A DNA stretch of 64,000 nt, taken from contig NZ_JAELTQ010000002.1 in the NCBI RefSeq assembly GCF_016428905.1, positions 1 to 64,000 on the forward strand, in the 5' to 3' direction. The position numbers were made by a program, and so were the translations under genes. Of this stretch, positions 1 to 64,000 are shown piece by piece (positions within the stretch are counted from its first letter, which is position 1; each line of letters begins with the position of its first letter). This DNA is from Dyella sp. ASV24 (lineage in GTDB: Bacteria; Pseudomonadota; Gammaproteobacteria; Xanthomonadales; Rhodanobacteraceae). The notes under the pieces are model-generated. The model did no database searches. It was not told the origin of the DNA and saw only the letters and a list, made by a program, of their open reading frames with translations.

Positions 1-1494
1 GATACGGTGCTGGCAAGCTATGCCTACGATCCATTCGATCACCGATTGGTCAAGGAAGTATCTGCTGGCGCTGCCGCACGGGGCGCCACAGAGATCGGAA
101 AAACACTGTTTCTGCACGGTGAAGAAGGACTGCTCGCCGAGGCAGCTGCGGATGGCAGCTTGCGTCGCAGCTACGGGTGGCATCCGGACCATCCGTATGC
201 GACGTATCCGCTGTTCCAGCGCGCGGGTAACGACTACTTCTACTATCACAACGACCAGCTCGGCACGCCGTGGCGCGTAACGAACAAAGACGGCGCGGTC
301 GTCTGGTCAGCCAGTGACTATTCCGCCTTTGGTACAGCCAAGGTCGCCGCTGACGCGAGGATCGTGCAGCCATGGCGCCTGCCGGGCCAGTACCTGGATG
401 CGGAAACGGGCCTGCACTACAACCTGCGCCGCTATTACGAAGCAGACACGGGCCGTTATGTCAGCGAAGACCCGATTGGCTTTCAGGGCGGCACCAACGT
501 CTACGCCTACGCGCGCCACTCACCAACGAACTTCTACGATCCCACCGGCGAATTCGCGCCACTGGCGTGTCTGGCCGTCAACTACATTCGGTGCGTGGCG
601 GCCTGTGCGGCGCTCGAGGGCGTCACAGGGCTGATCCTGGATCCATGCAACATCGATATTCCGGACATCCTCAAGGACTGCGCGAAGGAATGTCTGTGGA
701 GCATGCTGCCGATTCCGAACCCGTGCGGAAAGCTGGGTAAGTGGCTGTCTGCTGCGATTGGTGTGGCCGAGGCTGCAGAGACCGCGTACGGCGCCTATGA
801 AGCCGTAAACAATAGCTTTACCGGCGATACGTTGGTCAGTACTCCCGAAGGGCTTCGACGCATCGATTCTCTGCGTCCAAGCGACAAGGTGTTGGCTTAC
901 GCTGAGTGGGAGAACAAGACCCGCGTTGAGGTCATTTCCGATGTAGTTCTCTCACGCCATGAACAGAATATTGTTCTGATCACATTGGAGACGGGAAAAG
1001 AAATTCGTGCTACGGGTGGACATCCCTTCCACACACCGTCTGGCTGGCGTGCGGCGCAACTACTGCAAGCTGGCGGGCAGCTCGATGTCAAGGGCGATGA
1101 CGGCAAGATCAAGCCGATCACGATAGCCAAGATTGCCAGGCATGTAGAGACGATTGACGTCTACAACCTGGAGGTAGCAAATGCCCACACGTTCTATGTA
1201 GGCGCCGATGGCGTTCTTGTACACAATGGCGCGCCGGGACCTTTTGCAAAGTATCGGGGTATGCCGGGAGTCTACGAGTTCACGGATCCAGCAGGTAACT
1301 GGTACGTGGGCAAGGCCGCCGATGCAGCTGATCGTCTTGGTAAGCATTGTAGAAAGGGGCGCTTCAAGCCTGGAAACGAAAAATTCACCCACATGCCGGG
1401 CTCCACCGACGCACAGCGCAGGGCCGAGGAGTTGAGGCGGCTGATCGGGAAGGGCGGTCCAAATGCCCCGGGTGTTTTGAACAAGAGGTTGTGA
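1..1494 (+). CDS. RHS polymorphic toxin, 3' part (RHS core + HINT + GIY-YIG-like C-terminal toxin)
   Basis: The reading frame is open at the window edge, so this is the C-terminal ~498 residues of a larger protein. The first ~180 residues carry YD-type repeats and end in the RHS-associated core (RYVSEDPIGFQGG, then NVYAYARHSPTNFYDPTG). After a ~90-residue cysteine-containing linker comes a pretoxin HINT domain: SFTGDTLV at its start, TGGHPFHT in the middle and VLVHN at its end, with Ser where many HINT domains have Cys. The last ~85 residues look like a GIY-YIG nuclease: PGVYEFTD and WYVGKA as the GIY and YIG strands, then RLGKH and a late AEELRRL supplying Arg and Glu. In known RHS toxins the shell encapsulates the variable tip, which is released to kill competitors. 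The nuclease call rests on motifs only. The next gene is the expected immunity partner. Confidence 0.85.
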   Translation, partial: DTVLASYAYDPFDHRLVKEVSAGAAARGATEIGKTLFLHGEEGLLAEAAADGSLRRSYGWHPDHPYATYPLFQRAGNDYFYYHNDQLGTPWRVTNKDGAVVWSASDYSAFGTAKVAADARIVQPWRLPGQYLDAETGLHYNLRRYYEADTGRYVSEDPIGFQGGTNVYAYARHSPTNFYDPTGEFAPLACLAVNYIRCVAACAALEGVTGLILDPCNIDIPDILKDCAKECLWSMLPIPNPCGKLGKWLSAAIGVAEAAETAYGAYEAVNNSFTGDTLVSTPEGLRRIDSLRPSDKVLAYAEWENKTRVEVISDVVLSRHEQNIVLITLETGKEIRATGGHPFHTPSGWRAAQLLQAGGQLDVKGDDGKIKPITIAKIARHVETIDVYNLEVANAHTFYVGADGVLVHNGAPGPFAKYRGMPGVYEFTDPAGNWYVGKAADAADRLGKHCRKGRFKPGNEKFTHMPGSTDAQRRAEELRRLIGKGGPNAPGVLNKRL

Positions 1495-1496
1495 TC

Positions 1497-2336
1497 ATGC
1501 TTGAGTACACGAAAGGGGCTGATGGTTCGACGCTGCCGTACGTGATAGGCACTCTTTCTGCGGAAGATTTCGCCGAGTTCATGTCGAGTGGCGCACCGGT
1601 TCTGTCCTTGAACGCCGGCCTTGGCTGGGCCGGCGATCTTGGTTTTCTTCGCGAGAAGCCGGATTTTGCTGGCCGCGGACTTCATCTGCTTCCTGTAGAG
1701 CATGCGTTCGACGTCACGTCACTCAACGAAATCACATCACTGCGCTATCTCTACCTTGGTCTAGGTTGCAGGGGGGGCTTTGACGTGTCCCTTCACGACC
1801 GCCTTGAGGAACTGAGGATGTTCGCCTCGCCAAGCGCCATTAAACTGAAGTTGGCGAACAGCCGCCTGAAGGCGCTCTACTGTCGGGGGAGTGACATCAA
1901 AGATCCTTCAGTACTCTCGACCATGAAAGGTCTTGTTTCACTGAGCATCAACAAAGCGACTTTTGAGCCCGATCAACTCCCCAAAGATATGCCGATTCGG
2001 TTTGCAGAGTTCTATGCCTGGAGCAAGCTTAAGGATCTGAGTGGAATATCGGCGTGGCCACTCCGGGATCTTAAGCTCTCTTCGTGTAGGCATATCGCCG
2101 ACTACAGTTCGATCTCGAAGCTAGACAAACTGGAAACGCTCTTTCTGGACGATTGCTCATCGCTTCCTTCTGCCGAGATGTTGAAAGGGCTACGCCATCT
2201 GCACGAAATTGATATGCGAGGGACCGAGTTCGTGGACAAGGACATTTCCTCACTTGCTTCTCTTCCTCTGGATGTGTTGAGGCTGAGCGGGAAGGGCTAT
2301 TTTCCCGATCCGGAGACATGGGCTGACGAGCGATAA
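1497..2336 (+). CDS. Leucine-rich-repeat protein, probable immunity protein of the RHS toxin
   Basis: This 279-aa cytoplasmic-looking protein has no signal peptide or membrane segment. Its middle and C-terminal parts are about eight leucine-rich repeats of ~20-23 residues (SLRYLYLGLGC, RLEELRMFA, RLKALYCRGSDI, LRDLKLSSC, KLETLFLDDC, HLHEIDMRGTEF and similar). The ATG at 1497 is chosen because AAGAGG at 1483-1488 sits 8 nt before it; a GTG at 1491 would overlap the toxin stop as GTGA but leaves only 2 nt after that ribosome binding site. It starts directly after the toxin stop and has a lower GC content than the flanking operons, as is usual for exchangeable toxin-immunity modules. The LRR fold is seen; the immunity role is inferred from position. 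A plain LRR scaffold protein is the alternative. Confidence 0.7.
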   Translation: MLEYTKGADGSTLPYVIGTLSAEDFAEFMSSGAPVLSLNAGLGWAGDLGFLREKPDFAGRGLHLLPVEHAFDVTSLNEITSLRYLYLGLGCRGGFDVSLHDRLEELRMFASPSAIKLKLANSRLKALYCRGSDIKDPSVLSTMKGLVSLSINKATFEPDQLPKDMPIRFAEFYAWSKLKDLSGISAWPLRDLKLSSCRHIADYSSISKLDKLETLFLDDCSSLPSAEMLKGLRHLHEIDMRGTEFVDKDISSLASLPLDVLRLSGKGYFPDPETWADER

Positions 2337-2811
2337 GAACGGGCAGAAGCTGGCTATCGACATCCACCTGACGCCGGGGGCCCGGATATGAAGATTCAAT
2401 AGGGAATGTCGCGGCAAATAATCGAGTTCAGCCTCGCTAAAACCTATTGAACGGCCCTCGGCTCTATGCCAGACTCAGCAAGAATTTGCGAATCGTAAAA
2501 TCAAGCGATTCGTGAGGTGAACAGGGGACAAACTGCTTTCATTTGACCGTCTGACTCGTCGCCGTTGGCGCGAGTTCGGTCCGGGGACGGCTGTGCCTTG
2601 TTCGCCAAAACGGCGACCCGACAGGCATGTCTCTGGGAGCAAGCATGGATGCGATTTTCTGGCGGTTCTATCGCGCGACAAAGGATATGTCGCGGGCGTT
2701 TGGCGACTTATCTGCCACTAAACCAGTTAACGAGTTGTCGGTGCATAAGGGATCGTGCGCAGGACGCTGCGCGCGCGTTTCCCAATCGTCGAACCGCCGC
2801 GAGAGTGCGCC
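2337..2811. other. Intergenic stretch without a convincing gene
   Basis: No reading frame here has a ribosome binding site or recognisable product. The visible structure is a 7-bp inverted repeat, CGAATCG at 2489-2495 and CGATTCG at 2506-2512, too weak to call a terminator. The base composition at the left is lower in GC than in the operon that follows. It may be leftover DNA from exchange of the RHS toxin/immunity cassette, but no toxin fragment could be read in it. Confidence 0.4.
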
Positions 2812-3240
2812 GTGAATCTACTCCGGTTGCTCCTGCTGCTCGCCTTCGCCGGTGGTGCCTATCACTGGTGGCACAAACACCAGATCGCACAGGTTGAGCG
2901 CGAGGTGATGAGCGACGCTTCCGACACGGGTTTTGTGCCGATGCAGCGCCCTATGAATACGCCTACGGGCGCCGTGCTGATTTTTGCGCCGCCCAATTGC
3001 CCGTCGGCAACGGCACAGCGGGCGCGTGCGTTGGCGCGTGGGCTTGAAGACCTCGGCATTCCGCATGTTGTGCTGGATGAAGCGTCGTTCGATATCGATG
3101 GCTCGGACCCGGCACTGATGGCGCGATTCCGCAGTGTCATGGAAGGGAAGGGGCCACCGGTTTTCGTACGGAACCGCGCGAAGGCCGCACCCACGATGGA
3201 CGAGGTGCTTGCCGAGTACCGATCGGGGCGCCGGCGATGA
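2812..3240 (+). CDS. Small membrane-anchored protein of unknown function (thioredoxin-fold-like?)
   Basis: The GTG at 2812 is chosen because it begins a clean N-terminal anchor (NLLRLLLLLAFAGGAYHWW) without the improbable Arg-rich extension upstream. The product is 142 aa: one membrane segment at residues ~2-20, a linker, then a compact domain starting AVLIFAPPNCPSATAQRA, with a helix, LGIPHVVLDEASFD and a C-terminal GKGPPVFVRNRAKA. The strand-loop-Cys-helix arrangement and the PPVFV stretch recall glutaredoxin-like folds, but there is a single Cys and no CxxC, so no redox activity is claimed. It lies 137 bp upstream of the secretion operon and could be an accessory to it. Function is unknown. 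Confidence 0.6.
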   Translation: MNLLRLLLLLAFAGGAYHWWHKHQIAQVEREVMSDASDTGFVPMQRPMNTPTGAVLIFAPPNCPSATAQRARALARGLEDLGIPHVVLDEASFDIDGSDPALMARFRSVMEGKGPPVFVRNRAKAAPTMDEVLAEYRSGRRR

Positions 3241-3377
3241 CGGCAGAAGAAGTGATCGATATGAGACGGGCGCTTTCCGGCACTGCTGGGCGCAGGGTGC
3301 GCTCCGCGGTTCCTTGCGTCAGTAGCCAATGGAATGAGCGGGCTTTTCGAGCGCCATAAGAAACGGATCGACGGGGG

Positions 3378-6300
3378 ATGGCTGTGGTGAATGTCACATG
3401 GAAGCGTGCCAGTGCGGCGATCGCGCTGTGGATGAGCGCATTGTTCTTCAGCCCGCTCGATGCGCAGGAAACCGTCTGCGCTCGCGTCAAGATTGAGATC
3501 AAGCAGGAGTTGACGCTGGAGCGGCAGGCGTTCGATGCGGAGATGCGCATCTCGAACTCGCTGCCCAGCACGCCGCTCACCGAGATCAGCGTGGAAGTGA
3601 AGGTCACGGATGAGGCCGGCACACCCGTGCCCATCACCACGGATCCCAACGACGTTACGGCCAAGTTCTTCCTGCGCCAGACGCAGAAGCAGAACATCGA
3701 CGACACCAACGGCAACGGCCAGGTGGCGCCGCAGGCGACAGCGACGATCAACTGGATGCTGATTCCCGCACCGGGTTCGGCGGGTACGACGCCGTTGGGT
3801 AAGCGCTATCTTGTTGGCGCCACGCTGCGTTATCGCTTTGGTACGGAAACGCACGTGATCGAACTGAATCCTGATTCGATCATGGTCAAGCCGTTGCCGT
3901 TGCTGACGCTGGACTACTTCCTGACGCGCGATATCGTCGGCGACGATCCGTTTACGCCGGAAATCGAGGCGCCGGAGCCGTACACACTGGGTGTGCGCGT
4001 GAAGAACAACGGCATGGCGGCCACCAAGGAGCTGAAGATCAATTCGGCCCAGCCGCGCATCATCGACAACCAGCAGGGTCTGCCGATCACCTTCCAGATT
4101 CTCGGCAGCTACGTGCAGGATCAGCCGGCATCCAACTCCCTGCTTATCAACTTCGGCGACATCGCACCCAACGCAAGCAAGATGGGCCGCTGGGTGATGG
4201 AGAGCAACATCGCCGGCAAGTTCGTGGACTTCACCGCCACGTTCACCCACTCCGATGAATTGGGTGGGGCGCTGACCTCGCTGTTGCAGGCGACCAATGC
4301 GCATCTGCTGCTGCGCGATGTGCGCGTGGACTTGCCCGGGCGCGACATGGTGCGCGACTTCCTGGGCATGGATGGCACGGTGCTTACCGTGTACGAGTCC
4401 AGCGGTGCGGATAGCCCTGTCACCGATCGCTCGGCCGAGGCCAATCTGACCGCGTCGGGTGGCGGCTATCGCCTGGCGATGCCGGCGACGCAGGGTTTTT
4501 TCTATGTACGCAGGCCTGACCCCTATCGTGGCCAGAAGGTGCTTGGCCCGGTCATGCGTGCCGATGCGAAGACCATTGCCGCAGAGAACGTATGGCTGTC
4601 CCGGACACGCAATCCGGACACCGAGCAGTGGGAGTACTGGTTCAATTTGTTCGACGTGAACTCGCCGGGCATTTATGACATGGCGTTCCGTGACATGGAT
4701 ACGGTGCCGGGTCCGCCAGTCATGCAGTTCATTCCTGATCGTGTGATCAAGGAGAAGCAGCAGCTCGGCTTCTTGGTGGAAGCGTCCAGCCCCACGCGCA
4801 GGCCGATCACGCTCAGCGCCGATCCTCTGCCGGCAGGTGCGACGTTCCATGACCAGGGCGACGGCACCGGCGTGTTCGATTGGGTACCGATGGTTGGCCA
4901 GTCGGGCACCTATGTCGTCAATTACGTAGCCACCGATGGCAGCCTGTCGGCGTCCCGTTCGGCCAAGATCACGGTGGAATCGGCTGAGCCGCCGCCGGGT
5001 CCGGCCATCCCCGTGCTGGTGGCGCCATTGGCTGGTGCTGAGGTGCCCGCGCTGCGACCGGCGCTGCAGGTACAGACGGGTGAGGCGAGCAATGACCCCA
5101 CCCAGTCCGTGCAGTTCGAGCTATACGCCGATGCTGCCATGACGCAGAAGGTGGAGGACGCGACGGTTCCCCGAAACACTACGGCCCACCAGCCGACGAG
5201 CTGGACGCCGACGGCTGATCTGAATGACAACACGCATTACTGGTGGCGCGCGCGTGCGTTGGCGGCGGATGGCGTGAACAGCGCCTGGATTGACGGCGCG
5301 TTCTTCGTGAACCTGTTTAATGATCCGCCGGACATGTTCAACCTGACGTCGCCCGTGGCCGGTGGCGAAGTTGATAGCCTGACGCCGATCCTGACGTTGA
5401 CTAATTCGCACGATCGCGACGGCGATGCGATCACCTACGGTTTCGAAGTGTTCACGGATGCGACGCTGACGCAGCGGCACGACGTGGTCACCGGCCTGTC
5501 GCCGGGGGACAACGGCAGCACCAGTTGGACGGTTACGGTTCCGTTGGCCAACCATGCGATGTACTACTGGCGGGCGATTGCCACGGACGTGCATGGCGCG
5601 CAGACCATCACGCCGTCGCGTTCGTTCACGGTGTTTACCGGCAATACCGCGCCCACCGCGCCAGTGGCGGTGAGTCCGATCAACGGCCAGCAGGTCAAGA
5701 CGGCCGGCACGGCGACACTATCCGCCCAGGGCAGCGTGGATGCCGAAGGTGACGCACTCACGTACGTGTTCGAGATCGATACGGTCAACACCTTCGACTC
5801 GTCCAACCGGCGGACGTCCGACCCCGTACCGGCGGTGAAGAACGGACTCACCACCTGGCAGGCGCAGGAGCTGGTGGAGAACCAGCGCTATTTCTGGCGT
5901 GTGAAGGCGAGCGACGGCCGCGCGGAAAGCGCTTGGGGCTATGGCGAGTTCCTGATGAACGCGACCAATGAGCCGCCGACCGGGCCGGTGGTCGCCAATC
6001 CGGGTGACCGTGCCTGGGTGTCTACGCTGTTCCCGCGCTTTGAAGTGCACGCGTCCGTCGACCCGGAAAACGATCCGATTCGCTACCGCTTCGAGGTCTA
6101 TCGCGACGAGGCGCTGCGCACCCTGGTCGCCAGTGGCATCGCCACCACTGCGTCCTGGCAGCCGACCACGCCGCTGTTCGACAAGACCACGCATTACTGG
6201 CGCGTGCGGGCTGAGGACGATGGTGGCGCCGTGAGTGCCTGGTCGCCGACGGTGCGTCTGCTGGTGAGCACGGGCAGCTATGTGGCCCCGTCGGTCGCAC

Positions 6301-7247
6301 TCACGTCGCCGGCAGCGATTGTGGATGCGCGCGATGGCAATCCCGGCATCGCGTGGACGGGTACGGCCCCCAGCATCGATCCGAACGTAGCGCTGTATTA
6401 CGACCGAGTCGGTAGCGGTTATGCGGGTACGAAGATCGTCGATGGCCTGCGTCAGGATTCGGGCACGCATACGGGCAGCTATGCGTGGAACACGATGGGC
6501 CTGGCGCCCGGTGCTTACTCAGTCTATGGCGTCATCTACGACGACAAGGGCATGGGGCGCGCTTACGCACCGGGCACCGTCGTCGTGCCAACATCGCCAC
6601 AGCAGGGCGTGGTCGTAGCGACGGCACGTTCGAGCATGGAACTGCGTGAGGGTAAGGACACCGGCAATTTCGCCGTGGTGCTTAATCGCAAGCCTGTGTC
6701 GGACGTGGTGGTGCCGGTCAGCACCAGTGATGCGACGCGCGTGAACGTGACGCCGAAGCAATTGGTATTCACTGGCACCAACTGGTCCTCGCCGCAGTCG
6801 GTGACCGTGGTGCCGGTGTACGACAGCGCGCGCACCAGCGACCAACCGTTCACCATCACGGTGGGCAAGGTATCCAGCAAAGATCCCGATTTCATCGGTC
6901 AGGCGGGCACGCCGATTCAGGGCGTGGTGCGCGATCAGGGCACCGACCAGAACATGGGGCTCACGGTGGCTAGCTATCACTTGGTCAGCAAGACGCGTGA
7001 GCTGCTCACAGGCAACTGGATCTATCACTACCGTCCTGTGCTCACCAATTACGGCGCACCGGTGAAGCTGGCCTTTGCCACGGTCGATCGAATCCCCGGT
7101 TTCACCGTGCTGTGGGGCGTCGTGAGTTACGGCGCGGTGGGGCGTAACGAGTCGGTCGTCAGCACCACCGACATCATCTTCAGCGGCAAGACGGACCTGG
7201 GTACCGAGCAGCCGACGATCTATTGGACCCTGAAGGCACTGCGATGA
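3378..7247 (+). CDS. Large secreted protein with Ig-like and four fibronectin III-like repeats
   Basis: This 1289-aa protein begins with a signal peptide (RASAAIALWMSALFFSPLDAQ) and is predicted to be exported. Residues ~32-430 form a beta-rich region of unknown family. Residues ~445-540 look like an Ig-like putative domain ending in YVVNYVATDGSLSASRSAKITVE. Four tandem units of ~108 residues follow (about 541-649, 649-757, 757-864, 864-969), each with a YYWRA or YFWRVKA strand and a closing SAW. Residues ~1075-1190 resemble a Calx-beta or adhesin-type domain (SMELREGKDTGNFAVVLNRK). It is the first gene of the secretion operon and its stop overlaps the gspG start by ATGA, so it is translationally coupled to the machinery. 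A surface structural component or the dedicated substrate are both possible; no catalytic motif was seen. Confidence 0.75.
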   Translation: MAVVNVTWKRASAAIALWMSALFFSPLDAQETVCARVKIEIKQELTLERQAFDAEMRISNSLPSTPLTEISVEVKVTDEAGTPVPITTDPNDVTAKFFLRQTQKQNIDDTNGNGQVAPQATATINWMLIPAPGSAGTTPLGKRYLVGATLRYRFGTETHVIELNPDSIMVKPLPLLTLDYFLTRDIVGDDPFTPEIEAPEPYTLGVRVKNNGMAATKELKINSAQPRIIDNQQGLPITFQILGSYVQDQPASNSLLINFGDIAPNASKMGRWVMESNIAGKFVDFTATFTHSDELGGALTSLLQATNAHLLLRDVRVDLPGRDMVRDFLGMDGTVLTVYESSGADSPVTDRSAEANLTASGGGYRLAMPATQGFFYVRRPDPYRGQKVLGPVMRADAKTIAAENVWLSRTRNPDTEQWEYWFNLFDVNSPGIYDMAFRDMDTVPGPPVMQFIPDRVIKEKQQLGFLVEASSPTRRPITLSADPLPAGATFHDQGDGTGVFDWVPMVGQSGTYVVNYVATDGSLSASRSAKITVESAEPPPGPAIPVLVAPLAGAEVPALRPALQVQTGEASNDPTQSVQFELYADAAMTQKVEDATVPRNTTAHQPTSWTPTADLNDNTHYWWRARALAADGVNSAWIDGAFFVNLFNDPPDMFNLTSPVAGGEVDSLTPILTLTNSHDRDGDAITYGFEVFTDATLTQRHDVVTGLSPGDNGSTSWTVTVPLANHAMYYWRAIATDVHGAQTITPSRSFTVFTGNTAPTAPVAVSPINGQQVKTAGTATLSAQGSVDAEGDALTYVFEIDTVNTFDSSNRRTSDPVPAVKNGLTTWQAQELVENQRYFWRVKASDGRAESAWGYGEFLMNATNEPPTGPVVANPGDRAWVSTLFPRFEVHASVDPENDPIRYRFEVYRDEALRTLVASGIATTASWQPTTPLFDKTTHYWRVRAEDDGGAVSAWSPTVRLLVSTGSYVAPSVALTSPAAIVDARDGNPGIAWTGTAPSIDPNVALYYDRVGSGYAGTKIVDGLRQDSGTHTGSYAWNTMGLAPGAYSVYGVIYDDKGMGRAYAPGTVVVPTSPQQGVVVATARSSMELREGKDTGNFAVVLNRKPVSDVVVPVSTSDATRVNVTPKQLVFTGTNWSSPQSVTVVPVYDSARTSDQPFTITVGKVSSKDPDFIGQAGTPIQGVVRDQGTDQNMGLTVASYHLVSKTRELLTGNWIYHYRPVLTNYGAPVKLAFATVDRIPGFTVLWGVVSYGAVGRNESVVSTTDIIFSGKTDLGTEQPTIYWTLKALR

Positions 7248-7675
7248 CGTACAAGCACACGAACCGCGCCGAGGCGGGCTTCACCTTGCTGGAACTGCTG
7301 GTGGTGGTGGTGATCATCGGCGTACTGGTGGCCTATGTCGCGCCGCGTTACTTCCAGCAGGTCGGCAAGTCTGAGCGCACGGCGGCCCTGGGGCAGATCG
7401 ACGCTCTGCGCAAAGCGCTGGACACCTATCGCCTGGATACAGGGCATTACCCCGCGGCGGAACAAGGTTTGGACGTGCTGGTGGTCAAACCGGAAGGCGA
7501 GGCGCGCTGGAACGGCCCCTATCTGCAGAAGCGCGTGCCGATGGACCCTTGGGGTAATCCGTACGTCTATCGCATTCCTGGTGCGGAAAGCGATTACGAC
7601 GTGATCTCGTACGGCAAGGATGGCAAGCCGGGCGGCGAGGGTGAAGACGCGGATCTGGGAGGACCGGGCGCGTGA
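7244..7675 (+). CDS. gspG: Type II secretion major pseudopilin GspG
   Basis: This 143-aa protein has a class III prepilin leader: after a short charged segment comes GFTLLELLVVVVIIGVLVAYVAPRYF, with Gly at -1 and Glu at +5. The rest matches GspG: YRLDTGHYPAAEQGLDVLV, a WNGPYLQK loop, PMDPWGNPYVYRIPG and SYGKDGKPGGEGEDADL, the calcium-loop tail of the family. GspG polymerises into the periplasmic pseudopilus. The ATG at 7244 overlaps the previous stop (ATGA) and gives the usual short leader. The gene overlaps gspF by GTGA. No prepilin peptidase gene is in the window, so processing must be supplied from elsewhere. Confidence 0.93.
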   Translation: MTYKHTNRAEAGFTLLELLVVVVIIGVLVAYVAPRYFQQVGKSERTAALGQIDALRKALDTYRLDTGHYPAAEQGLDVLVVKPEGEARWNGPYLQKRVPMDPWGNPYVYRIPGAESDYDVISYGKDGKPGGEGEDADLGGPGA

Positions 7676-8853
7676 AACACCGGGTACTGGTTTCCGTAGC
7701 CGGCCAGCAGGAGTGGCTGGATATTGAAGCCGATTCCGTCGGCGCCGCCAGTGCGCGCGCTGCCTTGGCAGGCGGCCGGGTGCTGCGCGTGGAGCATGCG
7801 GAGGCCAAGCGTGTGCGCGTGCGTGTGTCGTACTCGCAGACGGTGTTTCTGCAGGAGGCGCTGACCTTGCTCAGGGCCGGCCTGAATGTGGTCGAGATGA
7901 TGGAGGCACTGGAGCGCAAGGAGGCCAACGCGGGATTCCGGCAAGTGCTGGGTCGGCTGCTGTCTGCCTTGCGCGAGGGTTCGTCTTTTTCAGATGCACT
8001 GTCGCTGGAGCCGTCGTTGTTTCCGCCGGTGCTGGTGGCAGGCGTGGCGGCCAGCGAGCGGTCAGGTGGGCTCGCCGCGACGCTTGAGCGTTATCTTGCC
8101 TACGATGCGCGCATCAATTTGGTGAAGCGCAAGGTGGCGGCAAGCGCGATCTATCCCACGTTGCTGATGGTCGTGGGTGGCGGTGTCATCCTGTTCCTTA
8201 TTGGCTATGTGTTGCCGAAATTCAGCGTGATCCTGGATGGCAGCGGTCGCCAGACGGGGCGCGCCACCTTGATGCTGATTCGCGTGGGCGAATTCATCCA
8301 AGGGCATCCGCTGGGGTTCTTCACGATGCTGGCAGCCTTTCTCGGCGCTTTGGCCTGGTTGATCTTCAGCGATGCGGGGCGGCGAGTCGCACTGGTGCAG
8401 ATGGCGCGGGTTCCCGTGTTGTCCGACGTATTTGTCACCCTGGGTCTGTCGCGCCTGTATCGGACGCTGGCTTTGCTGCTGGACAGCGGCATACCTCTGG
8501 TGCGCGCCATCGACATGACGCGCGGCTTGGTCAATAGCCTGCAGGCAGCGGAATTGGCAGTGGCGACGGTGCGCTTACGCTCCGGACAGGCGTTGACCGA
8601 GTCGCTGGCTGGCACGGGGTTGATGCCACCGATTGCGGAGAGCCTGCTGCGCGTAGGTGAACGCAGCGGCGCATTGGCCGATATGTGCGACAAGTTGGCG
8701 AACTTCCTCGACATCGCGCTGGATCGGAAGGTCGATACCTTCTCCCGCTTGTTTGAACCCTTGTTGATGTCGGTGATCGGCGTGGTAATCGGCGTCATCG
8801 TGCTGATGATGTATTCGCCGATCTTCGATCTCGTGGGAAGCGTCGGCCAATGA
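7672..8853 (+). CDS. gspF: Type II secretion inner-membrane platform protein GspF
   Basis: This 393-aa protein has the PilC/GspF architecture: an N-terminal cytoplasmic region, two four-helix GspF domains (the first around FLQEALTLLRAGLNVVEMME, the second around YRTLALLLDSGIPLVRAIDM), and hydrophobic segments near residues 165-190, 215-235 and at the C-terminus (SVIGVVIGVIVLMMYSPIFDL). GspF is the polytopic platform on which the ATPase acts to build the pseudopilus. It starts with GTG inside the gspG stop and overlaps gspE by ATGA. Length and motifs are normal for the family. Confidence 0.92.
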   Translation: MKHRVLVSVAGQQEWLDIEADSVGAASARAALAGGRVLRVEHAEAKRVRVRVSYSQTVFLQEALTLLRAGLNVVEMMEALERKEANAGFRQVLGRLLSALREGSSFSDALSLEPSLFPPVLVAGVAASERSGGLAATLERYLAYDARINLVKRKVAASAIYPTLLMVVGGGVILFLIGYVLPKFSVILDGSGRQTGRATLMLIRVGEFIQGHPLGFFTMLAAFLGALAWLIFSDAGRRVALVQMARVPVLSDVFVTLGLSRLYRTLALLLDSGIPLVRAIDMTRGLVNSLQAAELAVATVRLRSGQALTESLAGTGLMPPIAESLLRVGERSGALADMCDKLANFLDIALDRKVDTFSRLFEPLLMSVIGVVIGVIVLMMYSPIFDLVGSVGQ

Positions 8854-10541
8854 GCGCGCAGCTTTCTACACCGCCGAACGTCTTGGGTGCATCGCAGGTG
8901 CGTGCGGCGCGCGCGCGCGCCGTGGCGAGCGGTCAATCCTGGCTTACGTTGTTGCAGGACGAGGCCTCGCTGGAGGCTGCTGCCTTCGTGCACGCGCTCT
9001 CCAGTCTGGCATCGATACCGTCGCTGCCTTCGGTAGAGCTCTACGCGGCAACGCCGGACTTTGCGCTGGCGCCTTATGTGGAATGCGCGCGTCGCGACTG
9101 TGTGGCGTTACGTACGGCTGACGGCCGCTTGCTGCTGGTGCTGGCCGACCCATTCTCTGATGACACCGCGCACTGGGCGCGCCACGCCATTCATGAGCAC
9201 TACGAGGCTCGACTGGTCCATCTGGACGATATACGCGGCTTCCTGGCGCAGGCGGAGCAGGGCGTTCGCGCAACGGAGCAGCGAGTCGAGGGCTTGTCGC
9301 AGACGGTCATCGCGGACGGCGATGATGAGTTGCTCTCGCTGGAGAAGATCGAGGCGGACGCGAGCCCGGTGGTGCGCGTCGTCAGCTCCATTCTGTACGA
9401 CGGCCTTAAGCAGGAAGCGTCGGACATCCATCTCAAGTCGACACCGACGGGGATGAGCGTGAAGTTTCGTATCGACGGTGTGCTGGTGCCGGTCTCCGAA
9501 GTGGCGGGTGTCGACACGGCGCAACGCATCATTTCACGCATCAAGGTGATGTCTGAATTGGATATCGCCGAGCGACGCATCCCGCAGGATGGGCGCTTCC
9601 GCGTCACCGCGCGCGGCGGTCAAGTCGACTTCCGCGTATCGATCATGCCCAGCATCCACGGCGAAGATGCGGTGTTGCGTCTGCTCGACCGCAGTGCGTT
9701 GACCGGTAAGCGCGATCAGGTGTTGCGGCTGACCGACCTTGCCATCAGCGGGCAATCGCTGGCGGCCTTGCGCAAGCTGGTGGCGCAGCCTTACGGCATG
9801 GTGCTGGTAACCGGGCCGACGGGATCAGGCAAGACAACCACGCTGTACGCGGCCATTCACGAGATCAATAGCGGCCAGGAAAACATCATCACCATCGAAG
9901 ATCCGGTGGAGTATCAGCTGCCCGGCGTGCTGCAGATTCCGGTAAACGAGAAGAAGGGACTGACGTTCGCGCGCGGTCTGCGTTCGATCCTGCGCCACGA
10001 TCCCGACAAGATCATGGTGGGCGAAATCCGCGACGAGGAAACCGCCCAAATTGCGGTGCAAGCCGCGTTGACCGGTCACTTGGTGCTGACCACGGTGCAT
10101 GCCAACAACGTGTACGACGTGGTGGGCCGTCTGCTGCACATGGGCGTGGACCCTTACAGCCTTGCGTCGGCCCTGGTCGGTGTCTGGGCGCAGCGCCTGT
10201 TGCGCATGAACTGCAACGAATGTGCGCAGCCCTACCAGCCCGATGCGGAAACGCTCGCACTCTCGGGGCTCGGCGACGCTGACCTGATCGGCAAAGGTCT
10301 GCGCGCCGGGCGCGGTTGCGGTCACTGTCGCGGCACGGGCTATCGCGGTCGGCGTGTCATTTCCGAGTTCCTGGTGATGGACGATGTTCTGCGCGAGATG
10401 GTCGCGACCAAGGCGCCCGTGACGACGATGCGCGCCCATGCCACCGAGCAGGGCGGCAGCCTGCGGGCAGCGGCTTTGGCGCTTTTTTACAGCGGTGAAA
10501 CGACCTTGGCTGAGGTCAATCGCGTCACGTTTTCTGAGTAA
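8850..10541 (+). CDS. gspE: Type II secretion/pilus assembly ATPase GspE
   Basis: This 563-aa hexameric assembly ATPase has an N-terminal MshEN/N1E-like region, then the core with Walker A GPTGSGKTTTLYA, Asp-box IITIEDPVEYQL, Walker B KIMVGEIRDEETA and the His box TGHLVLTTVHANN. Near the C-terminus a zinc-binding tetracysteine (CNEC and CGHC) precedes GYRGRRVISEFLVMD, as in GspE and PilB. ATP hydrolysis would drive addition of pseudopilins at the GspF platform. It is coupled to gspF by ATGA; the next gene starts 4 nt after its stop. Confidence 0.93.
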   Translation: MSAQLSTPPNVLGASQVRAARARAVASGQSWLTLLQDEASLEAAAFVHALSSLASIPSLPSVELYAATPDFALAPYVECARRDCVALRTADGRLLLVLADPFSDDTAHWARHAIHEHYEARLVHLDDIRGFLAQAEQGVRATEQRVEGLSQTVIADGDDELLSLEKIEADASPVVRVVSSILYDGLKQEASDIHLKSTPTGMSVKFRIDGVLVPVSEVAGVDTAQRIISRIKVMSELDIAERRIPQDGRFRVTARGGQVDFRVSIMPSIHGEDAVLRLLDRSALTGKRDQVLRLTDLAISGQSLAALRKLVAQPYGMVLVTGPTGSGKTTTLYAAIHEINSGQENIITIEDPVEYQLPGVLQIPVNEKKGLTFARGLRSILRHDPDKIMVGEIRDEETAQIAVQAALTGHLVLTTVHANNVYDVVGRLLHMGVDPYSLASALVGVWAQRLLRMNCNECAQPYQPDAETLALSGLGDADLIGKGLRAGRGCGHCRGTGYRGRRVISEFLVMDDVLREMVATKAPVTTMRAHATEQGGSLRAAALALFYSGETTLAEVNRVTFSE

Positions 10542-10545
10542 GCCC

Positions 10546-11295
10546 GTGAGACGAACGAAGTTAGCGCTTTATGTGTCGGCGCGGGGCTGGATTGCCGCCC
10601 CTTGTGCAGGCACGGCCGTACCGTTGACTGGCGTGCATGCCGAACTGTCCGAGGTGGACTGGTCCATGGTTGGCGAGGCCATCCGGCAGTCCTGCGGACA
10701 AGTTCGGGTGAGATTGGTGCTGTCGGCGCTGCAGTGCCGATTCCTGGTGCTTCCCTGGGTGTCGTCGTGTCGCTCGCCGACAGACGTCCGTGCCTTTGTC
10801 GCGGAGGCATTCGCGCAGACGGGTGGAATCGCCATGGATACGCACCACATAGAAATCGATTGGCCACGCTATGGCGAACCTATCGTCGCCGCCGCTTATC
10901 CGCGCAACCTTGTGGAGTCCATACGCGAGGGGTTGCTTCGTAGCGCGCTTGTGCTCGACCACGTGAGCAGTAGCGTAGACAGCATGCTTGGGCGGTACGG
11001 TCGTTTGCTGGGCACGGGCGCGTCGCTGTTGACGTATGCAGAGGACGATGGGCTGGCCGCCGTGAGCCTCGATGGAGGTCGCGTAGCCCAGATCGAAACC
11101 CTGTCATGGGAGAGCGATGGCCTTCAGCAAGTGGAGGCCTGGGCTACGCGCAAGCAGTTTGCGTTTGCCGATGACAGTCAGCTGTTCTGGCTCGGTACGA
11201 GTGCGAAACCCGAGGCTTACGTAGGCACCGTGCTGGATAGCTTGCCTGCCGAGGTGATATCGCCGGGCCATGCGGTGGTGCTCGCATGCCGATGA
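10546..11295 (+). CDS. PilM/GspL-like cytoplasmic assembly protein
   Basis: This divergent 249-aa protein lies where PilM or the cytoplasmic half of GspL is encoded in related systems. Visible features consistent with an actin-like fold are MDTHHIEIDWPRYGEPIVAAAYPRN and, later, a second strand-rich lobe with LTYAEDDGLAAVSLDGGRV. It has no membrane segment, so it matches PilM rather than full-length GspL. The GTG at 10546 is preferred because upstream extension runs back into gspE. It overlaps the following PilN-like gene by 10 bp. Assignment rests mainly on gene order and fold-like pattern. Confidence 0.6.
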   Translation: MRRTKLALYVSARGWIAAPCAGTAVPLTGVHAELSEVDWSMVGEAIRQSCGQVRVRLVLSALQCRFLVLPWVSSCRSPTDVRAFVAEAFAQTGGIAMDTHHIEIDWPRYGEPIVAAAYPRNLVESIREGLLRSALVLDHVSSSVDSMLGRYGRLLGTGASLLTYAEDDGLAAVSLDGGRVAQIETLSWESDGLQQVEAWATRKQFAFADDSQLFWLGTSAKPEAYVGTVLDSLPAEVISPGHAVVLACR

Positions 11296-11798
11296 AGAGC
11301 CTGCTTGACCTATCGTGGCACCAGGCCCGGCGTGTGTCCTGGCCCGCACTCGTCCTATTGCTGTCGGCGGCCGTGTCAGCCGCGCTATTGCTTGCCTGGA
11401 CGCACCACATGGATGCCCGGCGAGCCGCTCGCGAGACTCAGCTACAGCAGTTATCCGCGTCGCGCCGCCATCTTCCGGCGGCGCCGGCCAAGACAGCGCT
11501 GGACCCGGCGGCGATGCGGCAGATGCAACAGCAGGTTGGCCTGCTCAATCGCGATTGGGCCGCACTCACGCAGGCACTACTGCCGGCCGACAACGACATC
11601 CGCCTGCTGAGCCTCGACGTCAACCCGTCCACTAGCGCTGTGAGGGTCATTGGATTGGCCGGCAGCCCGGTGCGTGCGAACAGCTATGCCCAGGCATTGG
11701 AGGCGCGCGCCGATACTTTGCATGAGGTGCGCTTGTTGCAGGTGGAGCGCCAAAGCGATGGTGTGCGTTTTGAAGTGGGGGCGCAATGGAATCGCTGA
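11286..11798 (+). CDS. PilN-like inner-membrane assembly protein
   Basis: This 170-aa protein has a short cytoplasmic N-terminus, one membrane helix (WPALVLLLSAAVSAALLLAW), a predicted coiled coil rich in Gln and Arg, and a C-terminal ferredoxin-like domain (IRLLSLDVNPSTSAVRVIGLAG, later LHEVRLLQVERQSDGVRFEV). This is the layout of PilN and of the membrane-periplasmic half of GspL. A second ATG six bases downstream (11292) is an equally possible start. It overlaps the next gene by 13 bp, indicating a coupled, probably stoichiometric subcomplex. Confidence 0.7.
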   Translation: MPMKSLLDLSWHQARRVSWPALVLLLSAAVSAALLLAWTHHMDARRAARETQLQQLSASRRHLPAAPAKTALDPAAMRQMQQQVGLLNRDWAALTQALLPADNDIRLLSLDVNPSTSAVRVIGLAGSPVRANSYAQALEARADTLHEVRLLQVERQSDGVRFEVGAQWNR

Positions 11799-12352
11799 TG
11801 CTCCATCGTCTGGTCTGGTGGCTGATGCGCCTGCGCGTGCGCCATGGCCTGCTGGCATGGGCTGCGCTGGCGACATGGATGGTTGTGGTGGTGCTTGGCG
11901 TGGCCACCATGCTCTCGGCCGTGCGTCTTCACGCTGCAGGTCGCGAGCTGTCGGCACAGGCGACGGCGCTTGCAGGTGCACCCGCGGTGACCACCAGCAG
12001 CGCCGCACCGACTAAATCACTGCTCCCCGCCGCCACCGAGCGATTCGACACGACGCGGCGCATGCTGGAATCGCTGCAGGGTACGGGCTTCGCGCCCGAG
12101 CAGATCCGGTTCAAGTTTGAAGCGGATCGTGATGCGGGCCTGACGCGACAGGTTGCGGTGTTTACCGTCAAGGCCCCTTGGTCCGATGTTGCGAAGCTCC
12201 TGGCGCAACTGCAGACGCTGGATCGGTCGGTGTATATCGCCAAGCTGCGCATTGTCCGCGAGAGCGCGGGCAGTGAACTGGTTGCCGTGGACGTGCAGCT
12301 TGCGCTGGCGTGGCTGGACGAGCCGCTGGCGAACAAGGGCGGTGCGCCGTGA
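11786..12352 (+). CDS. PilO/GspM-like inner-membrane assembly protein
   Basis: This 188-aa bitopic protein has a basic N-terminus, one membrane helix (LLAWAALATWMVVVVLGVATML), an extended periplasmic linker and a C-terminal domain (GLTRQVAVFTVKAPWSDVAKLLAQLQTLDRSVYIAKLRIVRES) with the pattern of PilO/GspM ferredoxin-like domains. With its PilN-like neighbour it would form the periplasmic heterodimer linking platform and secretin. The ATGG start lies within the preceding gene. It overlaps the next gene by GTGA. Confidence 0.7.
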   Translation: MESLMLHRLVWWLMRLRVRHGLLAWAALATWMVVVVLGVATMLSAVRLHAAGRELSAQATALAGAPAVTTSSAAPTKSLLPAATERFDTTRRMLESLQGTGFAPEQIRFKFEADRDAGLTRQVAVFTVKAPWSDVAKLLAQLQTLDRSVYIAKLRIVRESAGSELVAVDVQLALAWLDEPLANKGGAP

Positions 12353-12858
12353 AGCGCTGGTTCAGACCGGCGGCGTACTCGATCATCCTGGCCCTCATCG
12401 GCCTGGCGATGTTCGGTAAGCGTGGAAATGAACCCGAGCCCGTGGTCGGCGCGGTTCGGCCCGCTTCGCATAGCCAGGCAAATCCGCGTTCCGAGCGAAC
12501 GCATAGTGCTGCTCCAGCGGAGGCCATGGTCAAGCCGCGTTCGGAAACAGTGTTTGCCGATGAGCTGTTTCAGGCCGTGCACGAGAGGCCCGCGATGGCG
12601 CCGGTGGCCCCCTTACCCGTAGCGGAAGCTGCGCCTGCGCCCGCTGATGACATACGCGTACTGGGCTGGATGTCGAGCGACGCAGGGCCGCTGGTCTTCG
12701 TGGAGTACCGCGGCCAGAACTACAGCCTTGCACCAACGCAAGCCGTGGAAGAGACGTATCGGTTCGACAAGATCGGCGGCGGCCTTGCCGAGTTCACCTA
12801 TTTGCCCACCGGCGAAAGTCGTCAGTTCACGGTGAGCGATCCCGCGCTGATCGAATGA
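12349..12858 (+). CDS. PilP/GspC-like bitopic protein
   Basis: This 169-aa protein starts at GTG 12349, inside the preceding stop. It has a short N-terminal membrane helix (AAYSIILALIGLAMFG), a ~90-residue Pro/Ala-rich linker, and a small beta domain at the end (DIRVLGWMSSDAGPLVFVEYRGQNYSL, then ETYRFDKIGGGLAEFTYLPTGESRQFTV). A helix, flexible linker and small beta domain is the layout of GspC HR domains and of PilP, which contact the secretin N-domains. Its position just before the secretin gene fits. Sequence identity to either family is not obvious by eye. Confidence 0.6.
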   Translation: MKRWFRPAAYSIILALIGLAMFGKRGNEPEPVVGAVRPASHSQANPRSERTHSAAPAEAMVKPRSETVFADELFQAVHERPAMAPVAPLPVAEAAPAPADDIRVLGWMSSDAGPLVFVEYRGQNYSLAPTQAVEETYRFDKIGGGLAEFTYLPTGESRQFTVSDPALIE

Positions 12859-12871
12859 TCCAGAGGAAGAG

Positions 12872-15178
12872 ATGTCGATGGTAAGCAAGGAAGTCAGGGG
12901 GCGCTGCTTACGCAAGGCCATCACGCCGCTCGTGGTGATCGCCTTGTGTGGTTGCGCGACGACCACCCAATTCCGCGAGGCGGACCGCAAGTTCGCGAGC
13001 GGTGATTACGTGGAAGCCGTGCGGCTATACCAGCAGGTGGCCGTGGCGCGCCCCTCGGACGTGCACTACCAGCAGAGCTACATGCTCAAGCGGCAGGTGG
13101 CGTTGGAGACGCTGTTGCGTGAGGCGGAACAGGCTCGGCTCGCCGGGCAGTTGACTGAAGCGGAAAGTCGCTACCAGACAGCGCTGCAGATTGATCCAGG
13201 CAATGCTGCCGCCACGGAAGGCGTACGGCGCGTGGCCATGACACGGCGCCATGCTGAGCAGCTCACCAAGATCGACGAACTGATCGCCGCCGGAGACCTG
13301 GATGCCGCCGACCGCATGGTGCGGGCCCTGCTGGCGGAGGAGCCCGATAGCGCGCGTGCGAAGAACAGCCTGGAGCGCATTCAGGCAGCCAGGGCGAACG
13401 GCAAAGCGCGCGATGCAGACAGTCTTGACGAGCACTTCAAGAAGCCGGTGACGCTGGAGTTCCGCGATGTTCCGGTGAAGGTCATCTTTGACGTGCTGTC
13501 GAAAGCATCGGGCATCAACTTCATCTACGACCAGGACATTCGGCCTGACCTTAAGGTTTCGGTCTTCCTGCGCAAGACCCCGCTGGACGAGGCCATCCGG
13601 CTGATCGGCCTGTCGTCGCAGCTCGAAACGCGTGTGCTCAATAACAACTCGGTGCTGGTCTTCCCCAACACGCCGCAGAAGATCAGTGAGTATCGTCAGC
13701 TCAGCGTGCGCAGCTTCTACCTGGCCAACGCCGACGCCAAGAAAGTGGCCGAAGCGATCAAGGCCATTCTCAAGTCCGAAAACATCGTGGTGGACGAGAA
13801 GCTCAATATGCTGGTGATGCGCGACAGTCCGGACGCGATCCGGCTGGCCGAGCGTCTGGTGGCGCTGCATGACATTGGCGAGCCAGAGGTCATGTTGGAC
13901 GTGGATGTGCTGGAGGTGAAGCAATCCAAGCTGTTGGATCTGGGCGTTGGCTTGCCTTCAGAGATCGGGTTGTCGGTGGTGCCGCCGTCACAGACGTCCA
14001 ATGTCATTGCGCTGGCTGACCTCAAGCATCTTAACTCTTCGAAGATCTATGCCACCGTGCCCAACAGCACGTTGAAGCTGCACGATGAGAGTTCCGACGC
14101 CAAGATCCTCGCCAATCCACGCATCCGCGTGAAAAGTAAGGACAAGGCGAGCGTGCTGATCGGCGACAAAGTGCCGGTGATCACCTCGACCTCCACCTCG
14201 ACAGGTTTCGTCTCCGAAACGGTGAACTACGTGGATGTGGGCCTCAAGCTTGAAGTTGAGCCCAGCGTCTATTCAGGCGATGAGGTGTCGATCAAGATCA
14301 ACCTGGAGGTGAGCAACCTGGTGCGTGAGATCACGACGCGTTCGGGCACGCTGTCCTACCAGATCGGTACGCGTAACGCGCAGACCGTGCTGCGGCTTCG
14401 TGACGGCGAGACACAGATTCTCGCTGGCTTGATCAACAAGGAAGACCGGAAATCGGCTGCCGGGTGGCCGTTTATTTCGCACGTGCCGGTGCTTAGCCAC
14501 CTCTTTGGCACGCAGAAGAATGACCGGCAGAACACCGAGATCGTGTTGTCGATTACGCCCCATCTGATTCGTGGCGTGCGTAGGGCGAACCTGGAAGACA
14601 TGGAATTCGAAAGTGGCACGGCGACGCGTTTACGTGGCGGCAGCGTCATGACGGCATCGCCTTCTCCGGCCGATGCCCCGCAGGGTGAGGCAACCAAGCC
14701 GGAAGGCGCAGTGACGCAGCCGTTGGCGCCCACAGGAGAGGAGCCGTCGAAGGCCGATGCAAAGGGCAACGAGGTCGGCGTCATGCTCGGCTGGTCCGCG
14801 CCGGCCGAAGTCAAAGTGGGTGAACAGTTCACTGCCGTGCTGAACGTGAGTGCGGTCAAGCCGATCGAGCAATTGCCATTGATGATTGGCTTCGACCCGC
14901 AGGTGATGCAGGTGGTGAGCATCGAAGAAGGACCGTTCATGGCCCAGGGCGGCGGCCGGAGTTCGCTCACCAAGGAGGTCAATCTATCCAACGGCAAGAT
15001 CACCGCCACGGCGACGCGACAGGGGACAGCCGTGTCCGGTCAGGGCAATCTGCTGCAGATCACGTTCAAGGCGCTGTCTGCGTCAGACAAAGCGGAGATT
15101 CGCATGCTTTCCGCCACGCCGGCACCGGAGCAGGCCGGGCAGGCGCGATTGTCCAACGCGGCGGTAAAGATTCGATGA
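12872..15178 (+). CDS. gspD: Secretin GspD with C-terminal cohesin-like domain
   Basis: This 768-aa outer-membrane channel has a lipoprotein-type signal with Cys28 (VVIALCGC), TPR-like repeats at ~35-175, an STN/N0-like domain (VTLEFRDVPVKVIFDVLSKASGINF), N1-type repeats (YLANADAKKVAEAIKAIL), and the secretin core ending in QTVLRLRDGETQILAGLI, GWPFISHVPVLSHLFG and NTEIVLSITPHLIR. Residues ~635-768 are extra: GVMLGWSAPAEVKVGEQFTAVLNVS and the following beta pattern match cohesin-type domains. N-terminal TPRs and a cohesin-like tail are absent from classical T2SS GspD but occur in some divergent T2SS-like systems. AGAGGA before ATG 12872 is a good ribosome binding site. The stop overlaps the next pseudopilin gene (ATGA). 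Confidence 0.9.
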   Translation: MSMVSKEVRGRCLRKAITPLVVIALCGCATTTQFREADRKFASGDYVEAVRLYQQVAVARPSDVHYQQSYMLKRQVALETLLREAEQARLAGQLTEAESRYQTALQIDPGNAAATEGVRRVAMTRRHAEQLTKIDELIAAGDLDAADRMVRALLAEEPDSARAKNSLERIQAARANGKARDADSLDEHFKKPVTLEFRDVPVKVIFDVLSKASGINFIYDQDIRPDLKVSVFLRKTPLDEAIRLIGLSSQLETRVLNNNSVLVFPNTPQKISEYRQLSVRSFYLANADAKKVAEAIKAILKSENIVVDEKLNMLVMRDSPDAIRLAERLVALHDIGEPEVMLDVDVLEVKQSKLLDLGVGLPSEIGLSVVPPSQTSNVIALADLKHLNSSKIYATVPNSTLKLHDESSDAKILANPRIRVKSKDKASVLIGDKVPVITSTSTSTGFVSETVNYVDVGLKLEVEPSVYSGDEVSIKINLEVSNLVREITTRSGTLSYQIGTRNAQTVLRLRDGETQILAGLINKEDRKSAAGWPFISHVPVLSHLFGTQKNDRQNTEIVLSITPHLIRGVRRANLEDMEFESGTATRLRGGSVMTASPSPADAPQGEATKPEGAVTQPLAPTGEEPSKADAKGNEVGVMLGWSAPAEVKVGEQFTAVLNVSAVKPIEQLPLMIGFDPQVMQVVSIEEGPFMAQGGGRSSLTKEVNLSNGKITATATRQGTAVSGQGNLLQITFKALSASDKAEIRMLSATPAPEQAGQARLSNAAVKIR

Positions 15179-15654
15179 GCTCATCGCGAGCGCGCGGCTT
15201 CAGCTTCATCGAGCTGCTGGCCAGTCTGGCGATCATGGCGACCTTGCTACTGGTCGCCATTCCGACCGCGCGTCTGGTGACCCAGCGACATCGAGAAACA
15301 CAACTGCGCGATGCACTGTCCACCATCCGCGCCGGCATCGATCGCTACAAGCGCGCCACGGAACAGGGGCGTATCCAGGTCAAGCTAGGAGAAAGCGGTT
15401 ACCCACCCGATCTTGCGGCATTGACCGAAGGTGTAGAAGACATCAGCACGCCAGAGCGTCGCAAGATGTACTTCTTGCGGCGCATACCTGCGGATCCCAT
15501 GGCTCCCGGCAACGCCAGCGACCCGGCGGCAACCTGGGGCCTGCGAAGTTACGCCAGTCCACCCGACGATCCGGCACCCGGTGATGACGTGTTCGACGTC
15601 TACACGCGTGCGTCGGGCGAAGGGTTGAATGGTGTTCCGTACAAGGATTGGTGA
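15175..15654 (+). CDS. Type II secretion-like pseudopilin
   Basis: This 159-aa protein has a prepilin N-terminus, GFSFIELLASLAIMATLLLVAIP, with Gly at -1 and Glu at +5. The globular part (ALSTIRAGIDRYKRATEQG, SGYPPDLAALTEGVED, MYFLRRIPADPMAP, WGLRSYASPPDDPAPGDDVFDVYT, GLNGVPYKDW) follows the GspG-like plan but with different loops. It is coupled to gspD by ATGA, and the next gene starts one base after its stop. It is probably a second major-type or minor pseudopilin. Confidence 0.85.
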   Translation: MSSSRARGFSFIELLASLAIMATLLLVAIPTARLVTQRHRETQLRDALSTIRAGIDRYKRATEQGRIQVKLGESGYPPDLAALTEGVEDISTPERRKMYFLRRIPADPMAPGNASDPAATWGLRSYASPPDDPAPGDDVFDVYTRASGEGLNGVPYKDW

Positions 15655-15655
15655 C

Positions 15656-16033
15656 ATGACGTCGAGAACCGCAGGCTTCAGCCTGATCGAGCTGATCGTG
15701 GTCATGGCCATCATCGCGGTGCTGGTGACGATCGCTCTGCCGCGCTATCAGTCCTCGGTGGACCATTCAAAGGTGGTGGCGTTGCAAGGAAATCTGCGCG
15801 TGTTGCGTGAGGCGATTGATCGCTACCAGGAAGATCGTGCGAAGTTTCCCGAGAACCTGCAGCAACTCACCGAGCAACACTATATTCGTGAGATACCGAT
15901 CGATCCGATGACGGACAGCGCGCAGACCTGGGTGCTGGTAGAAGAACGCGCCGGCGATAACACCGGTATCGTCGACGTGCACAGCGGTGCCAAGGGCAGC
16001 ACGCCGCAAGGCGTTGCCTATGGAGATCTGTAG
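15656..16033 (+). CDS. Type II secretion-like pseudopilin
   Basis: This 125-aa protein has the leader MTSRTAG followed by FSLIELIVVMAIIAVLVTIALPRYQ, a canonical N-methylated prepilin helix with Glu at +5. The body (NLRVLREAIDRYQEDRAKFPENLQQLTEQHYIREIPIDPMTDS, WVLVEE, GIVDVHSGAKG) is GspG-like. ATG 15656 is the only start that gives a normal 7-residue leader. It begins one base after the preceding stop and ends two bases before the next gene. Three pseudopilins in a row after the secretin suggest a heteromeric tip. Confidence 0.87.
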   Translation: MTSRTAGFSLIELIVVMAIIAVLVTIALPRYQSSVDHSKVVALQGNLRVLREAIDRYQEDRAKFPENLQQLTEQHYIREIPIDPMTDSAQTWVLVEERAGDNTGIVDVHSGAKGSTPQGVAYGDL

Positions 16034-16035
16034 TC

Positions 16036-16575
16036 ATGGCCAGGCAAGCGGGATTTGCGTATCTGACGCTGCTGTACGCTGTTGCCTTGCTGTCGGTATC
16101 CATGTTGGCCGTGGGTACGCTTGGCTACTTCGCCCGGATACGCGCGGAAGAAAATCAGCTGTTGCAGATGGGAGGTGAGTTCCGTCGGGCCCTTATTCGC
16201 TACCGCGATGCCGCAGAACCGCGTATGTATCCGACCTCGCTGGACGAGCTGCTGCTGGACCGCCGATCAGGCGTGGCACGGCGGCATCTGCGTAAGATCT
16301 ACGTCGATCCGATCACGCGAACGCGCGAGTGGGGGCTGGTCACGGAAGGTGGGCGTATTGTCGGTGTCCGTTCCAACTCGGATCGAAAGCCGCTGAAAGA
16401 AACAGGGTTTGATACGGAGAACGCCGGATTCGAGAACGCGGCGCACTACAGTGATTGGGTGTTCGGACCGGCGCTGGTGGCGGACCCCCAAGACCCCAAA
16501 GGGCAGGGCGCAGGCGCGCCGCCCGCTAGAACAGCGCCATCAGGCTCTGACTTACAGCGAGCTGCAGGTGGCTGA
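16036..16575 (+). CDS. Atypical minor pseudopilin lacking Glu at +5
   Basis: This 179-aa protein has a prepilin-like N-terminus: MARQAG followed by FAYLTLLYAVALLSVSMLAVGTLGYFARIRAEE. Position +5 is Thr, not Glu. In GspK-type tip subunits the missing +5 Glu is characteristic, so this is probably the tip pseudopilin. The body has RYRDAAEPRMYPTSLDELLLD, RRHLRKIYVDPITRTREWGL and a Pro/Ala-rich tail. Its last 24 bases overlap the convergent rhodanese-like gene, the end of the secretion operon. No rho-independent terminator follows. Confidence 0.8.
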   Translation: MARQAGFAYLTLLYAVALLSVSMLAVGTLGYFARIRAEENQLLQMGGEFRRALIRYRDAAEPRMYPTSLDELLLDRRSGVARRHLRKIYVDPITRTREWGLVTEGGRIVGVRSNSDRKPLKETGFDTENAGFENAAHYSDWVFGPALVADPQDPKGQGAGAPPARTAPSGSDLQRAAGG

Positions 16576-17409
16576 TTCACCGTGGCCGGCAAGGCGCTTG
16601 CGATCCTGTGCCAGTTGCGTATCGAGCAAACGGCTTAGCTGATCGGAGCTGCCGACCCAATACAAGGACGTCGCGGCGCCTTTGCTGAGCTGAGCTTGGA
16701 TAGCGCTTACGGGCGTCGCAGCATCGGCAAGCACGACGTTGCGACGCGCTTTCGGCGATCCGCTGCTGCGAGCAACGGAAGCCAACGACTTCAGGGAGTC
16801 GGCGAGGATCACCGGCGTGTTACCGGGTTCGGCGAGGGCGGCGGCGATCTCTGCATCGCTCAGCCGATTAGTCGCCAACACTTCCTCGCGGCCGTGCAGT
16901 TGCGCCCACGCGGCGATACCGCCGTCCACAACAGTTACCTGCTGAAGACCGGATTGACGCAATCGCTCACACAGCTGGATGGTGTCAGAACGGAATTTGC
17001 CGTCGCCATAAACGACCGTCTTGCGGTTGCGCAGGCCCGGAAGGGTGGTGAGCGTGGCGGCAGACGCCTGCTGCGCGCCCGGTACATGGAACTGGAGGAA
17101 CTGCGTGCGATCACGGATATCGATGATCTCCACGCCCGGTGCGTCCAGTGCAGCAGCGCTTACCAGGCAGCTAGAACCTGATGATGGACGCACTGTAGGC
17201 GCAGCCTGTGGCGGTGCCTTGTGTTTGGCCGCTTCTACCAGTGCAGGGCATTGCGCGGCTGCCGTGTTGTTTGTCGCGGCATGCAGGGACCACAAAGGCA
17301 AGGTACCGACGGCTCCCATCAGGAGGCAGAAGTGGATTCGACCTTTCATCCGGGAGCGCCCGCCTGGCGTGAGGGCGGCGGGCAGGGTGCGCTTCGTGGC
17401 TTGCTGCAT
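16552..17409 (-). CDS. Exported rhodanese-like protein with degenerate active site
   Basis: This 285-aa protein has an N-terminal export signal (RIHFCLLMGAVGTLPLWSLHAAT, with an extended basic n-region). The ATG at 17409 is preferred because AAGGAAG lies ~7 nt upstream; an internal ATG at 17349 would give a shorter signal peptide with a poor ribosome binding site. A rhodanese-like domain spans ~83-165: VEIIDIRDRTQFLQFHVPGA and then TVVYGDGKFRSDT. The active-site loop has Gly135 where sulfurtransferases carry the catalytic Cys, so sulfur transfer by this domain is unlikely. A second half (TPVILADSLKSL, ATSLYWVGSSDQLSRLL) may be another degenerate rhodanese unit. It is convergent with the secretion operon and may be unrelated to it. 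Confidence 0.75.
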   Translation of the reverse strand: MQQATKRTLPAALTPGGRSRMKGRIHFCLLMGAVGTLPLWSLHAATNNTAAAQCPALVEAAKHKAPPQAAPTVRPSSGSSCLVSAAALDAPGVEIIDIRDRTQFLQFHVPGAQQASAATLTTLPGLRNRKTVVYGDGKFRSDTIQLCERLRQSGLQQVTVVDGGIAAWAQLHGREEVLATNRLSDAEIAAALAEPGNTPVILADSLKSLASVARSSGSPKARRNVVLADAATPVSAIQAQLSKGAATSLYWVGSSDQLSRLLDTQLAQDRKRLAGHGESATCSSL

Positions 17410-17798
17410 CACTTCTTCCTTGATGGGTGCAATGGTTCGGCTTACTTGTCGCCTCCAAGTCGGTAGGCGATGGCCGGTCTCCGAATCAGGATGCCTTCCC
17501 GATAGGAATCGTGAGGAATCTTAAGGGAAGCGTCAGTGCGGATCGACGGTTTGGGCGGTCCTTAACGGCCCGTGGCAAAGGTTAGGGGTGTCGACAGCAA
17601 CTGACGAAATAACTTAACTCTGTCACCAAATGCAAAGATTTGAATAGATTGATATTTGCCTCAGCGGAGTGCGAGAGGCAATCGCGTCAGTGCCATTGTT
17701 AAGGACTTTACCGATGGCCAGTGACAGCTTTACTAACCCATCTAGGACGACTCTGGTGACAACCTTGCCTGTGGTTGGGTGACTTTATGGCCTTACAC
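17410..17798. other. Intergenic region at the left edge of the nuclease island
   Basis: No gene is visible in these 389 bp. Near the right of the rhodanese promoter region there is a short direct repeat of GGAATC (17504-17521). The segment GTTAGGGG at 17581 leading to GTCGACAGCAAC at 17590-17601 recurs at the right edge of the island. GTTAAGG also occurs at 17698. The base composition falls sharply towards AT from about 17600 onwards, consistent with the boundary of acquired DNA. Confidence 0.5.
17590..17601 (+). repeat. Left-flank repeat of the island
   Basis: GTCGACAGCAAC is identical to the copy at 22666-22677. Both are preceded by GTTA(A/G)GGG-type sequence and followed within 2-5 nt by TGACG. 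The two copies bracket the low-GC three-gene block, so they may be remnants of an integration or duplication event. Alternatively they may be copies of a dispersed intergenic repeat. Confidence 0.5.
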
Positions 17799-20000
17799 CT
17801 ATTCGCCAGAATCTCGTTTGCGCGCGGCTCCTGTGCCCCAGTCAACAACGAAATTGCTTGCTGACTCCAGGATCTCGAACTCCTCCAGCTTCGCTTGAAA
17901 CATCCTATCCCTGACTCGATCGAGGTACGATCCAAACAGAAAGTCCGGTACGTTCCAGGCACCCACAAAAGCGACAATTCCTGCCAGGACAGCGCCCAAG
18001 TACGGAAGCCAAGGGTGGTTCTTGGAAAAATATTCCACTCCGAAGAGACCTGCTATCGCCACGCAGATCGCTATGCCGGCGGAGATGATGAACTGCTTTT
18101 GTCGCCGCAATTTAAGCGCAGCTGCGGCGCTTCTGGCCACTAGCTTCCGTATGACTTCATACTTTTGATCTCGTTCGACTTCGGCCAGTCGCGCTGACTC
18201 TTCTTGCGCACTTCGTGTTCCTTTTAATTGATCCTTGATCTGGAGAGTCTCGGCTTGTGCCTGGAGGAACCTTTCGTGAATTGATTGCTGCCCACGCTCC
18301 AGTTCGTCAACTTTGCTTGCGTGTTCTTCGGAGATCTTGGAAAGAGCTTCGTCGTGTCGACGCTGAAGCTTACGTTCCATTGCCTGTTCTATCTGGTCAA
18401 AAGTCTCAAAGGCGTCTCCGCTCGTTTGAATGAGGGCGGCGTCGCCAAGCGTGTATTGCATTAGGTATTGACCAGCTCTTTCGTTGGTCATCAATGATCG
18501 AAAGCGTGTTGCCTTTGTTTCATCCATGTCGCCCAAGAATTTTTGTACCTTTGCAATGACGTCAGTACGTGCTTCGAGCGCTGCCGTGCAGTTGGCAAGG
18601 AGACGGTACTCAGTCAGTTCGTCGGTCTTTCCGCCGAAAACTACCCAAAGTAGTCCGGCAAGAAAGCGATCAGTCAATGCCGGTGGCACTTCGCTATCGG
18701 TGTTGATGTTTTTAGCTTTCACGCACGCTGCAGCTCTTTCAGCTAGCCAAGGGTTGGCGGTGATGAAGAGGTAGCTGCTGCTGTTGAACTGGCTCATCTT
18801 TACGTGTATTCCGCGGCGAAGACGTATTGTTGAGGCGATTGATGATGCGTCTCTTGTCTGTGCAGCGGGGTTAGTGAAGAATCCCAGTGATGCGCGGAAC
18901 GATTCTTCGTCGGCGTCGGTGAAGTACGAGTAGCTCGACGGATGCTTTGGTGTGTCGATGATCTTTATTTCGAGATCACGAATGGCTGCGTCCACATCAC
19001 GCATTACTGAATGTGCATATGCTTGAAACGTTGCATTCGATAAGCGGCGGGCAGTGGGGCCAAAGCCGATTCCAAGTGACCTGTTCTGAGCGACAGCTTT
19101 GAGGTTGATCTGAATCTCTTCTACTGAGTGGCGAAAAACCGCTATTGATGCTCCGTGGTCCTTCAGCATCTTGTGTATGCGGCTCGTATATCCAGTTGAC
19201 TCCTCGCTGCTTAGGTCGAGCAGCGACATGACAAATGGGCCATCGAAAACGACAGTTAGGCTGTTTAGCTTGATGTCGGTTTTTGGGTCTTGGACGTTGA
19301 GTATTACTTCCGATATCAGCGCGCCGCTAGCGATCCGCACCAACAACTCATAAGCGGATCGATCATTCTCAAAGAGATCGACAATGAAGGATGCGCACAA
19401 GACATCAAGTTTAGATTGCCGGGCAATTTTTGCTTGCCAGGCAATTTTCTCATCGCTTTGAGGGAGTGAAAGAGTTCTTGATGAGGTATCGGTGCCAGAT
19501 TTCGCTTGGGGCTTCAGTAGTATGGATTGGAAATTAGTGGAGACGAGCTGGTTGAGAAAAGCCTTCTCTAGATCTTGGGCGTCTAGAGTGATCTCATGTG
19601 AGCCCATGAGCTGTTGTGCGTAGGTCACAAATCGCTGCACGATCAGCCGAATGTCTGCCTCCGACACGGCATCGAAGTCACCGGGAATTTCGGCATATAG
19701 GTACGCCTCAGTCGCGGATCCCGCTACTCGTATAAGCAATCCTGCGGCCTCAAGTCTGCTCGCTAGGTCATCAATCGCCCAAGGATGTACTTCGATGCCA
19801 TAGAGGCTGCGGACGAGTTTCGAGAACTCTTTCGCATCAAAAGGCTCGCCAACGCGGTCGCGGCAGATGGGCTTAAATATTGGGGCTAAGCCAGTAAGAA
19901 GGTCGCCGCTCGCGTGTTTGGTCTGAGCCAGAAAGGCGTACGCACGCAGTGGCCTATCCACTGTGCGCTCATCATTGTCGAACAGCGAGATAGAAGTCAT
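17799..20000 (-). CDS. PIN-like / coiled-coil / membrane protein of unknown function
   Basis: This 733-aa protein starts at ATG 20000 behind AAGGGG. Residues ~20-110 look like a helical or winged-helix region (FDAKEFSKLVRSLYGIEVHPWAIDDLASRLEAAGLL). Residues ~245-420 have the pattern of a PIN-like nuclease: VVFDGPFVMSLL (Asp253), FRHSVEEI (Glu294/295), RDASSIASTIRL (Asp384) and LFITANPWLAERAA, the usual place of the late Thr-x-Asp motif, here Thr-Ala-Asn. A coiled coil rich in Glu/Gln/Arg spans ~532-625, and two membrane helices at ~637-655 and ~667-683 anchor the C-terminus. Codon use and GC are unlike neighbouring housekeeping genes. It is divergent from the CBS-HEPN gene. A membrane-tethered nuclease effector is an inference; the family was not recognised. 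Confidence 0.65.
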   Translation of the reverse strand: MTSISLFDNDERTVDRPLRAYAFLAQTKHASGDLLTGLAPIFKPICRDRVGEPFDAKEFSKLVRSLYGIEVHPWAIDDLASRLEAAGLLIRVAGSATEAYLYAEIPGDFDAVSEADIRLIVQRFVTYAQQLMGSHEITLDAQDLEKAFLNQLVSTNFQSILLKPQAKSGTDTSSRTLSLPQSDEKIAWQAKIARQSKLDVLCASFIVDLFENDRSAYELLVRIASGALISEVILNVQDPKTDIKLNSLTVVFDGPFVMSLLDLSSEESTGYTSRIHKMLKDHGASIAVFRHSVEEIQINLKAVAQNRSLGIGFGPTARRLSNATFQAYAHSVMRDVDAAIRDLEIKIIDTPKHPSSYSYFTDADEESFRASLGFFTNPAAQTRDASSIASTIRLRRGIHVKMSQFNSSSYLFITANPWLAERAAACVKAKNINTDSEVPPALTDRFLAGLLWVVFGGKTDELTEYRLLANCTAALEARTDVIAKVQKFLGDMDETKATRFRSLMTNERAGQYLMQYTLGDAALIQTSGDAFETFDQIEQAMERKLQRRHDEALSKISEEHASKVDELERGQQSIHERFLQAQAETLQIKDQLKGTRSAQEESARLAEVERDQKYEVIRKLVARSAAAALKLRRQKQFIISAGIAICVAIAGLFGVEYFSKNHPWLPYLGAVLAGIVAFVGAWNVPDFLFGSYLDRVRDRMFQAKLEEFEILESASNFVVDWGTGAARKRDSGE

Positions 20001-20244
20001 TCCCCTTTTCCCCTGGTTTTTCAAGATGTTTGAGTGCGATTCTGATCCTTCGCCAGTCGTTATGCTAGAGCAGGCGGGCAGCGGCGACCGTGCGCGCCAG
20101 ATAGTGTTCCAGAGTGGCGGTCTCGATAGCATTTGGTCGTGCTGCCCCGGCGCTGTGCTCTCGGGTACCGAGTGCATCACCCGGCGCTACATGCTGCCCG
20201 AACCTTGGAGATATGGTCGCCATTGGCGCAAAAGGGGAAAGGTA
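20001..20244. promoter_or_regulatory. Divergent promoter region between the PIN-like and CBS-HEPN-like genes
   Basis: These 244 bp separate two divergently transcribed island genes, so they must hold both promoters unless transcription comes from outside. The ribosome binding sites are clear on each side (AAGGGG before 20000 on the minus strand, AAAGGGGA before 20245 on the plus strand). No confident -35/-10 pair or operator palindrome was found. A shared intergenic space is compatible with joint control. Confidence 0.4.
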
Positions 20245-21126
20245 ATGGGGTATCAGCTTTGGACCTCACCGGTCACTGGGTATCGGCGCCATGGCACGCG
20301 GCTGTCGGATTTCAACAGAGCGCTAGGAGACCGGCTCACTGCACGCGACATCTGTGAACCTCTCCAGTCTTGCCCATCTGACGCGCCCAGCCCTGACATG
20401 GCGGCCATTTTGCTGAGGCGTGAATTTGATATTGCCGGTGTGCGGAATGAACCCCACGGCCCCGTCATCGGTTGGGTTAGACAACAGGACCTGACAACAG
20501 GCCAAGTATCTGACCATGTGCGCATCATCGCTGATGAAGACGCTATTGATGCCACAACGCCTCTCCGTGAGCTCTTTGATTTATTCAAAGAGAGAGCATT
20601 TGTATTGATACGTGTGGACGGGTCCTTGAATGCCATATTGACACGTGCCGACCTCAATAAGCCGATGGTGCGTGTCTACCTTTTTGGTCTCATCTCCTTG
20701 CTGGAGATCCATATGGGATTCTGGGTCGCAAAAGCATATCCAGGCGATGCATGGATGGCTTTATTGACTGAGAGCCGCCTGCAAGCTGCGGAAGCGCTGC
20801 GAGCAGAAAGAGAGGCCGCAGGACAAGGCCTTGACCTGCTTCAGTGTCTCCAGTTTTGCGATAAGCAAAAGCTCCTGATAGCGCATGACGAGACACGTGG
20901 CGCACTGCAATTGGATTCCAAAAGTGCGGCAAAGAGCTTCCTTGGCAGTGTGGAAGGGTTGAGAAATTCACTGGCGCACAGCCAGTACGACTTGACCGCT
21001 GGAGGCTCATGGATAGCGCTCATCGAGCTAGTCGATTGTGTTCAGGCGACCATCGCTGTTTCCGACGAGATGGTGGAGCACCATGCGCTGGCGACAGCTA
21101 CAGACGATATCGGTGCGCTCTGGTAG
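20245..21126 (+). CDS. CBS-domain protein with C-terminal HEPN-like RNase motif
   Basis: This 293-aa protein starts at ATG 20245, 6 nt after AAAGGGGA; longer in-frame starts read through non-coding sequence. Residues ~28-140 look like a CBS pair: LTARDICEPLQSCPSDAPSPDMAAILLRREFDIAGVRN, GPVIGWVRQQDL, then TPLRELFDLFKERAFVLIRVDGSLNAILTRADL. CBS pairs usually bind adenosyl nucleotides. The C-terminal half is helical and contains LRNSLAHSQYDL, with Arg240-Asn241 and His245, the R-x4-H motif of HEPN ribonucleases. A nucleotide sensor joined to a HEPN RNase would suit a stress- or phage-triggered toxin. Both domain calls come from motif reading. Composition is lower in GC than the core genes. Confidence 0.6.
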   Translation: MGYQLWTSPVTGYRRHGTRLSDFNRALGDRLTARDICEPLQSCPSDAPSPDMAAILLRREFDIAGVRNEPHGPVIGWVRQQDLTTGQVSDHVRIIADEDAIDATTPLRELFDLFKERAFVLIRVDGSLNAILTRADLNKPMVRVYLFGLISLLEIHMGFWVAKAYPGDAWMALLTESRLQAAEALRAEREAAGQGLDLLQCLQFCDKQKLLIAHDETRGALQLDSKSAAKSFLGSVEGLRNSLAHSQYDLTAGGSWIALIELVDCVQATIAVSDEMVEHHALATATDDIGALW

Positions 21127-21178
21127 ACCTCAAACCCGGCCGCGACGTCAAACGCTGCGCCCATGATTATCGAAACTT

Positions 21179-22330
21179 TTATGTTGAGTCCGAGTCGACG
21201 TCGAGCTGGATTTGCTCCCAACCTGAAGGGCGAGGAGGTCGTTCGCCACGTGGAATGAAGATTGGAATGTCGCGTTGCCAGGAGCCGATGCCCTTTACAT
21301 CTAGGGCAAATCGAACCTTTCGCCAGTCAGATTGTTGGTCCGTGTCCAGCAGTTGCACATCATCTACACGCAAAACACTCTGCAGCGGAGTGCGCGGTCG
21401 GTTGATCGAAGTATCCCGATACGGGACGGACGAAAGACGAATGACCTCTAGTTTCATCAAGCGTCGGAGCCACGGCGAGTCTGCAAAGTCGTCAAAGTAT
21501 TCCTTCAGCCGCGATCCGGCTCGTGGATGAAAGGGTGACTCACCCAGCAATAGCGACAGGCTGCTCTTGATGATTTGCGGCAGCGCGTCTGTTCCGGAGA
21601 CCATGGTCCAACCGCCGTTGGTCAAAAAGATGTCATTTGCTTCATTTGTGGCCAGTGTCTTGCCGAGTTGATGTGCATCGATACGGGGGAAGCTCTCAAC
21701 CACTCGGCATCTCACCATGATGCCACTGCCATCCCGAGTCCATGACGGCTTATCGGCGAGTTGTCGCCCATCCCCAAAGGCATTGATGAGGAGATAGCGG
21801 TGGAAAGGGTCCAAGTCTCCGAACTGCTCGCTGAGCCTGATGAGCTCATGAAGATCGCCCTCAACAAAGTGATCTATTCGGATCGACCAGTCGCGGCCAG
21901 AAGTGCCGAGTAACTCACCCACACACGTAATATTGGGCCCAATGGCTATGAGGTCCGATGCCCGATATATGCCCCGTCCCGCGTTTAGGGCAATGGCAAT
22001 CTGCGCTTCATGTTCTCTTTTGATTCTCGAGAGAAATTCACACGTGTAGTGAGCGACATCGCGGTCTATTTCGACGCTGTGATTGGCACAGAGCCAAATG
22101 CCGTTGTGAATATTCTTTCGCTCGGCAGGCGCCATGTTCGGATCGTAACGCGGGCCTTGTGCGGCTGCCCTTATGTGTGCGGCGACACCTATATTGATGA
22201 CAGCTTCCTCACTCTCGTCACTGGGACCTACGGTGAGGATGCCGCAGCCGGGCATGGAGCATTGAAATCCAGCACGCATAGCAAGATGCATGCGAGTTTT
22301 CTTGTTGAATTCGTCCCTGGCATTCGGCAC
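21179..22330 (-). CDS. HNH endonuclease-domain protein
   Basis: This 383-aa protein has an N-terminal HNH domain (residues ~14-90): FQCSMPGCG (Cys24, Cys29), AAHIRAAAQGPRYDP (His52), then NIHNGIWLCANHSVEID (Asn76, Cys81, His84). The cysteines and last His would bind structural zinc while His52 is the general base. The remaining ~290 residues form a soluble domain of unknown type (WSIRIDHFVEGDLHELIRLSEQFGDLDPFHRYLLINAF and further). The GTG at 22330 is about 10 nt after AAAGG and gives a complete domain; ATG at residue 14 is an alternative. It converges on the CBS-HEPN gene with a 52-bp gap. Nucleases of this HNH type often occur in defence islands. Confidence 0.75.
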   Translation of the reverse strand: MPNARDEFNKKTRMHLAMRAGFQCSMPGCGILTVGPSDESEEAVINIGVAAHIRAAAQGPRYDPNMAPAERKNIHNGIWLCANHSVEIDRDVAHYTCEFLSRIKREHEAQIAIALNAGRGIYRASDLIAIGPNITCVGELLGTSGRDWSIRIDHFVEGDLHELIRLSEQFGDLDPFHRYLLINAFGDGRQLADKPSWTRDGSGIMVRCRVVESFPRIDAHQLGKTLATNEANDIFLTNGGWTMVSGTDALPQIIKSSLSLLLGESPFHPRAGSRLKEYFDDFADSPWLRRLMKLEVIRLSSVPYRDTSINRPRTPLQSVLRVDDVQLLDTDQQSDWRKVRFALDVKGIGSWQRDIPIFIPRGERPPRPSGWEQIQLDVDSDST

Positions 22331-22696
22331 CGCGGCTTACCTTTGGCTATGGGTTCGACGCAAGTTTAGAGCGACCTGGGGTCACCGCCCCTCCTGCCGC
22401 ACACAGTAGATAGCTGTCAGATCGAATGGCTGTAAGAGCGGACGCTGGCACGTCCCTTACTCCGAATTGCGGCCACAACCCATTTGGAGGGTTGAGCGGT
22501 GGCCAAGTCCTGGATAGCAATTCTTTACCTAAGTCGTTAAAAAATGGCCCCTGGCGGAGGCGTTCAATTGTGACGAGAGCTGAAGGATGCGTGGGAAAAG
22601 ATGTGCAGTGCCTGCGTTAAGGGCCAAGGCCAGGGTTATAGGCGCCAATGCCAGAGTTAAGGGCCGTCGACAGCAACGTTGACGCGATCAGGGGGC
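22331..22696. other. Intergenic region at the right edge of the island
   Basis: No gene is visible. From about 22616 there are two and a half copies of a degenerate ~20-bp tandem unit beginning GTTAAGGGCC (22616), GTTATAGGCG (22635) and GTTAAGGGCC (22656). The first two copies end in GCCAG. The last copy runs into GTCGACAGCAAC (22666-22677), which matches the left flank. The promoter of the copper regulator begins at 22697. Confidence 0.5.
22616..22677 (+). repeat. Right-flank tandem and island-border repeat
   Basis: GTTAAGGGCC-type units start at 22616, 22635 and 22656, spaced 19 and 21 bp. The terminal 12 bases, GTCGACAGCAAC at 22666-22677, are identical to the left-flank copy at 17590-17601. 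They may be a recombination site, or an intergenic repeat family that happened to bracket the insertion. Confidence 0.5.
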
Positions 22697-22728
22697 TTGA
22701 CTCTGGACCTTGATCAAAGGTCTAGACT
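22697..22728 (+). promoter_or_regulatory. MerR-type long-spacer promoter of the copper operon
   Basis: TTGACT (22697-22702) and TAGACT (22723-22728) are separated by 20 bp rather than 17. The spacer contains the dyad ACCTTGATCAAAGGT (22707-22721). This is the classic arrangement bound by MerR/CueR activators, which untwist the overlong spacer when metal is bound. The -10 element ends only 7 bases before ATG 22736. Confidence 0.75.
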
Positions 22729-22735
22729 TGGCCCC

Positions 22736-23161
22736 ATGAACACTCCCAACACTTCCATGACCATCGGGGCGGTCGCGCGGCGGGTCGGCGTGGCGATCGA
22801 CACTATTCGTTACTACGAGCGGGAAGGGCTGCTGCCGGAACCGTTGCGACGGGCGTCTGGCTATCGCAGCTATGACGAGGGCGCGGTGCGTCAGTTGCGC
22901 TTTATCCGGCGTGCGAAGGACCTAGGCTTCACGCTTGAGGAGATCCGCGACCTGCTGACGCTCTCTGCCGATCGGCACCGCGGCGTAAAGGCGGTGAAGA
23001 AGCGCGCGGAAGAACGCCTTGCTGCTATCGACGAGCGCATCGCGGAACTGACCCGGGTGCGCGACGGATTAGAGCAACTGATCGAGGCTTGCCCGGGTCA
23101 CGGCTCGCCGGAGCAGTGTCCGATCCTGAAGGCGTTGACGGACATGGAGGATGAGGCATGA
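22736..23161 (+). CDS. cueR: MerR-family copper-responsive regulator (CueR-like)
   Basis: This 141-aa protein has an N-terminal winged helix, [31 protein letters not shown] with [37 protein letters not shown], a long dimerisation helix ([31 protein letters not shown]) and the C-terminal metal loop [10 protein letters not shown]. Two Cys spaced by 8 residues is the pattern of Cu(I)/Ag(I) sensors. ATG 22736 lies immediately downstream of the long-spacer promoter with no ribosome binding site, so the transcript may be nearly leaderless. It is coupled to the copper ATPase gene by ATGA. The exact metal is inferred from the target gene. Confidence 0.85.
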
Positions 23162-25605
23162 GCATGGAAGAACACGCCTGCTGCAGCGCTAAGCCGCAGC
23201 CCGAGCCCGAAGTGAAAGCTTCCTGCTGCAGTGGGAAGACTGCTGCAGCTCCTGTGCAGCATCACCACGAACATCATCATCACGATCACGGCACACACCA
23301 TGATCATGCTGGAACGGCCGCGAAGGATCCCGTATGCGGCATGAGCGTCGATCCAGCCACCGCCAAGCACCAGATCGAGCATGAGGGCCAGACGTTCTAT
23401 TTCTGCGCCCAGCGTTGCAAGGAGAAATTCCTCGCCGATCCAGCGCGTTATCTGAACCCGCCCAAGGAGCCATCACCGGTGCTTGCCGGGGCCATTTACA
23501 CCTGTCCCATGCACCCGGAGGTGCAGCAGGTGGGGCCGGGGCATTGCCCAAAGTGCGGCATGGCGTTGGAACCGATGATGCCCAGCCTCGACGAGGATGA
23601 CGGCCACGAGCTGCGCGCCATGTCGCGTCGTTTCTGGACGCTTGTCGCGTTGACACTGCCGGTGTTTTTGCTGGCTATGGGGCCGCATCTATTTGGCTGG
23701 CACCTGCCGACTCCGTGGGATGGTGTGGCGGCCTGGGCAGAGGCTGTGCTGTCCACGGTCGTCGTGCTGTGGGGTGGTGCGGTATTCTTTGCGCGTGGCT
23801 GGCAGTCGCTCAAGCCCTGGTCGCCGAATATGTACACGCTCATTGCGCTGGGTACGGGCGTGGCGTGGCTCTACAGCGCGGTGGCGTTCCTTGCGCCATC
23901 GCTGTTCCCGGCGGGCTTTCACGATATGCATGGCCGTGTGGGCGTCTATTTCGAATCGGCCGCCGTGATTGTGACGCTGGTGACGCTGGGTGATTTCCTG
24001 GAGCTGCGTGCGCGTCGACGTACGGGTGCTGCGCTCAAGGCTTTGCTGGAACTGGCGCCAAAGACGGCGCGTCGCGTGGGTGCCGATGGAAGCGAGCACG
24101 ACGTGCCGCTTGAGGACGTGCATGCTGGCGACACATTGCGTGTGCGACCGGGCGAAAAGGTGCCCGTGGATGGCGTGGTGCTGGATGGTGGTAGCCACGT
24201 CGATGAATCCATGCTCACGGGTGAGCCGCTGCCCGTAGGCAAGGCCAAGGGCGACCGCGTCACCGGCGGCACGGTGAACCAGGACGGCGCCTTGCTGATG
24301 CGTGCCGAGAAGGTAGGTGCGGAAACCATGCTGTCGCAGATTGTCTCGCTGGTCGCGCAGGCACAGCGAAGCAAAGCACCGCTGCAACGCGTGGCAGATC
24401 GTGTTGCGGCGTGGTTCGTGCCTGCCGTGGTTGCGGTGGCGGTGTTGGCGTTTGCGCTGTGGGCCTGGCTTGGCCCCGATCCTAAGCTCGCCTATGCGTT
24501 GATCTCGGCGGTGTCGGTGCTGATCATTGCTTGTCCCTGTGCGCTGGGTCTTGCCACGCCGATCTCCATCATGGTGGCGAGTGGGCGGGCGGCGCAGAAC
24601 GGGGTGCTGTTCCGAGACGCGTCAGCCATCGAGTCGCTACGCGATATCGACACGCTGGTAGTGGACAAGACCGGTACATTGACCGAGGGCAAGCCGGCAC
24701 TGAAGGATGTGGTGAGCCTGGGCGAGTATCCACGTGTGCAGTTGCTTGCGATGGCGGCGGCATTGGAGCGTCCCAGTGAGCATCCGTTGGCTCGGGCGAT
24801 TCTCGCCGGCGCTGCATCGGAAGGGGTGGTGGTTCCGGCGGTCGCGCATTTCCGCACCTTGACCGGCGCTGGCGTGGAAGGCGAAGTGGACGGACACGCC
24901 GTGGCACTGGGCAATCTGCGTCTGCTGTCTAACGCAGGTGTGCAGCCTGACGCAGCTGCCTTGGCGAAGGCCGATGCGTTGCGCAGCGAAGGCGCGACGG
25001 TGATGTTCCTGACGGTCGATGGCGCACTCGCCGCTTTAATCGCGGTGGCCGATCGCGTTAAGGCGAGCACGCCGCAGGCGATTCGTGACCTGCATGCGGC
25101 TGGCCTGCGCATCGTGATGCTGACTGGCGACAACCTCGCTACCGCGAACGCTGTCGCTGCCACCTTGGGTATCGACGAAGTGCAGGCGGATGTTTCGCCC
25201 GCCGACAAGGCCGCGGTGATCCAGCGGTTGCGTGCACAGGGGAGGCGCGTAGCGATGGCTGGCGACGGTATCAATGATGCGCCCGCACTGGCGCTGGCCG
25301 ACGTTGGCATCGCCATGGGTAGCGGCACCGACATCGCCATGGAAAGCGCACAGGTTACGCTGGTGAAGGGAGAGCTCACTGCCATCGTGCGTGCACGCAC
25401 GTTGTCACAGGCGACGGTAAAGAACATCCGCCAGAACCTGTTCTTTGCCTTCGTCTACAACGCCGTGGGTGTGCCGCTGGCAGCCGGCCTGTTGTATCCG
25501 CTGATGGGCGTGCTGCTGTCGCCTATGGTCGCTGCGCTGGCCATGAGCCTGTCTTCGGTATCGGTGGTCAGCAATGCCCTGCGGCTGCGCCGCGCGGCCT
25601 TGTGA
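23158..25605 (+). CDS. copA: Copper-translocating P1B-type ATPase with YHS and heavy-metal-binding N-terminal domains
   Basis: This 815-aa inner-membrane pump starts inside the merR stop; ATG 23164 is an alternative. The N-terminus has two CC motifs ([14 protein letters not shown]) and a His/Asp cluster at ~38-50, then a YHS domain ([21 protein letters not shown], ~55-100) and a heavy-metal-binding domain ([21 protein letters not shown], ~114-140). It lacks a GMTCxxC ferredoxin-like domain. Eight membrane helices follow the P1B plan, with the transport motif [10 protein letters not shown] at ~457. Catalytic motifs are [15 protein letters not shown] (Asp ~502), SEHPLA, GDN and [10 protein letters not shown]. 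It would export Cu(I) or Ag(I) under control of the linked MerR regulator. Confidence 0.93.
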
Positions 25606-25667
25606 TGACTGTCACCTGCGATGGCTGACGTCGCGCCCTGCCTTGGCAGAAGGGCGGGGCGGATGAT

Positions 25668-25694
25668 CCTCCTGCACCGATGGGGTGCGGGAGG
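25668..25694 (+). promoter_or_regulatory. Hairpin covering the ribosome binding site of the 52-aa gene
   Basis: CCTCCTGCACC (25668-25678) and GGTGCGGGAGG (25684-25694) form an 11-bp stem with one T-G wobble and a 5-nt loop. The right arm contains the GGAGG ribosome binding site of the small gene at 25703. No T-run follows, so it is not a standard terminator. It could hold translation of the small gene low or stabilise the copA 3' end. Confidence 0.6.
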
Positions 25695-25702
25695 ACTTCA
25701 TC

Positions 25703-25861
25703 ATGAACATCATCAACGACACGCGCAGCACGCTGGAAAAGTACATGCCTCTGCTGGTCGGTCTCCTGGTGGCGCTGCTTGCCGGGCGAGCGCTGAAGAA
25801 AATGTTCTGGACCGCGTTTGGCATGTATTGGGCACTGCGGGCGAGTGGCGTGCATTTTTGA
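25703..25861 (+). CDS. Small single-pass membrane protein (52 aa)
   Basis: ATG 25703 lies 7-8 nt after a strong GGGAGGA. The product begins MNIINDTRSTLEKYMP, has one hydrophobic helix (LLVGLLVALLAGRAL) and ends in a KKMFWTAFGMYWALRASGVHF tail rich in aromatic residues. It is 98 bp downstream of copA on the same strand, so it may belong to the copper operon. No metal-binding motif is seen. Its coding status rests on the ribosome binding site, the start and the coherent membrane profile. Confidence 0.6.
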   Translation: MNIINDTRSTLEKYMPLLVGLLVALLAGRALKKMFWTAFGMYWALRASGVHF

Positions 25862-25953
25862 CAGGCCGCTTCCGGTGGCGTGACGGGCGGCTGGCGATCA
25901 CCGTGACGGCACATGCATTAAGATGTGCGCCCTTTGCTCCGCAGGAAGCCCGC

Positions 25954-26361
25954 ATGTCCTCCAGCATCGCCCTGGTCGCCCGCTACTACGACGCGTTCAA
26001 CCGTGGCGATTGGGAAGCCATGCTCGATTGCCTCACGGATGACGTGGCGCACGACATCAACCAGGGGCATCGTGAAACGGGCCGGGACACGTTTCGTGCG
26101 TTCCTCGAGCGGATGAACCGCTGTTACCGCGAAGAGCTGCGCGATATCGTGCTGATGGCGAATGCCGAAGGCACGCATGCCGCTGCGGAATATGTGGTGC
26201 ACGGTCAGTATCTGGCCGACGACGAGGGCCTGCCGCCGGCGCGCGGTCAGCGTTACGTCTTGCCGGGCGGTGCGTTCTTCGACGTCCGCGACGGACGCAT
26301 CGCGCGCATCAGCAACTACTACAACCTGCAGGATTGGATCGCGCAGGTATCCGGTTCATAA
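25954..26361 (+). CDS. NTF2/SnoaL-like (ketosteroid-isomerase-type) protein
   Basis: This 135-aa soluble protein has the cone-shaped NTF2-like fold pattern: ALVARYYDAFNRGDWEAMLDCLTDDVAHDINQGHRETGRDTFRAFLERM, then YVVHGQYL, VLPGGAFFDVRDGRIARISNYYNLQDWI. Proteins of this type range from isomerases to hydrolases and small-molecule-binding proteins, so no reaction is assigned. AGGAAG precedes ATG 25954. The GNAT gene follows after 3 bp, so the two are co-transcribed and probably act in one unknown pathway. Confidence 0.8.
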   Translation: MSSSIALVARYYDAFNRGDWEAMLDCLTDDVAHDINQGHRETGRDTFRAFLERMNRCYREELRDIVLMANAEGTHAAAEYVVHGQYLADDEGLPPARGQRYVLPGGAFFDVRDGRIARISNYYNLQDWIAQVSGS

Positions 26362-26364
26362 GCC

Positions 26365-26976
26365 ATGACTGTGCGCATCCTCACCAGCGTCGGCGAGGCA
26401 GTGCGGCCACACCTGAAGGCGCTGGCCGATCTTCGCATGACGGTGTTCCGCGACTATCCCTATCTGTATGAAGGGGACTCGGCATATGAGCAGCGTTATC
26501 TGGAAGCCTACGTGCGCTTCCGACGTAGCGTGTTCGTGCTGGCGCTGGATGGCGAGGACGTCGTGGGTTGCTCGACGGGCATCCCGCTGGTGGATGAGAT
26601 TCCGGCGATCCAGCAGCCGTTTATCGGTCGCGGCATGATGCTCGGCGAGGTGTTCTACTTCGGCGAATCCGTGTTGCTGCCGGCATATCGCGGGCAGGGC
26701 ATTGGTCATCGTTTTTTCGATGCGCGCGAGCGCCATGCGCGTGCCTTGCCCGGGTATCGCTGGACGGCGTTTTGTGCAGTGGAACGCGCAGCGAACGATC
26801 CACGCCAGCCTGCCGGATACCGACCCAACGACGCGTTCTGGATAAAGCGCGGCTACCAGCGACAGGACGATATGTTCTGTACGCTGGATTGGACGGAAAT
26901 CGACGCCCTCGAATCCACCCCTCATCGCCTGCGCTTCTGGTTGCGCCCACTGGATAAAAGCACCTCCCATCCATGA
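26365..26976 (+). CDS. GNAT-family N-acetyltransferase
   Basis: This 203-aa protein has an acetyl-CoA-binding motif A, ESVLLPAYRGQGIGHRFFDARERHA (Arg/Gln-x-x-Gly-x-Gly/Ala type RGQGIG), preceded by FVLALDGEDVVGCSTGIPL and followed by a C-terminal strand-helix region with FWIKRGYQRQDDMF. It would transfer an acetyl group to an amine on an unidentified substrate. It begins 3 bp after the NTF2-like gene and overlaps folC by ATGA, so it is coupled to folate biosynthesis at least by transcription. Confidence 0.85.
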   Translation: MTVRILTSVGEAVRPHLKALADLRMTVFRDYPYLYEGDSAYEQRYLEAYVRFRRSVFVLALDGEDVVGCSTGIPLVDEIPAIQQPFIGRGMMLGEVFYFGESVLLPAYRGQGIGHRFFDARERHARALPGYRWTAFCAVERAANDPRQPAGYRPNDAFWIKRGYQRQDDMFCTLDWTEIDALESTPHRLRFWLRPLDKSTSHP

Positions 26977-28265
26977 CCCGTACTCTCGACGAATGGCTGT
27001 CCTATCAGGAACGCGTGAACGTGCGCAGTATCGAGCTGGGGCTCGATCGGGTGCGCGAGGTGTGGCAGCGCATGGGGGCTCCTGCGCTGGCGCGGCGCGT
27101 GATCACCGTGGGTGGTACCAACGGCAAGGGCTCGACGGTCGCCATGCTGGAGGCGATGCTCACGGCGGCCGGTCTGCGCGTGGGCTGCTATACCTCGCCG
27201 CACCTGCTCCGTTACAACGAGCGCATCCGCATGAATGGGCGCGATGCCAGCGATGACGCACTGATCGCGAGCTTCGAGCGCATCGAAGCGGCGCGTGGCG
27301 AGATCCCACTCACCTACTTTGAATTCGGCACGCTCGCCGCGCTGGATCTGTTCGCGCGGGCTGAGCTGGACATTGCCGTGCTGGAAGTAGGGCTGGGCGG
27401 CCGGCTCGATGCGGTCAACATCATCGATGCCGATGTCGCGGTGATCACCACCGTAGACCTTGATCATATGGACTGGCTGGGCCCGGATCGCGACAGCATC
27501 GGAAGGGAGAAGGCTGGCATTGCAAGGGCCGGGCGGCCGGCCATCGTGGGCGAGATCGATCCTCCGGCGGGCCTGCTGCAGGCGCTGGAACGCATCGGCG
27601 CAGATGTCGAGCGGGCAGGTGCGGATTTCAGTGTGCAACGCGAGCCCCGGGGTTGGCGCTGGCATCACCGGGACGGGCTCGTCCTGTCACTGCCCGATCC
27701 CGCATTGGCGGCGCCCGTGCAATATGCCAACGCAGCGGCATCGATAGCTGCCTTGCACGCGCTGCAGGCTGCGGATGCGGGGTTTGCCAGCCTGGATCTT
27801 GGTGCGGCTGCCGACAGCGGCATGCGCTCGGCGCACGTAACGGCGCGTTTGCAGATGCTCGGCGGCGACCCTCCGCTGGTGGTGGACGTCGGTCACAACC
27901 CGCAGGCGGCGCGCGCCTTGGCCGAATGGCTGGATGCTCGGCCCGATGTCCGCGTGCATGCCGTCTACGGTGCGCTCGCGGACAAGGATGTGGCGGGTGT
28001 GATCGCAGCCTTGGGCGAGCGCATCGCGCATTGGCACTTGGCTGGGCTGGAACGGGACACGCCGCGTGGGCTTGCGGCGGACGTGCTTGTCAGCCTGCTT
28101 AAATCGGTGCTGCCAGGGGCGCTTTTCGACGCGCATCCGGACGTATCCACCGCGCTCAAGGCCGCACAGTCGTCTGCGAAGCCGGGCGAATGCGTGCTTG
28201 CCTTCGGCTCGTTTTTCGTCGCCTCCGTGGTGCTTGCTGAATCAGGCGGACGGAATTCGGCCTGA
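26973..28265 (+). CDS. folC: Bifunctional dihydrofolate synthase/folylpolyglutamate synthase
   Basis: This 430-aa Mur-ligase-type enzyme joins glutamate to dihydropteroate and extends folate polyglutamates using ATP in the cytoplasm. Motifs seen are the P-loop VGGTNGKGSTVAMLEAML, YTSPHLLRYNERIRMNG, FEFGTLAALDLF, LEVGLGGRLDAVNI, and in the C-terminal domain DVGHNPQAARALAEWL and VYGALADKDVAGVIAALG. Length is typical. It starts inside the GNAT stop. The folC-SPOR-cvpA-purF arrangement downstream is conserved in many gammaproteobacteria. Confidence 0.95.
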   Translation: MTRTLDEWLSYQERVNVRSIELGLDRVREVWQRMGAPALARRVITVGGTNGKGSTVAMLEAMLTAAGLRVGCYTSPHLLRYNERIRMNGRDASDDALIASFERIEAARGEIPLTYFEFGTLAALDLFARAELDIAVLEVGLGGRLDAVNIIDADVAVITTVDLDHMDWLGPDRDSIGREKAGIARAGRPAIVGEIDPPAGLLQALERIGADVERAGADFSVQREPRGWRWHHRDGLVLSLPDPALAAPVQYANAAASIAALHALQAADAGFASLDLGAAADSGMRSAHVTARLQMLGGDPPLVVDVGHNPQAARALAEWLDARPDVRVHAVYGALADKDVAGVIAALGERIAHWHLAGLERDTPRGLAADVLVSLLKSVLPGALFDAHPDVSTALKAAQSSAKPGECVLAFGSFFVASVVLAESGGRNSA

Positions 28266-28282
28266 GCGGCAGTCAGGGCAGG

Positions 28283-28288
28283 TATAAT
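28283..28288 (+). promoter_or_regulatory. Probable -10 element (TATAAT) of the SPOR-cvpA-purF operon
   Basis: A perfect TATAAT lies 39 bp before the TTG start at 28327. The hexamer 17 bp upstream (GCCTGA) is a poor -35, so the promoter may be weak or need an activator. It fits a transcript starting around 28295 that serves the SPOR, cvpA and purF genes. Confidence 0.5.
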
Positions 28289-28326
28289 CGCGCCGTTCTC
28301 GCACCCCCCGTCGTTTGGAGCCCGTC

Positions 28327-29385
28327 TTGAAAACACGTCTGCTGGGAGCTGCCGTTCTCATCGCGCTGGCTGTGCTTATCGTGCCGATGTTCATCTCCAG
28401 CAGTCCGCCGGCCACGAGTGGTGACGAGTCGGTCAGCCTGGCCATTCCGCCGGCCCCTGATCGCGACCTGCAGACCAAGACCATGAGCCTGACGCCGGGT
28501 GCGGCGACGACCTCGACAGCAGCACCGGCCCCGAAGCCGGCTGTGCCGACGCCAGCCGCTTCGGCTGCTCCGGTGGGTTCGGCCGACCAGCTGGCGACCG
28601 TCAACATCGGTTCCAGCCGCCCGCGTGATGTGGAGACGGACCCGACGGCCGGCCAGAAGCCGGAGCCGACCACGGTGACGCGTCCTGGTTCGAGCGCCGC
28701 CCAGCCGGTGATTCCCGTGCAGGGCAAGGCCGCCGCTGCGGCGGTCGTGGCAGGCGCTGTCGCAACGACCGCGGGCAAGACGGCCGCTCCGGCGCAGCAG
28801 GAGCCTGCCTTGCCGGCAGCGACCGCCGCGCACGGCGCCTATTCGGTCAATCTCAGTGCGTATGCGTCGACGGCCAGCGCGCAGAGCCTGATCCAGCGTG
28901 TGCGTGGCCTGGGCTATCCCGCCAATGGTCGCGCCATCAACCAGGGCGGCAAGGCGCTGACCATGGTCACCGCTGGTCCGTTCGAGTCCCGCGCGGCCGC
29001 CGAGGCAGCCCGCCTGAAGATCACGCAGACCATCCCGGGGGCACCGGCCCGTCTGGAAAGCAGCGCCTCCACGCCGACCCAGGACGATCCGCCGGCCGCC
29101 AAGCCGGTAGCTACGGCAGCCAACAGCGCCGCCACGACGACATCGCGCGCCGGTGGCTGGGCCGTGCAGGTGGCCGCCATGGGTACGCAGACCGATGCCA
29201 ATGCGCTGCGCGACAAGCTGCGCGCCAACGGCTTCGATGGTTACGTGGACACAGTCAACGCGAATGGCAAGCAACTGTGGCGTGTGCGCGCCGGCCCCCA
29301 GACGCAGCGCGCTGACGCCGTGCGCATCCGCGACCAGATCAAAAGCAAGTTGGGCGTGGATGGCAACGTCGTCACCGCGCCCTGA
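28327..29385 (+). CDS. SPOR-domain cell-division-associated membrane protein (DedD-like)
   Basis: This 352-aa protein has an N-terminal membrane anchor (LLGAAVLIALAVLIVPMFI), a long Ala/Pro/Thr-rich periplasmic linker, and two SPOR-like domains: ~170-240 (YSVNLSAYASTASAQSLIQRVRGLGYPA, ALTMVTAGPFESRAAAEAARL) and ~274-350 (WAVQVAAMGTQTDANALRDKLRANGFDGYV, LWRVRAGPQTQRADAVRIRDQI). SPOR domains bind denuded septal peptidoglycan. The TTG at 28327 is chosen because GGAG at 28317-28320 stands 6 nt before it; a TTG at 28315 overlaps that site. In gammaproteobacteria dedD lies between folC and cvpA, as here. Confidence 0.88.
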   Translation: MKTRLLGAAVLIALAVLIVPMFISSSPPATSGDESVSLAIPPAPDRDLQTKTMSLTPGAATTSTAAPAPKPAVPTPAASAAPVGSADQLATVNIGSSRPRDVETDPTAGQKPEPTTVTRPGSSAAQPVIPVQGKAAAAAVVAGAVATTAGKTAAPAQQEPALPAATAAHGAYSVNLSAYASTASAQSLIQRVRGLGYPANGRAINQGGKALTMVTAGPFESRAAAEAARLKITQTIPGAPARLESSASTPTQDDPPAAKPVATAANSAATTTSRAGGWAVQVAAMGTQTDANALRDKLRANGFDGYVDTVNANGKQLWRVRAGPQTQRADAVRIRDQIKSKLGVDGNVVTAP

Positions 29386-29420
29386 ACGCCAACCTGAACC
29401 CGTCACGGTGAGGTGACCCG

Positions 29421-30038
29421 GTGAATTGGGCCGACTACATCATTCTCGCCGTCCTGGGCGTCTCGGTCTTGATAGGGCTGTGGCGCGGCCTCATTTCCGA
29501 GGTGTTGGCGCTGGGTATCTGGGCCGCCGGTTTCTGGGTGGCCTGGGTGCTTGGACCGAGCGTCGCGGGTTATTACGAACGCTGGATCTCGTTGCCGTCG
29601 GCGCGGATTGCTGCCGGTTATGCAACATGTTTCGTTGCGGTGTTGATCCTGGGTGCGCTGGTGCGCTTCCTGGTTGCCCGGTTGGTGGAAGGTACCGGGT
29701 TGTCCGGCACGGACCGTCTGCTGGGCATGCTGTTCGGCCTCGCGCGGGGCGTATTGCTGGTGACGCTGGGCGTGTTCCTGCTCAACTTCACGGCGTTGAC
29801 GCGTGATCCGTGGTGGCAAGCGTCGGCGTTATTGCCGCAGTTCAAGGGAATGGCTGCGTGGCTGGGTGAGCAGGTGCCGGACAGTGTCCGCAATCATCTC
29901 AATCCACCGGCACTCCTGGATCATTTGCCTGACCATTTGCCCGCCATGCCGGCGGGATTCCCGGGCGCTTTGCCAGCGACTGGACACGAGAATCATCCCG
30001 CGAGCGCGACGACCGTCGCTCCGGCAACCAGCTCCTAA
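29421..30038 (+). CDS. cvpA: CvpA family membrane protein
   Basis: This 205-aa protein has four membrane helices in its first ~130 residues ([72 protein letters not shown]), the family pattern [13 protein letters not shown], and a hydrophilic tail with an LPDHLPAMP stretch. CvpA proteins are linked to colicin V production and envelope homeostasis; the biochemical role is uncertain. GTG 29421 follows GAGGTG by 5 nt. The purF gene follows after 16 bp, the conserved cvpA-purF pair. Confidence 0.92.
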
Positions 30039-30054
30039 TTACAGGCTTTCAATC

Positions 30055-31530
30055 ATGTGCGGAATCATCGGCATCGTCGGCACCAGTGAGGTCGCCGCGT
30101 CACTCTATGACGGATTGACGGTATTGCAGCATCGCGGCCAGGACGCTGCCGGCATCGCTACCGTGGATGGTGCACGCCTGCGCCTGCACAAGGGCAACGG
30201 CTTGGTGCGTGACGTGTTCAGCCAGAACGCGATGAGCGGCCTGCGTGGACGCATCGGCCTGGGGCATTGCCGTTACCCAACGGCGGGCTCCGAAGGTTCG
30301 TCCGAAGCGCAGCCGTTCTATGTGAACTCGCCTTACGGCATCGCGTTCGCGCACAACGGCAACCTGGTGAACACCGAGACGCTGCGCCGCGAGATGTTCG
30401 AGGACGATCGCCGTCACATCAACACGGATTCCGACTCGGAAGTGCTGCTCAACGTGCTGGCGCACGAGCTGCAGATCCAGGATCGCATGGCGCTAACACC
30501 CGATCACATCTTCAAGGCGGTGGCGGGCGTGCATCAGCGTGCGCGCGGCGGCTATGCCTGCCTGGCGCTGGTCTTGGGCTACGGCCTGCTGGCTTTCCGT
30601 GATCCCAACGGTATCCGCCCGCTGGTGCTGGGTGAGCGCATCACCTCGGAAGGTCGTGAGTATGCGGTGGCCTCCGAATCGGTGGCGCTGGATATCCTGG
30701 GCTTCAAGCGCCTGCGCGACGTGGAGCCGGGCGAAGCTGTGTTCATCACCGACGACGGCCAGCTGCACGCGCGCCATTGTGCCGACGGTGCGACGCATGC
30801 CCCGTGTATTTTCGAGTACGTGTACCTTGCCCGCCCGGACTCGATGATCGAGAACGTGTCGGTCTACAAGGCGCGCCTGCGCATGGGCCAGAAGCTGGCG
30901 GAGAAGATCCTGCGGGAGCGTCCGGACCATGGCATCGAAGCGGTGATCCCCATTCCGGACACCGCACGCACTGCCGCCTCGGCGCTGGCAGAGGCGTTGG
31001 GCGTGCCGTTCCGCGAGGGCTTCGTCAAGAATCGCTACATCGGGCGCACCTTCATCATGCCGGGGCAGGGAGAGCGCGTGAAATCCGTGCGCCGCAAGCT
31101 CAATCCGGTGGAGCTGGAGTTCCGCAAGAAGAACGTGCTGCTGGTGGATGACTCCATCGTGCGCGGCACCACCTCGCGCCAGATCATTCAGATGGCGCGC
31201 GATGCCGGTGCGCGCAACGTCTACTTCGCTTCCGCCGCGCCGCCGGTGCGCTATCCGAACGTGTACGGCATCGACATGCCGGCCGCCTCGGAACTCGTCG
31301 CTGCCGGGCACACCGAGAAGGAAGTGCAGGACGTGCTGGGCGCAGACTGGCTGATCTACCAGGATCTCAAGGATCTGGTCTGGGCCGTGCAGGATGGCAA
31401 CGAGAAGCTGAAGTATTTCGACACGTCGTGCTTCTCGGGTGAATACGTCACGGGCCTGGATCAGCAGTACCTGCAGCAGATCGAAATGCTGCGTTCCGAT
31501 GACGCCAAGGCCGCTCGCCGCAGCGCGTAA
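30055..31530 (+). CDS. purF: Amidophosphoribosyltransferase
   Basis: This 491-aa enzyme catalyses the first step of purine synthesis, PRPP plus glutamine to phosphoribosylamine. It begins MCGIIGIVG, so Cys2 becomes the N-terminal nucleophile after Met removal and there is no propeptide. The glutaminase half contains [22 protein letters not shown] and AHNGNLVN. The phosphoribosyltransferase half has the PRPP loop [18 protein letters not shown]. The Bacillus-type FeS cysteine ligands were not recognised, consistent with the E. coli type. The start is fixed by the required Cys2. Confidence 0.96.
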
Positions 31531-31541
31531 TGCCTTTTGCA

Positions 31542-31564
31542 CCCTCTCCCCTCCGGGGAGAGGG
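31542..31564. terminator. Perfect hairpin after purF (dispersed-repeat type)
   Basis: CCCTCTCCCC (31542-31551) and GGGGAGAGGG (31555-31564) form a 10-bp perfect stem with a TCC loop, followed by TTAGGGTGAGAGGG. It lacks a T-run. Sequences of this type are common intergenic elements in xanthomonads. It may attenuate transcription or protect the purF mRNA end. Confidence 0.6.
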
Positions 31565-31600
31565 TTAGGGTGAGAGGGCGGGTGCTCGCGACGACTTTTC

Positions 31601-32413
31601 ATGACGACTGACCTTCACGCCGCCGCCAGGCGCTGCCTCGACGCTACCGATCCCGCGGAGAAGTTGCGCCTTACGCATGCGACGTGGGAGGCCTTTCTCG
31701 CTGGCGAACTTCGGCCCGATGAGCACTCGCCCGCGCCGGAACTGATCGGTGCGCCGGGGCGTCCCGAACGTCCTTTGCTCGTGCCGCAGCGGCAGGTGCC
31801 GCACCGTGGCCTCGGCTCGGCCGAAGGTCGCGCCGCACTGGTGCACGCCGTGGCGCACATCGAGTTCAACGCCATCAACCTCGCGTGGGACGCGGTGTAC
31901 CGTTTTCGCGGCAAGCCGCTGGACTATTACCGCGACTGGGCCAGCTGCGCGCATGACGAGGCGCGCCATTTCGCGATGCTGTCCGGGCGACTCGCCGAGC
32001 TGGGTCACGCGTATGGTGATTTCGACGCCCACAATGGACTGTGGGAAATGGCCGAGAAGACGGCGCACCACGATACGGCGCGCATGGCCTTGGTGCCGCG
32101 CGTGCTCGAGGCGCGCGGGCTGGACGTAACGCCCGGCATGATCGAGCGCCTGCTCTCCGTGGGCGATGAACCCACCGTGGCCATTCTCGAAGTGATTCTG
32201 CGTGAAGAGGTGGCCCACGTCGCCGCTGGCACGCGCTGGTTCCGCTATTGCTGCGAACGCGATGGCCTGGATCCGCGCGAAACTTTTCTCGACCTGTTGC
32301 GCGATTACATGGGGCGCACCTTGCGTGGCCCGTTCAATCGCCCGGCGCGCCTGCAGGCGGGCTTCGATGATGAAGAGCTCGATCGCCTGGCCGGGCTCGC
32401 TGTGCAGTCGTAG
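31601..32413 (+). CDS. DUF455 ferritin-like protein
   Basis: This 270-aa soluble helical protein has metal-ligand-like motifs AVAHIEFNAINLAWDAVYRF, CAHDEARHFAML (Glu and His of a carboxylate-bridged site) and ILREEVAHVAAGTRWFRYCC. These repeated E-x-x-H patterns mark the ferritin-like DUF455 family, whose substrate is not established. A di-metal oxygenase or oxidase role is plausible. It is separated from purF by a hairpin and may have its own promoter. Confidence 0.85.
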   Translation: MTTDLHAAARRCLDATDPAEKLRLTHATWEAFLAGELRPDEHSPAPELIGAPGRPERPLLVPQRQVPHRGLGSAEGRAALVHAVAHIEFNAINLAWDAVYRFRGKPLDYYRDWASCAHDEARHFAMLSGRLAELGHAYGDFDAHNGLWEMAEKTAHHDTARMALVPRVLEARGLDVTPGMIERLLSVGDEPTVAILEVILREEVAHVAAGTRWFRYCCERDGLDPRETFLDLLRDYMGRTLRGPFNRPARLQAGFDDEELDRLAGLAVQS

Positions 32414-32435
32414 CGACAGAGCGCCTCGCCTTTCG

Positions 32436-32572
32436 CTCGTCATTCCGGCGTAGGCCGGAATCCAGTGACGGTAGCGGCTGGTTATCGCGCTAGCGTGGCG
32501 TGATGGATGGAAGTGTCTAGCGAAAATCCACCCATGTCGCTGCTGGATTCCGGCCTGCGCCGGAATGACGAG
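32436..32572. repeat. REPIN-like pair of inverted ATTCCGGC hairpins
   Basis: Two ~30-bp hairpins face each other. The left one has ATTCCGGC, loop GTAG, GCCGGAAT (around 32442-32461); the right one has ATTCCGGC, loop CTGC, GCCGGAAT (around 32547-32566). They are flanked by CTCGTC and CCAG on the left and CTGG and GACGAG on the right, so the whole 137 bp is an imperfect palindrome. The same arrangement recurs at 37278-37410. This is the architecture of REPINs mobilised by RAYT transposases; no such transposase gene is in the window. Confidence 0.8.
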
Positions 32573-32590
32573 CAGAAAGCTGCGTCTGTT

Positions 32591-34717
32591 TTACGGCGTA
32601 GCTGTTTTCCAGACCAGCGCCTGCGCAGGCGCCAACGGTACTTGGCCGTGCACGATTTTCGCGCCAGCCGGCAACACGGGCTGGAACGGCGCAGGGTTGT
32701 AGTTCACCAGAAAGTCGTAGCCACCGTGCCATTCGTGGAACACGCCCTTGGGCAGATCTTCAATCGCGACGCCGGCGCGCTGGTAGACGCTGCGCACGAT
32801 GTCGCGCTCAAGCGCTCCGTCGTCGGTGGATACACCGATCATGGTGACGGTGCCTTTGCCCAGCTTGCGTGTCGTAGCGGCTGCCTTGCCGGCGTAGTAA
32901 TGGTCTGCGTAGGTGGCGAGCACTTCGGTGCCGGAGCGAGGCGCAAGGATGTCCGCCCAGCGGTGCCATTCATGCGTCTTGCCATCAGCAGACACCTTGC
33001 CGTCCGCGCTCGGCGGCAGCATGTCGAACGCTTCCACGTCGTCGCCAATCAGGTCGAGGATGACGGCGGACCAGGGCCCTTCATGGAAGTGGCCCAGTTC
33101 GTTCTTTTGGCCGGTGCGGCTGGTCAGGATCAGATGGCCGCCCTGTTCCACGTAGTGCTTCCACTTTTTGGCCAGCGATTCGCTCACCATGTCGTAAGCA
33201 GGTGCGATCAGGAACGGGTAGCGGCTGAAATCATCGCCTTCCGCCACGAAATCCATCGGCGCACCGGTGCTTTTTACGGCGAGGGTGTAGCCGTTGCGAT
33301 AAGCCCAGCTGTTCCACAGGGTGGTCTGGGGCTGGGCTTCCAGGTCCCAGAACACATCATGGCTCCATAGGTAGCCGGTGTAGCGCGCAGCGAGAGTGGC
33401 GGGCAGCTTGGCGTTGGCGTCCAGTTTGGTTTCCAGCGACTGGATCTCGTGCATGGTGTCGACGAACTCGCGCCCCGTGCGCGAGGGCGTCACGCCGTCG
33501 GTGCCGACGATGCCCTCGTGATACATCTCGCTGCCGCGCAAGGGATGGCGGTAGCGGTAAGTGCTCAACAACGACGCCCCTGAAGCGAAGGCATGCCACA
33601 TCCACATGCCTACGGCGCCGGGCATGGGTTGTGGGTTGATCTCACCCCAGTTCACCTGGCCCGGCTGCAGCTCCATCACACCGAACGTGCCGGTGATCGG
33701 GCGGAAATACGCCGCGGCTTCCATCAGGTTGGCGGGCTTGCCGATGGCGTAGCTGTCGCCGCCCAATGCATTGGTGCCAGCCACCGGATAAAGCGTGAAG
33801 GTAGTGAAATCCAGCCCATGACTGCGGCGGGGATCCGTCGCAGTGGTGACGTTGGTGTAGTTGGCGGTCACCCACTGCGCGGGTGCCGCGTACTTCTTGA
33901 TAGTTGCAGCCTGCCCATCCAGAAAACGCGCTGTGACATCTGCCTGGAAGCGGGCCAGATCTACCAATGCGTGCGGACTCAGTTTGTCTTCCGCGGCCAG
34001 CGTGGCGTTGGGCAGCAACACCTGATCAAAGCTGGTGTAGCGCGTGCTCCAGAACGAGCCGCCCCACGCGGTGTTCATGCCGTCGATGGTGCCGTATTTG
34101 TCCTTCAGCCACTGCTGGAAGGCCATGCGCGCGCTGTCGCTGTAGTCCGCAAAGCTGCTGGGCTCGTTGTCTACCTGCCAACCCCACACGCGCGGATCGT
34201 GGCCGTAGTGCTGCGCCATGGCGGTAACCAGGCGCGTGACGAAGGCCTGGTATTTCGGGTTGGAAAGGGAAACTTCGGCGCGGATGCCATGCTCATGGCG
34301 CTGTCCGCGTTCGTCGACCCGGTATACCTCCGGGTAGTGCTGGCCCATCCAGGCCGGCGGCGCTGCCGATGGCGTACCAAGGATCACGCGCAGGCCCGCT
34401 TTGTGCGCCAGTTCGATGGCATCGTCCAGCCACTTGAAGTCGAAGCGGCCTTCCTCCGGTTCCAGGTAGGTCCAGCTGAACTCGGCCATGTGCGTGAAGC
34501 TAAAGCCGAGCTTGGCCATGCCATTCATGTCGCGCTGCCACTGCTCGCGTGGCCACTGCTCGGGGTAATAGAAGACACCGACGCTCATCGGCTCGCGCTG
34601 GTGAAGCAAGGCAGCGCCCTGGGGGCGGGCAGTATTCCCGGCGTCGCCGGGGGCGGCGGAGACGCCACCGATCATCACCACGGTGGTCAGTACCGCTGCG
34701 AGCAAAGGCCGGAACAT
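32591..34717 (-). CDS. Secreted beta-galactosidase, glycoside hydrolase family 42
   Basis: This 708-aa enzyme has a signal peptide (MFRPLLAAVLTTVVMIGGVSAAPG). ATG 34717 is preferred over an in-frame TTG at 34750, which would lengthen the signal and lie in the operator region. The GH42 A-domain begins VGVFYYPEQWPREQWQRDM, with WGWQVDNEPSS (acid/base Glu) and TFGVMELQPGQVNWG (nucleophile Glu), followed by a trimerisation-like domain (YPFLIAPAYDMVSESLAKKW) and a C-terminal beta domain (FLVNYNPAP). It would release galactose from oligosaccharides in the periplasm or outside. Export is less usual, since many GH42 enzymes are cytoplasmic. A box shared with the TonB receptor promoter (34751-34763) suggests GntR control. 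Confidence 0.9.
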   Translation of the reverse strand: MFRPLLAAVLTTVVMIGGVSAAPGDAGNTARPQGAALLHQREPMSVGVFYYPEQWPREQWQRDMNGMAKLGFSFTHMAEFSWTYLEPEEGRFDFKWLDDAIELAHKAGLRVILGTPSAAPPAWMGQHYPEVYRVDERGQRHEHGIRAEVSLSNPKYQAFVTRLVTAMAQHYGHDPRVWGWQVDNEPSSFADYSDSARMAFQQWLKDKYGTIDGMNTAWGGSFWSTRYTSFDQVLLPNATLAAEDKLSPHALVDLARFQADVTARFLDGQAATIKKYAAPAQWVTANYTNVTTATDPRRSHGLDFTTFTLYPVAGTNALGGDSYAIGKPANLMEAAAYFRPITGTFGVMELQPGQVNWGEINPQPMPGAVGMWMWHAFASGASLLSTYRYRHPLRGSEMYHEGIVGTDGVTPSRTGREFVDTMHEIQSLETKLDANAKLPATLAARYTGYLWSHDVFWDLEAQPQTTLWNSWAYRNGYTLAVKSTGAPMDFVAEGDDFSRYPFLIAPAYDMVSESLAKKWKHYVEQGGHLILTSRTGQKNELGHFHEGPWSAVILDLIGDDVEAFDMLPPSADGKVSADGKTHEWHRWADILAPRSGTEVLATYADHYYAGKAAATTRKLGKGTVTMIGVSTDDGALERDIVRSVYQRAGVAIEDLPKGVFHEWHGGYDFLVNYNPAPFQPVLPAGAKIVHGQVPLAPAQALVWKTATP

Positions 34718-34750
34718 GAAGAGAAGCCTGTGAGTGGGTTTAATTGTCAA

Positions 34751-34763
34751 ATTATCCTACCAT
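34751..34763 (-). promoter_or_regulatory. Operator-like box overlapping the -10 of the GH42 gene
   Basis: Read in the direction of the GH42 gene this is ATGGTAGGATAAT. It matches ATAGTAGGACAAT upstream of the TonB receptor (38509-38521) at 11 of 13 positions and in the same orientation. GATAAT within it could be the -10, so a bound repressor would block the promoter. The FadR/GntR-type regulator encoded at 37466-38185 is the obvious candidate. Confidence 0.6.
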
Positions 34764-34902
34764 TGGGTCGACTGCAATCGAGGAGTGCTCCGGGGATGCA
34801 CAGTGCTGTCCGATGTCATAGACATGATGGTCCGAGCATTCCGCGCTTGGGCAAAGGGTGCAACCGTTCGTCGTTCGGGCTGAGCCGGATGGGGGATGCT
34901 GC

Positions 34903-35925
34903 ATGGATATGTTGACTCCCGCCGAGGCGTCGACGCTCGCAGCGCGTCATTGGGGCATTGAGGGTGAGGCTCGGGCGTTGCCTTCCTACGCCGACCAGAA
35001 CTTCCGCATTCGCAGCGATGGCGATGGGTATGTGCTCAAGGTGGCGCATCCCTCGTGGTCGGCACCGGACATCGAGCTGGAAAACCTCGCGATGATGGAA
35101 CTCGCCAGGCGCGAGCCGGCGTTGGGTTGTCCGCGTGTGCAGTACACCGCCAATGGCGAACACCTGCTGGCGCTGAGCGTCGACGGACAGACCTGCCTGG
35201 TGCGCATGTTGAGCTATGTGCCTGGCACGACCTATGCCGAAGCCATCAACAGTCTGCGGCCACACCAATGCGAAACATTGCACGACAGCCTGGGGCAGGC
35301 CGTGGGGCGTCTGACGCGCGGACTGCATGATTTTCGTCACCCTGCCGCCGACCGCTTGCATGACTGGAACATCATGAGTCTGCCGCGGCTGCTGGACGAA
35401 GTCCCCCATATCGAAGATGGCGCATTCCGCGACATCGTGCGTGAGCATGCCACCCGCTTCTGCGACGCCTTGCCGGGATGGCGCGCCACCTTGCCGATAT
35501 CCGTACTCCACAACGATGCCAACGATCTCAACGTCATCGTCGACGACGATGCGCTGGGCGGAAAGCGGGTGAGTGCGGTCATCGACTTTGGCGATATGTG
35601 CACCAGTTTCCGGTTGGCCGACCTGGCCATTGCATGCACTTACGCCATGCAGCACGAGTCCGATCCTGTGGCATGCGCAGGCCGGATCGTCGGTGGCTAT
35701 CTCGCCATGCAGCCCTTGCGACGCAGCGAGCTGGAGCAACTGCACACGTTCATCCTGGCGCGGCTTTGCCACAGCATCCTGATGGCGACACGCGCGCATC
35801 GTGAGCAACCGGACAACCCGTTTGTCCTCGTCTCCCAGCAGGGTGTACGAGGTCTGCTTCGCCAGCTTGTGGGCGTTGAGCCTGACGCCATCGTGCGACC
35901 CTATCTGGAATCGAGCCATGACTGA
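34903..35925 (+). CDS. APH-family small-molecule kinase (hydroxylysine/amino-alcohol kinase-like)
   Basis: This 340-aa aminoglycoside-phosphotransferase-fold kinase has ADQNFRIRSDGDGYVLKVAHP (ATP lysine strand), IELENLAMMELARREP, the catalytic loop SVLHNDANDLNVIVDDD and the metal-binding IDFGDMCTSFRLADLAIACTYAM. ATG 34903 is chosen for the GGGGGA 7 nt upstream. It overlaps the PLP enzyme gene by 8 bp. In characterised pairs of this kind the kinase phosphorylates 5-hydroxylysine and the PLP partner removes phosphate and ammonia, or acts on phosphoethanolamine. The product most likely phosphorylates an amino alcohol before lysis; antibiotic resistance is unlikely given the pairing. Confidence 0.8.
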   Translation: MDMLTPAEASTLAARHWGIEGEARALPSYADQNFRIRSDGDGYVLKVAHPSWSAPDIELENLAMMELARREPALGCPRVQYTANGEHLLALSVDGQTCLVRMLSYVPGTTYAEAINSLRPHQCETLHDSLGQAVGRLTRGLHDFRHPAADRLHDWNIMSLPRLLDEVPHIEDGAFRDIVREHATRFCDALPGWRATLPISVLHNDANDLNVIVDDDALGGKRVSAVIDFGDMCTSFRLADLAIACTYAMQHESDPVACAGRIVGGYLAMQPLRRSELEQLHTFILARLCHSILMATRAHREQPDNPFVLVSQQGVRGLLRQLVGVEPDAIVRPYLESSHD

Positions 35926-37237
35926 CCGAATGACCGCCGCTGTTCCGGTACGCAGTAACGAAGAGATCCTCCGGTTGCGCAAGCAGTACCTGAATCCAAC
36001 CCTGAGCGTCGCCTATCGCGAACCGCTCAAGATCGTTCGCGGTAAGGGCACATGGCTTTACGACCAGCATGGCCAGGGTTACCTCGACATGGTCAACAAC
36101 GTTTGCCACGTGGGCCACTGCCATCCGCGTGTGGTGGCGGCTGGGCAGGCGCAGATGGCGCAACTCAATACCAACACCCGCTACTTGCACGACAACATCG
36201 TGGAGTACGCGCTCCGGCTTATCAGCACGCTGCCTTCGCCGCTGTCGGTAGCCTTCTTCACCAACTCAGGAACGGAGGCTAACGATCTCGCGTTACGGTT
36301 GGCGCGGGCGCACACCCAAGCGAAGGGCGTGGTGGTGATCGATCATGCCTACCATGGCAATTCACCGACGATGGTTGAGCTCAGTCCGTACAAGTTCAAC
36401 GGCAAGGGCGGCGAGGGGCAGTCACCGCATGTCGGCGTACTGCCCATGCCAGACGTCTATCGTGGTTCTATCGATGATGCGCTGGACGCAGGGCACAGGT
36501 ATGGGCGCATGGCGCAACCGGTCATTGACGAGCTGCGTGGGCGCGGCAAAGACACCGCCGTGTTCTTCGGTGAGTCGCTGCTTGGCTGTGGCGGACAGAT
36601 CGTGTTGCCGGACGGCTATCTTCCTGAGGTCTATGCCGAGATACGTGCTGCCGGGGGCGTGTGTCTGGCCGACGAGGTGCAAGTCGGCTTTGGTCGTGCG
36701 GGCGAACACTTCTGGGCGTTCGAGCGGCAGGGCGTTGTGCCCGATATCGTCACTATGGGTAAGCCGATGGGCAACGGTCACCCCATGGGGGCCGTCGTCA
36801 CCACGCCGGAGATCGCCGCGAGCTTCGTCACCGGCATGGAGTACTTCAATACATTCGGCGGCAACCCTGTTTCCTGCGCGATCGCACTGGCCGTGCTCGA
36901 TGTCATCGAAGAAGAGGCGCTGCAGGAGAACGCACAACGCGTGGGCCAGTTCATCATGGATGGCCTGCGTGCGCTGCAGGCGCGCTTTGACGTGATCGGT
37001 GACGTACGCGGCTGTGGCCTGTTCCTGGGCGCCGAATTCGTCACGGATCGTGCAGCCAAGACACCGGACAGGCCGCGCGCCAAAGCCGTGGTGGAGGCGA
37101 TGAAGGCTCGCCATGTGCTGCTGTCCACCGACGGTCCGGACGACAATGTGCTGAAGATCAAGCCGCCGATCGTGTTCAGCCAGGCTAATGCGGAGGAATT
37201 TCTCGGCAAGCTGGAAGAGGCGCTGGGCGGGCTGTAA
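35918..37237 (+). CDS. Class III aminotransferase-fold PLP enzyme (O-phosphoamine phospho-lyase-like)
   Basis: This 439-aa PLP enzyme has YDQHGQGYLDMVNNVCHVGHCHP, FFTNSGTEANDLALRLARAHTQAKGVVVIDHAYHGNS, LADEVQVGFGRAGEHFWAFERQGVVPDIVTMGKPMGNGHPMGAVVTT (the Lys of GKPMGNG binds PLP) and FNTFGGNPVSCAIALAVLDVI. The NNVCHVGHCHP and NTRYLHDN patterns resemble the ethanolamine-phosphate/5-phosphohydroxylysine phospho-lyase branch rather than ordinary transaminases. It starts inside the kinase gene, so the two proteins are made together. It probably converts the phosphorylated amine to an aldehyde, ammonia and phosphate. An omega-aminotransferase is the alternative. Confidence 0.8.
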   Translation: MTDRMTAAVPVRSNEEILRLRKQYLNPTLSVAYREPLKIVRGKGTWLYDQHGQGYLDMVNNVCHVGHCHPRVVAAGQAQMAQLNTNTRYLHDNIVEYALRLISTLPSPLSVAFFTNSGTEANDLALRLARAHTQAKGVVVIDHAYHGNSPTMVELSPYKFNGKGGEGQSPHVGVLPMPDVYRGSIDDALDAGHRYGRMAQPVIDELRGRGKDTAVFFGESLLGCGGQIVLPDGYLPEVYAEIRAAGGVCLADEVQVGFGRAGEHFWAFERQGVVPDIVTMGKPMGNGHPMGAVVTTPEIAASFVTGMEYFNTFGGNPVSCAIALAVLDVIEEEALQENAQRVGQFIMDGLRALQARFDVIGDVRGCGLFLGAEFVTDRAAKTPDRPRAKAVVEAMKARHVLLSTDGPDDNVLKIKPPIVFSQANAEEFLGKLEEALGGL

Positions 37238-37277
37238 GAACCTGTTTGACAGTTTCGCGTGAACTTCTTTCTCTCAC

Positions 37278-37410
37278 CGTCATTCCGGCGCAGGCCGGAA
37301 TCCAGTGGCCTCAGTATCGGGTTTTGGCGAAATAGCTTCAGCGCTTGACCAGCGGTCGCCATCACCCAGCGTGCTCGCTACTGGATTCCGGCCTGCGCCG
37401 GAATGACGAG
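37278..37410. repeat. Second REPIN-like element
   Basis: A left hairpin ATTCCGGC, GCAG loop, GCCGGAAT (around 37282-37301) and a right hairpin ATTCCGGC, CTGC loop, GCCGGAAT (around 37385-37404) are arranged head to head as in the element at 32436-32572. They lie between the convergent PLP-enzyme and GntR-regulator genes. The arms are nearly identical between the two elements while the ~75-bp centre differs. Confidence 0.8.
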
Positions 37411-37465
37411 TGGTGGGAATAGCGGCCTTAAACAGGCATTGATCGCCACCACTGGCGCCGATGTA

Positions 37466-38185
37466 TCAGGAGGCCTTGCGGAGGCTCTTCTTTCGACGCT
37501 TTTCGAGGTTGGCGCGTGAATCCACAATCATGGCCTGCATCGCTTTGCGCGCTGCCTCATGCTGATTACGCCGGATCGCTTCCAGCACCTTTTGGTGATG
37601 CGGCAGCGAATACTTGAAGTTGCCAGCAGTTTCCGCTGAAAGCACAAAGAACATTCCCAGCACGCTCTCAATGACGGAGAACAACGAAATCATCATTTCG
37701 TTGCCGGTCGCCTGAAGCACCGCGTTATGGAAGCTCAGGTCTGCCTTGGCCCACTCTCCGGAATCCCGCGCGGCCTCCATCTGGTGATACGCATGGTCGA
37801 TCTTTGCCAATTGCGCGGCCGTGCGACGACGAGCGGCGGCTGATGCGGCGGCGGGCTCGATGATCTCGCGCATCTCGATCAGCTTCTCGATGAAGTCGTC
37901 GGTGGGCATGGATTCGCAGCGCCAGGAAAGCACGTCGGCGTCGAGCTGGTTCCATGCATCCGTAGGGCGCACGCGCGTGCCGGTTTTCGGTCGCGCTTCG
38001 ATCAAGCCCTTGGCGGAAAGAACCTTGAGTGCCTCGCGCAACGCGTTGCGGCTCACCTGCATGCTTTCTGCAAGAGCGTCCTCGCGCGGCAGTACATCGC
38101 CGGGCTTGAGGTCACCAGCAACGATCCTTGTGCCCAGTTCACGCACGACCTGGCCGTGCAAACTGCGAGCATCCGAAGATTTCAT
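37466..38185 (-). CDS. GntR-family transcriptional regulator, FadR subfamily
   Basis: This 239-aa regulator has an N-terminal winged helix (LHGQVVRELGTRIVAGDLKPGDVLPREDALAESMQVSRNALREALKVLSAKGLIEARPKTGTRV) and an all-helical FCD domain with metal/ligand residues in LIEMREIIEPAAA, ADLSFHNAVLQATGNEMM and LPHHQKVLEAIRRNQHEAARKAM. FadR-type GntR proteins usually respond to sugar acids or other small acids. ATG 38185 gives the complete domain; longer frames extend into non-coding DNA. A possible own -10 (TATAGT) is at 38298-38303 on the minus strand. It sits between a beta-galactosidase and a TonB receptor whose promoters share a 13-bp box. Confidence 0.88.
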   Translation of the reverse strand: MKSSDARSLHGQVVRELGTRIVAGDLKPGDVLPREDALAESMQVSRNALREALKVLSAKGLIEARPKTGTRVRPTDAWNQLDADVLSWRCESMPTDDFIEKLIEMREIIEPAAASAAARRRTAAQLAKIDHAYHQMEAARDSGEWAKADLSFHNAVLQATGNEMMISLFSVIESVLGMFFVLSAETAGNFKYSLPHHQKVLEAIRRNQHEAARKAMQAMIVDSRANLEKRRKKSLRKAS

Positions 38186-38714
38186 GATGGATTTTTCTCC
38201 GCCGGGAGCTTGTCGATAAAAAAATCTGCAGCTTGTTTCGTGCGCTGGGTGCAACCCGGTGCCAGCGCATGCTGCGATGCAACGTCCTTGGGCACGTACT
38301 ATAACCGTTGCCCGAACGAACGTTGCACGACGCGTGACTAGCCACAAGCAGCTGGCGTCCGCCCGACGTGTTAGCGATAACCACGACTCGTCCTTTTCGC
38401 TTGCTTCCCGCGCATCCGGGGTGCGCCTGTGCGCCTTCCGTTTGCGTCGGCATGGTGCAGCGCAACCGCGAAGCAGCCCGATATCCATGACCTTTGACGC
38501 ATAGTTATATAGTAGGACAATTAGAAAAAAGTGCGCTAGGATTTATCCACGCTCCCGGACTGGAGCCCGGCCGAGAGGGTCCGAGGCCATGGCGTGGAGT
38601 GGCGGGAGACCGGTGCGGCGGTGTGACTGACACGGGTGCGCACTGCCGCGGCAAGACCGAACCGCATTCGTAACGCAGGCAACATTCCTAATGTTCCGGG
38701 GAGGAACTTTCGAA
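38186..38714. promoter_or_regulatory. Long divergent promoter region between gntR and the TonB receptor
   Basis: These 529 bp contain no credible gene. The plus-strand side has TTGACG at 38494-38499 and, 16 bp later, GACAAT at 38516-38521 inside the box ATAGTAGGACAAT. A ~190-nt leader then precedes the receptor gene, with GGGGAGGA as its ribosome binding site. The leader is GC-rich with several short inverted repeats, but no known riboswitch was recognised. Confidence 0.5.
38509..38521 (+). promoter_or_regulatory. Operator-like box upstream of the TonB receptor
   Basis: ATAGTAGGACAAT overlaps the probable -10 and matches the box before the GH42 gene (ATGGTAGGATAAT) at 11 of 13 positions in the same orientation relative to transcription. 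It is the likely site through which the neighbouring GntR regulator represses uptake. Confidence 0.6.
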
Positions 38715-41282
38715 ATGAAAGGTTGGAAGAAGATCGACAAGCGCGTGCTGACGGCCGCTATCAGTGCCGTACTGATGACCAGCGCGCTTCACGCGCAGGA
38801 CGCACAGACGCCAACGCCGCCGTCGCAGTCCCCGGCGCCCAAGGCGCAGAACAACGCGTCCGTCGAGCAGCGCCAGCAGGCCGCCTCCGCCGGCAAGACC
38901 GTGCAGAGCCTCGACCAGGTCGTGGTGACGGGTAACTCGACGGCCGGTGGTATCCGCAAGATTGACGCCAGCTATTCGATCACCACGGCGACCCTGCAGC
39001 AGATCAAAGAGCTCAACCCCGTCAGCGTTGCTGACCTTCTGAAGATATCGCCGGGTGTGTACCCGGAGTCCTCGGGCGGTCAGACCGGTGCGAACATTGA
39101 AGTCGCCGGCTTTCCCTCGGACAGTGGTGCTCCCTTCGTCACCATGCAGTTGAACGGTTCTCCGCTGTTTCCCAAATGGGATTACTTCACCGATGCCATG
39201 GTGCGTCTGGATGACACCATCGATCGCTTAGAGGCAGTGCAGGGCGGTACGTCGGTGCTGTATGGCAACGGCCAGCCGGGCATGATTGCCAACTTCATCC
39301 TGCGCGAAGGCAGCAGCAAACCCTCAGGCGACATCGGCGTCACTCTGGGTTCTGAGGGCATGTACCGCATCGATGGCTTCTACGGCTTTCCGATCGGCAA
39401 GGACAGTGGCTGGTACGGCAGCATTGGCGGCTTCTGGCGCAAGTCCGATGGCGTGCGCGATCCGCAGTTCGCCGCTGACAAGGGCGGCCAGCTCACCGCG
39501 ACGCTGAGCCATGACCTCGACCACGGCTCGATCATGTTCTTCGCGCGTGTGCTGAAGGACAAGAACCAGTGGGTCACCGATACGCCCATTCTGAACCCCT
39601 CCGCCGGTCAGTTCTCGGCGTACCCGAACTTCAGTCCGCTGACGGGTACGTTCGGGAGCAATGCCGATCGACGCATGTTCCTCCAGCTCGATCCGTGCAA
39701 CGGCGCAGGTTGTTCGCCGACCGGTCAGAACATCGACATGGCCAATGGTCAGGGCGGCAACGTTCGTATGTTCGGCGCCAACCTGGATCTGGATTGGGAT
39801 AACGGCTGGTCGCTGTCGGACAAGCTGTTCTTCACCACGGGTGACATGGACACCACGGCGTTCTACAGCACCGGCGCCAACCCGGACACGCTGGCGAACA
39901 CCATTGCCGGTATGGCCTCGTCGTTCGGCCTGCCGTCCAATCTCGCGGCAACCGCCACGTACACCAATGGCAAGCCGGCGAACATGAACGAGAACGTCAC
40001 CATCCAGAACCCGGAATACATCCACAAGAAGATCAACTCGGTCAGCAACGAGTTTCGTTTGAGCAAGGAGCTGTTCGAGGGCAATACGCTCACGTTCGGC
40101 AATTACACGGCGATGTACTCCGAGCACCACACCGAAGAAGACGGCCTGAACATGCTGATGCAGGCCCAGAACAACCCGAACCCGATCGTGGTCAACATGA
40201 CCGACGGCGTGAACAACTACGCGTTGACCGATAACCAGGGCCTGTTCTGGAATTCCCAGCCGCAGCCGTGGATGGCGTTCAACGAGAGCTGGCATGCCAC
40301 CACTTGGGCGTTCTATCTGGCGGACGTGTGGAACGTGGGCAACTGGCGCTTCGACGGCGGCATGCGCATCCAGCATGACGATATCGGTGGCTGGTTCCAG
40401 AACACCGCGTCGGGCGATCTCGATAACAACGCGTACACCGTTTACAACAACAACGCCGAGTACCTGATCGACAGCAAGCAGCATCCGTCCAGCTCGCGTA
40501 GCGCGCCGTCGTGGACGCTCGGTGCGAACTACACGTTCAACGATCACATGAGCGCTTACGCGCGCGTCAACGACGGCGTGTTCCTGCCGGGCTTCGACGA
40601 CGTGGTGAATCTCGATCACCCGCCGATCGAGAAAATCCACAACATGGAAGTGGGCTTCAAGTACCAGTCGCCGTGGATCTTCGCGGACGTATCAGCCTAT
40701 CGCCGCCTGTTCCATGGCATTCCGTACTCCATCGATCTGCCTACCGGTCAGATCAACCTGGTGTATGGCTCGGTGACCAAGGGCGTCAATGCTGCCGTGA
40801 CGGTCAAGCCGTTCGAGAACTTCTCCGTTGCGCTCAGCGGCAACTACATGGATGGCCATTACTCCGACTACGAGGGTTGCGTGCCGTACGTGGCGCAGGA
40901 TGGCAGCCAGCAGTGCGGCGCGATCAGCGGCAAGCAGATCGACCGCCAGCCGAAGGTGCAGTACCGCCTGACGCCGGGTTACCTGATTCCCACCAGTTGG
41001 GGCAGCCTGAAGTTCTGGCTGACCTACGAATACGTGGGTACCCGTTACGGCGACCAGCTCAACCAGCAGCCGCTCGGCCATTACTACGACTTCAGCGCTG
41101 GCGCGATGGCCAACATCGGCAAGAACTGGGTGGTGACTCTGCGAGGCACCAACCTCACCAACGAGATCGGCATCACCGAAGGCAATGCGCGCCTGTTCGG
41201 TTTCGCGAGCGGCGGTGGTGTGATTCTCGCCCGCTCGATCGAAGGGCGTGAGGTCAACCTGCAGGTCAAGTACCAGTTCTGA
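38715..41282 (+). CDS. TonB-dependent outer-membrane receptor
   Basis: This 855-aa receptor has a signal peptide (RVLTAAISAVLMTSALHAQ), a Gln/Pro/Ala-rich N-terminal stretch, the TonB-box-like LDQVVVTGN, a plug domain (SVADLLKISPGVYPESSG, VTMQLNGSPLF, DDTIDRLEAVQGGTSVLYGNGQPGMIANFILREG) and a beta barrel ending in VNLQVKYQF with the terminal aromatic needed for barrel assembly. ATG 38715 is preferred for its GGGGAGGA site. Given the glycosidases on either side and the shared operator, its ligand is probably an oligosaccharide rather than a siderophore. The GH63-like gene follows on the same strand after a 14-bp-stem hairpin. Confidence 0.92.
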   Translation: MKGWKKIDKRVLTAAISAVLMTSALHAQDAQTPTPPSQSPAPKAQNNASVEQRQQAASAGKTVQSLDQVVVTGNSTAGGIRKIDASYSITTATLQQIKELNPVSVADLLKISPGVYPESSGGQTGANIEVAGFPSDSGAPFVTMQLNGSPLFPKWDYFTDAMVRLDDTIDRLEAVQGGTSVLYGNGQPGMIANFILREGSSKPSGDIGVTLGSEGMYRIDGFYGFPIGKDSGWYGSIGGFWRKSDGVRDPQFAADKGGQLTATLSHDLDHGSIMFFARVLKDKNQWVTDTPILNPSAGQFSAYPNFSPLTGTFGSNADRRMFLQLDPCNGAGCSPTGQNIDMANGQGGNVRMFGANLDLDWDNGWSLSDKLFFTTGDMDTTAFYSTGANPDTLANTIAGMASSFGLPSNLAATATYTNGKPANMNENVTIQNPEYIHKKINSVSNEFRLSKELFEGNTLTFGNYTAMYSEHHTEEDGLNMLMQAQNNPNPIVVNMTDGVNNYALTDNQGLFWNSQPQPWMAFNESWHATTWAFYLADVWNVGNWRFDGGMRIQHDDIGGWFQNTASGDLDNNAYTVYNNNAEYLIDSKQHPSSSRSAPSWTLGANYTFNDHMSAYARVNDGVFLPGFDDVVNLDHPPIEKIHNMEVGFKYQSPWIFADVSAYRRLFHGIPYSIDLPTGQINLVYGSVTKGVNAAVTVKPFENFSVALSGNYMDGHYSDYEGCVPYVAQDGSQQCGAISGKQIDRQPKVQYRLTPGYLIPTSWGSLKFWLTYEYVGTRYGDQLNQQPLGHYYDFSAGAMANIGKNWVVTLRGTNLTNEIGITEGNARLFGFASGGGVILARSIEGREVNLQVKYQF

Positions 41283-41322
41283 TGAATCGGCTGGTGCCCT
41301 GCATGGGACATGGCTAGTCTGC

Positions 41323-41354
41323 AAAGCGCCGGTTGCGAGAGCAGCCGGCGCTTT
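41323..41354. terminator. GNRA-loop hairpin between the receptor and GH63-like genes
   Basis: AAAGCGCCGG (41323-41332) pairs with CCGGCGCTTT (41345-41354). The stem continues inward to a 14-bp helix with one wobble, closed by a GAGA tetraloop. Only three T residues end it, so it may be a leaky terminator that lowers expression of the downstream enzyme, or a mRNA-stabilising structure. Confidence 0.6.
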
Positions 41355-41413
41355 GTGCATGTGCGGCGCACGCGTCGCATATAAACAGATCGACGCAACA
41401 GGAGCGTTACGTG

Positions 41414-43456
41414 ATGGGTTTTCGTACCAGGCATCCTCATCTTGCTGCGCTGGCTTTTGCGCTGGCGCTTGCAGGGCTCGGCCAAAGCAACGCCATGGCC
41501 GAGGATGCGGCAAGCGCCGATGCGCCGTACCTCGACATGCTGGATATGCATGGCCTGCCCAAGACGCCGGGCGACCGCAGCTTCAATATCTTCTTCGATG
41601 CAGGTGCATGGCATGGTTACAGCCTGCCGCCGTCGGACGATGCTTCGTCCGGCTTCGTCGGTCCGTTCGTGCATAGCCTTGCTGGCGGGCAGTGGACCGG
41701 TGCGCGCTTTGCTGCTCTGGCTCTGCGTGATGCGAAAAGCGGTAAGGCGGTGGCACTTACGCCTGGGGCGTCGCATGCCGGGCCAGGTTTCCTCATGCGT
41801 GACTTTACGGCGCCGGGTTTGACGATACGCGAGACGCTGTTCTTCGCTGACTCGTCACGAGCTGTCGCAAGGATCGAGATGACTGCGACTGATGCACGCG
41901 CCGTCGAGCTTTCCATCGAAGGCAACACCTTCCATGCCAATGGCTCTCGCCTTAGCAAGGATGGCGGCGCCGTCGTGCAGGCCTTCGCTAAATCATCGTC
42001 GCGACTGGTGACTGCGTTGCATGCATCAGCGGGCGGGTCGGGAAGCGCTACCGTGAGCGGTGATCGCTACACCATTGCCCTTGCGCAACCCCTGCACCTC
42101 GCGGCCGGGCAGGCCGTGAGCGTGTTTGTCGACCAGACGCTGCTTTACGACGCTAGTGCGCAAGCCCCGACCATGGACGATGTAGCGGCCTGGTCGGCAA
42201 ACCGCGAGCGCTGGGCGGGCTATCTGAAAACCGTCCCCGCCTATCACTTGCAAGGTGTTGCCGACGATGTCGCTCGTCGGGTCGCGGCCAAAGCCATGAT
42301 CATCATGTTGGGTAACTGGCGTGCTGCACGTGGCGACCTGCATCACGACGGTGTCATTCCCTCGTACTCCAATCCCGACTTCAATGGCTTCTGGGCCTGG
42401 GATTCGTGGAAGCATGCTGCAGCGCTGGCGCTGTTTGCTCCGGACCTGGCGCGCGATCAGATGCGCACCATGTTCGACTATCAGGCACCGGACGGCATGG
42501 TTCCCGATTGTGTGTTCCTCGGCAAGGCAGAGAACAATTGGCGTGACACCAAGCCACCGCTCGCGACGTGGGCAACGTTGGCGATCTATCACGCCACCGG
42601 TGATCGCGCGTTCGTCGCCGAGATGTACGACAAGTTGGTGCGCTACCACCGCTGGTGGTTCCAGGCGCGCGATCACGATCACGATGGCTTGGCCGAATTT
42701 GGCGCCACCGACGGCACGCGGATTGCCGCGGCGTGGGAGAGCGGCATGGACAATGCGGTGCGTTTCGATGGCGCCAGCATGATTCGCAACGGCGAGGGTG
42801 CGTGGTCGCTCAATCAGGAGTCGGTGGATCTCAACGCCTACCTGTATCGTGAAAAGCTCGAGCTGGCCGAGTTGGCCGATGTGCTCGGCAAAACGTCGGA
42901 CCAATCCATGTGGCTGAAGGAAGCAGCGGAGATGAAGCCGCTGATCCAGCAGCGGATGTTCGACCCCGCGGCTGGCTATTTCTTCGACGTGCGCCTGCCG
43001 AGCCATGAGCCCGTGCGCGTCTACGGCTCGGAGGGTTGGGCGCCGTTGTGGGCGGGCGTCGCAACAGCGGAGCAGGCCAAGGCGGTCAGTCGCGTGATGC
43101 TCGATCCGAACAAATTCGCCACCGTGATGCCTTTCCCTACATTGGCCAAGGACGACCCGCATTTCTCACCGATCAAGGGATATTGGCGCGGACCGGTGTG
43201 GATGGATCAGGCGTACTTCGGCGTCGAAGCTCTCCGGCACTACGGCTTCCGTAGCGAAGCCGACGACATGGCGCGCAGGCTGGTACTCAACGCCCAGGGC
43301 CTGACCGGGCAGGGGACAACCTACGAAAACTATGATCCGCTGACCGGGCACGGCTACCAGTCGCCCAACTTCAGCTGGTCCGCAGCCAGCTACCTGATGA
43401 TGTTGCATGAGGGCGGCGATGCGTCGACGCCTGTTCAGGGCGAAGCTCGCCCCTGA
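41414..43456 (+). CDS. Secreted glycoside hydrolase, GH63/GH37-like (alpha-glucosidase or trehalase type)
   Basis: This 680-aa protein has a signal peptide (HPHLAALAFALALAGLGQSNAMAE). The C-terminal (alpha/alpha)6 barrel has the motifs of the GH63/GH37/GH15 fold: PDFNGFWAWDSWKHAAAL (general-acid Asp), WESGMDNAVRFDG, EGWAPLWAG and GYWRGPVWMDQAYFGVEAL followed by GQGTTYENYDPLTGHG. The N-terminal beta domain resembles that of E. coli YgjK-type GH63 enzymes. It would cleave an alpha-linked disaccharide or oligosaccharide in the periplasm. AGGAG lies 9 nt before ATG 41414; an adjacent GTG at 41411 is possible. It is the last gene of the receptor unit, ending before a strong terminator. Confidence 0.85.
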   Translation: MGFRTRHPHLAALAFALALAGLGQSNAMAEDAASADAPYLDMLDMHGLPKTPGDRSFNIFFDAGAWHGYSLPPSDDASSGFVGPFVHSLAGGQWTGARFAALALRDAKSGKAVALTPGASHAGPGFLMRDFTAPGLTIRETLFFADSSRAVARIEMTATDARAVELSIEGNTFHANGSRLSKDGGAVVQAFAKSSSRLVTALHASAGGSGSATVSGDRYTIALAQPLHLAAGQAVSVFVDQTLLYDASAQAPTMDDVAAWSANRERWAGYLKTVPAYHLQGVADDVARRVAAKAMIIMLGNWRAARGDLHHDGVIPSYSNPDFNGFWAWDSWKHAAALALFAPDLARDQMRTMFDYQAPDGMVPDCVFLGKAENNWRDTKPPLATWATLAIYHATGDRAFVAEMYDKLVRYHRWWFQARDHDHDGLAEFGATDGTRIAAAWESGMDNAVRFDGASMIRNGEGAWSLNQESVDLNAYLYREKLELAELADVLGKTSDQSMWLKEAAEMKPLIQQRMFDPAAGYFFDVRLPSHEPVRVYGSEGWAPLWAGVATAEQAKAVSRVMLDPNKFATVMPFPTLAKDDPHFSPIKGYWRGPVWMDQAYFGVEALRHYGFRSEADDMARRLVLNAQGLTGQGTTYENYDPLTGHGYQSPNFSWSAASYLMMLHEGGDASTPVQGEARP

Positions 43457-43489
43457 GTCTGCACAACAAGAATGCCTCGCGTGGGCTGA

Positions 43490-43521
43490 CCGAGGTGCGA
43501 GTAATCGCACCTCGGTTTTTT
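43490..43521 (+). terminator. Rho-independent terminator after the GH63-like gene
   Basis: CCGAGGTGCGA (43490-43500) and TCGCACCTCGG (43505-43515) form a perfect 11-bp stem with a GTAA loop followed by six T residues, a textbook intrinsic terminator. Confidence 0.93.
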
Positions 43522-43588
43522 GTCTCGGGGTGGTGCGGTTCCGGCCGATCACGCCTTGGGGCGGATTATTCAGGCCCTGGAAAAGAAG

Positions 43589-43618
43589 AAGGCCCTGAAA
43601 GCAAGCTTTCAGGGCCTT
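43589..43618 (-). terminator. Terminator downstream of tRNA-Pro
   Basis: AAGGCCCTGAAAG (43589-43601) and CTTTCAGGGCCTT (43606-43618) form a 13-bp perfect stem with a 4-nt loop. On the minus strand it is followed by CTTCTTTTCC. It lies 15 bp beyond the 3' end of the tRNA gene. Confidence 0.85.
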
Positions 43619-43633
43619 GACTACTTCGAATTT

Positions 43634-43710
43634 TGGTCGGGGTGACATGATTCGAACATGCGACTTCTACGTCCCGAACGTAGCGCTCTACCAGGCTGAG
43701 CTACACCCCG
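43634..43710 (-). tRNA. tRNA-Pro (anticodon CGG)
   Basis: A 77-nt gene on the minus strand with encoded CCA (43634-43636). The acceptor stem begins CGGGGTG and ends CACCCCG with discriminator A, and C1-G72 is the unusual first pair typical of bacterial tRNA-Pro. The D arm contains AGCCTGGT, the anticodon stem is CTACG/CGTAG around the loop TTCGGGA (anticodon CGG, reading CCG), and the T arm contains GTTCGAATC. Confidence 0.96.
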
Positions 43711-43722
43711 TGGGAGCCGCGT

Positions 43723-43751
43723 ATCTTAATGACCCCCAGAGGGCTTGGCAA
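43723..43751 (-). promoter_or_regulatory. tRNA-Pro promoter
   Basis: On the minus strand TTGCCA (43746-43751) and TAAGAT (43723-43728) are spaced exactly 17 bp. The expected start is about 6 bases before the mature tRNA 5' end at 43710. The same hexamer pair type occurs before the his operon. Confidence 0.75.
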
Positions 43752-43908
43752 CACTTTGTGAAAAAAATTCTTCACAAAGTTAACCAGGGCCGTCGCAACC
43801 CCTCTGAGGAGGGTGTGGAAGCAGCCTTCTGCTAACCTATACGGCTCTGTCGGACCAAACGCCAACGGGCGGCTGGCCGGCCTCTCATACCGCTTAGCAG
43901 AGGACTTC

Positions 43909-45294
43909 ATGGCGCTTACCCAGGCCCGTACCATGCCCGGCGTGCTCGAGCTGCTGCCGCTCGACCAGATCGCGTTCCAGCGCATGCTCGACGTGATCCG
44001 CCGCAACTATGAGCGCTTTGGCTTTCTGCCGGTGGAAACGCCGGTGATGGAGTTCTCGGATGTGCTGCTCACCAAGACGGGCGGCGAGACCGAGCGCCAG
44101 GTGTATTTCGTGCAGTCCACGGGTGCGCTGAACAATGCCGAGAAGGGCGATGGCGTGCCCGAACTGGCGCTGCGCTTCGACCTGACCGTGCCGCTGGCCC
44201 GCTACGTGGCCGAGCACGAGCACGATCTCTCTTTCCCGTTCCGTCGCTACCAGATGCAGCGCGTGTATCGCGGCGAACGCGCCCAGCGCGGCCGCTTCCG
44301 CGAGTTCTACCAGTGCGACATCGATGTGATCGGCAAGGACAGCCTGTCGGTGCGCTATGACGCCGAACTGCCGGCGGTCATCTATAGCGTGTTCCGCGAG
44401 CTGAACATCGGCCCGTTCACCATCCAGCTCAACAACCGCAAGCTGATGCGCGGTTTCTTCGAAAGCCTGGGCGTCACCGACAGCGAGCAGCAGACGCTGG
44501 TGCTCCGCGAGGTGGACAAGCTCGACAAGCGTGGCGCCGATTATGTGCGCGACACGCTCACGGGTGAGCAGTTCGGCCTGAGTGCGGACACTGCGCAGAA
44601 GATCCTCGATTTCGTGCAGGTGCGCTCGACCTCGCTGCAGGATGCCTACGACAAGCTTGATGCACTGGGCCCCGGCCCGGAAGCGATGGAGCAGGGGCGT
44701 ACGGAACTCAAGGAAGTGCTTGGCCTGATCCACGCCTTCGGCGTGCCGGAGTCGCACTACGCGCTGAACCTATCCATCGCACGCGGCCTGGATTACTACA
44801 CGGGCACGGTTTACGAGACCACGCTCAACGATCACCCGCAGATCGGCTCGATCTGCTCGGGCGGTCGCTACGAGAACCTCGCTGGCCAGTACACCAAGTC
44901 ACACCTGCCGGGCGTGGGCATTTCCATTGGTCTGACGCGCCTGTACTGGCAGCTGCGTGATGCCGGCCTTATCGGCACTGCGCACAGCACCGTGGATGTG
45001 TTGGTGACGCAGATGGATCCGGCGCAGTTGCCGGCGTATCTGGCCGTGGCAGGCGAATTGCGCGCTGCTGGCATCGCCACGGAGGTGGTGTTGGACGGTG
45101 GCAAGCTTGGCAAGCAGTTCAAGTACGCCGATCGTGCGGGCATCCGCTTCGTGATCGTGCTGGGCGAGGACGAGCTCGCCAAGGGCGTGGTCACCGTGAA
45201 GGATCTGCGTCGCGAAGATCAGTTCGAGGTGTCGCGCGCCGAACTCATCAAGACCTTGCGCGTCGAACTGGCGCAGGCGGAAATCGGTCAATGA
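43909..45294 (+). CDS. hisS: Histidine--tRNA ligase
   Basis: This 461-aa class II aminoacyl-tRNA synthetase charges tRNA-His. Seen are motif 1 ([33 protein letters not shown]), [15 protein letters not shown], motif 2 ([32 protein letters not shown]), the histidine-specific [12 protein letters not shown], motif 3 ([13 protein letters not shown]) and a C-terminal anticodon-binding domain ([15 protein letters not shown]). The presence of the anticodon domain and full catalytic motifs argues against a HisZ regulatory paralogue. AGAGGA precedes ATG 43909. The stop overlaps the next lipoprotein gene. Confidence 0.95.
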
Positions 45295-45629
45295 GGCATT
45301 GGGCAACCGTGGTGATGGCAGCCATGTCATTGACCGGTTGCCAGATCGAGGAGACATCCGCCCGGAAGATCCGGCCGGGTGTCTACGAGATAAGCCATCT
45401 TGCTTGTGGCTTTCGTGCAGAGGCCAACGATGCTTCGCCGAACCCGCTGGTCGACAGCATGCGGCCGGCCATTGAAGCGCGCGCCGCACGCTACTGTCCG
45501 GCGGGCCACACTCTTTCGGATGTGCAGCTGAGCAACTCAGGCATGCGCGGATCCGCCGTGACGGGCGAGTGCCCAACGGTGACGCTGAGTGCCACGGTGC
45601 GTTGCGAGACCGGGCCTGCACGTGATTGA
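45291..45629 (+). CDS. Small hypothetical lipoprotein
   Basis: This 112-aa protein has a lipoprotein signal ([17 protein letters not shown], lipobox LTGC at Cys17) and a small domain with four further Cys (ACGF, RYCPAGH, GECPTV, RCETG) that could form two disulfides in the periplasm. It starts inside the hisS stop (ATGA). No family was recognised. Co-translation with hisS need not mean a shared function. Confidence 0.65.
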
Positions 45630-45711
45630 ACACTTTTCCATTCATTGCGGCCGCCTTTGAACGGCGAGTCGCTGACATTCCCTTGATGGCCCGTCCGGGC
45701 TGGAGCCAAGC

Positions 45712-47619
45712 ATGACCGCAAAGACCATACTCCTGGACGGCAATAGCCTTACGCGCGAACAGCTGGTGGCCGTTGCCCGGCAGGGGCTGCGCGTGGAGCT
45801 CGACGAGACGCAGCTCAAGCGCGTGCAGCGCGCCGCGGATTTCCTTGCAGACAAGGTGAGCTGCGGCGAACCCACCTATGGCGTCACCACCGGCTTCGGT
45901 AGCAATGCCGATAAGCTGCTCGGCGCGCATCGCCTGCGTGACGAGCTGCCGGGCGCTGATCTTAGAAAGGATGGTCCCGACAAGCCGGAAGGCACGCTGC
46001 TGGAAGAGCTGCAGCACAACCTGATCACCACGCACGCTGTGTGCGTGGGTAAGCCATTCGCGCCGGACGTGGTACGCGCCATGCTGGTGATCCGCATCAA
46101 TACGCTGATGCGTGGTCATTCCGGCATTCGCGTGGAAACGCTCAAGGCGCTGACCGCCATGCTCAATGCGGGCGTGGTGCCGGTGGTGCCGGAGAAGGGT
46201 TCGGTGGGCGCCAGTGGCGACCTCGCGCCGTTGTCGCATCTGGCCATCGTGCTGCTCGGCGGTGGCGAAGCCTTCTATCAGGATGAGCGCCTGTCGGGTG
46301 CCGAAGCGCTCAAGCGCGCGGGTCTCGCACCGATCCGGCTGTCCTTCAAGGAAGGTCTGGCGCTGAACAACGGCACGGCGCAGATGCTGGCAACCGCCAC
46401 GCTCGCGCTGGACGAACTGGAACATCTGCTGGAGCTGGCGGATCTTGCGGCAGCGATGACGCTCGACGCGTTCGCTGGCCGCAGTGGCGCGTTGCGACCG
46501 GAGGTGCACGCACTGCGTCCGCATCCGGGGCAGGTGGATGTTGCCGCGAATGTGCGCAGCCTGCTCGCGGGCAGCACGCTGGTCGATATCCCCTATCACC
46601 TCGTGCCGCGCTTTAAGCAGTGGTCGGCCGAGGCGTGGTCAGATCCGGCGGACCAGGCGTTGACCTTCGACATCGGCTGGGACTGGGTGCCGGCGAATCA
46701 GCGCCACGGTCGCGAAGCGTTCTACGCGCGCTTTCTGCCGTTCAAGGGCGGCAAGAAGCACCAGCCGCAGGACGCCTACTGCCTGCGCTGCATGCCGCAG
46801 GTGCACGGCGCAGTGCGCGATGCATGGGCGCAGGCATGTCGTGTGATCGACATTGAGCTGAACTCCGTCACCGACAATCCGCTGATCTTCCCGGATGCCG
46901 AAGACGCGCAGTTCATCGAGGAGCAGGTGATCTCCGCAGGTCATTTCCACGGCATGCCGCTGGCGCTGGCGATGAGCTACGTAAAGGCAGCCATCCCGGT
47001 GCTGGCTTCTATTTCGGAGCGTCGTCTCAACAAGCTGGTCGATCCGGCCACCAATGATGGCCTGCCGGCTTTCCTCACCGGTAATGAAGACGGTACCGAT
47101 TCGGGCTTCATGATCGTGCAGTACACGGCCGCCGCACTGGTGAACGACCTGGCAACGCGCGCGCATCCGGCCAGTGTGTATTCCGTGCCGACCAGTGCGA
47201 ATGCGGAAGACCATGTGTCGATGGGCGCCAATGAGGCGCGCCATGTGCTGGAGATGATGGAAGACCTCAGCCACGTCGTCGCCCTGGAGCTCTACACCGC
47301 CGCGCAGGCGCTGGATTTCCGTCAGGCCATGCTCAACGCCGCTTGCCGCCTCGCTGCGCGTGGCGACTGGCAGGCGCTGGCGGGCAAGGTATCCAATGCG
47401 CCGCGCGAAGACCATGCGCATTACGCGCAGTTCGTGGGCGAGGTGCAGCAGCTGACCGCCGCGCTGGCGAATGTCGGCGATTTCCATGCGGGCTCGGCGG
47501 TGCGCGAGGCACACGATGCACTGCGCAAGCACATTGGCTTTATGTCGCGCGACCGTGCGATGGATGGCGATGTGCGGACGGTGTGCGAGCTGGTGCGACA
47601 GCGCGTATTCGAGCAGTAA
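45712..47619 (+). CDS. hutH: Histidine ammonia-lyase with an internal insertion
   Basis: This 635-aa MIO enzyme deaminates histidine to urocanate. The Ala-Ser-Gly triad that forms the MIO cofactor is in SVGASGDLAPLSH at ~165. Other motifs are YGVTTGFGSNAD, LQHNLITTHAVCVG (with the active-site His expected of HAL), LALNNGTAQM, RPHPGQVDVAANVRSLL, QDAYCLRCMPQVHGAVRDA and NSVTDNPLIF. Common HutH is ~510 aa; an extra ~65-70 residues lie at ~285-355 (DIPYHLVPRFKQW, FDIGWDWVPANQRHG, FKGGKKHQ) before the QDAYCLR motif. No other hut genes are nearby. An aromatic lyase with other preference cannot be excluded. Confidence 0.85.
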   Translation: MTAKTILLDGNSLTREQLVAVARQGLRVELDETQLKRVQRAADFLADKVSCGEPTYGVTTGFGSNADKLLGAHRLRDELPGADLRKDGPDKPEGTLLEELQHNLITTHAVCVGKPFAPDVVRAMLVIRINTLMRGHSGIRVETLKALTAMLNAGVVPVVPEKGSVGASGDLAPLSHLAIVLLGGGEAFYQDERLSGAEALKRAGLAPIRLSFKEGLALNNGTAQMLATATLALDELEHLLELADLAAAMTLDAFAGRSGALRPEVHALRPHPGQVDVAANVRSLLAGSTLVDIPYHLVPRFKQWSAEAWSDPADQALTFDIGWDWVPANQRHGREAFYARFLPFKGGKKHQPQDAYCLRCMPQVHGAVRDAWAQACRVIDIELNSVTDNPLIFPDAEDAQFIEEQVISAGHFHGMPLALAMSYVKAAIPVLASISERRLNKLVDPATNDGLPAFLTGNEDGTDSGFMIVQYTAAALVNDLATRAHPASVYSVPTSANAEDHVSMGANEARHVLEMMEDLSHVVALELYTAAQALDFRQAMLNAACRLAARGDWQALAGKVSNAPREDHAHYAQFVGEVQQLTAALANVGDFHAGSAVREAHDALRKHIGFMSRDRAMDGDVRTVCELVRQRVFEQ

Positions 47620-47626
47620 GGATCAG

Positions 47627-47652
47627 AAAGGGGCGCTTCGGCGCCCCTTTTT
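47627..47652 (+). terminator. Rho-independent terminator after hutH
   Basis: AAAGGGGCGC (47627-47636) and GCGCCCCTTT (47641-47650) form a 10-bp perfect stem closed by a stable TTCG tetraloop and continued by a T-rich tail. Confidence 0.93.
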
Positions 47653-47680
47653 CTTTCGATGTGTGTGCTTTGTGCTTGGA

Positions 47681-48307
47681 CTAATTTGGCTGCGCGCTTG
47701 CGCGCCACAATTGACGCGCTGCCCAGGCAAGCCATAACAGGATCAGCACGATCAGTGCCTTTTGGGTGAGCCCTGGTGGTAAGCCTTTCCACAACGCGAG
47801 AATCCACATCTGCACAAACGCCAGCCAGGCGAGCGCTACACCAGCGTAGCGGCTGCGCTGCATGCGCGCGTCGCGTAGCCATCGCGTGGACAACAGAAGC
47901 ATGCCTACGACCAGACAGAGGAACGTGGTTTGCGCCGCCATGCCGTGGAGCAGGTGGGCGAGGTTCTCTCTGGGTGTGTATTCGTAAAGCACCGTGGCTG
48001 CGACGACGGGAAGAGTGATGGCGGCGATGACGAACAGCGCGCTGGCCAGTCCGCTGCGTAAGCGCTCGCGCGTAACGCGATGGCTGGCCCACGCGAGGCA
48101 GCCCAGTGCACTGGCCATCAGGTCGTAAGCTCCGCGCAGCCACGCGCCACCCGATCCGCGGAGATAGGCGCTCAGTGGCATAGCCACGGGATCGAGATCT
48201 GCCCGGATCCATTGCAGGGTGCCTGCAGTGACGGCGAAAGCCATGGTGGCCATGGCTATCCAGCCGGCGCTCAGAGCAACGGGCAGATCGCGCCGCGTAG
48301 CGGTCAT
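47681..48307 (-). CDS. DUF998 family membrane protein
   Basis: This 208-aa protein has about six membrane helices (AGWIAMATMAFAVTAGTLQW, YDLMASALGCLAWAS, SALFVIAAITLPVVAATVLY, MAAQTTFLCLVVGMLLLS, YAGVALAWLAFVQMWILALW, ALIVLILLWLAWAA). The conserved-looking PMSAYLRG-type start (LDPVAMPLSAYLRGSGGAWLRGAYDLM) and an EYTPRENLAHLLHG loop suggest the DUF998 family. Function is unknown. It lies 9 bp after the MFS gene and is the last gene of that operon. Confidence 0.75.
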   Translation of the reverse strand: MTATRRDLPVALSAGWIAMATMAFAVTAGTLQWIRADLDPVAMPLSAYLRGSGGAWLRGAYDLMASALGCLAWASHRVTRERLRSGLASALFVIAAITLPVVAATVLYEYTPRENLAHLLHGMAAQTTFLCLVVGMLLLSTRWLRDARMQRSRYAGVALAWLAFVQMWILALWKGLPPGLTQKALIVLILLWLAWAARQLWRASAQPN

Positions 48308-48316
48308 CGAGGGTCC

Positions 48317-49858
48317 TTACTCGGCGACAGGGGCAGGGGATGGGTGATGATGATCGTGCAGGGGAATTTCTGGCAACAGCAGGATCAGCACGAACGCGCA
48401 CGCAACGATACACGCGCCTATCGTGAAGGTCGATGCGATGGCGTGGCGATACATCATCACGGCGGCATCAGCCGCATGCTGCCACGCGGGATGGGCGGCG
48501 CCGCCTTCTGGCATGGTGGCGATGGATGGTGTGGTTGCGTTGCCGTGGCTGCGTATCTGCCATGCGAGGATGGCGCCGGAACCCGCGACACCGATAAGGC
48601 CACCCAATGAGCGGAAGAATGTGAGCGTGGCTGTGCCCACGCCGCGGTGTATGGGTGTCAGTGCGCTCTGCACCGCGATGGTCACGTTAGGCATCACCAG
48701 GCCCAATCCCAGGCCGAGCACAAAGATGGATGGCTCGATAATGCCCAGGCCCTGTGCCGTCGCGGCACTCCACGCGAGCACCCCAAACGCCAAGGTGGCC
48801 ACGGCAAGGCCGACCACTACGGTGGGCTTGTAGCGGCCGGCGCGCATCAGGACGCGCCCATTGAACAGGGCGGAAATCGCGATGCCCATCATCATCGGGC
48901 CGGTCAACAAGCCTGAGCGCGCTGGGCTGACGCCCATCACCAACTGGAAGAACAGCGGGAAGAACAGGCTGGCGCCCATCAGTCCCATGAAGGTGAGCGC
49001 CATCACGATGCTGGCGATCACGAACACGCGGTTATGGAACAGGTCCAGCGGCAGTACGGGCTCGGGCTCGTGTTTTACGTGCCTAATGAACAGCACGCCG
49101 GTGACCAAGGCGAAGACGCTGAGCGTGGCGATAGGTGCGGACAGCCAGGGCCATTCGCCGCCGCCAAGCGTCAGTACCAACAGCAGCGCGACAGTGCTGA
49201 CCGTCATCAGCAGGGAGCCGAGGTAATCGATGCGTCGCGTATGCAGCGGGGTGTATTGGCGAAGCGAGCGGGCGAGGATCGCCAGTGCCACGGCGCCCAC
49301 AGGCAGGTTGACGTAGAAGATCCAGTGCCAGGACAGCACGTCGGTGATTACGCCGCCGATCACCGGACCAACCACGCTGCACAGCGCGAAAATACCCGCG
49401 GCGATGCCCTGCCGCTTACCGCGCTGCGTGGGTGGCACCATGTCGCCGATGATGATCTGCGATAGCGGCAGCAAACCGCCCGCACCAGCACCCTGGATGG
49501 CGCGGAAGATGATCAGCTCAAGGAGATTCTGTGCCGCGCCACTCAGCACTGAGCCAAGCAGGAACATGAAGATGGCGAAATACATCACCGGCTTGCGGCC
49601 GTACTGGTCGCTCAGCTTGCCGTACAGCGGCATGGTCGCGGTGGAGGCGAGCACGTAGGCCGTCACCACCCAGGACAGATGGCTCATGCCGCCAAGGTCG
49701 CTGACGATGCGGGGTAGGGCTGTAGCGACGATGCTCTGGTCGATCGCGCCCAGGGCCAGCACGATCACGAGGCCGGCAAAAACCCGGTTGATCTCCTGCT
49801 CGTCGGGGCGATGGATGGCCTGCGAGGGCGCGGTGGCGGTGGTGCCGGGGGTGCTCAT
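48317..49858 (-). CDS. MFS drug efflux transporter, DHA2 (EmrB/QacA) family
   Basis: This 513-aa 14-helix transporter has motif A (GKLSDQYGRKPVM), the DHA family start VIVLALGAIDQSIVATALPRIVSDLGG, FRAIQGAGAGGLLPLSQIIIGDMVPPTQRGKRQG and the helix-5 antiporter motif C-like GPVIGGVITDVLSWHWIFYVNLPVG. It would expel hydrophobic compounds in exchange for protons. It starts inside the marR stop (ATGA), so expression is tied to the regulator. Substrates cannot be read from the sequence. Confidence 0.92.
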   Translation of the reverse strand: MSTPGTTATAPSQAIHRPDEQEINRVFAGLVIVLALGAIDQSIVATALPRIVSDLGGMSHLSWVVTAYVLASTATMPLYGKLSDQYGRKPVMYFAIFMFLLGSVLSGAAQNLLELIIFRAIQGAGAGGLLPLSQIIIGDMVPPTQRGKRQGIAAGIFALCSVVGPVIGGVITDVLSWHWIFYVNLPVGAVALAILARSLRQYTPLHTRRIDYLGSLLMTVSTVALLLVLTLGGGEWPWLSAPIATLSVFALVTGVLFIRHVKHEPEPVLPLDLFHNRVFVIASIVMALTFMGLMGASLFFPLFFQLVMGVSPARSGLLTGPMMMGIAISALFNGRVLMRAGRYKPTVVVGLAVATLAFGVLAWSAATAQGLGIIEPSIFVLGLGLGLVMPNVTIAVQSALTPIHRGVGTATLTFFRSLGGLIGVAGSGAILAWQIRSHGNATTPSIATMPEGGAAHPAWQHAADAAVMMYRHAIASTFTIGACIVACAFVLILLLPEIPLHDHHHPSPAPVAE

Positions 49859-50313
49859 GCGTCGATGTCGTCCAGTTCAATATCGTTCAAGGCGGGCACG
49901 GCAGCCCACAGCGTGGCGCGCAAGTCGGGCGACAAACGGGCCAGCGCCCGGGCGAGCTGGTCGGTGCGCCGTTTGCGCTTGGCGTCGATCAGCGAGCGCC
50001 CGTGCGGCGTGACAACCAAGCCAACGCGGCGACGGTCGCCTTCGGTGGGTTCGGTGCGCTTCACCAGTCCCGCGGCCACCATGCTGTTGATGTGTCCGGT
50101 CATGGTGGGGCTGCGCAGGCCTTCCATCTGGGCCAGCTCACCCACGCCGATGCCTGGGTTTTCCAGGATGGTCATCAGTAGAGGCGCGTGTAGCGACGAG
50201 ATGGGTTCGTTGGTGGGCTGCCGTCGCAACTGGCGTACAAGGCGGCGCAGTGCGGGGCGCAACTGCTCGGCCAGTTCGCGTGCGTCGGCCTCGGCTGAAG
50301 TGGTTGTGTTCAC
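49855..50313 (-). CDS. MarR-family transcriptional regulator
   Basis: This 152-aa winged-helix regulator has the MarR DNA-binding region LHAPLLMTILENPGIGVGELAQMEGLRSPTMTGHINSMVAAGLVKRTEPTEGDRRRVGLVVTPHGRSLI, with the wing DRRRVGLVVT, between N- and C-terminal dimerisation helices. It probably represses its own operon by binding the palindrome at 50334-50350, and a drug-like ligand would release it. The start is GTG at 50313. It is coupled to the MFS gene. Confidence 0.9.
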   Translation of the reverse strand: MNTTTSAEADARELAEQLRPALRRLVRQLRRQPTNEPISSLHAPLLMTILENPGIGVGELAQMEGLRSPTMTGHINSMVAAGLVKRTEPTEGDRRRVGLVVTPHGRSLIDAKRKRRTDQLARALARLSPDLRATLWAAVPALNDIELDDIDA

Positions 50314-50333
50314 GCCGTTCTCTGGAAGGTTAA

Positions 50334-50350
50334 ATAGGTAGGCTACCTAT
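50334..50350. promoter_or_regulatory. MarR operator palindrome
   Basis: ATAGGTAG (50334-50341), one central base, and CTACCTAT (50343-50350) form a perfect 8+1+8 inverted repeat, 21 bp before the marR start. Flanking TTAAAT and CTAATT extend the AT-rich context expected of a promoter-operator. Confidence 0.8.
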
Positions 50351-50614
50351 CTAATTTACTCCGATGGGCCGGTCTTGGCGAGTCCCGTCTCAAAACGGGC
50401 GTTCGCGGGGAGGCTTCGGGCGTTATGCGGGCGTGTTCGGTATGGGATCGGTTTCGTTCAGGCGATGGATCTTGCGGGTGGCGGGCGTGCGGCGCGGTCT
50501 CGAAGCCGATCTACGCCGCAGAGCGCCTGCTGTGGCTCCTAGCGTGGCGTAAGAGCTTGCTATCGCGCGTCGATGGTCGGTGCGGGTGGGGCGCGGCAGC
50601 CGGTGTCTGCTAGG
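50351..50614. other. Intergenic spacer between the marR operator and the his promoter
   Basis: No supported gene is present in this GC-rich spacer between two divergent operons. Short open frames lack ribosome binding sites and recognisable products. Confidence 0.4.
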
Positions 50615-50643
50615 TTGCCTGCGCGATTTATGCCGGGTAAGAT
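50615..50643 (+). promoter_or_regulatory. his operon promoter
   Basis: TTGCCT (50615-50620) and TAAGAT (50638-50643) are spaced 17 bp, giving a start near 50650. The operator-like dyad lies just downstream, where a bound repressor would block initiation or escape. Confidence 0.65.
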
Positions 50644-50653
50644 GCGATCCACT

Positions 50654-50671
50654 GTATTAACGCATTAGTAC
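50654..50671. promoter_or_regulatory. TrpR-like operator in the his leader
   Basis: GTATTAA (50654-50660), CGCA, and TTAGTAC (50665-50671) form a dyad with 6 of 7 matching arm positions. It resembles the E. coli trp operator, whose half-site includes CTAGTAC. It ends 3 bases before the ATG of the TrpR-family gene, and no ribosome binding site is seen there. Confidence 0.65.
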
Positions 50672-50674
50672 ATT

Positions 50675-51010
50675 ATGAAACGCCGATCGATCGACCCCGA
50701 GATGCCCGCCGAGTCTGCCGAGCTGAGTCTTTGCGAGGCTCTGCTTTCGCTGAAGAACGCCGAAGAGATGTCGGCTTTCCTGCACGACTTGTGCACGCCT
50801 GCTGAGCTGGAGGTCATGGTCGACCGCTGGCGCGTAGTGCCGTACTTGCTGGACGGTGTGTCCTATCGCGAAATCCACGAGCGTACGGCGGTAAGCATCA
50901 CCACCATTGGACGCGTGGCGCGCTATCTCAATGCAGGCGCGGGCGGCTATCTCGCCGCAGCGGCTCGCGCGGCTCGTCGTCGCTCGGCAAGCAAAAAGGC
51001 GAAGGTATGA
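50675..51010 (+). CDS. TrpR/YerC-family regulator of histidine biosynthesis
   Basis: This 111-aa protein is all-helical with the TrpR/YerC pattern: LSLCEALLSLKNAEEMSAFLHDLCTPAELEVMVDRWRVVPYLLDGVSYREIHERTAVSITTIGRVARYL, where the helix-turn-helix is SYREIHERTAVSITTIGRVARYL. The tail is basic. TrpR-like proteins heading his operons are known in xanthomonads and are proposed to repress the operon in response to histidine. It overlaps hisG by ATGA and has a TrpR-like dyad immediately upstream, supporting autoregulation of the whole operon. The effector is inferred. Confidence 0.88.
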   Translation: MKRRSIDPEMPAESAELSLCEALLSLKNAEEMSAFLHDLCTPAELEVMVDRWRVVPYLLDGVSYREIHERTAVSITTIGRVARYLNAGAGGYLAAAARAARRRSASKKAKV

Positions 51011-51900
51011 AGGCGCGCGACCGACTGCGTATTGCGATGCAGAAGTCCGGCCGACTCACCGAGCCGGCATTGGAACTGCTCAACCGTTGCGGGCTTACCT
51101 TCCGCCAGAGTCGTGACAAGCTTTTTTGCTTCGGTGAAGGCGAACCCGTCGACCTGCTGCTGGTGCGCGATGACGATATCCCTGGCCTGATCGCGCAGGG
51201 CGTGTGCGACCTGGGCATCGTCGGGCGCAACGTACTCGACGAATACCGCTTCACGGCGGGCATGGGTGGGCCGGCACTCGCCGAATGGCGACCGCTGGGC
51301 TTCGGCCGCTGCCGGTTGTCGGTCGCCGTGCCGCAGGAGGTCGACTACCGCGACGCATCGCAGCTGCAGGGGATGCGCATCGCTACGTCGTATCCCGGCC
51401 TGCTGGGCGAGTGGTTGCGTGAGCGCGGTGTGGATGCGGGCGTGGTGACGCTGGCCGGCTCGGTCGAGATCGCGCCCCGCCTCGGTACAGCGGATGCTAT
51501 CTGTGATCTGGTGCAGAGCGGCGGCACTCTGGTGGCCAACCAATTGCGCGAAGTGGATGTGCTGCTGGAAAGCGAAGCCGTGCTGGCCGGCCCGCAGGCA
51601 CTCCCGTCGGACGAACGTGGCGACATGATCGACCTGCTGCTTAAGCGGCTCGACGGCGTCATCCAAGTGCGCGAATCGCGTCTGCTGTTACTGCAGACCT
51701 CGCGCGGCGCGCTTGATGCGGTTATCCGGCTACTGCCCGGTGGACCGCAGCCGACGTTGTTGCCGGTGGCAGGGCAACCCGATCAGCTCATGCTGCAGGC
51801 GCTGTGTGCCGGTGAGGTCAGCTGGCGGCAGCTGGAAGAAATCAAGAAGGCTGGTGCACGCGAAATGTTCGTGCTGCCGGTCGAAAAGATGCTTGCGTAA
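51007..51900 (+). CDS. hisG: ATP phosphoribosyltransferase (long form)
   Basis: This 297-aa enzyme condenses ATP and PRPP, the first and feedback-controlled step of histidine synthesis. It has LRIAMQKSGRLTEPALELLNRCGL, LLLVRDDDIPGLIAQGVCDLGIVGRNVLDEY, ATSYPGLLGEWLRERG, GSVEIAPRLGTADAICDLVQSGGTL (PRPP loop) and a C-terminal regulatory ACT-like domain (QPTLLPVAGQPDQLMLQALCAGEVSW). The length and C-terminal domain identify the long hexameric form that does not need HisZ. It is coupled to the upstream regulator. Confidence 0.95.
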   Translation: MKARDRLRIAMQKSGRLTEPALELLNRCGLTFRQSRDKLFCFGEGEPVDLLLVRDDDIPGLIAQGVCDLGIVGRNVLDEYRFTAGMGGPALAEWRPLGFGRCRLSVAVPQEVDYRDASQLQGMRIATSYPGLLGEWLRERGVDAGVVTLAGSVEIAPRLGTADAICDLVQSGGTLVANQLREVDVLLESEAVLAGPQALPSDERGDMIDLLLKRLDGVIQVRESRLLLLQTSRGALDAVIRLLPGGPQPTLLPVAGQPDQLMLQALCAGEVSWRQLEEIKKAGAREMFVLPVEKMLA

Positions 51901-51927
51901 CGCAGGCGGACTGAACGAGCGAAACCC

Positions 51928-53235
51928 ATGAATCGCCTGGACTGGAATACTTTGGATACGCGAGGGCAGCGTGCAGCGCTGTCACGCCCGGTGCAATCGC
52001 GCGCCGAAAGCCTACGTACCGGCGTGGAGCAGATCATCGCCCGCGTACGCGCGGATGGTGACGTGGCCTTGCGCGAACTTACGGTGAAGCTCGATCGCTG
52101 TGCGTTGCACGCCATCGAAGTATCGCAGCAAGAGTGGAGCGAGGCGGAAGCCCGGCTAGCGCCTGAGTTGAAAGCCGCGATCGATGAAGCTGCTTCGCGC
52201 ATCGATGCCTTCCATCGTGCAGCCGCTCCGCAACCCGTCGCGTTGGATACGGCCGGTGGCGTACGCGTTGAGCGCGTGCTGCGTCCCGTTCAGCGGGTGG
52301 GCTTGTATGTGCCTGCCGGCAGTGCGCCATTGCCCTCTACGGCGCTGATGCTGGGCGTGCCCGCACGTATCGCGGGTTGTGCGGAGGTGGTGCTGTGCTC
52401 ACCTGCGCGGCCGGACGGTCGCTGCGATGACGCCGTGTTGTATGCCGCGCGCGTCACCGGGGTGCACCGCGTCTTCAAGCTGGGTGGTGCGCAGGCGATT
52501 GCGGCCATGGCGTATGGGACGGAGTCCGTGCCCAAGTGCGACAAGCTGTTTGGCCCCGGCAATGCCTGGGTCACCGAGGCCAAGTTGCAGGTATCGGCCG
52601 ACCCTGAAGGCGCCGCCATCGATATGCCGGCCGGCCCGTCCGAGGTGCTGGTGATCGCAGACGACAGCGCCAACCCGGCGTTCGTCGCCGCGGATTTGCT
52701 CTCGCAGGCAGAGCACGGCCCAGATTCGCAGGTGATCCTGCTCAGCCCCTCACTCGCCATGCTGGATGCGGTGGAGGCGGAAGTGGCGAGCCAGTGCGCT
52801 GCCTTGCCTCGGGCAGGCATCGCGGAGCAAGCCCTGTCGCAGAGTCGCCTCATCGCCGTGTCGTCGCTCGCGCAGGCGGTGGAGGTCAGCAACCGCTATG
52901 CGCCGGAACACTTGATCGTGCAGGTCAACGAACCGCGTTCGCTGCTTGATGCTATTGAAAGCGCAGGCTCGGTGTTTCTCGGCGCCTGGACGCCCGAATC
53001 CGTGGGTGACTACTGCAGCGGGAGCAACCACGTGTTGCCGACTTACGGCTACGCGCGTAGCTACAGCGGCGTTTCCGTGGCCAGCTTCCAGAAGCAGATC
53101 ACCGTGCAGGAGTTGTCGCCGGAAGGCTTGCGGGCCATCGGCCCCTGCACGGCGACCCTGGCAGCCGCGGAACAGCTGGAAGCCCACCGGCGTGCGGTGA
53201 CGCTGCGGCTGGCGGCGCTGGAGGACGCGGCATGA
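51928..53235 (+). CDS. hisD: Histidinol dehydrogenase
   Basis: This 435-aa zinc enzyme oxidises histidinol to histidine in the last two steps. Motifs include [102 protein letters not shown] and [16 protein letters not shown], containing the catalytic Glu/His and zinc ligands. It starts 27 bp after hisG and overlaps hisC by ATGA. Confidence 0.95.
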
Positions 53236-54338
53236 GCGTGCTCGATCTTGCACGAGAGGAGATTCGTGCGCTGCAGCCGTATTCGTCCGCGCGCATGGAG
53301 GCCAGTGGCGGACGTGTGTTGCTCAATGCCAACGAATCGGCGTGGGCGCCACCGGGTGATCATGATCTGTCGTGCAACCGTTACCCTGATCCGCAGCCGG
53401 TAGCGCTGATCAACGCGCTCGCGCAGCTATACGGCGTGCGCGCTTCGCAGGTGCTGGTGGGGCGGGGCAGTGACGAGGCCATCGATCTGTTGGTGCGCGC
53501 GTTTTGCCGCGCCGGACAGGACGCCATTGCCATTCAGCCACCGACCTTCGGCATGTATGCGGTAAGTGCCCGTATCCAGAATGCTGGCGTCGTCACGGTG
53601 CCTCTCGATGCGAACTTCCGGCTGGATGCGGATGCGGTGTTGGCCGCCATCACGCCGGCAGTGAAGTTGGTGTTCGTGTGCACGCCCAATAATCCGACCG
53701 GGCAGTTGGTGCCGTTGTCCGACGTGGAGCGGCTTGTGCGCGAACTGCGTGGCCGAGCGTTGGTGGTTGTCGACGAGGCTTACCTCGAGTTTTCCGACGC
53801 CGTTAGCGCAGCATCGCTGCTGGATCGATATGACAACCTCGCCGTGCTGCGCACCCTTTCGAAGGCCTGGGCGCTGGCTGGCGCACGCGTGGGCACGCTG
53901 TTAGCGAACGAGGATGTGATCGCTTTGCTCCGCCGCATCATGGCGCCGTATCCCTTGCCGAGCCCCTGCGTGGCGTTGGCACTGGAGGCGTTGTCTGAAG
54001 CCGGGCGAGTCGCTGCCCAGTCTCACATGGTCATCGTGCGGGAACAGCGCGAACGCATGGCGCTTGCACTCGCTGGCGCAGCGGGCGTGCGGCAGGTGTT
54101 GCCTTCGCAGGCCAATTTTCTTGCAGTACGGTTCGACGAAGCGAACATCGTGTATCGGCGCTTGCTGGAGGCCGGCATTGTGGTGCGGGATGTGCAGCGC
54201 TACCCACGACTTGAAGATGCACTGCGCATCACCATCGGCAAGACGGAGGAGAACGACCGCGTGCTCGACGTTCTGAATGACCAGGCATGGACGGCAAGCG
54301 GACGCGCCAAGGGAACGGTGACGGGATTATCCACATGA
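53232..54338 (+). CDS. hisC: Histidinol-phosphate aminotransferase
   Basis: This 368-aa class I/II PLP enzyme transfers an amino group to imidazole acetol phosphate. Seen are [73 protein letters not shown], and the PLP Lys in [20 protein letters not shown]. Coupling to hisD and hisB is by four-base overlaps. The length is typical. Confidence 0.95.
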
Positions 54339-55399
54339 GTCGCAAGATTCTATTTATCGACCGAGACGGCTGCCTGATCGAAGAGCCGGACGATTTCCAG
54401 ATCGACAGCTTTGAGAAGTTCGCGCTGCTGCCGGGCGTGATCGCCGCGCTGCAACGTTTTATCGCTGCAGGCTACGAATTGGTCATGGTCACCAACCAGG
54501 ATGGTTTGGGCACGGATAGCTTTCCGGAAGCCGATTTTGTCGGCCCGCACGAGCTGCTGATGCGTATCCTGGCTTCGCAAGGCATTGCCGTTCGTGATGT
54601 TTTGATCGATCGCAGTTTTCTGCACGAGCGCAAGGACACCCGCAAACCAGGCATCGGCATGATGCGCCAGTATCTGGCGGATGACGGCTGGAGTCGCGCG
54701 GCTTCGGCCATGGTGGGCGATCGCGAGACGGACCTGCAGTTCGCCGCCAACATGGGGGTGCGCGGCTTTCGGGTCGGCTCGCATGGGCTCGCATGGGAGG
54801 AGATCGCTCACCAGTTGCTGGATGCCCCGCGCATGGCCACGGTGGAGCGCAACACGCGGGAAACGCGCATCACGGTGAGCGTGAATCTCGACAAGACGGT
54901 GGAGCCGCAGATCCACACCGGACTGGGCTTCTTCGATCACATGCTGGAGCAGATCGGCAAACACGGCGGTTTCGCGCTGGCGCTGCGTTGCGACGGCGAC
55001 ACCCATATCGACGAACACCACACCATCGAAGATTGCGCGCTGGCCTTGGGCCAAGCGTTGCGACAAGCGCTGGGTGACAAGCGTGGCATTGGCCGATATG
55101 GCTTCGTGCTTCCCATGGACGAATCGCAAGCAAGCGCGGCGCTGGATCTTTCCGGTCGATCGTATTTTGTCTTCGATGGACAGTTTCCGCGTGAACGCGT
55201 CGGTGACATTCCCACCGAACTGGTCCCGCATTTCTTCCGCTCGCTTTGCGAAACGCTGGGGGCCAACCTGCACCTGAGCGTGCGTGGCGAGAACGCGCAC
55301 CACATGGTGGAAGCCTGCTTCAAGGTCGTAGCCCGCGCGTTGCGCCAAGCGATCCGCCGCGAAGGTAGCGAACTGCCGAGCACCAAGGGAGCGCTCTGA
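54335..55399 (+). CDS. hisB: Bifunctional histidinol-phosphatase/imidazoleglycerol-phosphate dehydratase
   Basis: This 354-aa fusion has an N-terminal HAD phosphatase ([48 protein letters not shown]) and a C-terminal IGP dehydratase ([58 protein letters not shown]) with paired His metal ligands. The ATG at 54335 gives the normal N-terminus [12 protein letters not shown]. The fused form is typical of enteric bacteria and xanthomonads. It overlaps hisC by ATGA and hisH by one base. Confidence 0.95.
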
Positions 55400-55989
55400 T
55401 GAGCGTGGTGCTGGTGGATGCGGGCGGTACCAACATCGGCTCGGTGCGCTATGCGTTGCAGCGGCTGGGTGTGGATGCTGCCCTTACGTCAGATCCCGCG
55501 TGCATTCGATCGGCGGACAAGGTGATCTTGCCCGGCGTGGGCGCCGCTGGCCCTGGTATGGCGCGCCTGCGCGAACTGGGCCTGGTGGAGCTGATGCGCT
55601 CGCTGACGCAGCCCGTGCTCGGGGTTTGCCTGGGCATGCAGTTGCTGTGCGAGCGCTCGGAAGAGGGTGATACCGCTTGCCTCGGCGTGATTCCGGCGAC
55701 CGTGACGCGCTTTATTGAACAGCCAGGCTTGCGTGTGCCGCACATGGGCTGGAACCGCCTGCAGCGCCGCCGTGAGCACGGCTTGTTGCAAGGGCTGGCC
55801 GATGGCGACTGGGCTTATTTCGTACACAGCTACGCGGTTCCCGTGGGCGATTACGCGCTGGCAACAACGGAGTACGGCGGCGCGTTCGCCTCGGTGATTG
55901 CGCGCGGCAATTTCCATGGCATGCAGTTCCACCCCGAGCGCTCGGCCCAGGTCGGCGCCCGCCTGCTGAAGAATTTCCTCGAACTATGA
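55399..55989 (+). CDS. hisH: Imidazole glycerol phosphate synthase, glutaminase subunit
   Basis: This 196-aa class I glutamine amidotransferase supplies ammonia to HisF. The nucleophile Cys is in PVLGVCLGMQLLCERSEEG and the His/Glu pair in GMQFHPERSAQVG; LPGVGAAGPGM forms the oxyanion strand region. It shares a TGATG junction with hisB and overlaps hisA by ATGA. Confidence 0.95.
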   Translation: MSVVLVDAGGTNIGSVRYALQRLGVDAALTSDPACIRSADKVILPGVGAAGPGMARLRELGLVELMRSLTQPVLGVCLGMQLLCERSEEGDTACLGVIPATVTRFIEQPGLRVPHMGWNRLQRRREHGLLQGLADGDWAYFVHSYAVPVGDYALATTEYGGAFASVIARGNFHGMQFHPERSAQVGARLLKNFLEL

Positions 55990-56714
55990 GCTTTACGATC
56001 ATTCCCGCCATTGATCTGCGCGCGGGCCGCGTCGTCCGCCTGAAGCAGGGCGATTACGCGCAGCAGACGACATATGACTTCGACCCGCGTTCGCTCGCTC
56101 GCGACTATGCCGCGGCGGGCGCCGACTGGCTGCATCTGGTCGACCTGGACGGTGCGCGTGGCGGCAGCCTGGAAAATCTCGCGGTGATCGAAGCGATCGC
56201 CCGCGACGGCATGCGCATACAGGCCGGTGGTGGCGTGCGTTCCGAGGATGATGTGCAGCGTTTGCTCGGTGCCGGTGTGTCGCGCGTGGTGCTTGGCAGT
56301 CTGGCCATCCGCGAGCCCGCCATGGTCGAAAGTTGGCTGGTTGCACGCGGGGCTGAGCGGTTCACGCTCGCACTCGACACCTTGTACCGCGATGGCGCCT
56401 GGACCTTGCCTAGCGCGGGCTGGACGGAAACCGAGTCGCGCACGCTGGATGATCTTGCGCCCTGGTACGCCCAGCACGGTGCCACCCACCTCTTGTGCAC
56501 GGACATCGAGCGTGACGGCATGCTGGCCGGCTTCAATCTGGATCTGTATCGGTATCTCGCCGCGACGGTGCCAACCATGGCGGTGCAGGCCTCCGGTGGC
56601 GTGCGCTCGCTGGACGATATCCGCGCGGCGCGTGAGGCGGGTGCACGCGGAGTGATCCTCGGCCGTGCGCTGCTCGAAGGCCGTTTCAGTCTGAAGGAAG
56701 CGCTGGCATGTTGA
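55986..56714 (+). CDS. hisA: Phosphoribosylformimino-5-aminoimidazole carboxamide ribotide isomerase
   Basis: This 242-aa TIM-barrel enzyme performs the ProFAR Amadori rearrangement. The catalytic Asp8 lies in [21 protein letters not shown] and the second Asp in [16 protein letters not shown]. Phosphate-binding loops are [12 protein letters not shown] and [12 protein letters not shown], ending [17 protein letters not shown]. It overlaps hisF by 7 bp. Confidence 0.95.
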
Positions 56715-57478
56715 GCCGTCGTCTGATTCCCTGCCTGGACGTGCGCGACGGCAAAGTCGTGAAGGGCGTGCGTTTTCGCGATCACGTGGTGATGGGCGAG
56801 ATCGTCGACCTCGCACTGCGCTACCGCGACGAGGGTGCTGACGAATTGGTGTTCTACGACATCACAGCCAGTCCGGAAGGGCGTAGCGTCGACCGCGGCT
56901 GGGTAGAGCGCGTGGCCAGCGTGATCGATATCCCATTCTGTGTCGCAGGCGGTATCCGCAGCGTGGATGAGGCGAGGGCGGTGCTGCATGCCGGTGCCGA
57001 CAAGATCTCGGTGAACTCGCCGGCGCTGGAGCGTCCGGGGCTTATCGATGAACTGGCCGCAGCATTCGGGGTGCAGTGCGTAGTGGTGGGCGTGGATAGT
57101 CTGCGCGATGCCGATGGTGAATGGCGAGTGCGCCAGTACACCGGCGATCCTTCACGCACACAGGCGCTGCCGCGCCGTACGCTGGACTGGATTGTGGAGG
57201 CGCAACAGCGCGGGGCAGGCGAGATCGTACTCAACTGCATGGGCAGTGACGGCGTACGCCAGGGCTACGACCTGGAGCAGCTCATGGTCGTGCGTAGCCT
57301 GTGCAACGTGCCGCTGATCGCTTCCGGCGGCGCGGGTACGCCGGAGCACTTCCGTGATGCATTCGTTGAGGCGGACGTCGACGGCGCGCTCGCGGCGAGC
57401 GTGTTCCATTCCGGTGCGATCGCGATCCCCTCGCTCAAGCAGGCGCTGGCCGACTGGGGCGTGGACGTAAGGTTGTAG
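56708..57478 (+). CDS. hisF: Imidazole glycerol phosphate synthase, cyclase subunit
   Basis: This 256-aa TIM barrel is the partner of HisH. Motifs are [21 protein letters not shown] (catalytic Asp11), [67 protein letters not shown] (catalytic Asp) and [18 protein letters not shown]. It contains the short alternative pattern [22 protein letters not shown] in the loop after strand 4. hisIE follows after a 101-bp gap. Confidence 0.95.
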
Positions 57479-57579
57479 TTGAACAACGACTCGTCGCTTC
57501 GGACAGCCGAGGGGAGAGTCAGCGTGGCCGAGGCATGTCCGTTGGCCGCAGATCAGCCCGTTTCCAGAAGAGAATCGCC

Positions 57580-58212
57580 ATGAACGCACTCACCCTCGAT
57601 CCCTCCCGACTCGACTGGGCCAAAGGCGACGGCCTGCTGCCCGTCATTGTCCAGCACTGGCTGACGGGCGAAGTGTTGATGCTGGGCTACATGAGCGCCG
57701 AGGCGCTGGTCGCCACGCAAGAGAGCGGACACGTGACCTTTTTCAGCCGCAGCAAACAGCGCTTGTGGACCAAGGGTGAAACCTCCGGCCATGTGCTGGT
57801 GCTGAAGTCCGTGCGCATGGATTGCGATGCCGACACCTTGCTGGTGCTTGCCGAACCGCATGGCCCGACCTGTCACAACGGTACCAGTAGTTGCTTCGGT
57901 GACGAGGTGCAGCCACCGCTCGGATTCCTGGCGGAACTGGATGCATTGATTGCGCAGCGATACGTGGAGCGGCCGGCTGGCAGTTACACCACCAAACTTT
58001 TCGAGGGTGGCATTCGCCGCATGGCCCAGAAGGTGGGCGAGGAGGGGGTCGAAACGGCGCTGGCGGCTGTGGCGCAGGACGACGATGCCCTGCTTGGGGA
58101 GGCCGCCGACCTTGTCTATCACCTTGCCGTGGCCTTGCGGGCGCGCGGGCTGGGGCTGTCCGATGTCGCGGGCGTGCTGTCGCAACGTCATGCGGTGCGC
58201 GTCGCGTCATAA
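57580..58212 (+). CDS. hisI: Bifunctional phosphoribosyl-AMP cyclohydrolase/phosphoribosyl-ATP diphosphatase
   Basis: This 210-aa HisIE fusion catalyses steps 2 and 3 of the pathway. The N-terminal HisI domain has LPVIVQHWLTGEVLMLGYMSAEAL, GHVTFFSRSKQRLWTKGETSG, DCDADTLLVL and the zinc Cys pair in PTCHNGTSSCFG. The C-terminal HisE domain has GSYTTKLFEGGIRRMAQKVGEEGVETALAA and EAADLVYHLAVALRARG. It is the last his gene. ATG 57580 is chosen because it gives the standard HisI N-terminus. Confidence 0.95.
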   Translation: MNALTLDPSRLDWAKGDGLLPVIVQHWLTGEVLMLGYMSAEALVATQESGHVTFFSRSKQRLWTKGETSGHVLVLKSVRMDCDADTLLVLAEPHGPTCHNGTSSCFGDEVQPPLGFLAELDALIAQRYVERPAGSYTTKLFEGGIRRMAQKVGEEGVETALAAVAQDDDALLGEAADLVYHLAVALRARGLGLSDVAGVLSQRHAVRVAS

Positions 58213-58418
58213 CCTCTCGGGAATGAGGTGCGCCACAAGTCCACGTATGACTAGCGCAGCCTTAACGGATGCTGTGGTTTCTTATTTCCAAGGCACGCAA
58301 ACACGCCGGGGATACACCATGCCAGATCGTTTCATGAGCCGTTGAGCAAGGTTGAGTCACCCGGCTGCCATGCGATGTGAAGGCAGCCTTCACCAGAGAT
58401 TTCTTTCCAGGGGACGCA

Positions 58419-58472
58419 ATGCGTAATGATCTGCGCACAGTAGATCGCGCGGGCTTCGTGTCCCCCTTTTGA
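58419..58472 (+). CDS. Short upstream reading frame (17 aa), possible leader peptide
   Basis: ATG 58419 follows AGGGGA by about 5 nt, encodes MRNDLRTVDRAGFVSPF and stops at 58470-58472. The last base pairs of its stop overlap GAGGA, the ribosome binding site of the next gene (ATG 58483). A ribosome finishing this frame would therefore sit on the next start, the arrangement of a coupled leader. Whether it is translated is not known. Confidence 0.4.
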   Translation: MRNDLRTVDRAGFVSPF

Positions 58473-58482
58473 GGACGGCGTT

Positions 58483-59880
58483 ATGGCAGATGTCGCAGTG
58501 ATCGGTGGTGGCGCGGCGGGTGCCGCAGCATTCGGCGAACTGCTGGCGCGGTTCGATGGTGGCACGGTGCACTGGATCGTGGGCCAACACGCGCCGGGAA
58601 GGGGCGTGGCTTATGGCACCGGAGAGGACCAGCACCTTCTGAATGTGCGCGCTTCGGCTATGGGTGTGTTTCAGGAGCACGCCGAGGATTTCATCCAGCA
58701 CGCCTCGCGTCAGCTGGGTCAGGTGAAGGGCACGGATTTTCTGCCGCGGCGCATCTTTGGTGATTTCATCCAGGCTCAGGTGGGCGCTCGCATCGATGCG
58801 GCGCGTCGCGCGGGGCGCAGTTTCCGTATTCATCCAGAGAGTGCTCGCGAAGTTGTCTCTCGCGGGCCGGGCGGCTATGCCGTGCGCGTTGGCGCCGATC
58901 GTTGGCTGGAGGTGGGCCAGGTCGTGCTGGCGGTGGGTGCGTTGGCGCAGCGTCCGTTGCGTACGGTGTCGACCACGGCGCTGGCCAGCGGAGCCTATGA
59001 ACTTGATCCATGGCGGCTGGATCGACATACCCAGGCACCACGCCGTGTGATGGTGATCGGTACGGGTTTGACCGCGGTGGATACGCTGCTATCCGCCGCG
59101 CTCCGATGGCCGCATGCGGAACTGGTTGCGGTATCGCGGCATGGGTTGTTGCCCTTCACGCACTCGGCCTTGCCACTGGCACCGTATGCGCGACAGGAGG
59201 AACTCAATCGCGCGTTGCTGTCCAGCGATGGTCCCGCCCGCATGTTCCGCCAGGTGCGTGAAGCCTTGAGCGATGCCGAAGGCACGGAGTGGCGCAGCAT
59301 CATCGACGGTATGCGGCCGATCAATGCGCAGCTGTGGCAGCAACTTTCGCATGCGCGTCGCCGGCAGTTCCTTCGCCATGTACGTTGGCTATGGGAAGCC
59401 GCGCGGCACCGGATGGCGCCAGCGACAGGCGAAGCGATCTATCAGTTGCAGGAGGAAGGCCGTCTGCAGGTGCTCGCTGCGCGCGTACTGGACGTGGACG
59501 GGACGGCGCCCTTGCAAGTGACGCTGCGCGAGCGCTCCACCCAACTGGTGAGTGCGCTGGAGGCTGATCTGGTCATTCAGGCGACCGGCCTGGATACGGC
59601 GGTGGCCTATGGTGCGCATGACTTGCTGTCGCAGTTGCTGCGTGATGGGCTGGCGGCGGCAGATGCCTTGCAATTGGGGGTGCTCGCCCAGCCCGACGGA
59701 CAACTGACCGAGGCCGACGGACGCCCGCTGCCCGGCCTGTACGCCATGGGCTCACTGCTTCGCGGCAATTTGTGGGAGTGCACAGCCATGCCTGAAATTC
59801 GTGTGGCAGCGCATCGCCTGGCCGTACGCCTGTCGCAGGCAAGCACGGTTCCTCGCGAAAGCGCGAACGAATTGCCGTGA
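58483..59880 (+). CDS. FAD/NAD(P)-binding oxidoreductase-like protein
   Basis: This 465-aa protein starts with a Rossmann dinucleotide motif ADVAVIGGGAAGAAAFGEL, followed by GRGVAYGTGEDQHLLNVRASAMG, a second nucleotide loop VMVIGTGLTAVDTLLSA and a C-terminal ADLVIQATGLD and GLYAMGSLLRGNLWECTAMPEI. The pattern fits the FAD-NAD(P)-binding family (NAD_binding_9 type), often annotated as hydroxylase- or monooxygenase-like; no substrate is known. Its GAGGA site overlaps the stop of the preceding small frame. It lies 154 bp upstream of the sulfate transporter genes on the same strand and may be co-regulated with them. Confidence 0.8.
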   Translation: MADVAVIGGGAAGAAAFGELLARFDGGTVHWIVGQHAPGRGVAYGTGEDQHLLNVRASAMGVFQEHAEDFIQHASRQLGQVKGTDFLPRRIFGDFIQAQVGARIDAARRAGRSFRIHPESAREVVSRGPGGYAVRVGADRWLEVGQVVLAVGALAQRPLRTVSTTALASGAYELDPWRLDRHTQAPRRVMVIGTGLTAVDTLLSAALRWPHAELVAVSRHGLLPFTHSALPLAPYARQEELNRALLSSDGPARMFRQVREALSDAEGTEWRSIIDGMRPINAQLWQQLSHARRRQFLRHVRWLWEAARHRMAPATGEAIYQLQEEGRLQVLAARVLDVDGTAPLQVTLRERSTQLVSALEADLVIQATGLDTAVAYGAHDLLSQLLRDGLAAADALQLGVLAQPDGQLTEADGRPLPGLYAMGSLLRGNLWECTAMPEIRVAAHRLAVRLSQASTVPRESANELP

Positions 59881-60034
59881 GAGACAAGGGCGGCATCGTG
59901 TGCCTCCATGCGCAAATCAGATGCTTCCGTGCTGATGTTGCGCAGGGTCGCGACATGACGATATGCCATATTGCGATTTCGAAGCTTTGCCAGTGGACGT
60001 TAGTCTGCTGCTCCATTGTTCCGCAGGAGGCGCC

Positions 60035-61036
60035 ATGAAGAAGTCCTTCCTCGTATTGCTCGCCGCCGCCAGCGTGCTGCTGTCGGCTGCCGCCTTCGCT
60101 GGAGATGTGGCGCTACTCAACGTTTCCTACGATCCGACGCGCGAGCTGTATCGGCAGGTCAATACGGCATTTGCGGCGCAATGGAAGGCGCAGCATGGCG
60201 ACACCGTCAACATCCGGATGTCGCACGGTGGTTCGGGCAAACAGGCGCGTTCCGTGGTCGACGGGCTTCCCGCCGACGTGGTGACGCTCGCGCTGGCCTA
60301 CGATATCGACGCGATTGCTGATCGCGGCTTGCTGGCAAAGGACTGGCAGAAGAAGCTGCCGGACAACGCCACGCCTTACACCTCGACCATCGTGTTCCTC
60401 GTGCGCAAGGGGAATCCCAAGGGCATCAAGGACTGGGCGGACCTGGTGCGACCGGGTGTTCAAGTGGTGACGCCGAATCCGAAATCCTCGGGCGGCGCGC
60501 GTTGGAACTTCCTCGCCGCCTGGGGCTATGCGCTGAAGCAGCCGGGTGGAAGCGACGCCACCGCCAAGACCTACGTGAAGGAGCTATACAAGCACGTGCC
60601 CGTGCTGGACACCGGCGCTCGTGGCGCCACCAACACGTTCGTGCAGCGTGGTGTCGGCGACGTGCTGATTGCATGGGAAAACGAAGCGTTGCTCGCTAGG
60701 CGTCAATTGGGTGGTGACACCTTCGAGATCGTAGTGCCCTCCGTGACCATCGTGGCTGAGCCGCCGGTGGCCGTGGTGGACAGCAACGTGGACAAACACG
60801 GCACGCGTGCGGTCGCTCAGGCTTACGTGGAGTTCCTGTACTCCCCACAAGGGCAGGACATCGCGGCGAAGAACTTCTATCGCCCGCGCTCACCAGAAGT
60901 GGCGGCGCGTTATGCCAGCCAGTTCCCGACCACGCATACCTTCACCCTGGGCGAGTTGTTCGGCGACTGGCGGCAGGTCCAGGCCAAGTTCTTCAGCGAC
61001 GGCGCGATCTTCGATCAGCTGGGGCCGGGAAGCTGA
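60035..61036 (+). CDS. sbp: Sulfate ABC transporter periplasmic substrate-binding protein
   Basis: This 333-aa protein has a signal peptide ([23 protein letters not shown]) and the Sbp/CysP motifs [83 protein letters not shown] and [18 protein letters not shown]. It would bind sulfate or thiosulfate in the periplasm and deliver it to CysTW. AGGAGG precedes ATG 60035. The cysT gene starts 4 bp after its stop. Confidence 0.94.
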
Positions 61037-61040
61037 CGTC

Positions 61041-61865
61041 ATGCGAAGGCGCGTGCTCCCGGGATTCGGCCTCAGCTTCGGCTACGCGGTGGCCTATCTC
61101 GGCTTGATCGTGCTGCTGCCGCTGGCAGCATTGGCGTGGAAGGCTTCCGGCATCGGGTTCGAAGGGTTGGTGCGATTGCTGTCGGCGCCGCGTACGCTGG
61201 CGGCGCTGCGGTTGAGCGTGGGTGGCGCGGTCGTGGCGGCACTTATCAATGTCGTTATCGGCCTGTTGGTGGGCTGGGTGCTGGTGCGCTACCGCTTTCC
61301 CGGGCGTCGCCTGTTCGATGCGTTGGTGGATCTTCCCTTCGCCTTGCCGACAGCAGTGGCCGGTATCGCGCTGACGACGCTTTATGCCTCCAACGGCTGG
61401 CTGGGGCGATGGCTGGAACCCTTGGGCATCAAGGTGGCCTATACGCCGCTCGGCGTGTTCGTCGCCATGGTGTTCGTTGGCTTCCCGTTCGTCGTGCGCA
61501 CCTTGCAGCCAGTGCTCTCGGCACTGGAGCGCGATGTGGAAGAGGCCGCGGAGAGCCTGGGCGCGCAGCGCTGGCAAACCTTCTTCCGGGTGATCTTGCC
61601 CATGCTGGCGCCTGCGCTGTTGACCGGCTTTGCGCTGGCGCTGGCGCGCGCTGTGGGTGAATACGGCTCGGTGATCTTCATCGCCGGCAATATTCCGATG
61701 CGCTCGGAAATTGCTCCTTTGCTGATCGTGCAGAAGCTTGAGCAGTTTGATGTGGCGGGCGCCGCCGCGCTGGGTGTGGCGATGCTGTTGCTGTCGTTCG
61801 GGCTGCTGGTGTTGGTGTCGCTATTACAACGCTGGAGTCAGCGTTGGGCGGAGCGCGCCGCATGA
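61041..61865 (+). CDS. cysT: Sulfate ABC transporter permease CysT
   Basis: This 274-aa inner-membrane permease has six helices and the family motifs [21 protein letters not shown] and the cytoplasmic EAA loop [35 protein letters not shown], then [28 protein letters not shown]. It pairs with CysW to form the transmembrane channel. It overlaps cysW by ATGA. Confidence 0.95.
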
Positions 61866-62725
61866 ATGCCCGCAAGCATTCGCGCCGTGTAGCGTGGCCG
61901 CGCCGTATGGTGCACCTGATACTCATCGTACTGGCGCTGGTATTCCTTACGTTGTTCCTGCTTTTGCCGTTGGCGACCGTATTCGTCGAGGCGTTCCGGC
62001 AGGGCATTGGACCCTACCTTGAAGCCATCAAGGAACCGGAAGCCTTGTCCGCGATCCAGCTTACGCTGCTGGTGGCGGCCATCGCCGTGCCGATGAACGT
62101 GGTGTTCGGTGTCGCCGCCGCCTGGGCCATGACACGCTTCGAGTTCCGCGGCAAGGCGCTGCTCGGCGCCTTCATCGATTTGCCGTTCTCCGTGTCGCCG
62201 GTGGTTTCCGGTTTGGTCTACGTGTTGCTGTTTGGTGCGCAAGGTTGGTTCGGACCATGGCTGGATCACCATGGCATCAAGATCATCTTCGCCGTGCCGG
62301 GCCTGGTATTGGCGACCATGTTTGTCACGTTGCCATTCGTTGCGCGCGAACTTATTCCGCTGATGCAATCACAAGGCAGCGAGGAGGAAGAGGCGGCTCG
62401 TGTACTTGGCGCGAGCGGCTGGCAGATGTTTTTCCGCGTCACGTTGCCCAACATTCGCTGGGCGCTGTTGTACGGCGTGCTGCTGTGCAATGCCCGCGCC
62501 ATGGGTGAGTTCGGCGCGGTTTCGGTCGTGTCGGGTCACATCCGTGGACTGACCACCACCATGCCGCTGGAAGTGGAAATGCGTTACAACGAATACGAAT
62601 ACGTCGGTGCCTTCGCGGTCGCCTCGTTGCTGGCCTTGCTGGCGCTGGTCACACTGGCGGTGAAAACCCTGCTGGAATGGCGGTACGGTGACGAGATCGC
62701 CGCGCACGCTCCCGGCGGGCATTGA
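61862..62725 (+). CDS. cysW: Sulfate ABC transporter permease CysW
   Basis: This 287-aa permease has six helices, [21 protein letters not shown], the EAA loop [33 protein letters not shown] and [35 protein letters not shown], the pattern of CysW rather than CysT. The ATG at 61862 is used because it overlaps the cysT stop and removes an improbable upstream extension. cysA follows after 12 bp. Confidence 0.95.
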
Positions 62726-62737
62726 GAGGGCCGTACG

Positions 62738-63853
62738 GTGCTTGAATTGTCCCGACTCCATCGCCGTTTCGCTGGTTTCCAGGCGTTGGACGACGTCAGC
62801 CTGGACATCGCACCGGGCGAATTCCTCGCCTTGCTCGGGCCATCGGGTTCGGGCAAGACGACGCTGCTGCGCATCCTGGCTGGGCTCGATTACCCCGACA
62901 GTGGCAGCGTGCTCAGGAATGGTGACGACTTCCTCGCCACGCCTGCGCGCGAGCGTCGCATCGGCATGGTCTTCCAGCATTACGCCTTGTTTCGCCACCT
63001 GACCGTGATTGAGAACATCGCCTTCGGCCTGCGCGTGCGACCCTGGCGTTCACGGCCGTCGCGAAGCGAGATTCGTGCGCGCGTGGACCGGCTGCTGCGT
63101 CGCGTGCAATTGGATGGGTTGGGTACGCGTTATCCCACCCAGCTTTCCGGCGGCCAGCGACAACGCGTGGCACTGGCCCGTGCGCTGGCGGTGGAACCGG
63201 ACATGCTGTTGCTGGACGAACCCTTCGGCGCGCTCGACGCGCAGGTGCGTGTGGCCTTGCGACGCTGGCTGCGAGAGCTACATGAGGAGCTTGGACTTAC
63301 CAGCATCTTCGTCACGCATGATCAGGAAGAAGCTCTGGAGCTGGCCGACCGCGTTGCGGTGATGAACAAGGGACGTATCGAGCAGGTGGGGCCACCCGAG
63401 GTCATCTACCAGCAACCCGCCACACCCTTCGTCTGTGAGTTCATCGGCAAGGTAAATCGCTTCTCGGTACGGAGGCACGCTGGCGGGTTTGCTGCCGCAG
63501 GATGGATGCCGGAAGGCGATCCGTGGCAGGGGCGCTTTACCGAAGCCGTGGCTTATGTACGACCGGAGCAGCTGCGGCTGGCGACGCCGTCGTCGCTGCC
63601 TGCATGGCAGGCGCATCTAAGACATATCTACCTGGCGGGCGGCGTCGCCCACCTTGATCTCCACGTCGCCTCGCTCGACCTTGCGCTGGAAGCGGACGTA
63701 GCAAGCGAAGATCTTTCGCGGTTCGGGCTGCAGCTGGGCATGGAGCTGCGTGTGGCGCCACGTAGCGTGGTGATGTTTCCACTGGATGGGAAAGGCGAGC
63801 CGCTCAGCGAGGAGCGCTGGATCTGGCACGCGCGTAGCCCTGTGCCTGCGTGA
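62738..63853 (+). CDS. cysA: Sulfate/thiosulfate ABC transporter ATP-binding protein
   Basis: This 371-aa ATPase has Walker [22 protein letters not shown]-loop VFQHYALF, signature [15 protein letters not shown], Walker [17 protein letters not shown] and switch [20 protein letters not shown]-terminal TOBE-like beta domain ([22 protein letters not shown]) follows. It powers sulfate import with CysT and CysW. GTG 62738 follows GAGAGGG by 7 nt. Confidence 0.95.
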
Positions 63854-63860
63854 GCGTGAC

Positions 63861-64000
63861 TCAGCGAGCTTCGCCGGGACGGCCCAGTATCGTTGCAGGG
63901 ACGGCCGGCTTGAAGGCAACGGCCGGCCCTGGCGCGATGTGCTTGCGCCACAAGGCGAGCTGCTCGGCAATGCCTGTGCCCACGCTCATCTGCGGCTCCG
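63861..64000 (-). CDS. C-terminal fragment of an unidentified gene
   Basis: On the minus strand a frame is open from the window edge to a TGA at 63861-63863. Its last residues include MSVGTGIAEQLALWRKH, then a Pro/Ala-rich tail (PGPAVAFKPAVPATILG). It converges on cysA with a 7-bp gap. The stretch reads like coding sequence, but only ~46 codons are visible, so the product is unknown and the call is tentative. Confidence 0.4.
   Translation of the reverse strand, partial: EPQMSVGTGIAEQLALWRKHIAPGPAVAFKPAVPATILGRPGEAR

Follow-up and report, generated by a model that had tools for sequence, protein, structure and literature searches.

A low-GC island of three putative nuclease genes in Dyella, one of which joins an HNH domain to a sheath-initiator-like domain

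Three adjacent genes, each with a different nuclease-type signature, lie at positions 17,799 to 22,330 of a 64,000-nucleotide stretch of DNA from Dyella sp. ASV24, referred to here as the window. Do they form a compact three-gene device, as a first-pass annotation had suggested, or are they independent arrivals in a hotspot, the alternative mentioned there? The genes are arranged as follows:

17799-20000, minus strand: gene A, 733 aa counted from an ATG (the mechanical ORF has an alternative GTG start at 20180)
20245-21126, plus strand: gene B, 293 aa, with GGGGAAAGG preceding the ATG
21179-22330, minus strand: gene C, 383 aa, start codon GTG

Genes A and B are divergent and separated by 244 bp; B and C are convergent and separated by 52 bp. 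The three genes, and all of the residues that the first-pass annotation had named (D253, E294, E295 and D384 in A; R240 and H245 in B; C24, C29, H52, N76, C81 and H84 in C), were found where it had placed them. The composition of the region is foreign, as had been proposed: at 53.3% GC, 17799-22330 lies below all of 998 segments of equal length taken off the island in 50-base steps (58.6-66.3%), and is the lowest for its size within the window. An 81-bp match (80%) was seen between window positions 20074-20153 and locus L023.

Co-occurrence of the three families was analyzed by tblastn in loci L001-L041 and L042-L084 and in eight further whole genomes. The genomes drawn represent a sample, and distant relatives can escape tblastn, as did the known B relative L027 in the L001-L041 scan. 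Outside the window's own genome, no locus among L001-L084 contained two of the three families, and none of the eight genomes contained two full families; the sole partial exception was genome G265, with an A relative and a 36-residue fragment of C. A single device, in which the CBS-HEPN protein, the membrane PIN protein and the HNH protein would act jointly, agrees with the adjacency of the genes, with their similarly low GC content (A 51.5, B 54.6 and C 54.3%) and with their divergent (A/B) and convergent (B/C) orientations. However, no shared operon exists, and close relatives of each gene occur without the others. The three-gene system was rejected because no examined locus or genome elsewhere carried two full families, and joint action of the three proteins is most improbable.

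The first-pass annotation had held that its proposal would be contradicted by homologues that never occur together and are not enriched in defence islands. The former was observed for the full families (L001-L084 and the eight genomes). The latter was not: as judged from individual loci, members of these families are present in defence or mobile contexts. Relatives were found in prophages and near CBASS, Wadjet, type I R-M and integrases; some, e.g. L042 and L043, have no obvious defence surroundings. The occurrence of several relatives of each family in such contexts supports the anti-phage roles suggested for these genes, and the alternative of independent arrivals fits better. In our best reading, with a probability of about 0.72, the island comprises three mutually independent anti-phage modules of one gene each, carried as mobile cargo near a merR-type gene in Dyella; each would pair a putative nuclease with a sensor or anchor of its own. 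All three modules would halt or kill the infected cell.

Gene A had been described as a PIN-like membrane protein. It consists of a tentative winged-helix-like N-terminus, a PIN-like core at residues ~245-430 (D253, E295, D384, T414-x-N416), a coiled coil and two hydrophobic C-terminal segments, located by hydropathy at ~634-659 and 663-689; hydrophobic stretches near the C-terminus were also present in the five relatives compared. Residues D253, H291, E295, D384, T414 and N416 are invariant in six of six sequences. The acids in PIN order are D253, E295 and D384 in all six, with Asn416 at the fourth position throughout. The core residues, coiled coil and hydrophobic segments of the earlier description were thus recovered, but Glu294, proposed as an alternative to Glu295, is not invariant among the six.

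The Pfam family PIN_3 matched two of six A relatives (3.4e-4 and 5.9e-4, below the cut-off) over the first Asp and the Glu; the window's own A gave no PIN_3 match. The AF2 model of A was poor (pLDDT 49), and its Foldseek matches were winged-helix and VapC chains with E > 0.1. Comparison of A with PDB sequences, viral contigs and phage records gave no useful lead. One A relative is located near a type II CBASS locus; another is terminal on a prophage contig bearing tail genes.

The PIN-type acids are common to A and VapC of the VapBC systems, but inspection by eye recognised no antitoxin adjoining A, which is flanked by B on one side and, beyond the island end, by a rhodanese-like gene on the other. 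A one-protein PIN defence, DefensePredictor DS-3, is among the systems that PMC13092281 validated in E. coli (2026) and can be likened to A by its description, having PIN-type acids as in A. The PIN domain of DS-3 is split between the two termini of that protein (PMC13092281), whereas A has a coiled coil and, at its C-terminus, two hydrophobic segments, with Asn in place of the last acid. A may be a membrane-held PIN-type RNase that would stay off until infection.

Gene B contains a CBS pair at residues ~20-135 and a C-terminal region with R240-N-S-L-A-H245, a HEPN-type R-x4-H motif. Both elements of the first-pass description held. The CBS match has an E-value of 0.024 for B alone, as low as 1.8e-5 for relatives and 1.2e-4 for a profile against CBS structures; Pfam CBS did not match L087, a 48% relative of B. 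At the sequence level the HEPN-type motif is supported by the invariance of R240, A244 and H245 in five of five sequences, and the residue that follows it is N or D, as in PMC3710099. No HEPN family match was found for B. The PIN fold of A and the HEPN fold of B are predictions at the level of residues and motifs, the folds themselves being not solidly modelled.

One B relative shares 4 bases with an hsdM gene of the same orientation, and another adjoins PDC-M36A with an integrase nearby; viral contigs and phage records gave no useful lead for B. The same 2026 study (PMC13092281) validated in E. coli a CBS-HEPN defence in one protein, DefensePredictor DS-11. By its description, DS-11 is like B in combining CBS with a HEPN-type motif in a single protein; Tyr157 of DS-11 is without an assigned counterpart in B. 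B could be a HEPN RNase whose activity is controlled by a nucleotide bound to its CBS pair.

Two domains were delimited in gene C:

21972-22330, minus strand: HNH domain, residues 1-120, Cap5/PDC-M68A-like
21240-21670, minus strand: gp25/sheath-initiator-like domain, residues ~221-364, recognised by PDB profile, PHROG, and AF2 with BFVD

The second of these was absent from the first-pass annotation, as were the transposon-like ends of the island (see below). The HNH domain proposed there was confirmed: its proposed zinc-type residues C24, C29, H52, N76, C81 and H84 are kept in nine of nine sequences, PADLOC gave matches of 7.4e-26 and 1.4e-18, and Cap5 chains were among the structure matches. 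A SAVED domain in C was ruled out because no match extends past about residue 142 (PADLOC matches by residue 137; PDB SAVED-HNH matches cover ~4-142). Like the CBASS effector Cap5 (HNH-SAVED), C has this type of HNH domain at its N-terminus and a similarly sized putative sensor behind it, but its C-terminus matches sheath initiators and not SAVED, and no CD-NTase is found among the three island genes (no PADLOC match to a cyclase in A or B, both scanned).

Taken together, the island genes are an ordinary set of defence type, and the most telling feature is the gp25/DUF2634 sheath-initiator C-terminus of C. By homology, C is a putative HNH nuclease fused to a relative of a contractile-tail baseplate part. 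A PDB profile search with this C-terminus (best 1.6e-4) matched tail sheath initiators and baseplate wedge proteins, the alignment to sheath initiators and wedge subunits of the baseplate spanning residues ~221-300. PHROG baseplate families matched seven of seven C family sequences, and PF10934 (Sheath_initiator) matched 3/9 and 5/12 family members (best 5.4e-4); the window's own C had no Pfam match to Sheath_initiator. The AF2 model of C gave named baseplate-wedge and Gp25-like matches in BFVD (prob 1.00, TMt 0.58-0.60, none with E < 0.001); Foldseek E-values were all > 0.001, and the PDB top 50 contained no gp25 chain. Compared with a sheath initiator proper (gp25, DUF2634, PF10934), the copy in C lies behind an HNH domain and a middle region, falls below Pfam detection in the window, and has no phage tail operon around it.

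In P2-EC46, Z-region ORF2 (AJ512680) is a C relative (42.7% over 94% of length), annotated as a putative lysogenic conversion protein in records that show no function. It differs from C in its P2-type prophage setting with ORF1 alongside, the E. coli counterpart of ORF1 being annotated as Lit-family. An E. coli C relative, whose RefSeq names support the sheath-initiator/gp25 homology, likewise lies in a P2-type prophage, between a tail sheath gene and a Lit-family exclusion gene. That prophage has its own gp25 gene too, and a tail-sensing nuclease would therefore need self-tolerance. Elsewhere, C relatives follow integrases and, in genome G017, a Wadjet operon. E. coli searches with L050 and L051 gave no useful lead.

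The gp25 fold is also used outside tails, in IraD. The domain might accordingly be a general binding module, with C triggered otherwise than by phage tails; IraD/Gp25-like names among the matches and the separate gp25 of the P2-type carriers agree with this, but at the sequence level the matches were tail sheath initiators and baseplate wedge proteins, not IraD itself, and the gene sits among tail genes in P2-type prophages. We regard this as possible but doubtful. C might also serve a prophage against its rivals by spoiling tail assembly, the HNH domain being secondary or used in the carrier's packaging or replication. The lysogenic conversion name in P2-EC46 and the position between tail sheath and exclusion genes would suit such a role, which is nevertheless unlikely given the invariance of the HNH residues in 9/9 sequences and the occurrence of relatives outside recognised phage, e.g. 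after the Wadjet operon.

C probably senses phage tail assembly. As an HNH DNase, it could bind baseplate partners of a contractile phage through its gp25-like domain, or be built into the baseplate; its HNH domains would then be brought together and DNA cut, by analogy with the ligand-driven assembly of Cap5. More tentatively, C may typify a class of immune receptor, a DNase with a captured phage tail part as sensor, for which the six-fold baseplate of the invading phage, joined or docked on by the gp25-like domain, would be the platform that gathers HNH domains, the decoy subunit also spoiling tail assembly.

To our knowledge, few bacterial sensors are known for the tail-assembly stage. Should C use a copy of the phages' own sheath initiator to recognise them, it would offer directly testable immunity by structural mimicry, with an HNH effector tied to contractile-phage tail assembly, and a mechanistic lead for the "lysogenic conversion" gene of the P2 Z-region. 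Literature searches for an HNH and sheath-initiator fusion found no evidently relevant paper. A "phage baseplate protein" domain does occur in an E. coli defence system validated in 2026 (PMC13092281). C shares a baseplate domain with it by description and would be a mechanistic lead for this domain too; the system may or may not belong to the C family.

The ends of the island were recognised by short repeats:

17589-17710, no strand assigned: left end, TGTCGACA then TGACGAAATAACTTAACTCTGTCACC, with similar sequence in the relative G004
22606-22670, no strand assigned: right end, three repeats of the CAGTGCC..GTTA.GGGC type at spacings of 19 and 21 bp, then CGTCGACA, upstream of merR

Integron attC sites were considered and discarded, since at the right end the three repeats form an array with regular spacings (19 and 21 bp). 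The ends show arrays of short repeats at a fixed site, as in Tn7-like transposons, but the island has no recognised transposase gene: the three genes fill the space between the ends, with no TnsA/B/C or TniQ, and inspection by eye of the sequence upstream of merR in nine relatives revealed none. In the best reading, the transposon-like ends enclose a small region of mobile cargo adjoining a merR-type gene. Decayed cargo with no present function would fit both the lack of a recognised transposase and the persistence of the end repeats upstream of merR, with different neighbours, in nine other genomes of the genus. This is quite unlikely, however, as all three frames are intact and the catalytic residues are kept.

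The three ORFs of the low-GC island (17799-22330) were found where the first-pass annotation had placed them:

17799-20000, reverse strand: gene A, PIN-like
20245-21126, forward strand: gene B, CBS with HEPN-type motif
21179-22330, reverse strand: gene C, HNH
17589-17710: left island end
22606-22670: right island end, upstream of merR

All residues named for the three proteins were in place. The GC content of the island, described as atypically low, was 53.3%, below every one of 998 windows of the same length not overlapping it (58.6-66.3%).

The same annotation had proposed that A, B and C form one compact abortive-infection device, and this proposal was not borne out. In tblastn searches over comparison loci L001-L041 and L042-L084, two of the families occurred together in the window's genome only; the scan was not exhaustive and missed a known B relative in L027. 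Among 147 genomes of the family, A was found in one (the window's own), B in two and C in 13 (own included in both counts), these draws having left out genomes G009, which carries A, and G017, which carries C; the match to C extended beyond about residue 135 only in the own genome and in G438. Eight chosen genomes showed A in G009 and G265, B in G312 and G024, and C in G017 and G438, the sole overlap being a 36-residue C fragment in G265. A was present in 2 of 369 genomes of the class and B in 4 of 398 of the phylum (own included in both counts), one of these four being weak and with a stop. Plasmid records contained A in 8 cases, B in 3 and C in 162, five of the C matches covering at least 80%. 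We hold that A, B and C are separate one-gene modules.

Residues 1-120 of C are an HNH domain matching the PADLOC CBASS effector (E 1.4e-18) and candidate family PDC-M68A (E 7.4e-26). CBASS Cap5 has the same kind of HNH domain, and Cap5 chains in the PDB matched C by sequence and by fold (fold: probability 1.00, E 4.2e-3). A 12-sequence profile of residues 120-383 alone was compared with all PDB sequences. Up to E 1 it matched nine chains, the best being a baseplate wedge subunit (1.6e-4), followed by a pair of sheath initiators (5.4e-4 and 5.8e-4). Six chains carry the name baseplate wedge, sheath initiator or gp25-like; Phi92_gp139, gp87 and a putative tail lysozyme make up the remainder. 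All seven C proteins matched PHROG tail families (best E per protein 1.9e-9 to 1.9e-4), unlike the window's A and B. Pfam Sheath_initiator was detected in 3/9 and 5/12 family members (two sets) and not in the window copy of C. Of the RefSeq records for the E. coli relative, four name it DUF2634 and one names it GPW/gp25 family protein.

The AF2 model of C, built from nine sequences, had a mean pLDDT of 69; 20 of the 23 ten-residue blocks in 131-360 exceeded 70 and the HNH part was weak. Against BFVD the model matched named baseplate-wedge and Gp25-like proteins (probability 1.00, TM-scores 0.58-0.60), no match having E below 0.001; the highest TM-score, 0.70, belonged to an unnamed protein. 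The PDB top 50 included no gp25 chain. Because residues about 126-211 (window 21698-21955) resemble YcgR-N / PilZ-type barrels by Foldseek (5y6h, probability 0.85, E 0.03), the middle part of C may form a third domain.

Near-whole-protein matches to C were obtained in ten of 40 viral-contig loci. An integrase gene (PHROG 1) lies directly upstream of the C relative in L045 and L048, and the same arrangement was judged by eye in L050 and L052. In L047 tail sheath and tail fibre genes flank the relative, and the L047 gene is present (at least 99%) in 5 of 5426 E. coli genomes. In strain 4621, it has the tail sheath gene on one side and a Lit-family exclusion gene on the other, within a prophage that also carries a gp25 gene of its own. 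ORF2 of the Z-region of phage P2-EC46, annotated as a putative lysogenic conversion protein, is a 42.7% relative of C.

L101 488-3119: region with the C relative in the P2-EC46 Z-region
L102 6037-8668: region with the C relative in E. coli strain 4621

P2-type phages are described as carrying anti-phage hotspots, in an account that concerns the old-tin locus and not the Z-region (PMC9122126). In G017, a Wadjet operon, whose JetA, C and D were confirmed by PADLOC, precedes a 52% relative of C, and a 2TM-effector / CD-NTase-like cyclase pair comes after that relative; the same Wadjet-like neighbours were judged by eye in G438. The position after a Wadjet operon was seen in two genera (L023 5189-15019; L089 8291-16342).

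The gp25-like domain of C is proposed to dock on, or to be built into, the baseplate of an invader, and either event would activate the HNH domain. Two objections to such a tail sensor stand open: the self-tolerance of prophage carriers, and the other uses of the same fold. No description of an HNH and sheath-initiator fusion was found in the literature searched, and the DefensePredictor report mentions "a phage baseplate protein" among its newly validated defence domains (PMC13092281), which may be the C family. C is therefore a new variation on the HNH-plus-sensor plan; the island is otherwise unremarkable.

For B, the window copy by itself gave a weak CBS match (E 0.024), and its relatives ranged from none (L087) to 1.8e-5 (L005); a five-sequence profile matched CBS structures (best E 1.2e-4). 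R240, A244 and H245 were invariant in all five sequences, and the residue following R is N or D, as stated for HEPN RNases in a source that also describes fusions of HEPN with CBS and raises ligand-gated RNA decay as their possible role (PMC3710099). The 48% relative in G312 adjoins PADLOC candidate PDC-M36A (E 6.7e-45), with an integrase one ORF beyond. In G024 a 25% relative of CBS-HEPN type opens a type I R-M operon (L088 3755-7962) and shares four bases with hsdM. A haloarchaeal relative lies about 4.5 kb from a restriction gene. DS-11 of DefensePredictor is reported as a one-protein CBS-HEPN system protecting E. coli, protection being lost on changing HEPN residues or Tyr157 (PMC13092281).

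Six A sequences (window, G009, a gammaproteobacterial MAG, Arthrobacter, Enterococcus and Sporosarcina) could be aligned over their length, with 18-45% identity to the window copy; D253, H291, E295, D384, R393, R395, T414 and N416 were invariant. Two of the six, Arthrobacter and Enterococcus, matched Pfam PIN_3 in stretches containing the first Asp and the Glu, with E-values (3.4e-4 and 5.9e-4) that do not reach the curated cut-off; the window copy gave no PIN match. The AF2 model of A (four input sequences) was poor (mean pLDDT 49), and Foldseek with it returned winged-helix regulators (probability up to 0.97) and VapC-type PIN proteins (up to 0.95), all at E above 0.1, a result only in agreement with the sequence evidence. 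A 45% relative lies at the end of a 40-kb prophage contig with tail genes (PHROGs 52 and 76), read as P2-type. By eye, no nameable defence system adjoined the A relatives in L042 and L043. A recombinase gene separates the Sporosarcina relative from a type II CBASS locus some 1.2 kb away.

The sequences that bound the island are related to each other and have TGTCGACA and CGTCGACA cores; on the merR side there are three repeats, spaced by 19 and 21 bp. A like array lies upstream of merR in 9/19 other genus genomes, as judged from the reach of the sequence match, and all nine stretches have at least two repeats near merR; the loose repeat pattern also matches elsewhere by chance, and it is the spacing that carries weight. 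In another comparison, of nine loci, the array was absent from four. The left-end pattern occurred in 2/20 genus genomes, the own and G004, and G004 has a junction of both end types at another place. The merR site looks to have been used repeatedly by an element, perhaps a Tn7-like one; no transposase was recognised by eye upstream of merR in nine genus relatives. That the island is decayed cargo we regard as very improbable.

In the nine genus genomes with transposon-like end repeats upstream of merR (L090-L098), the neighbouring genes differ between genomes; L090 has two arrays in tandem. Part of the A/B intergenic region (20074-20153) matches G017 at 80% over 81 bp (L023 4042-4122), where an unrelated ORF ends. 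The genes that follow the island (22679-25605) were named by eye as MerR-type regulator and P-type metal ATPase; nine relatives in the genus conserve them at 77-89% DNA identity.
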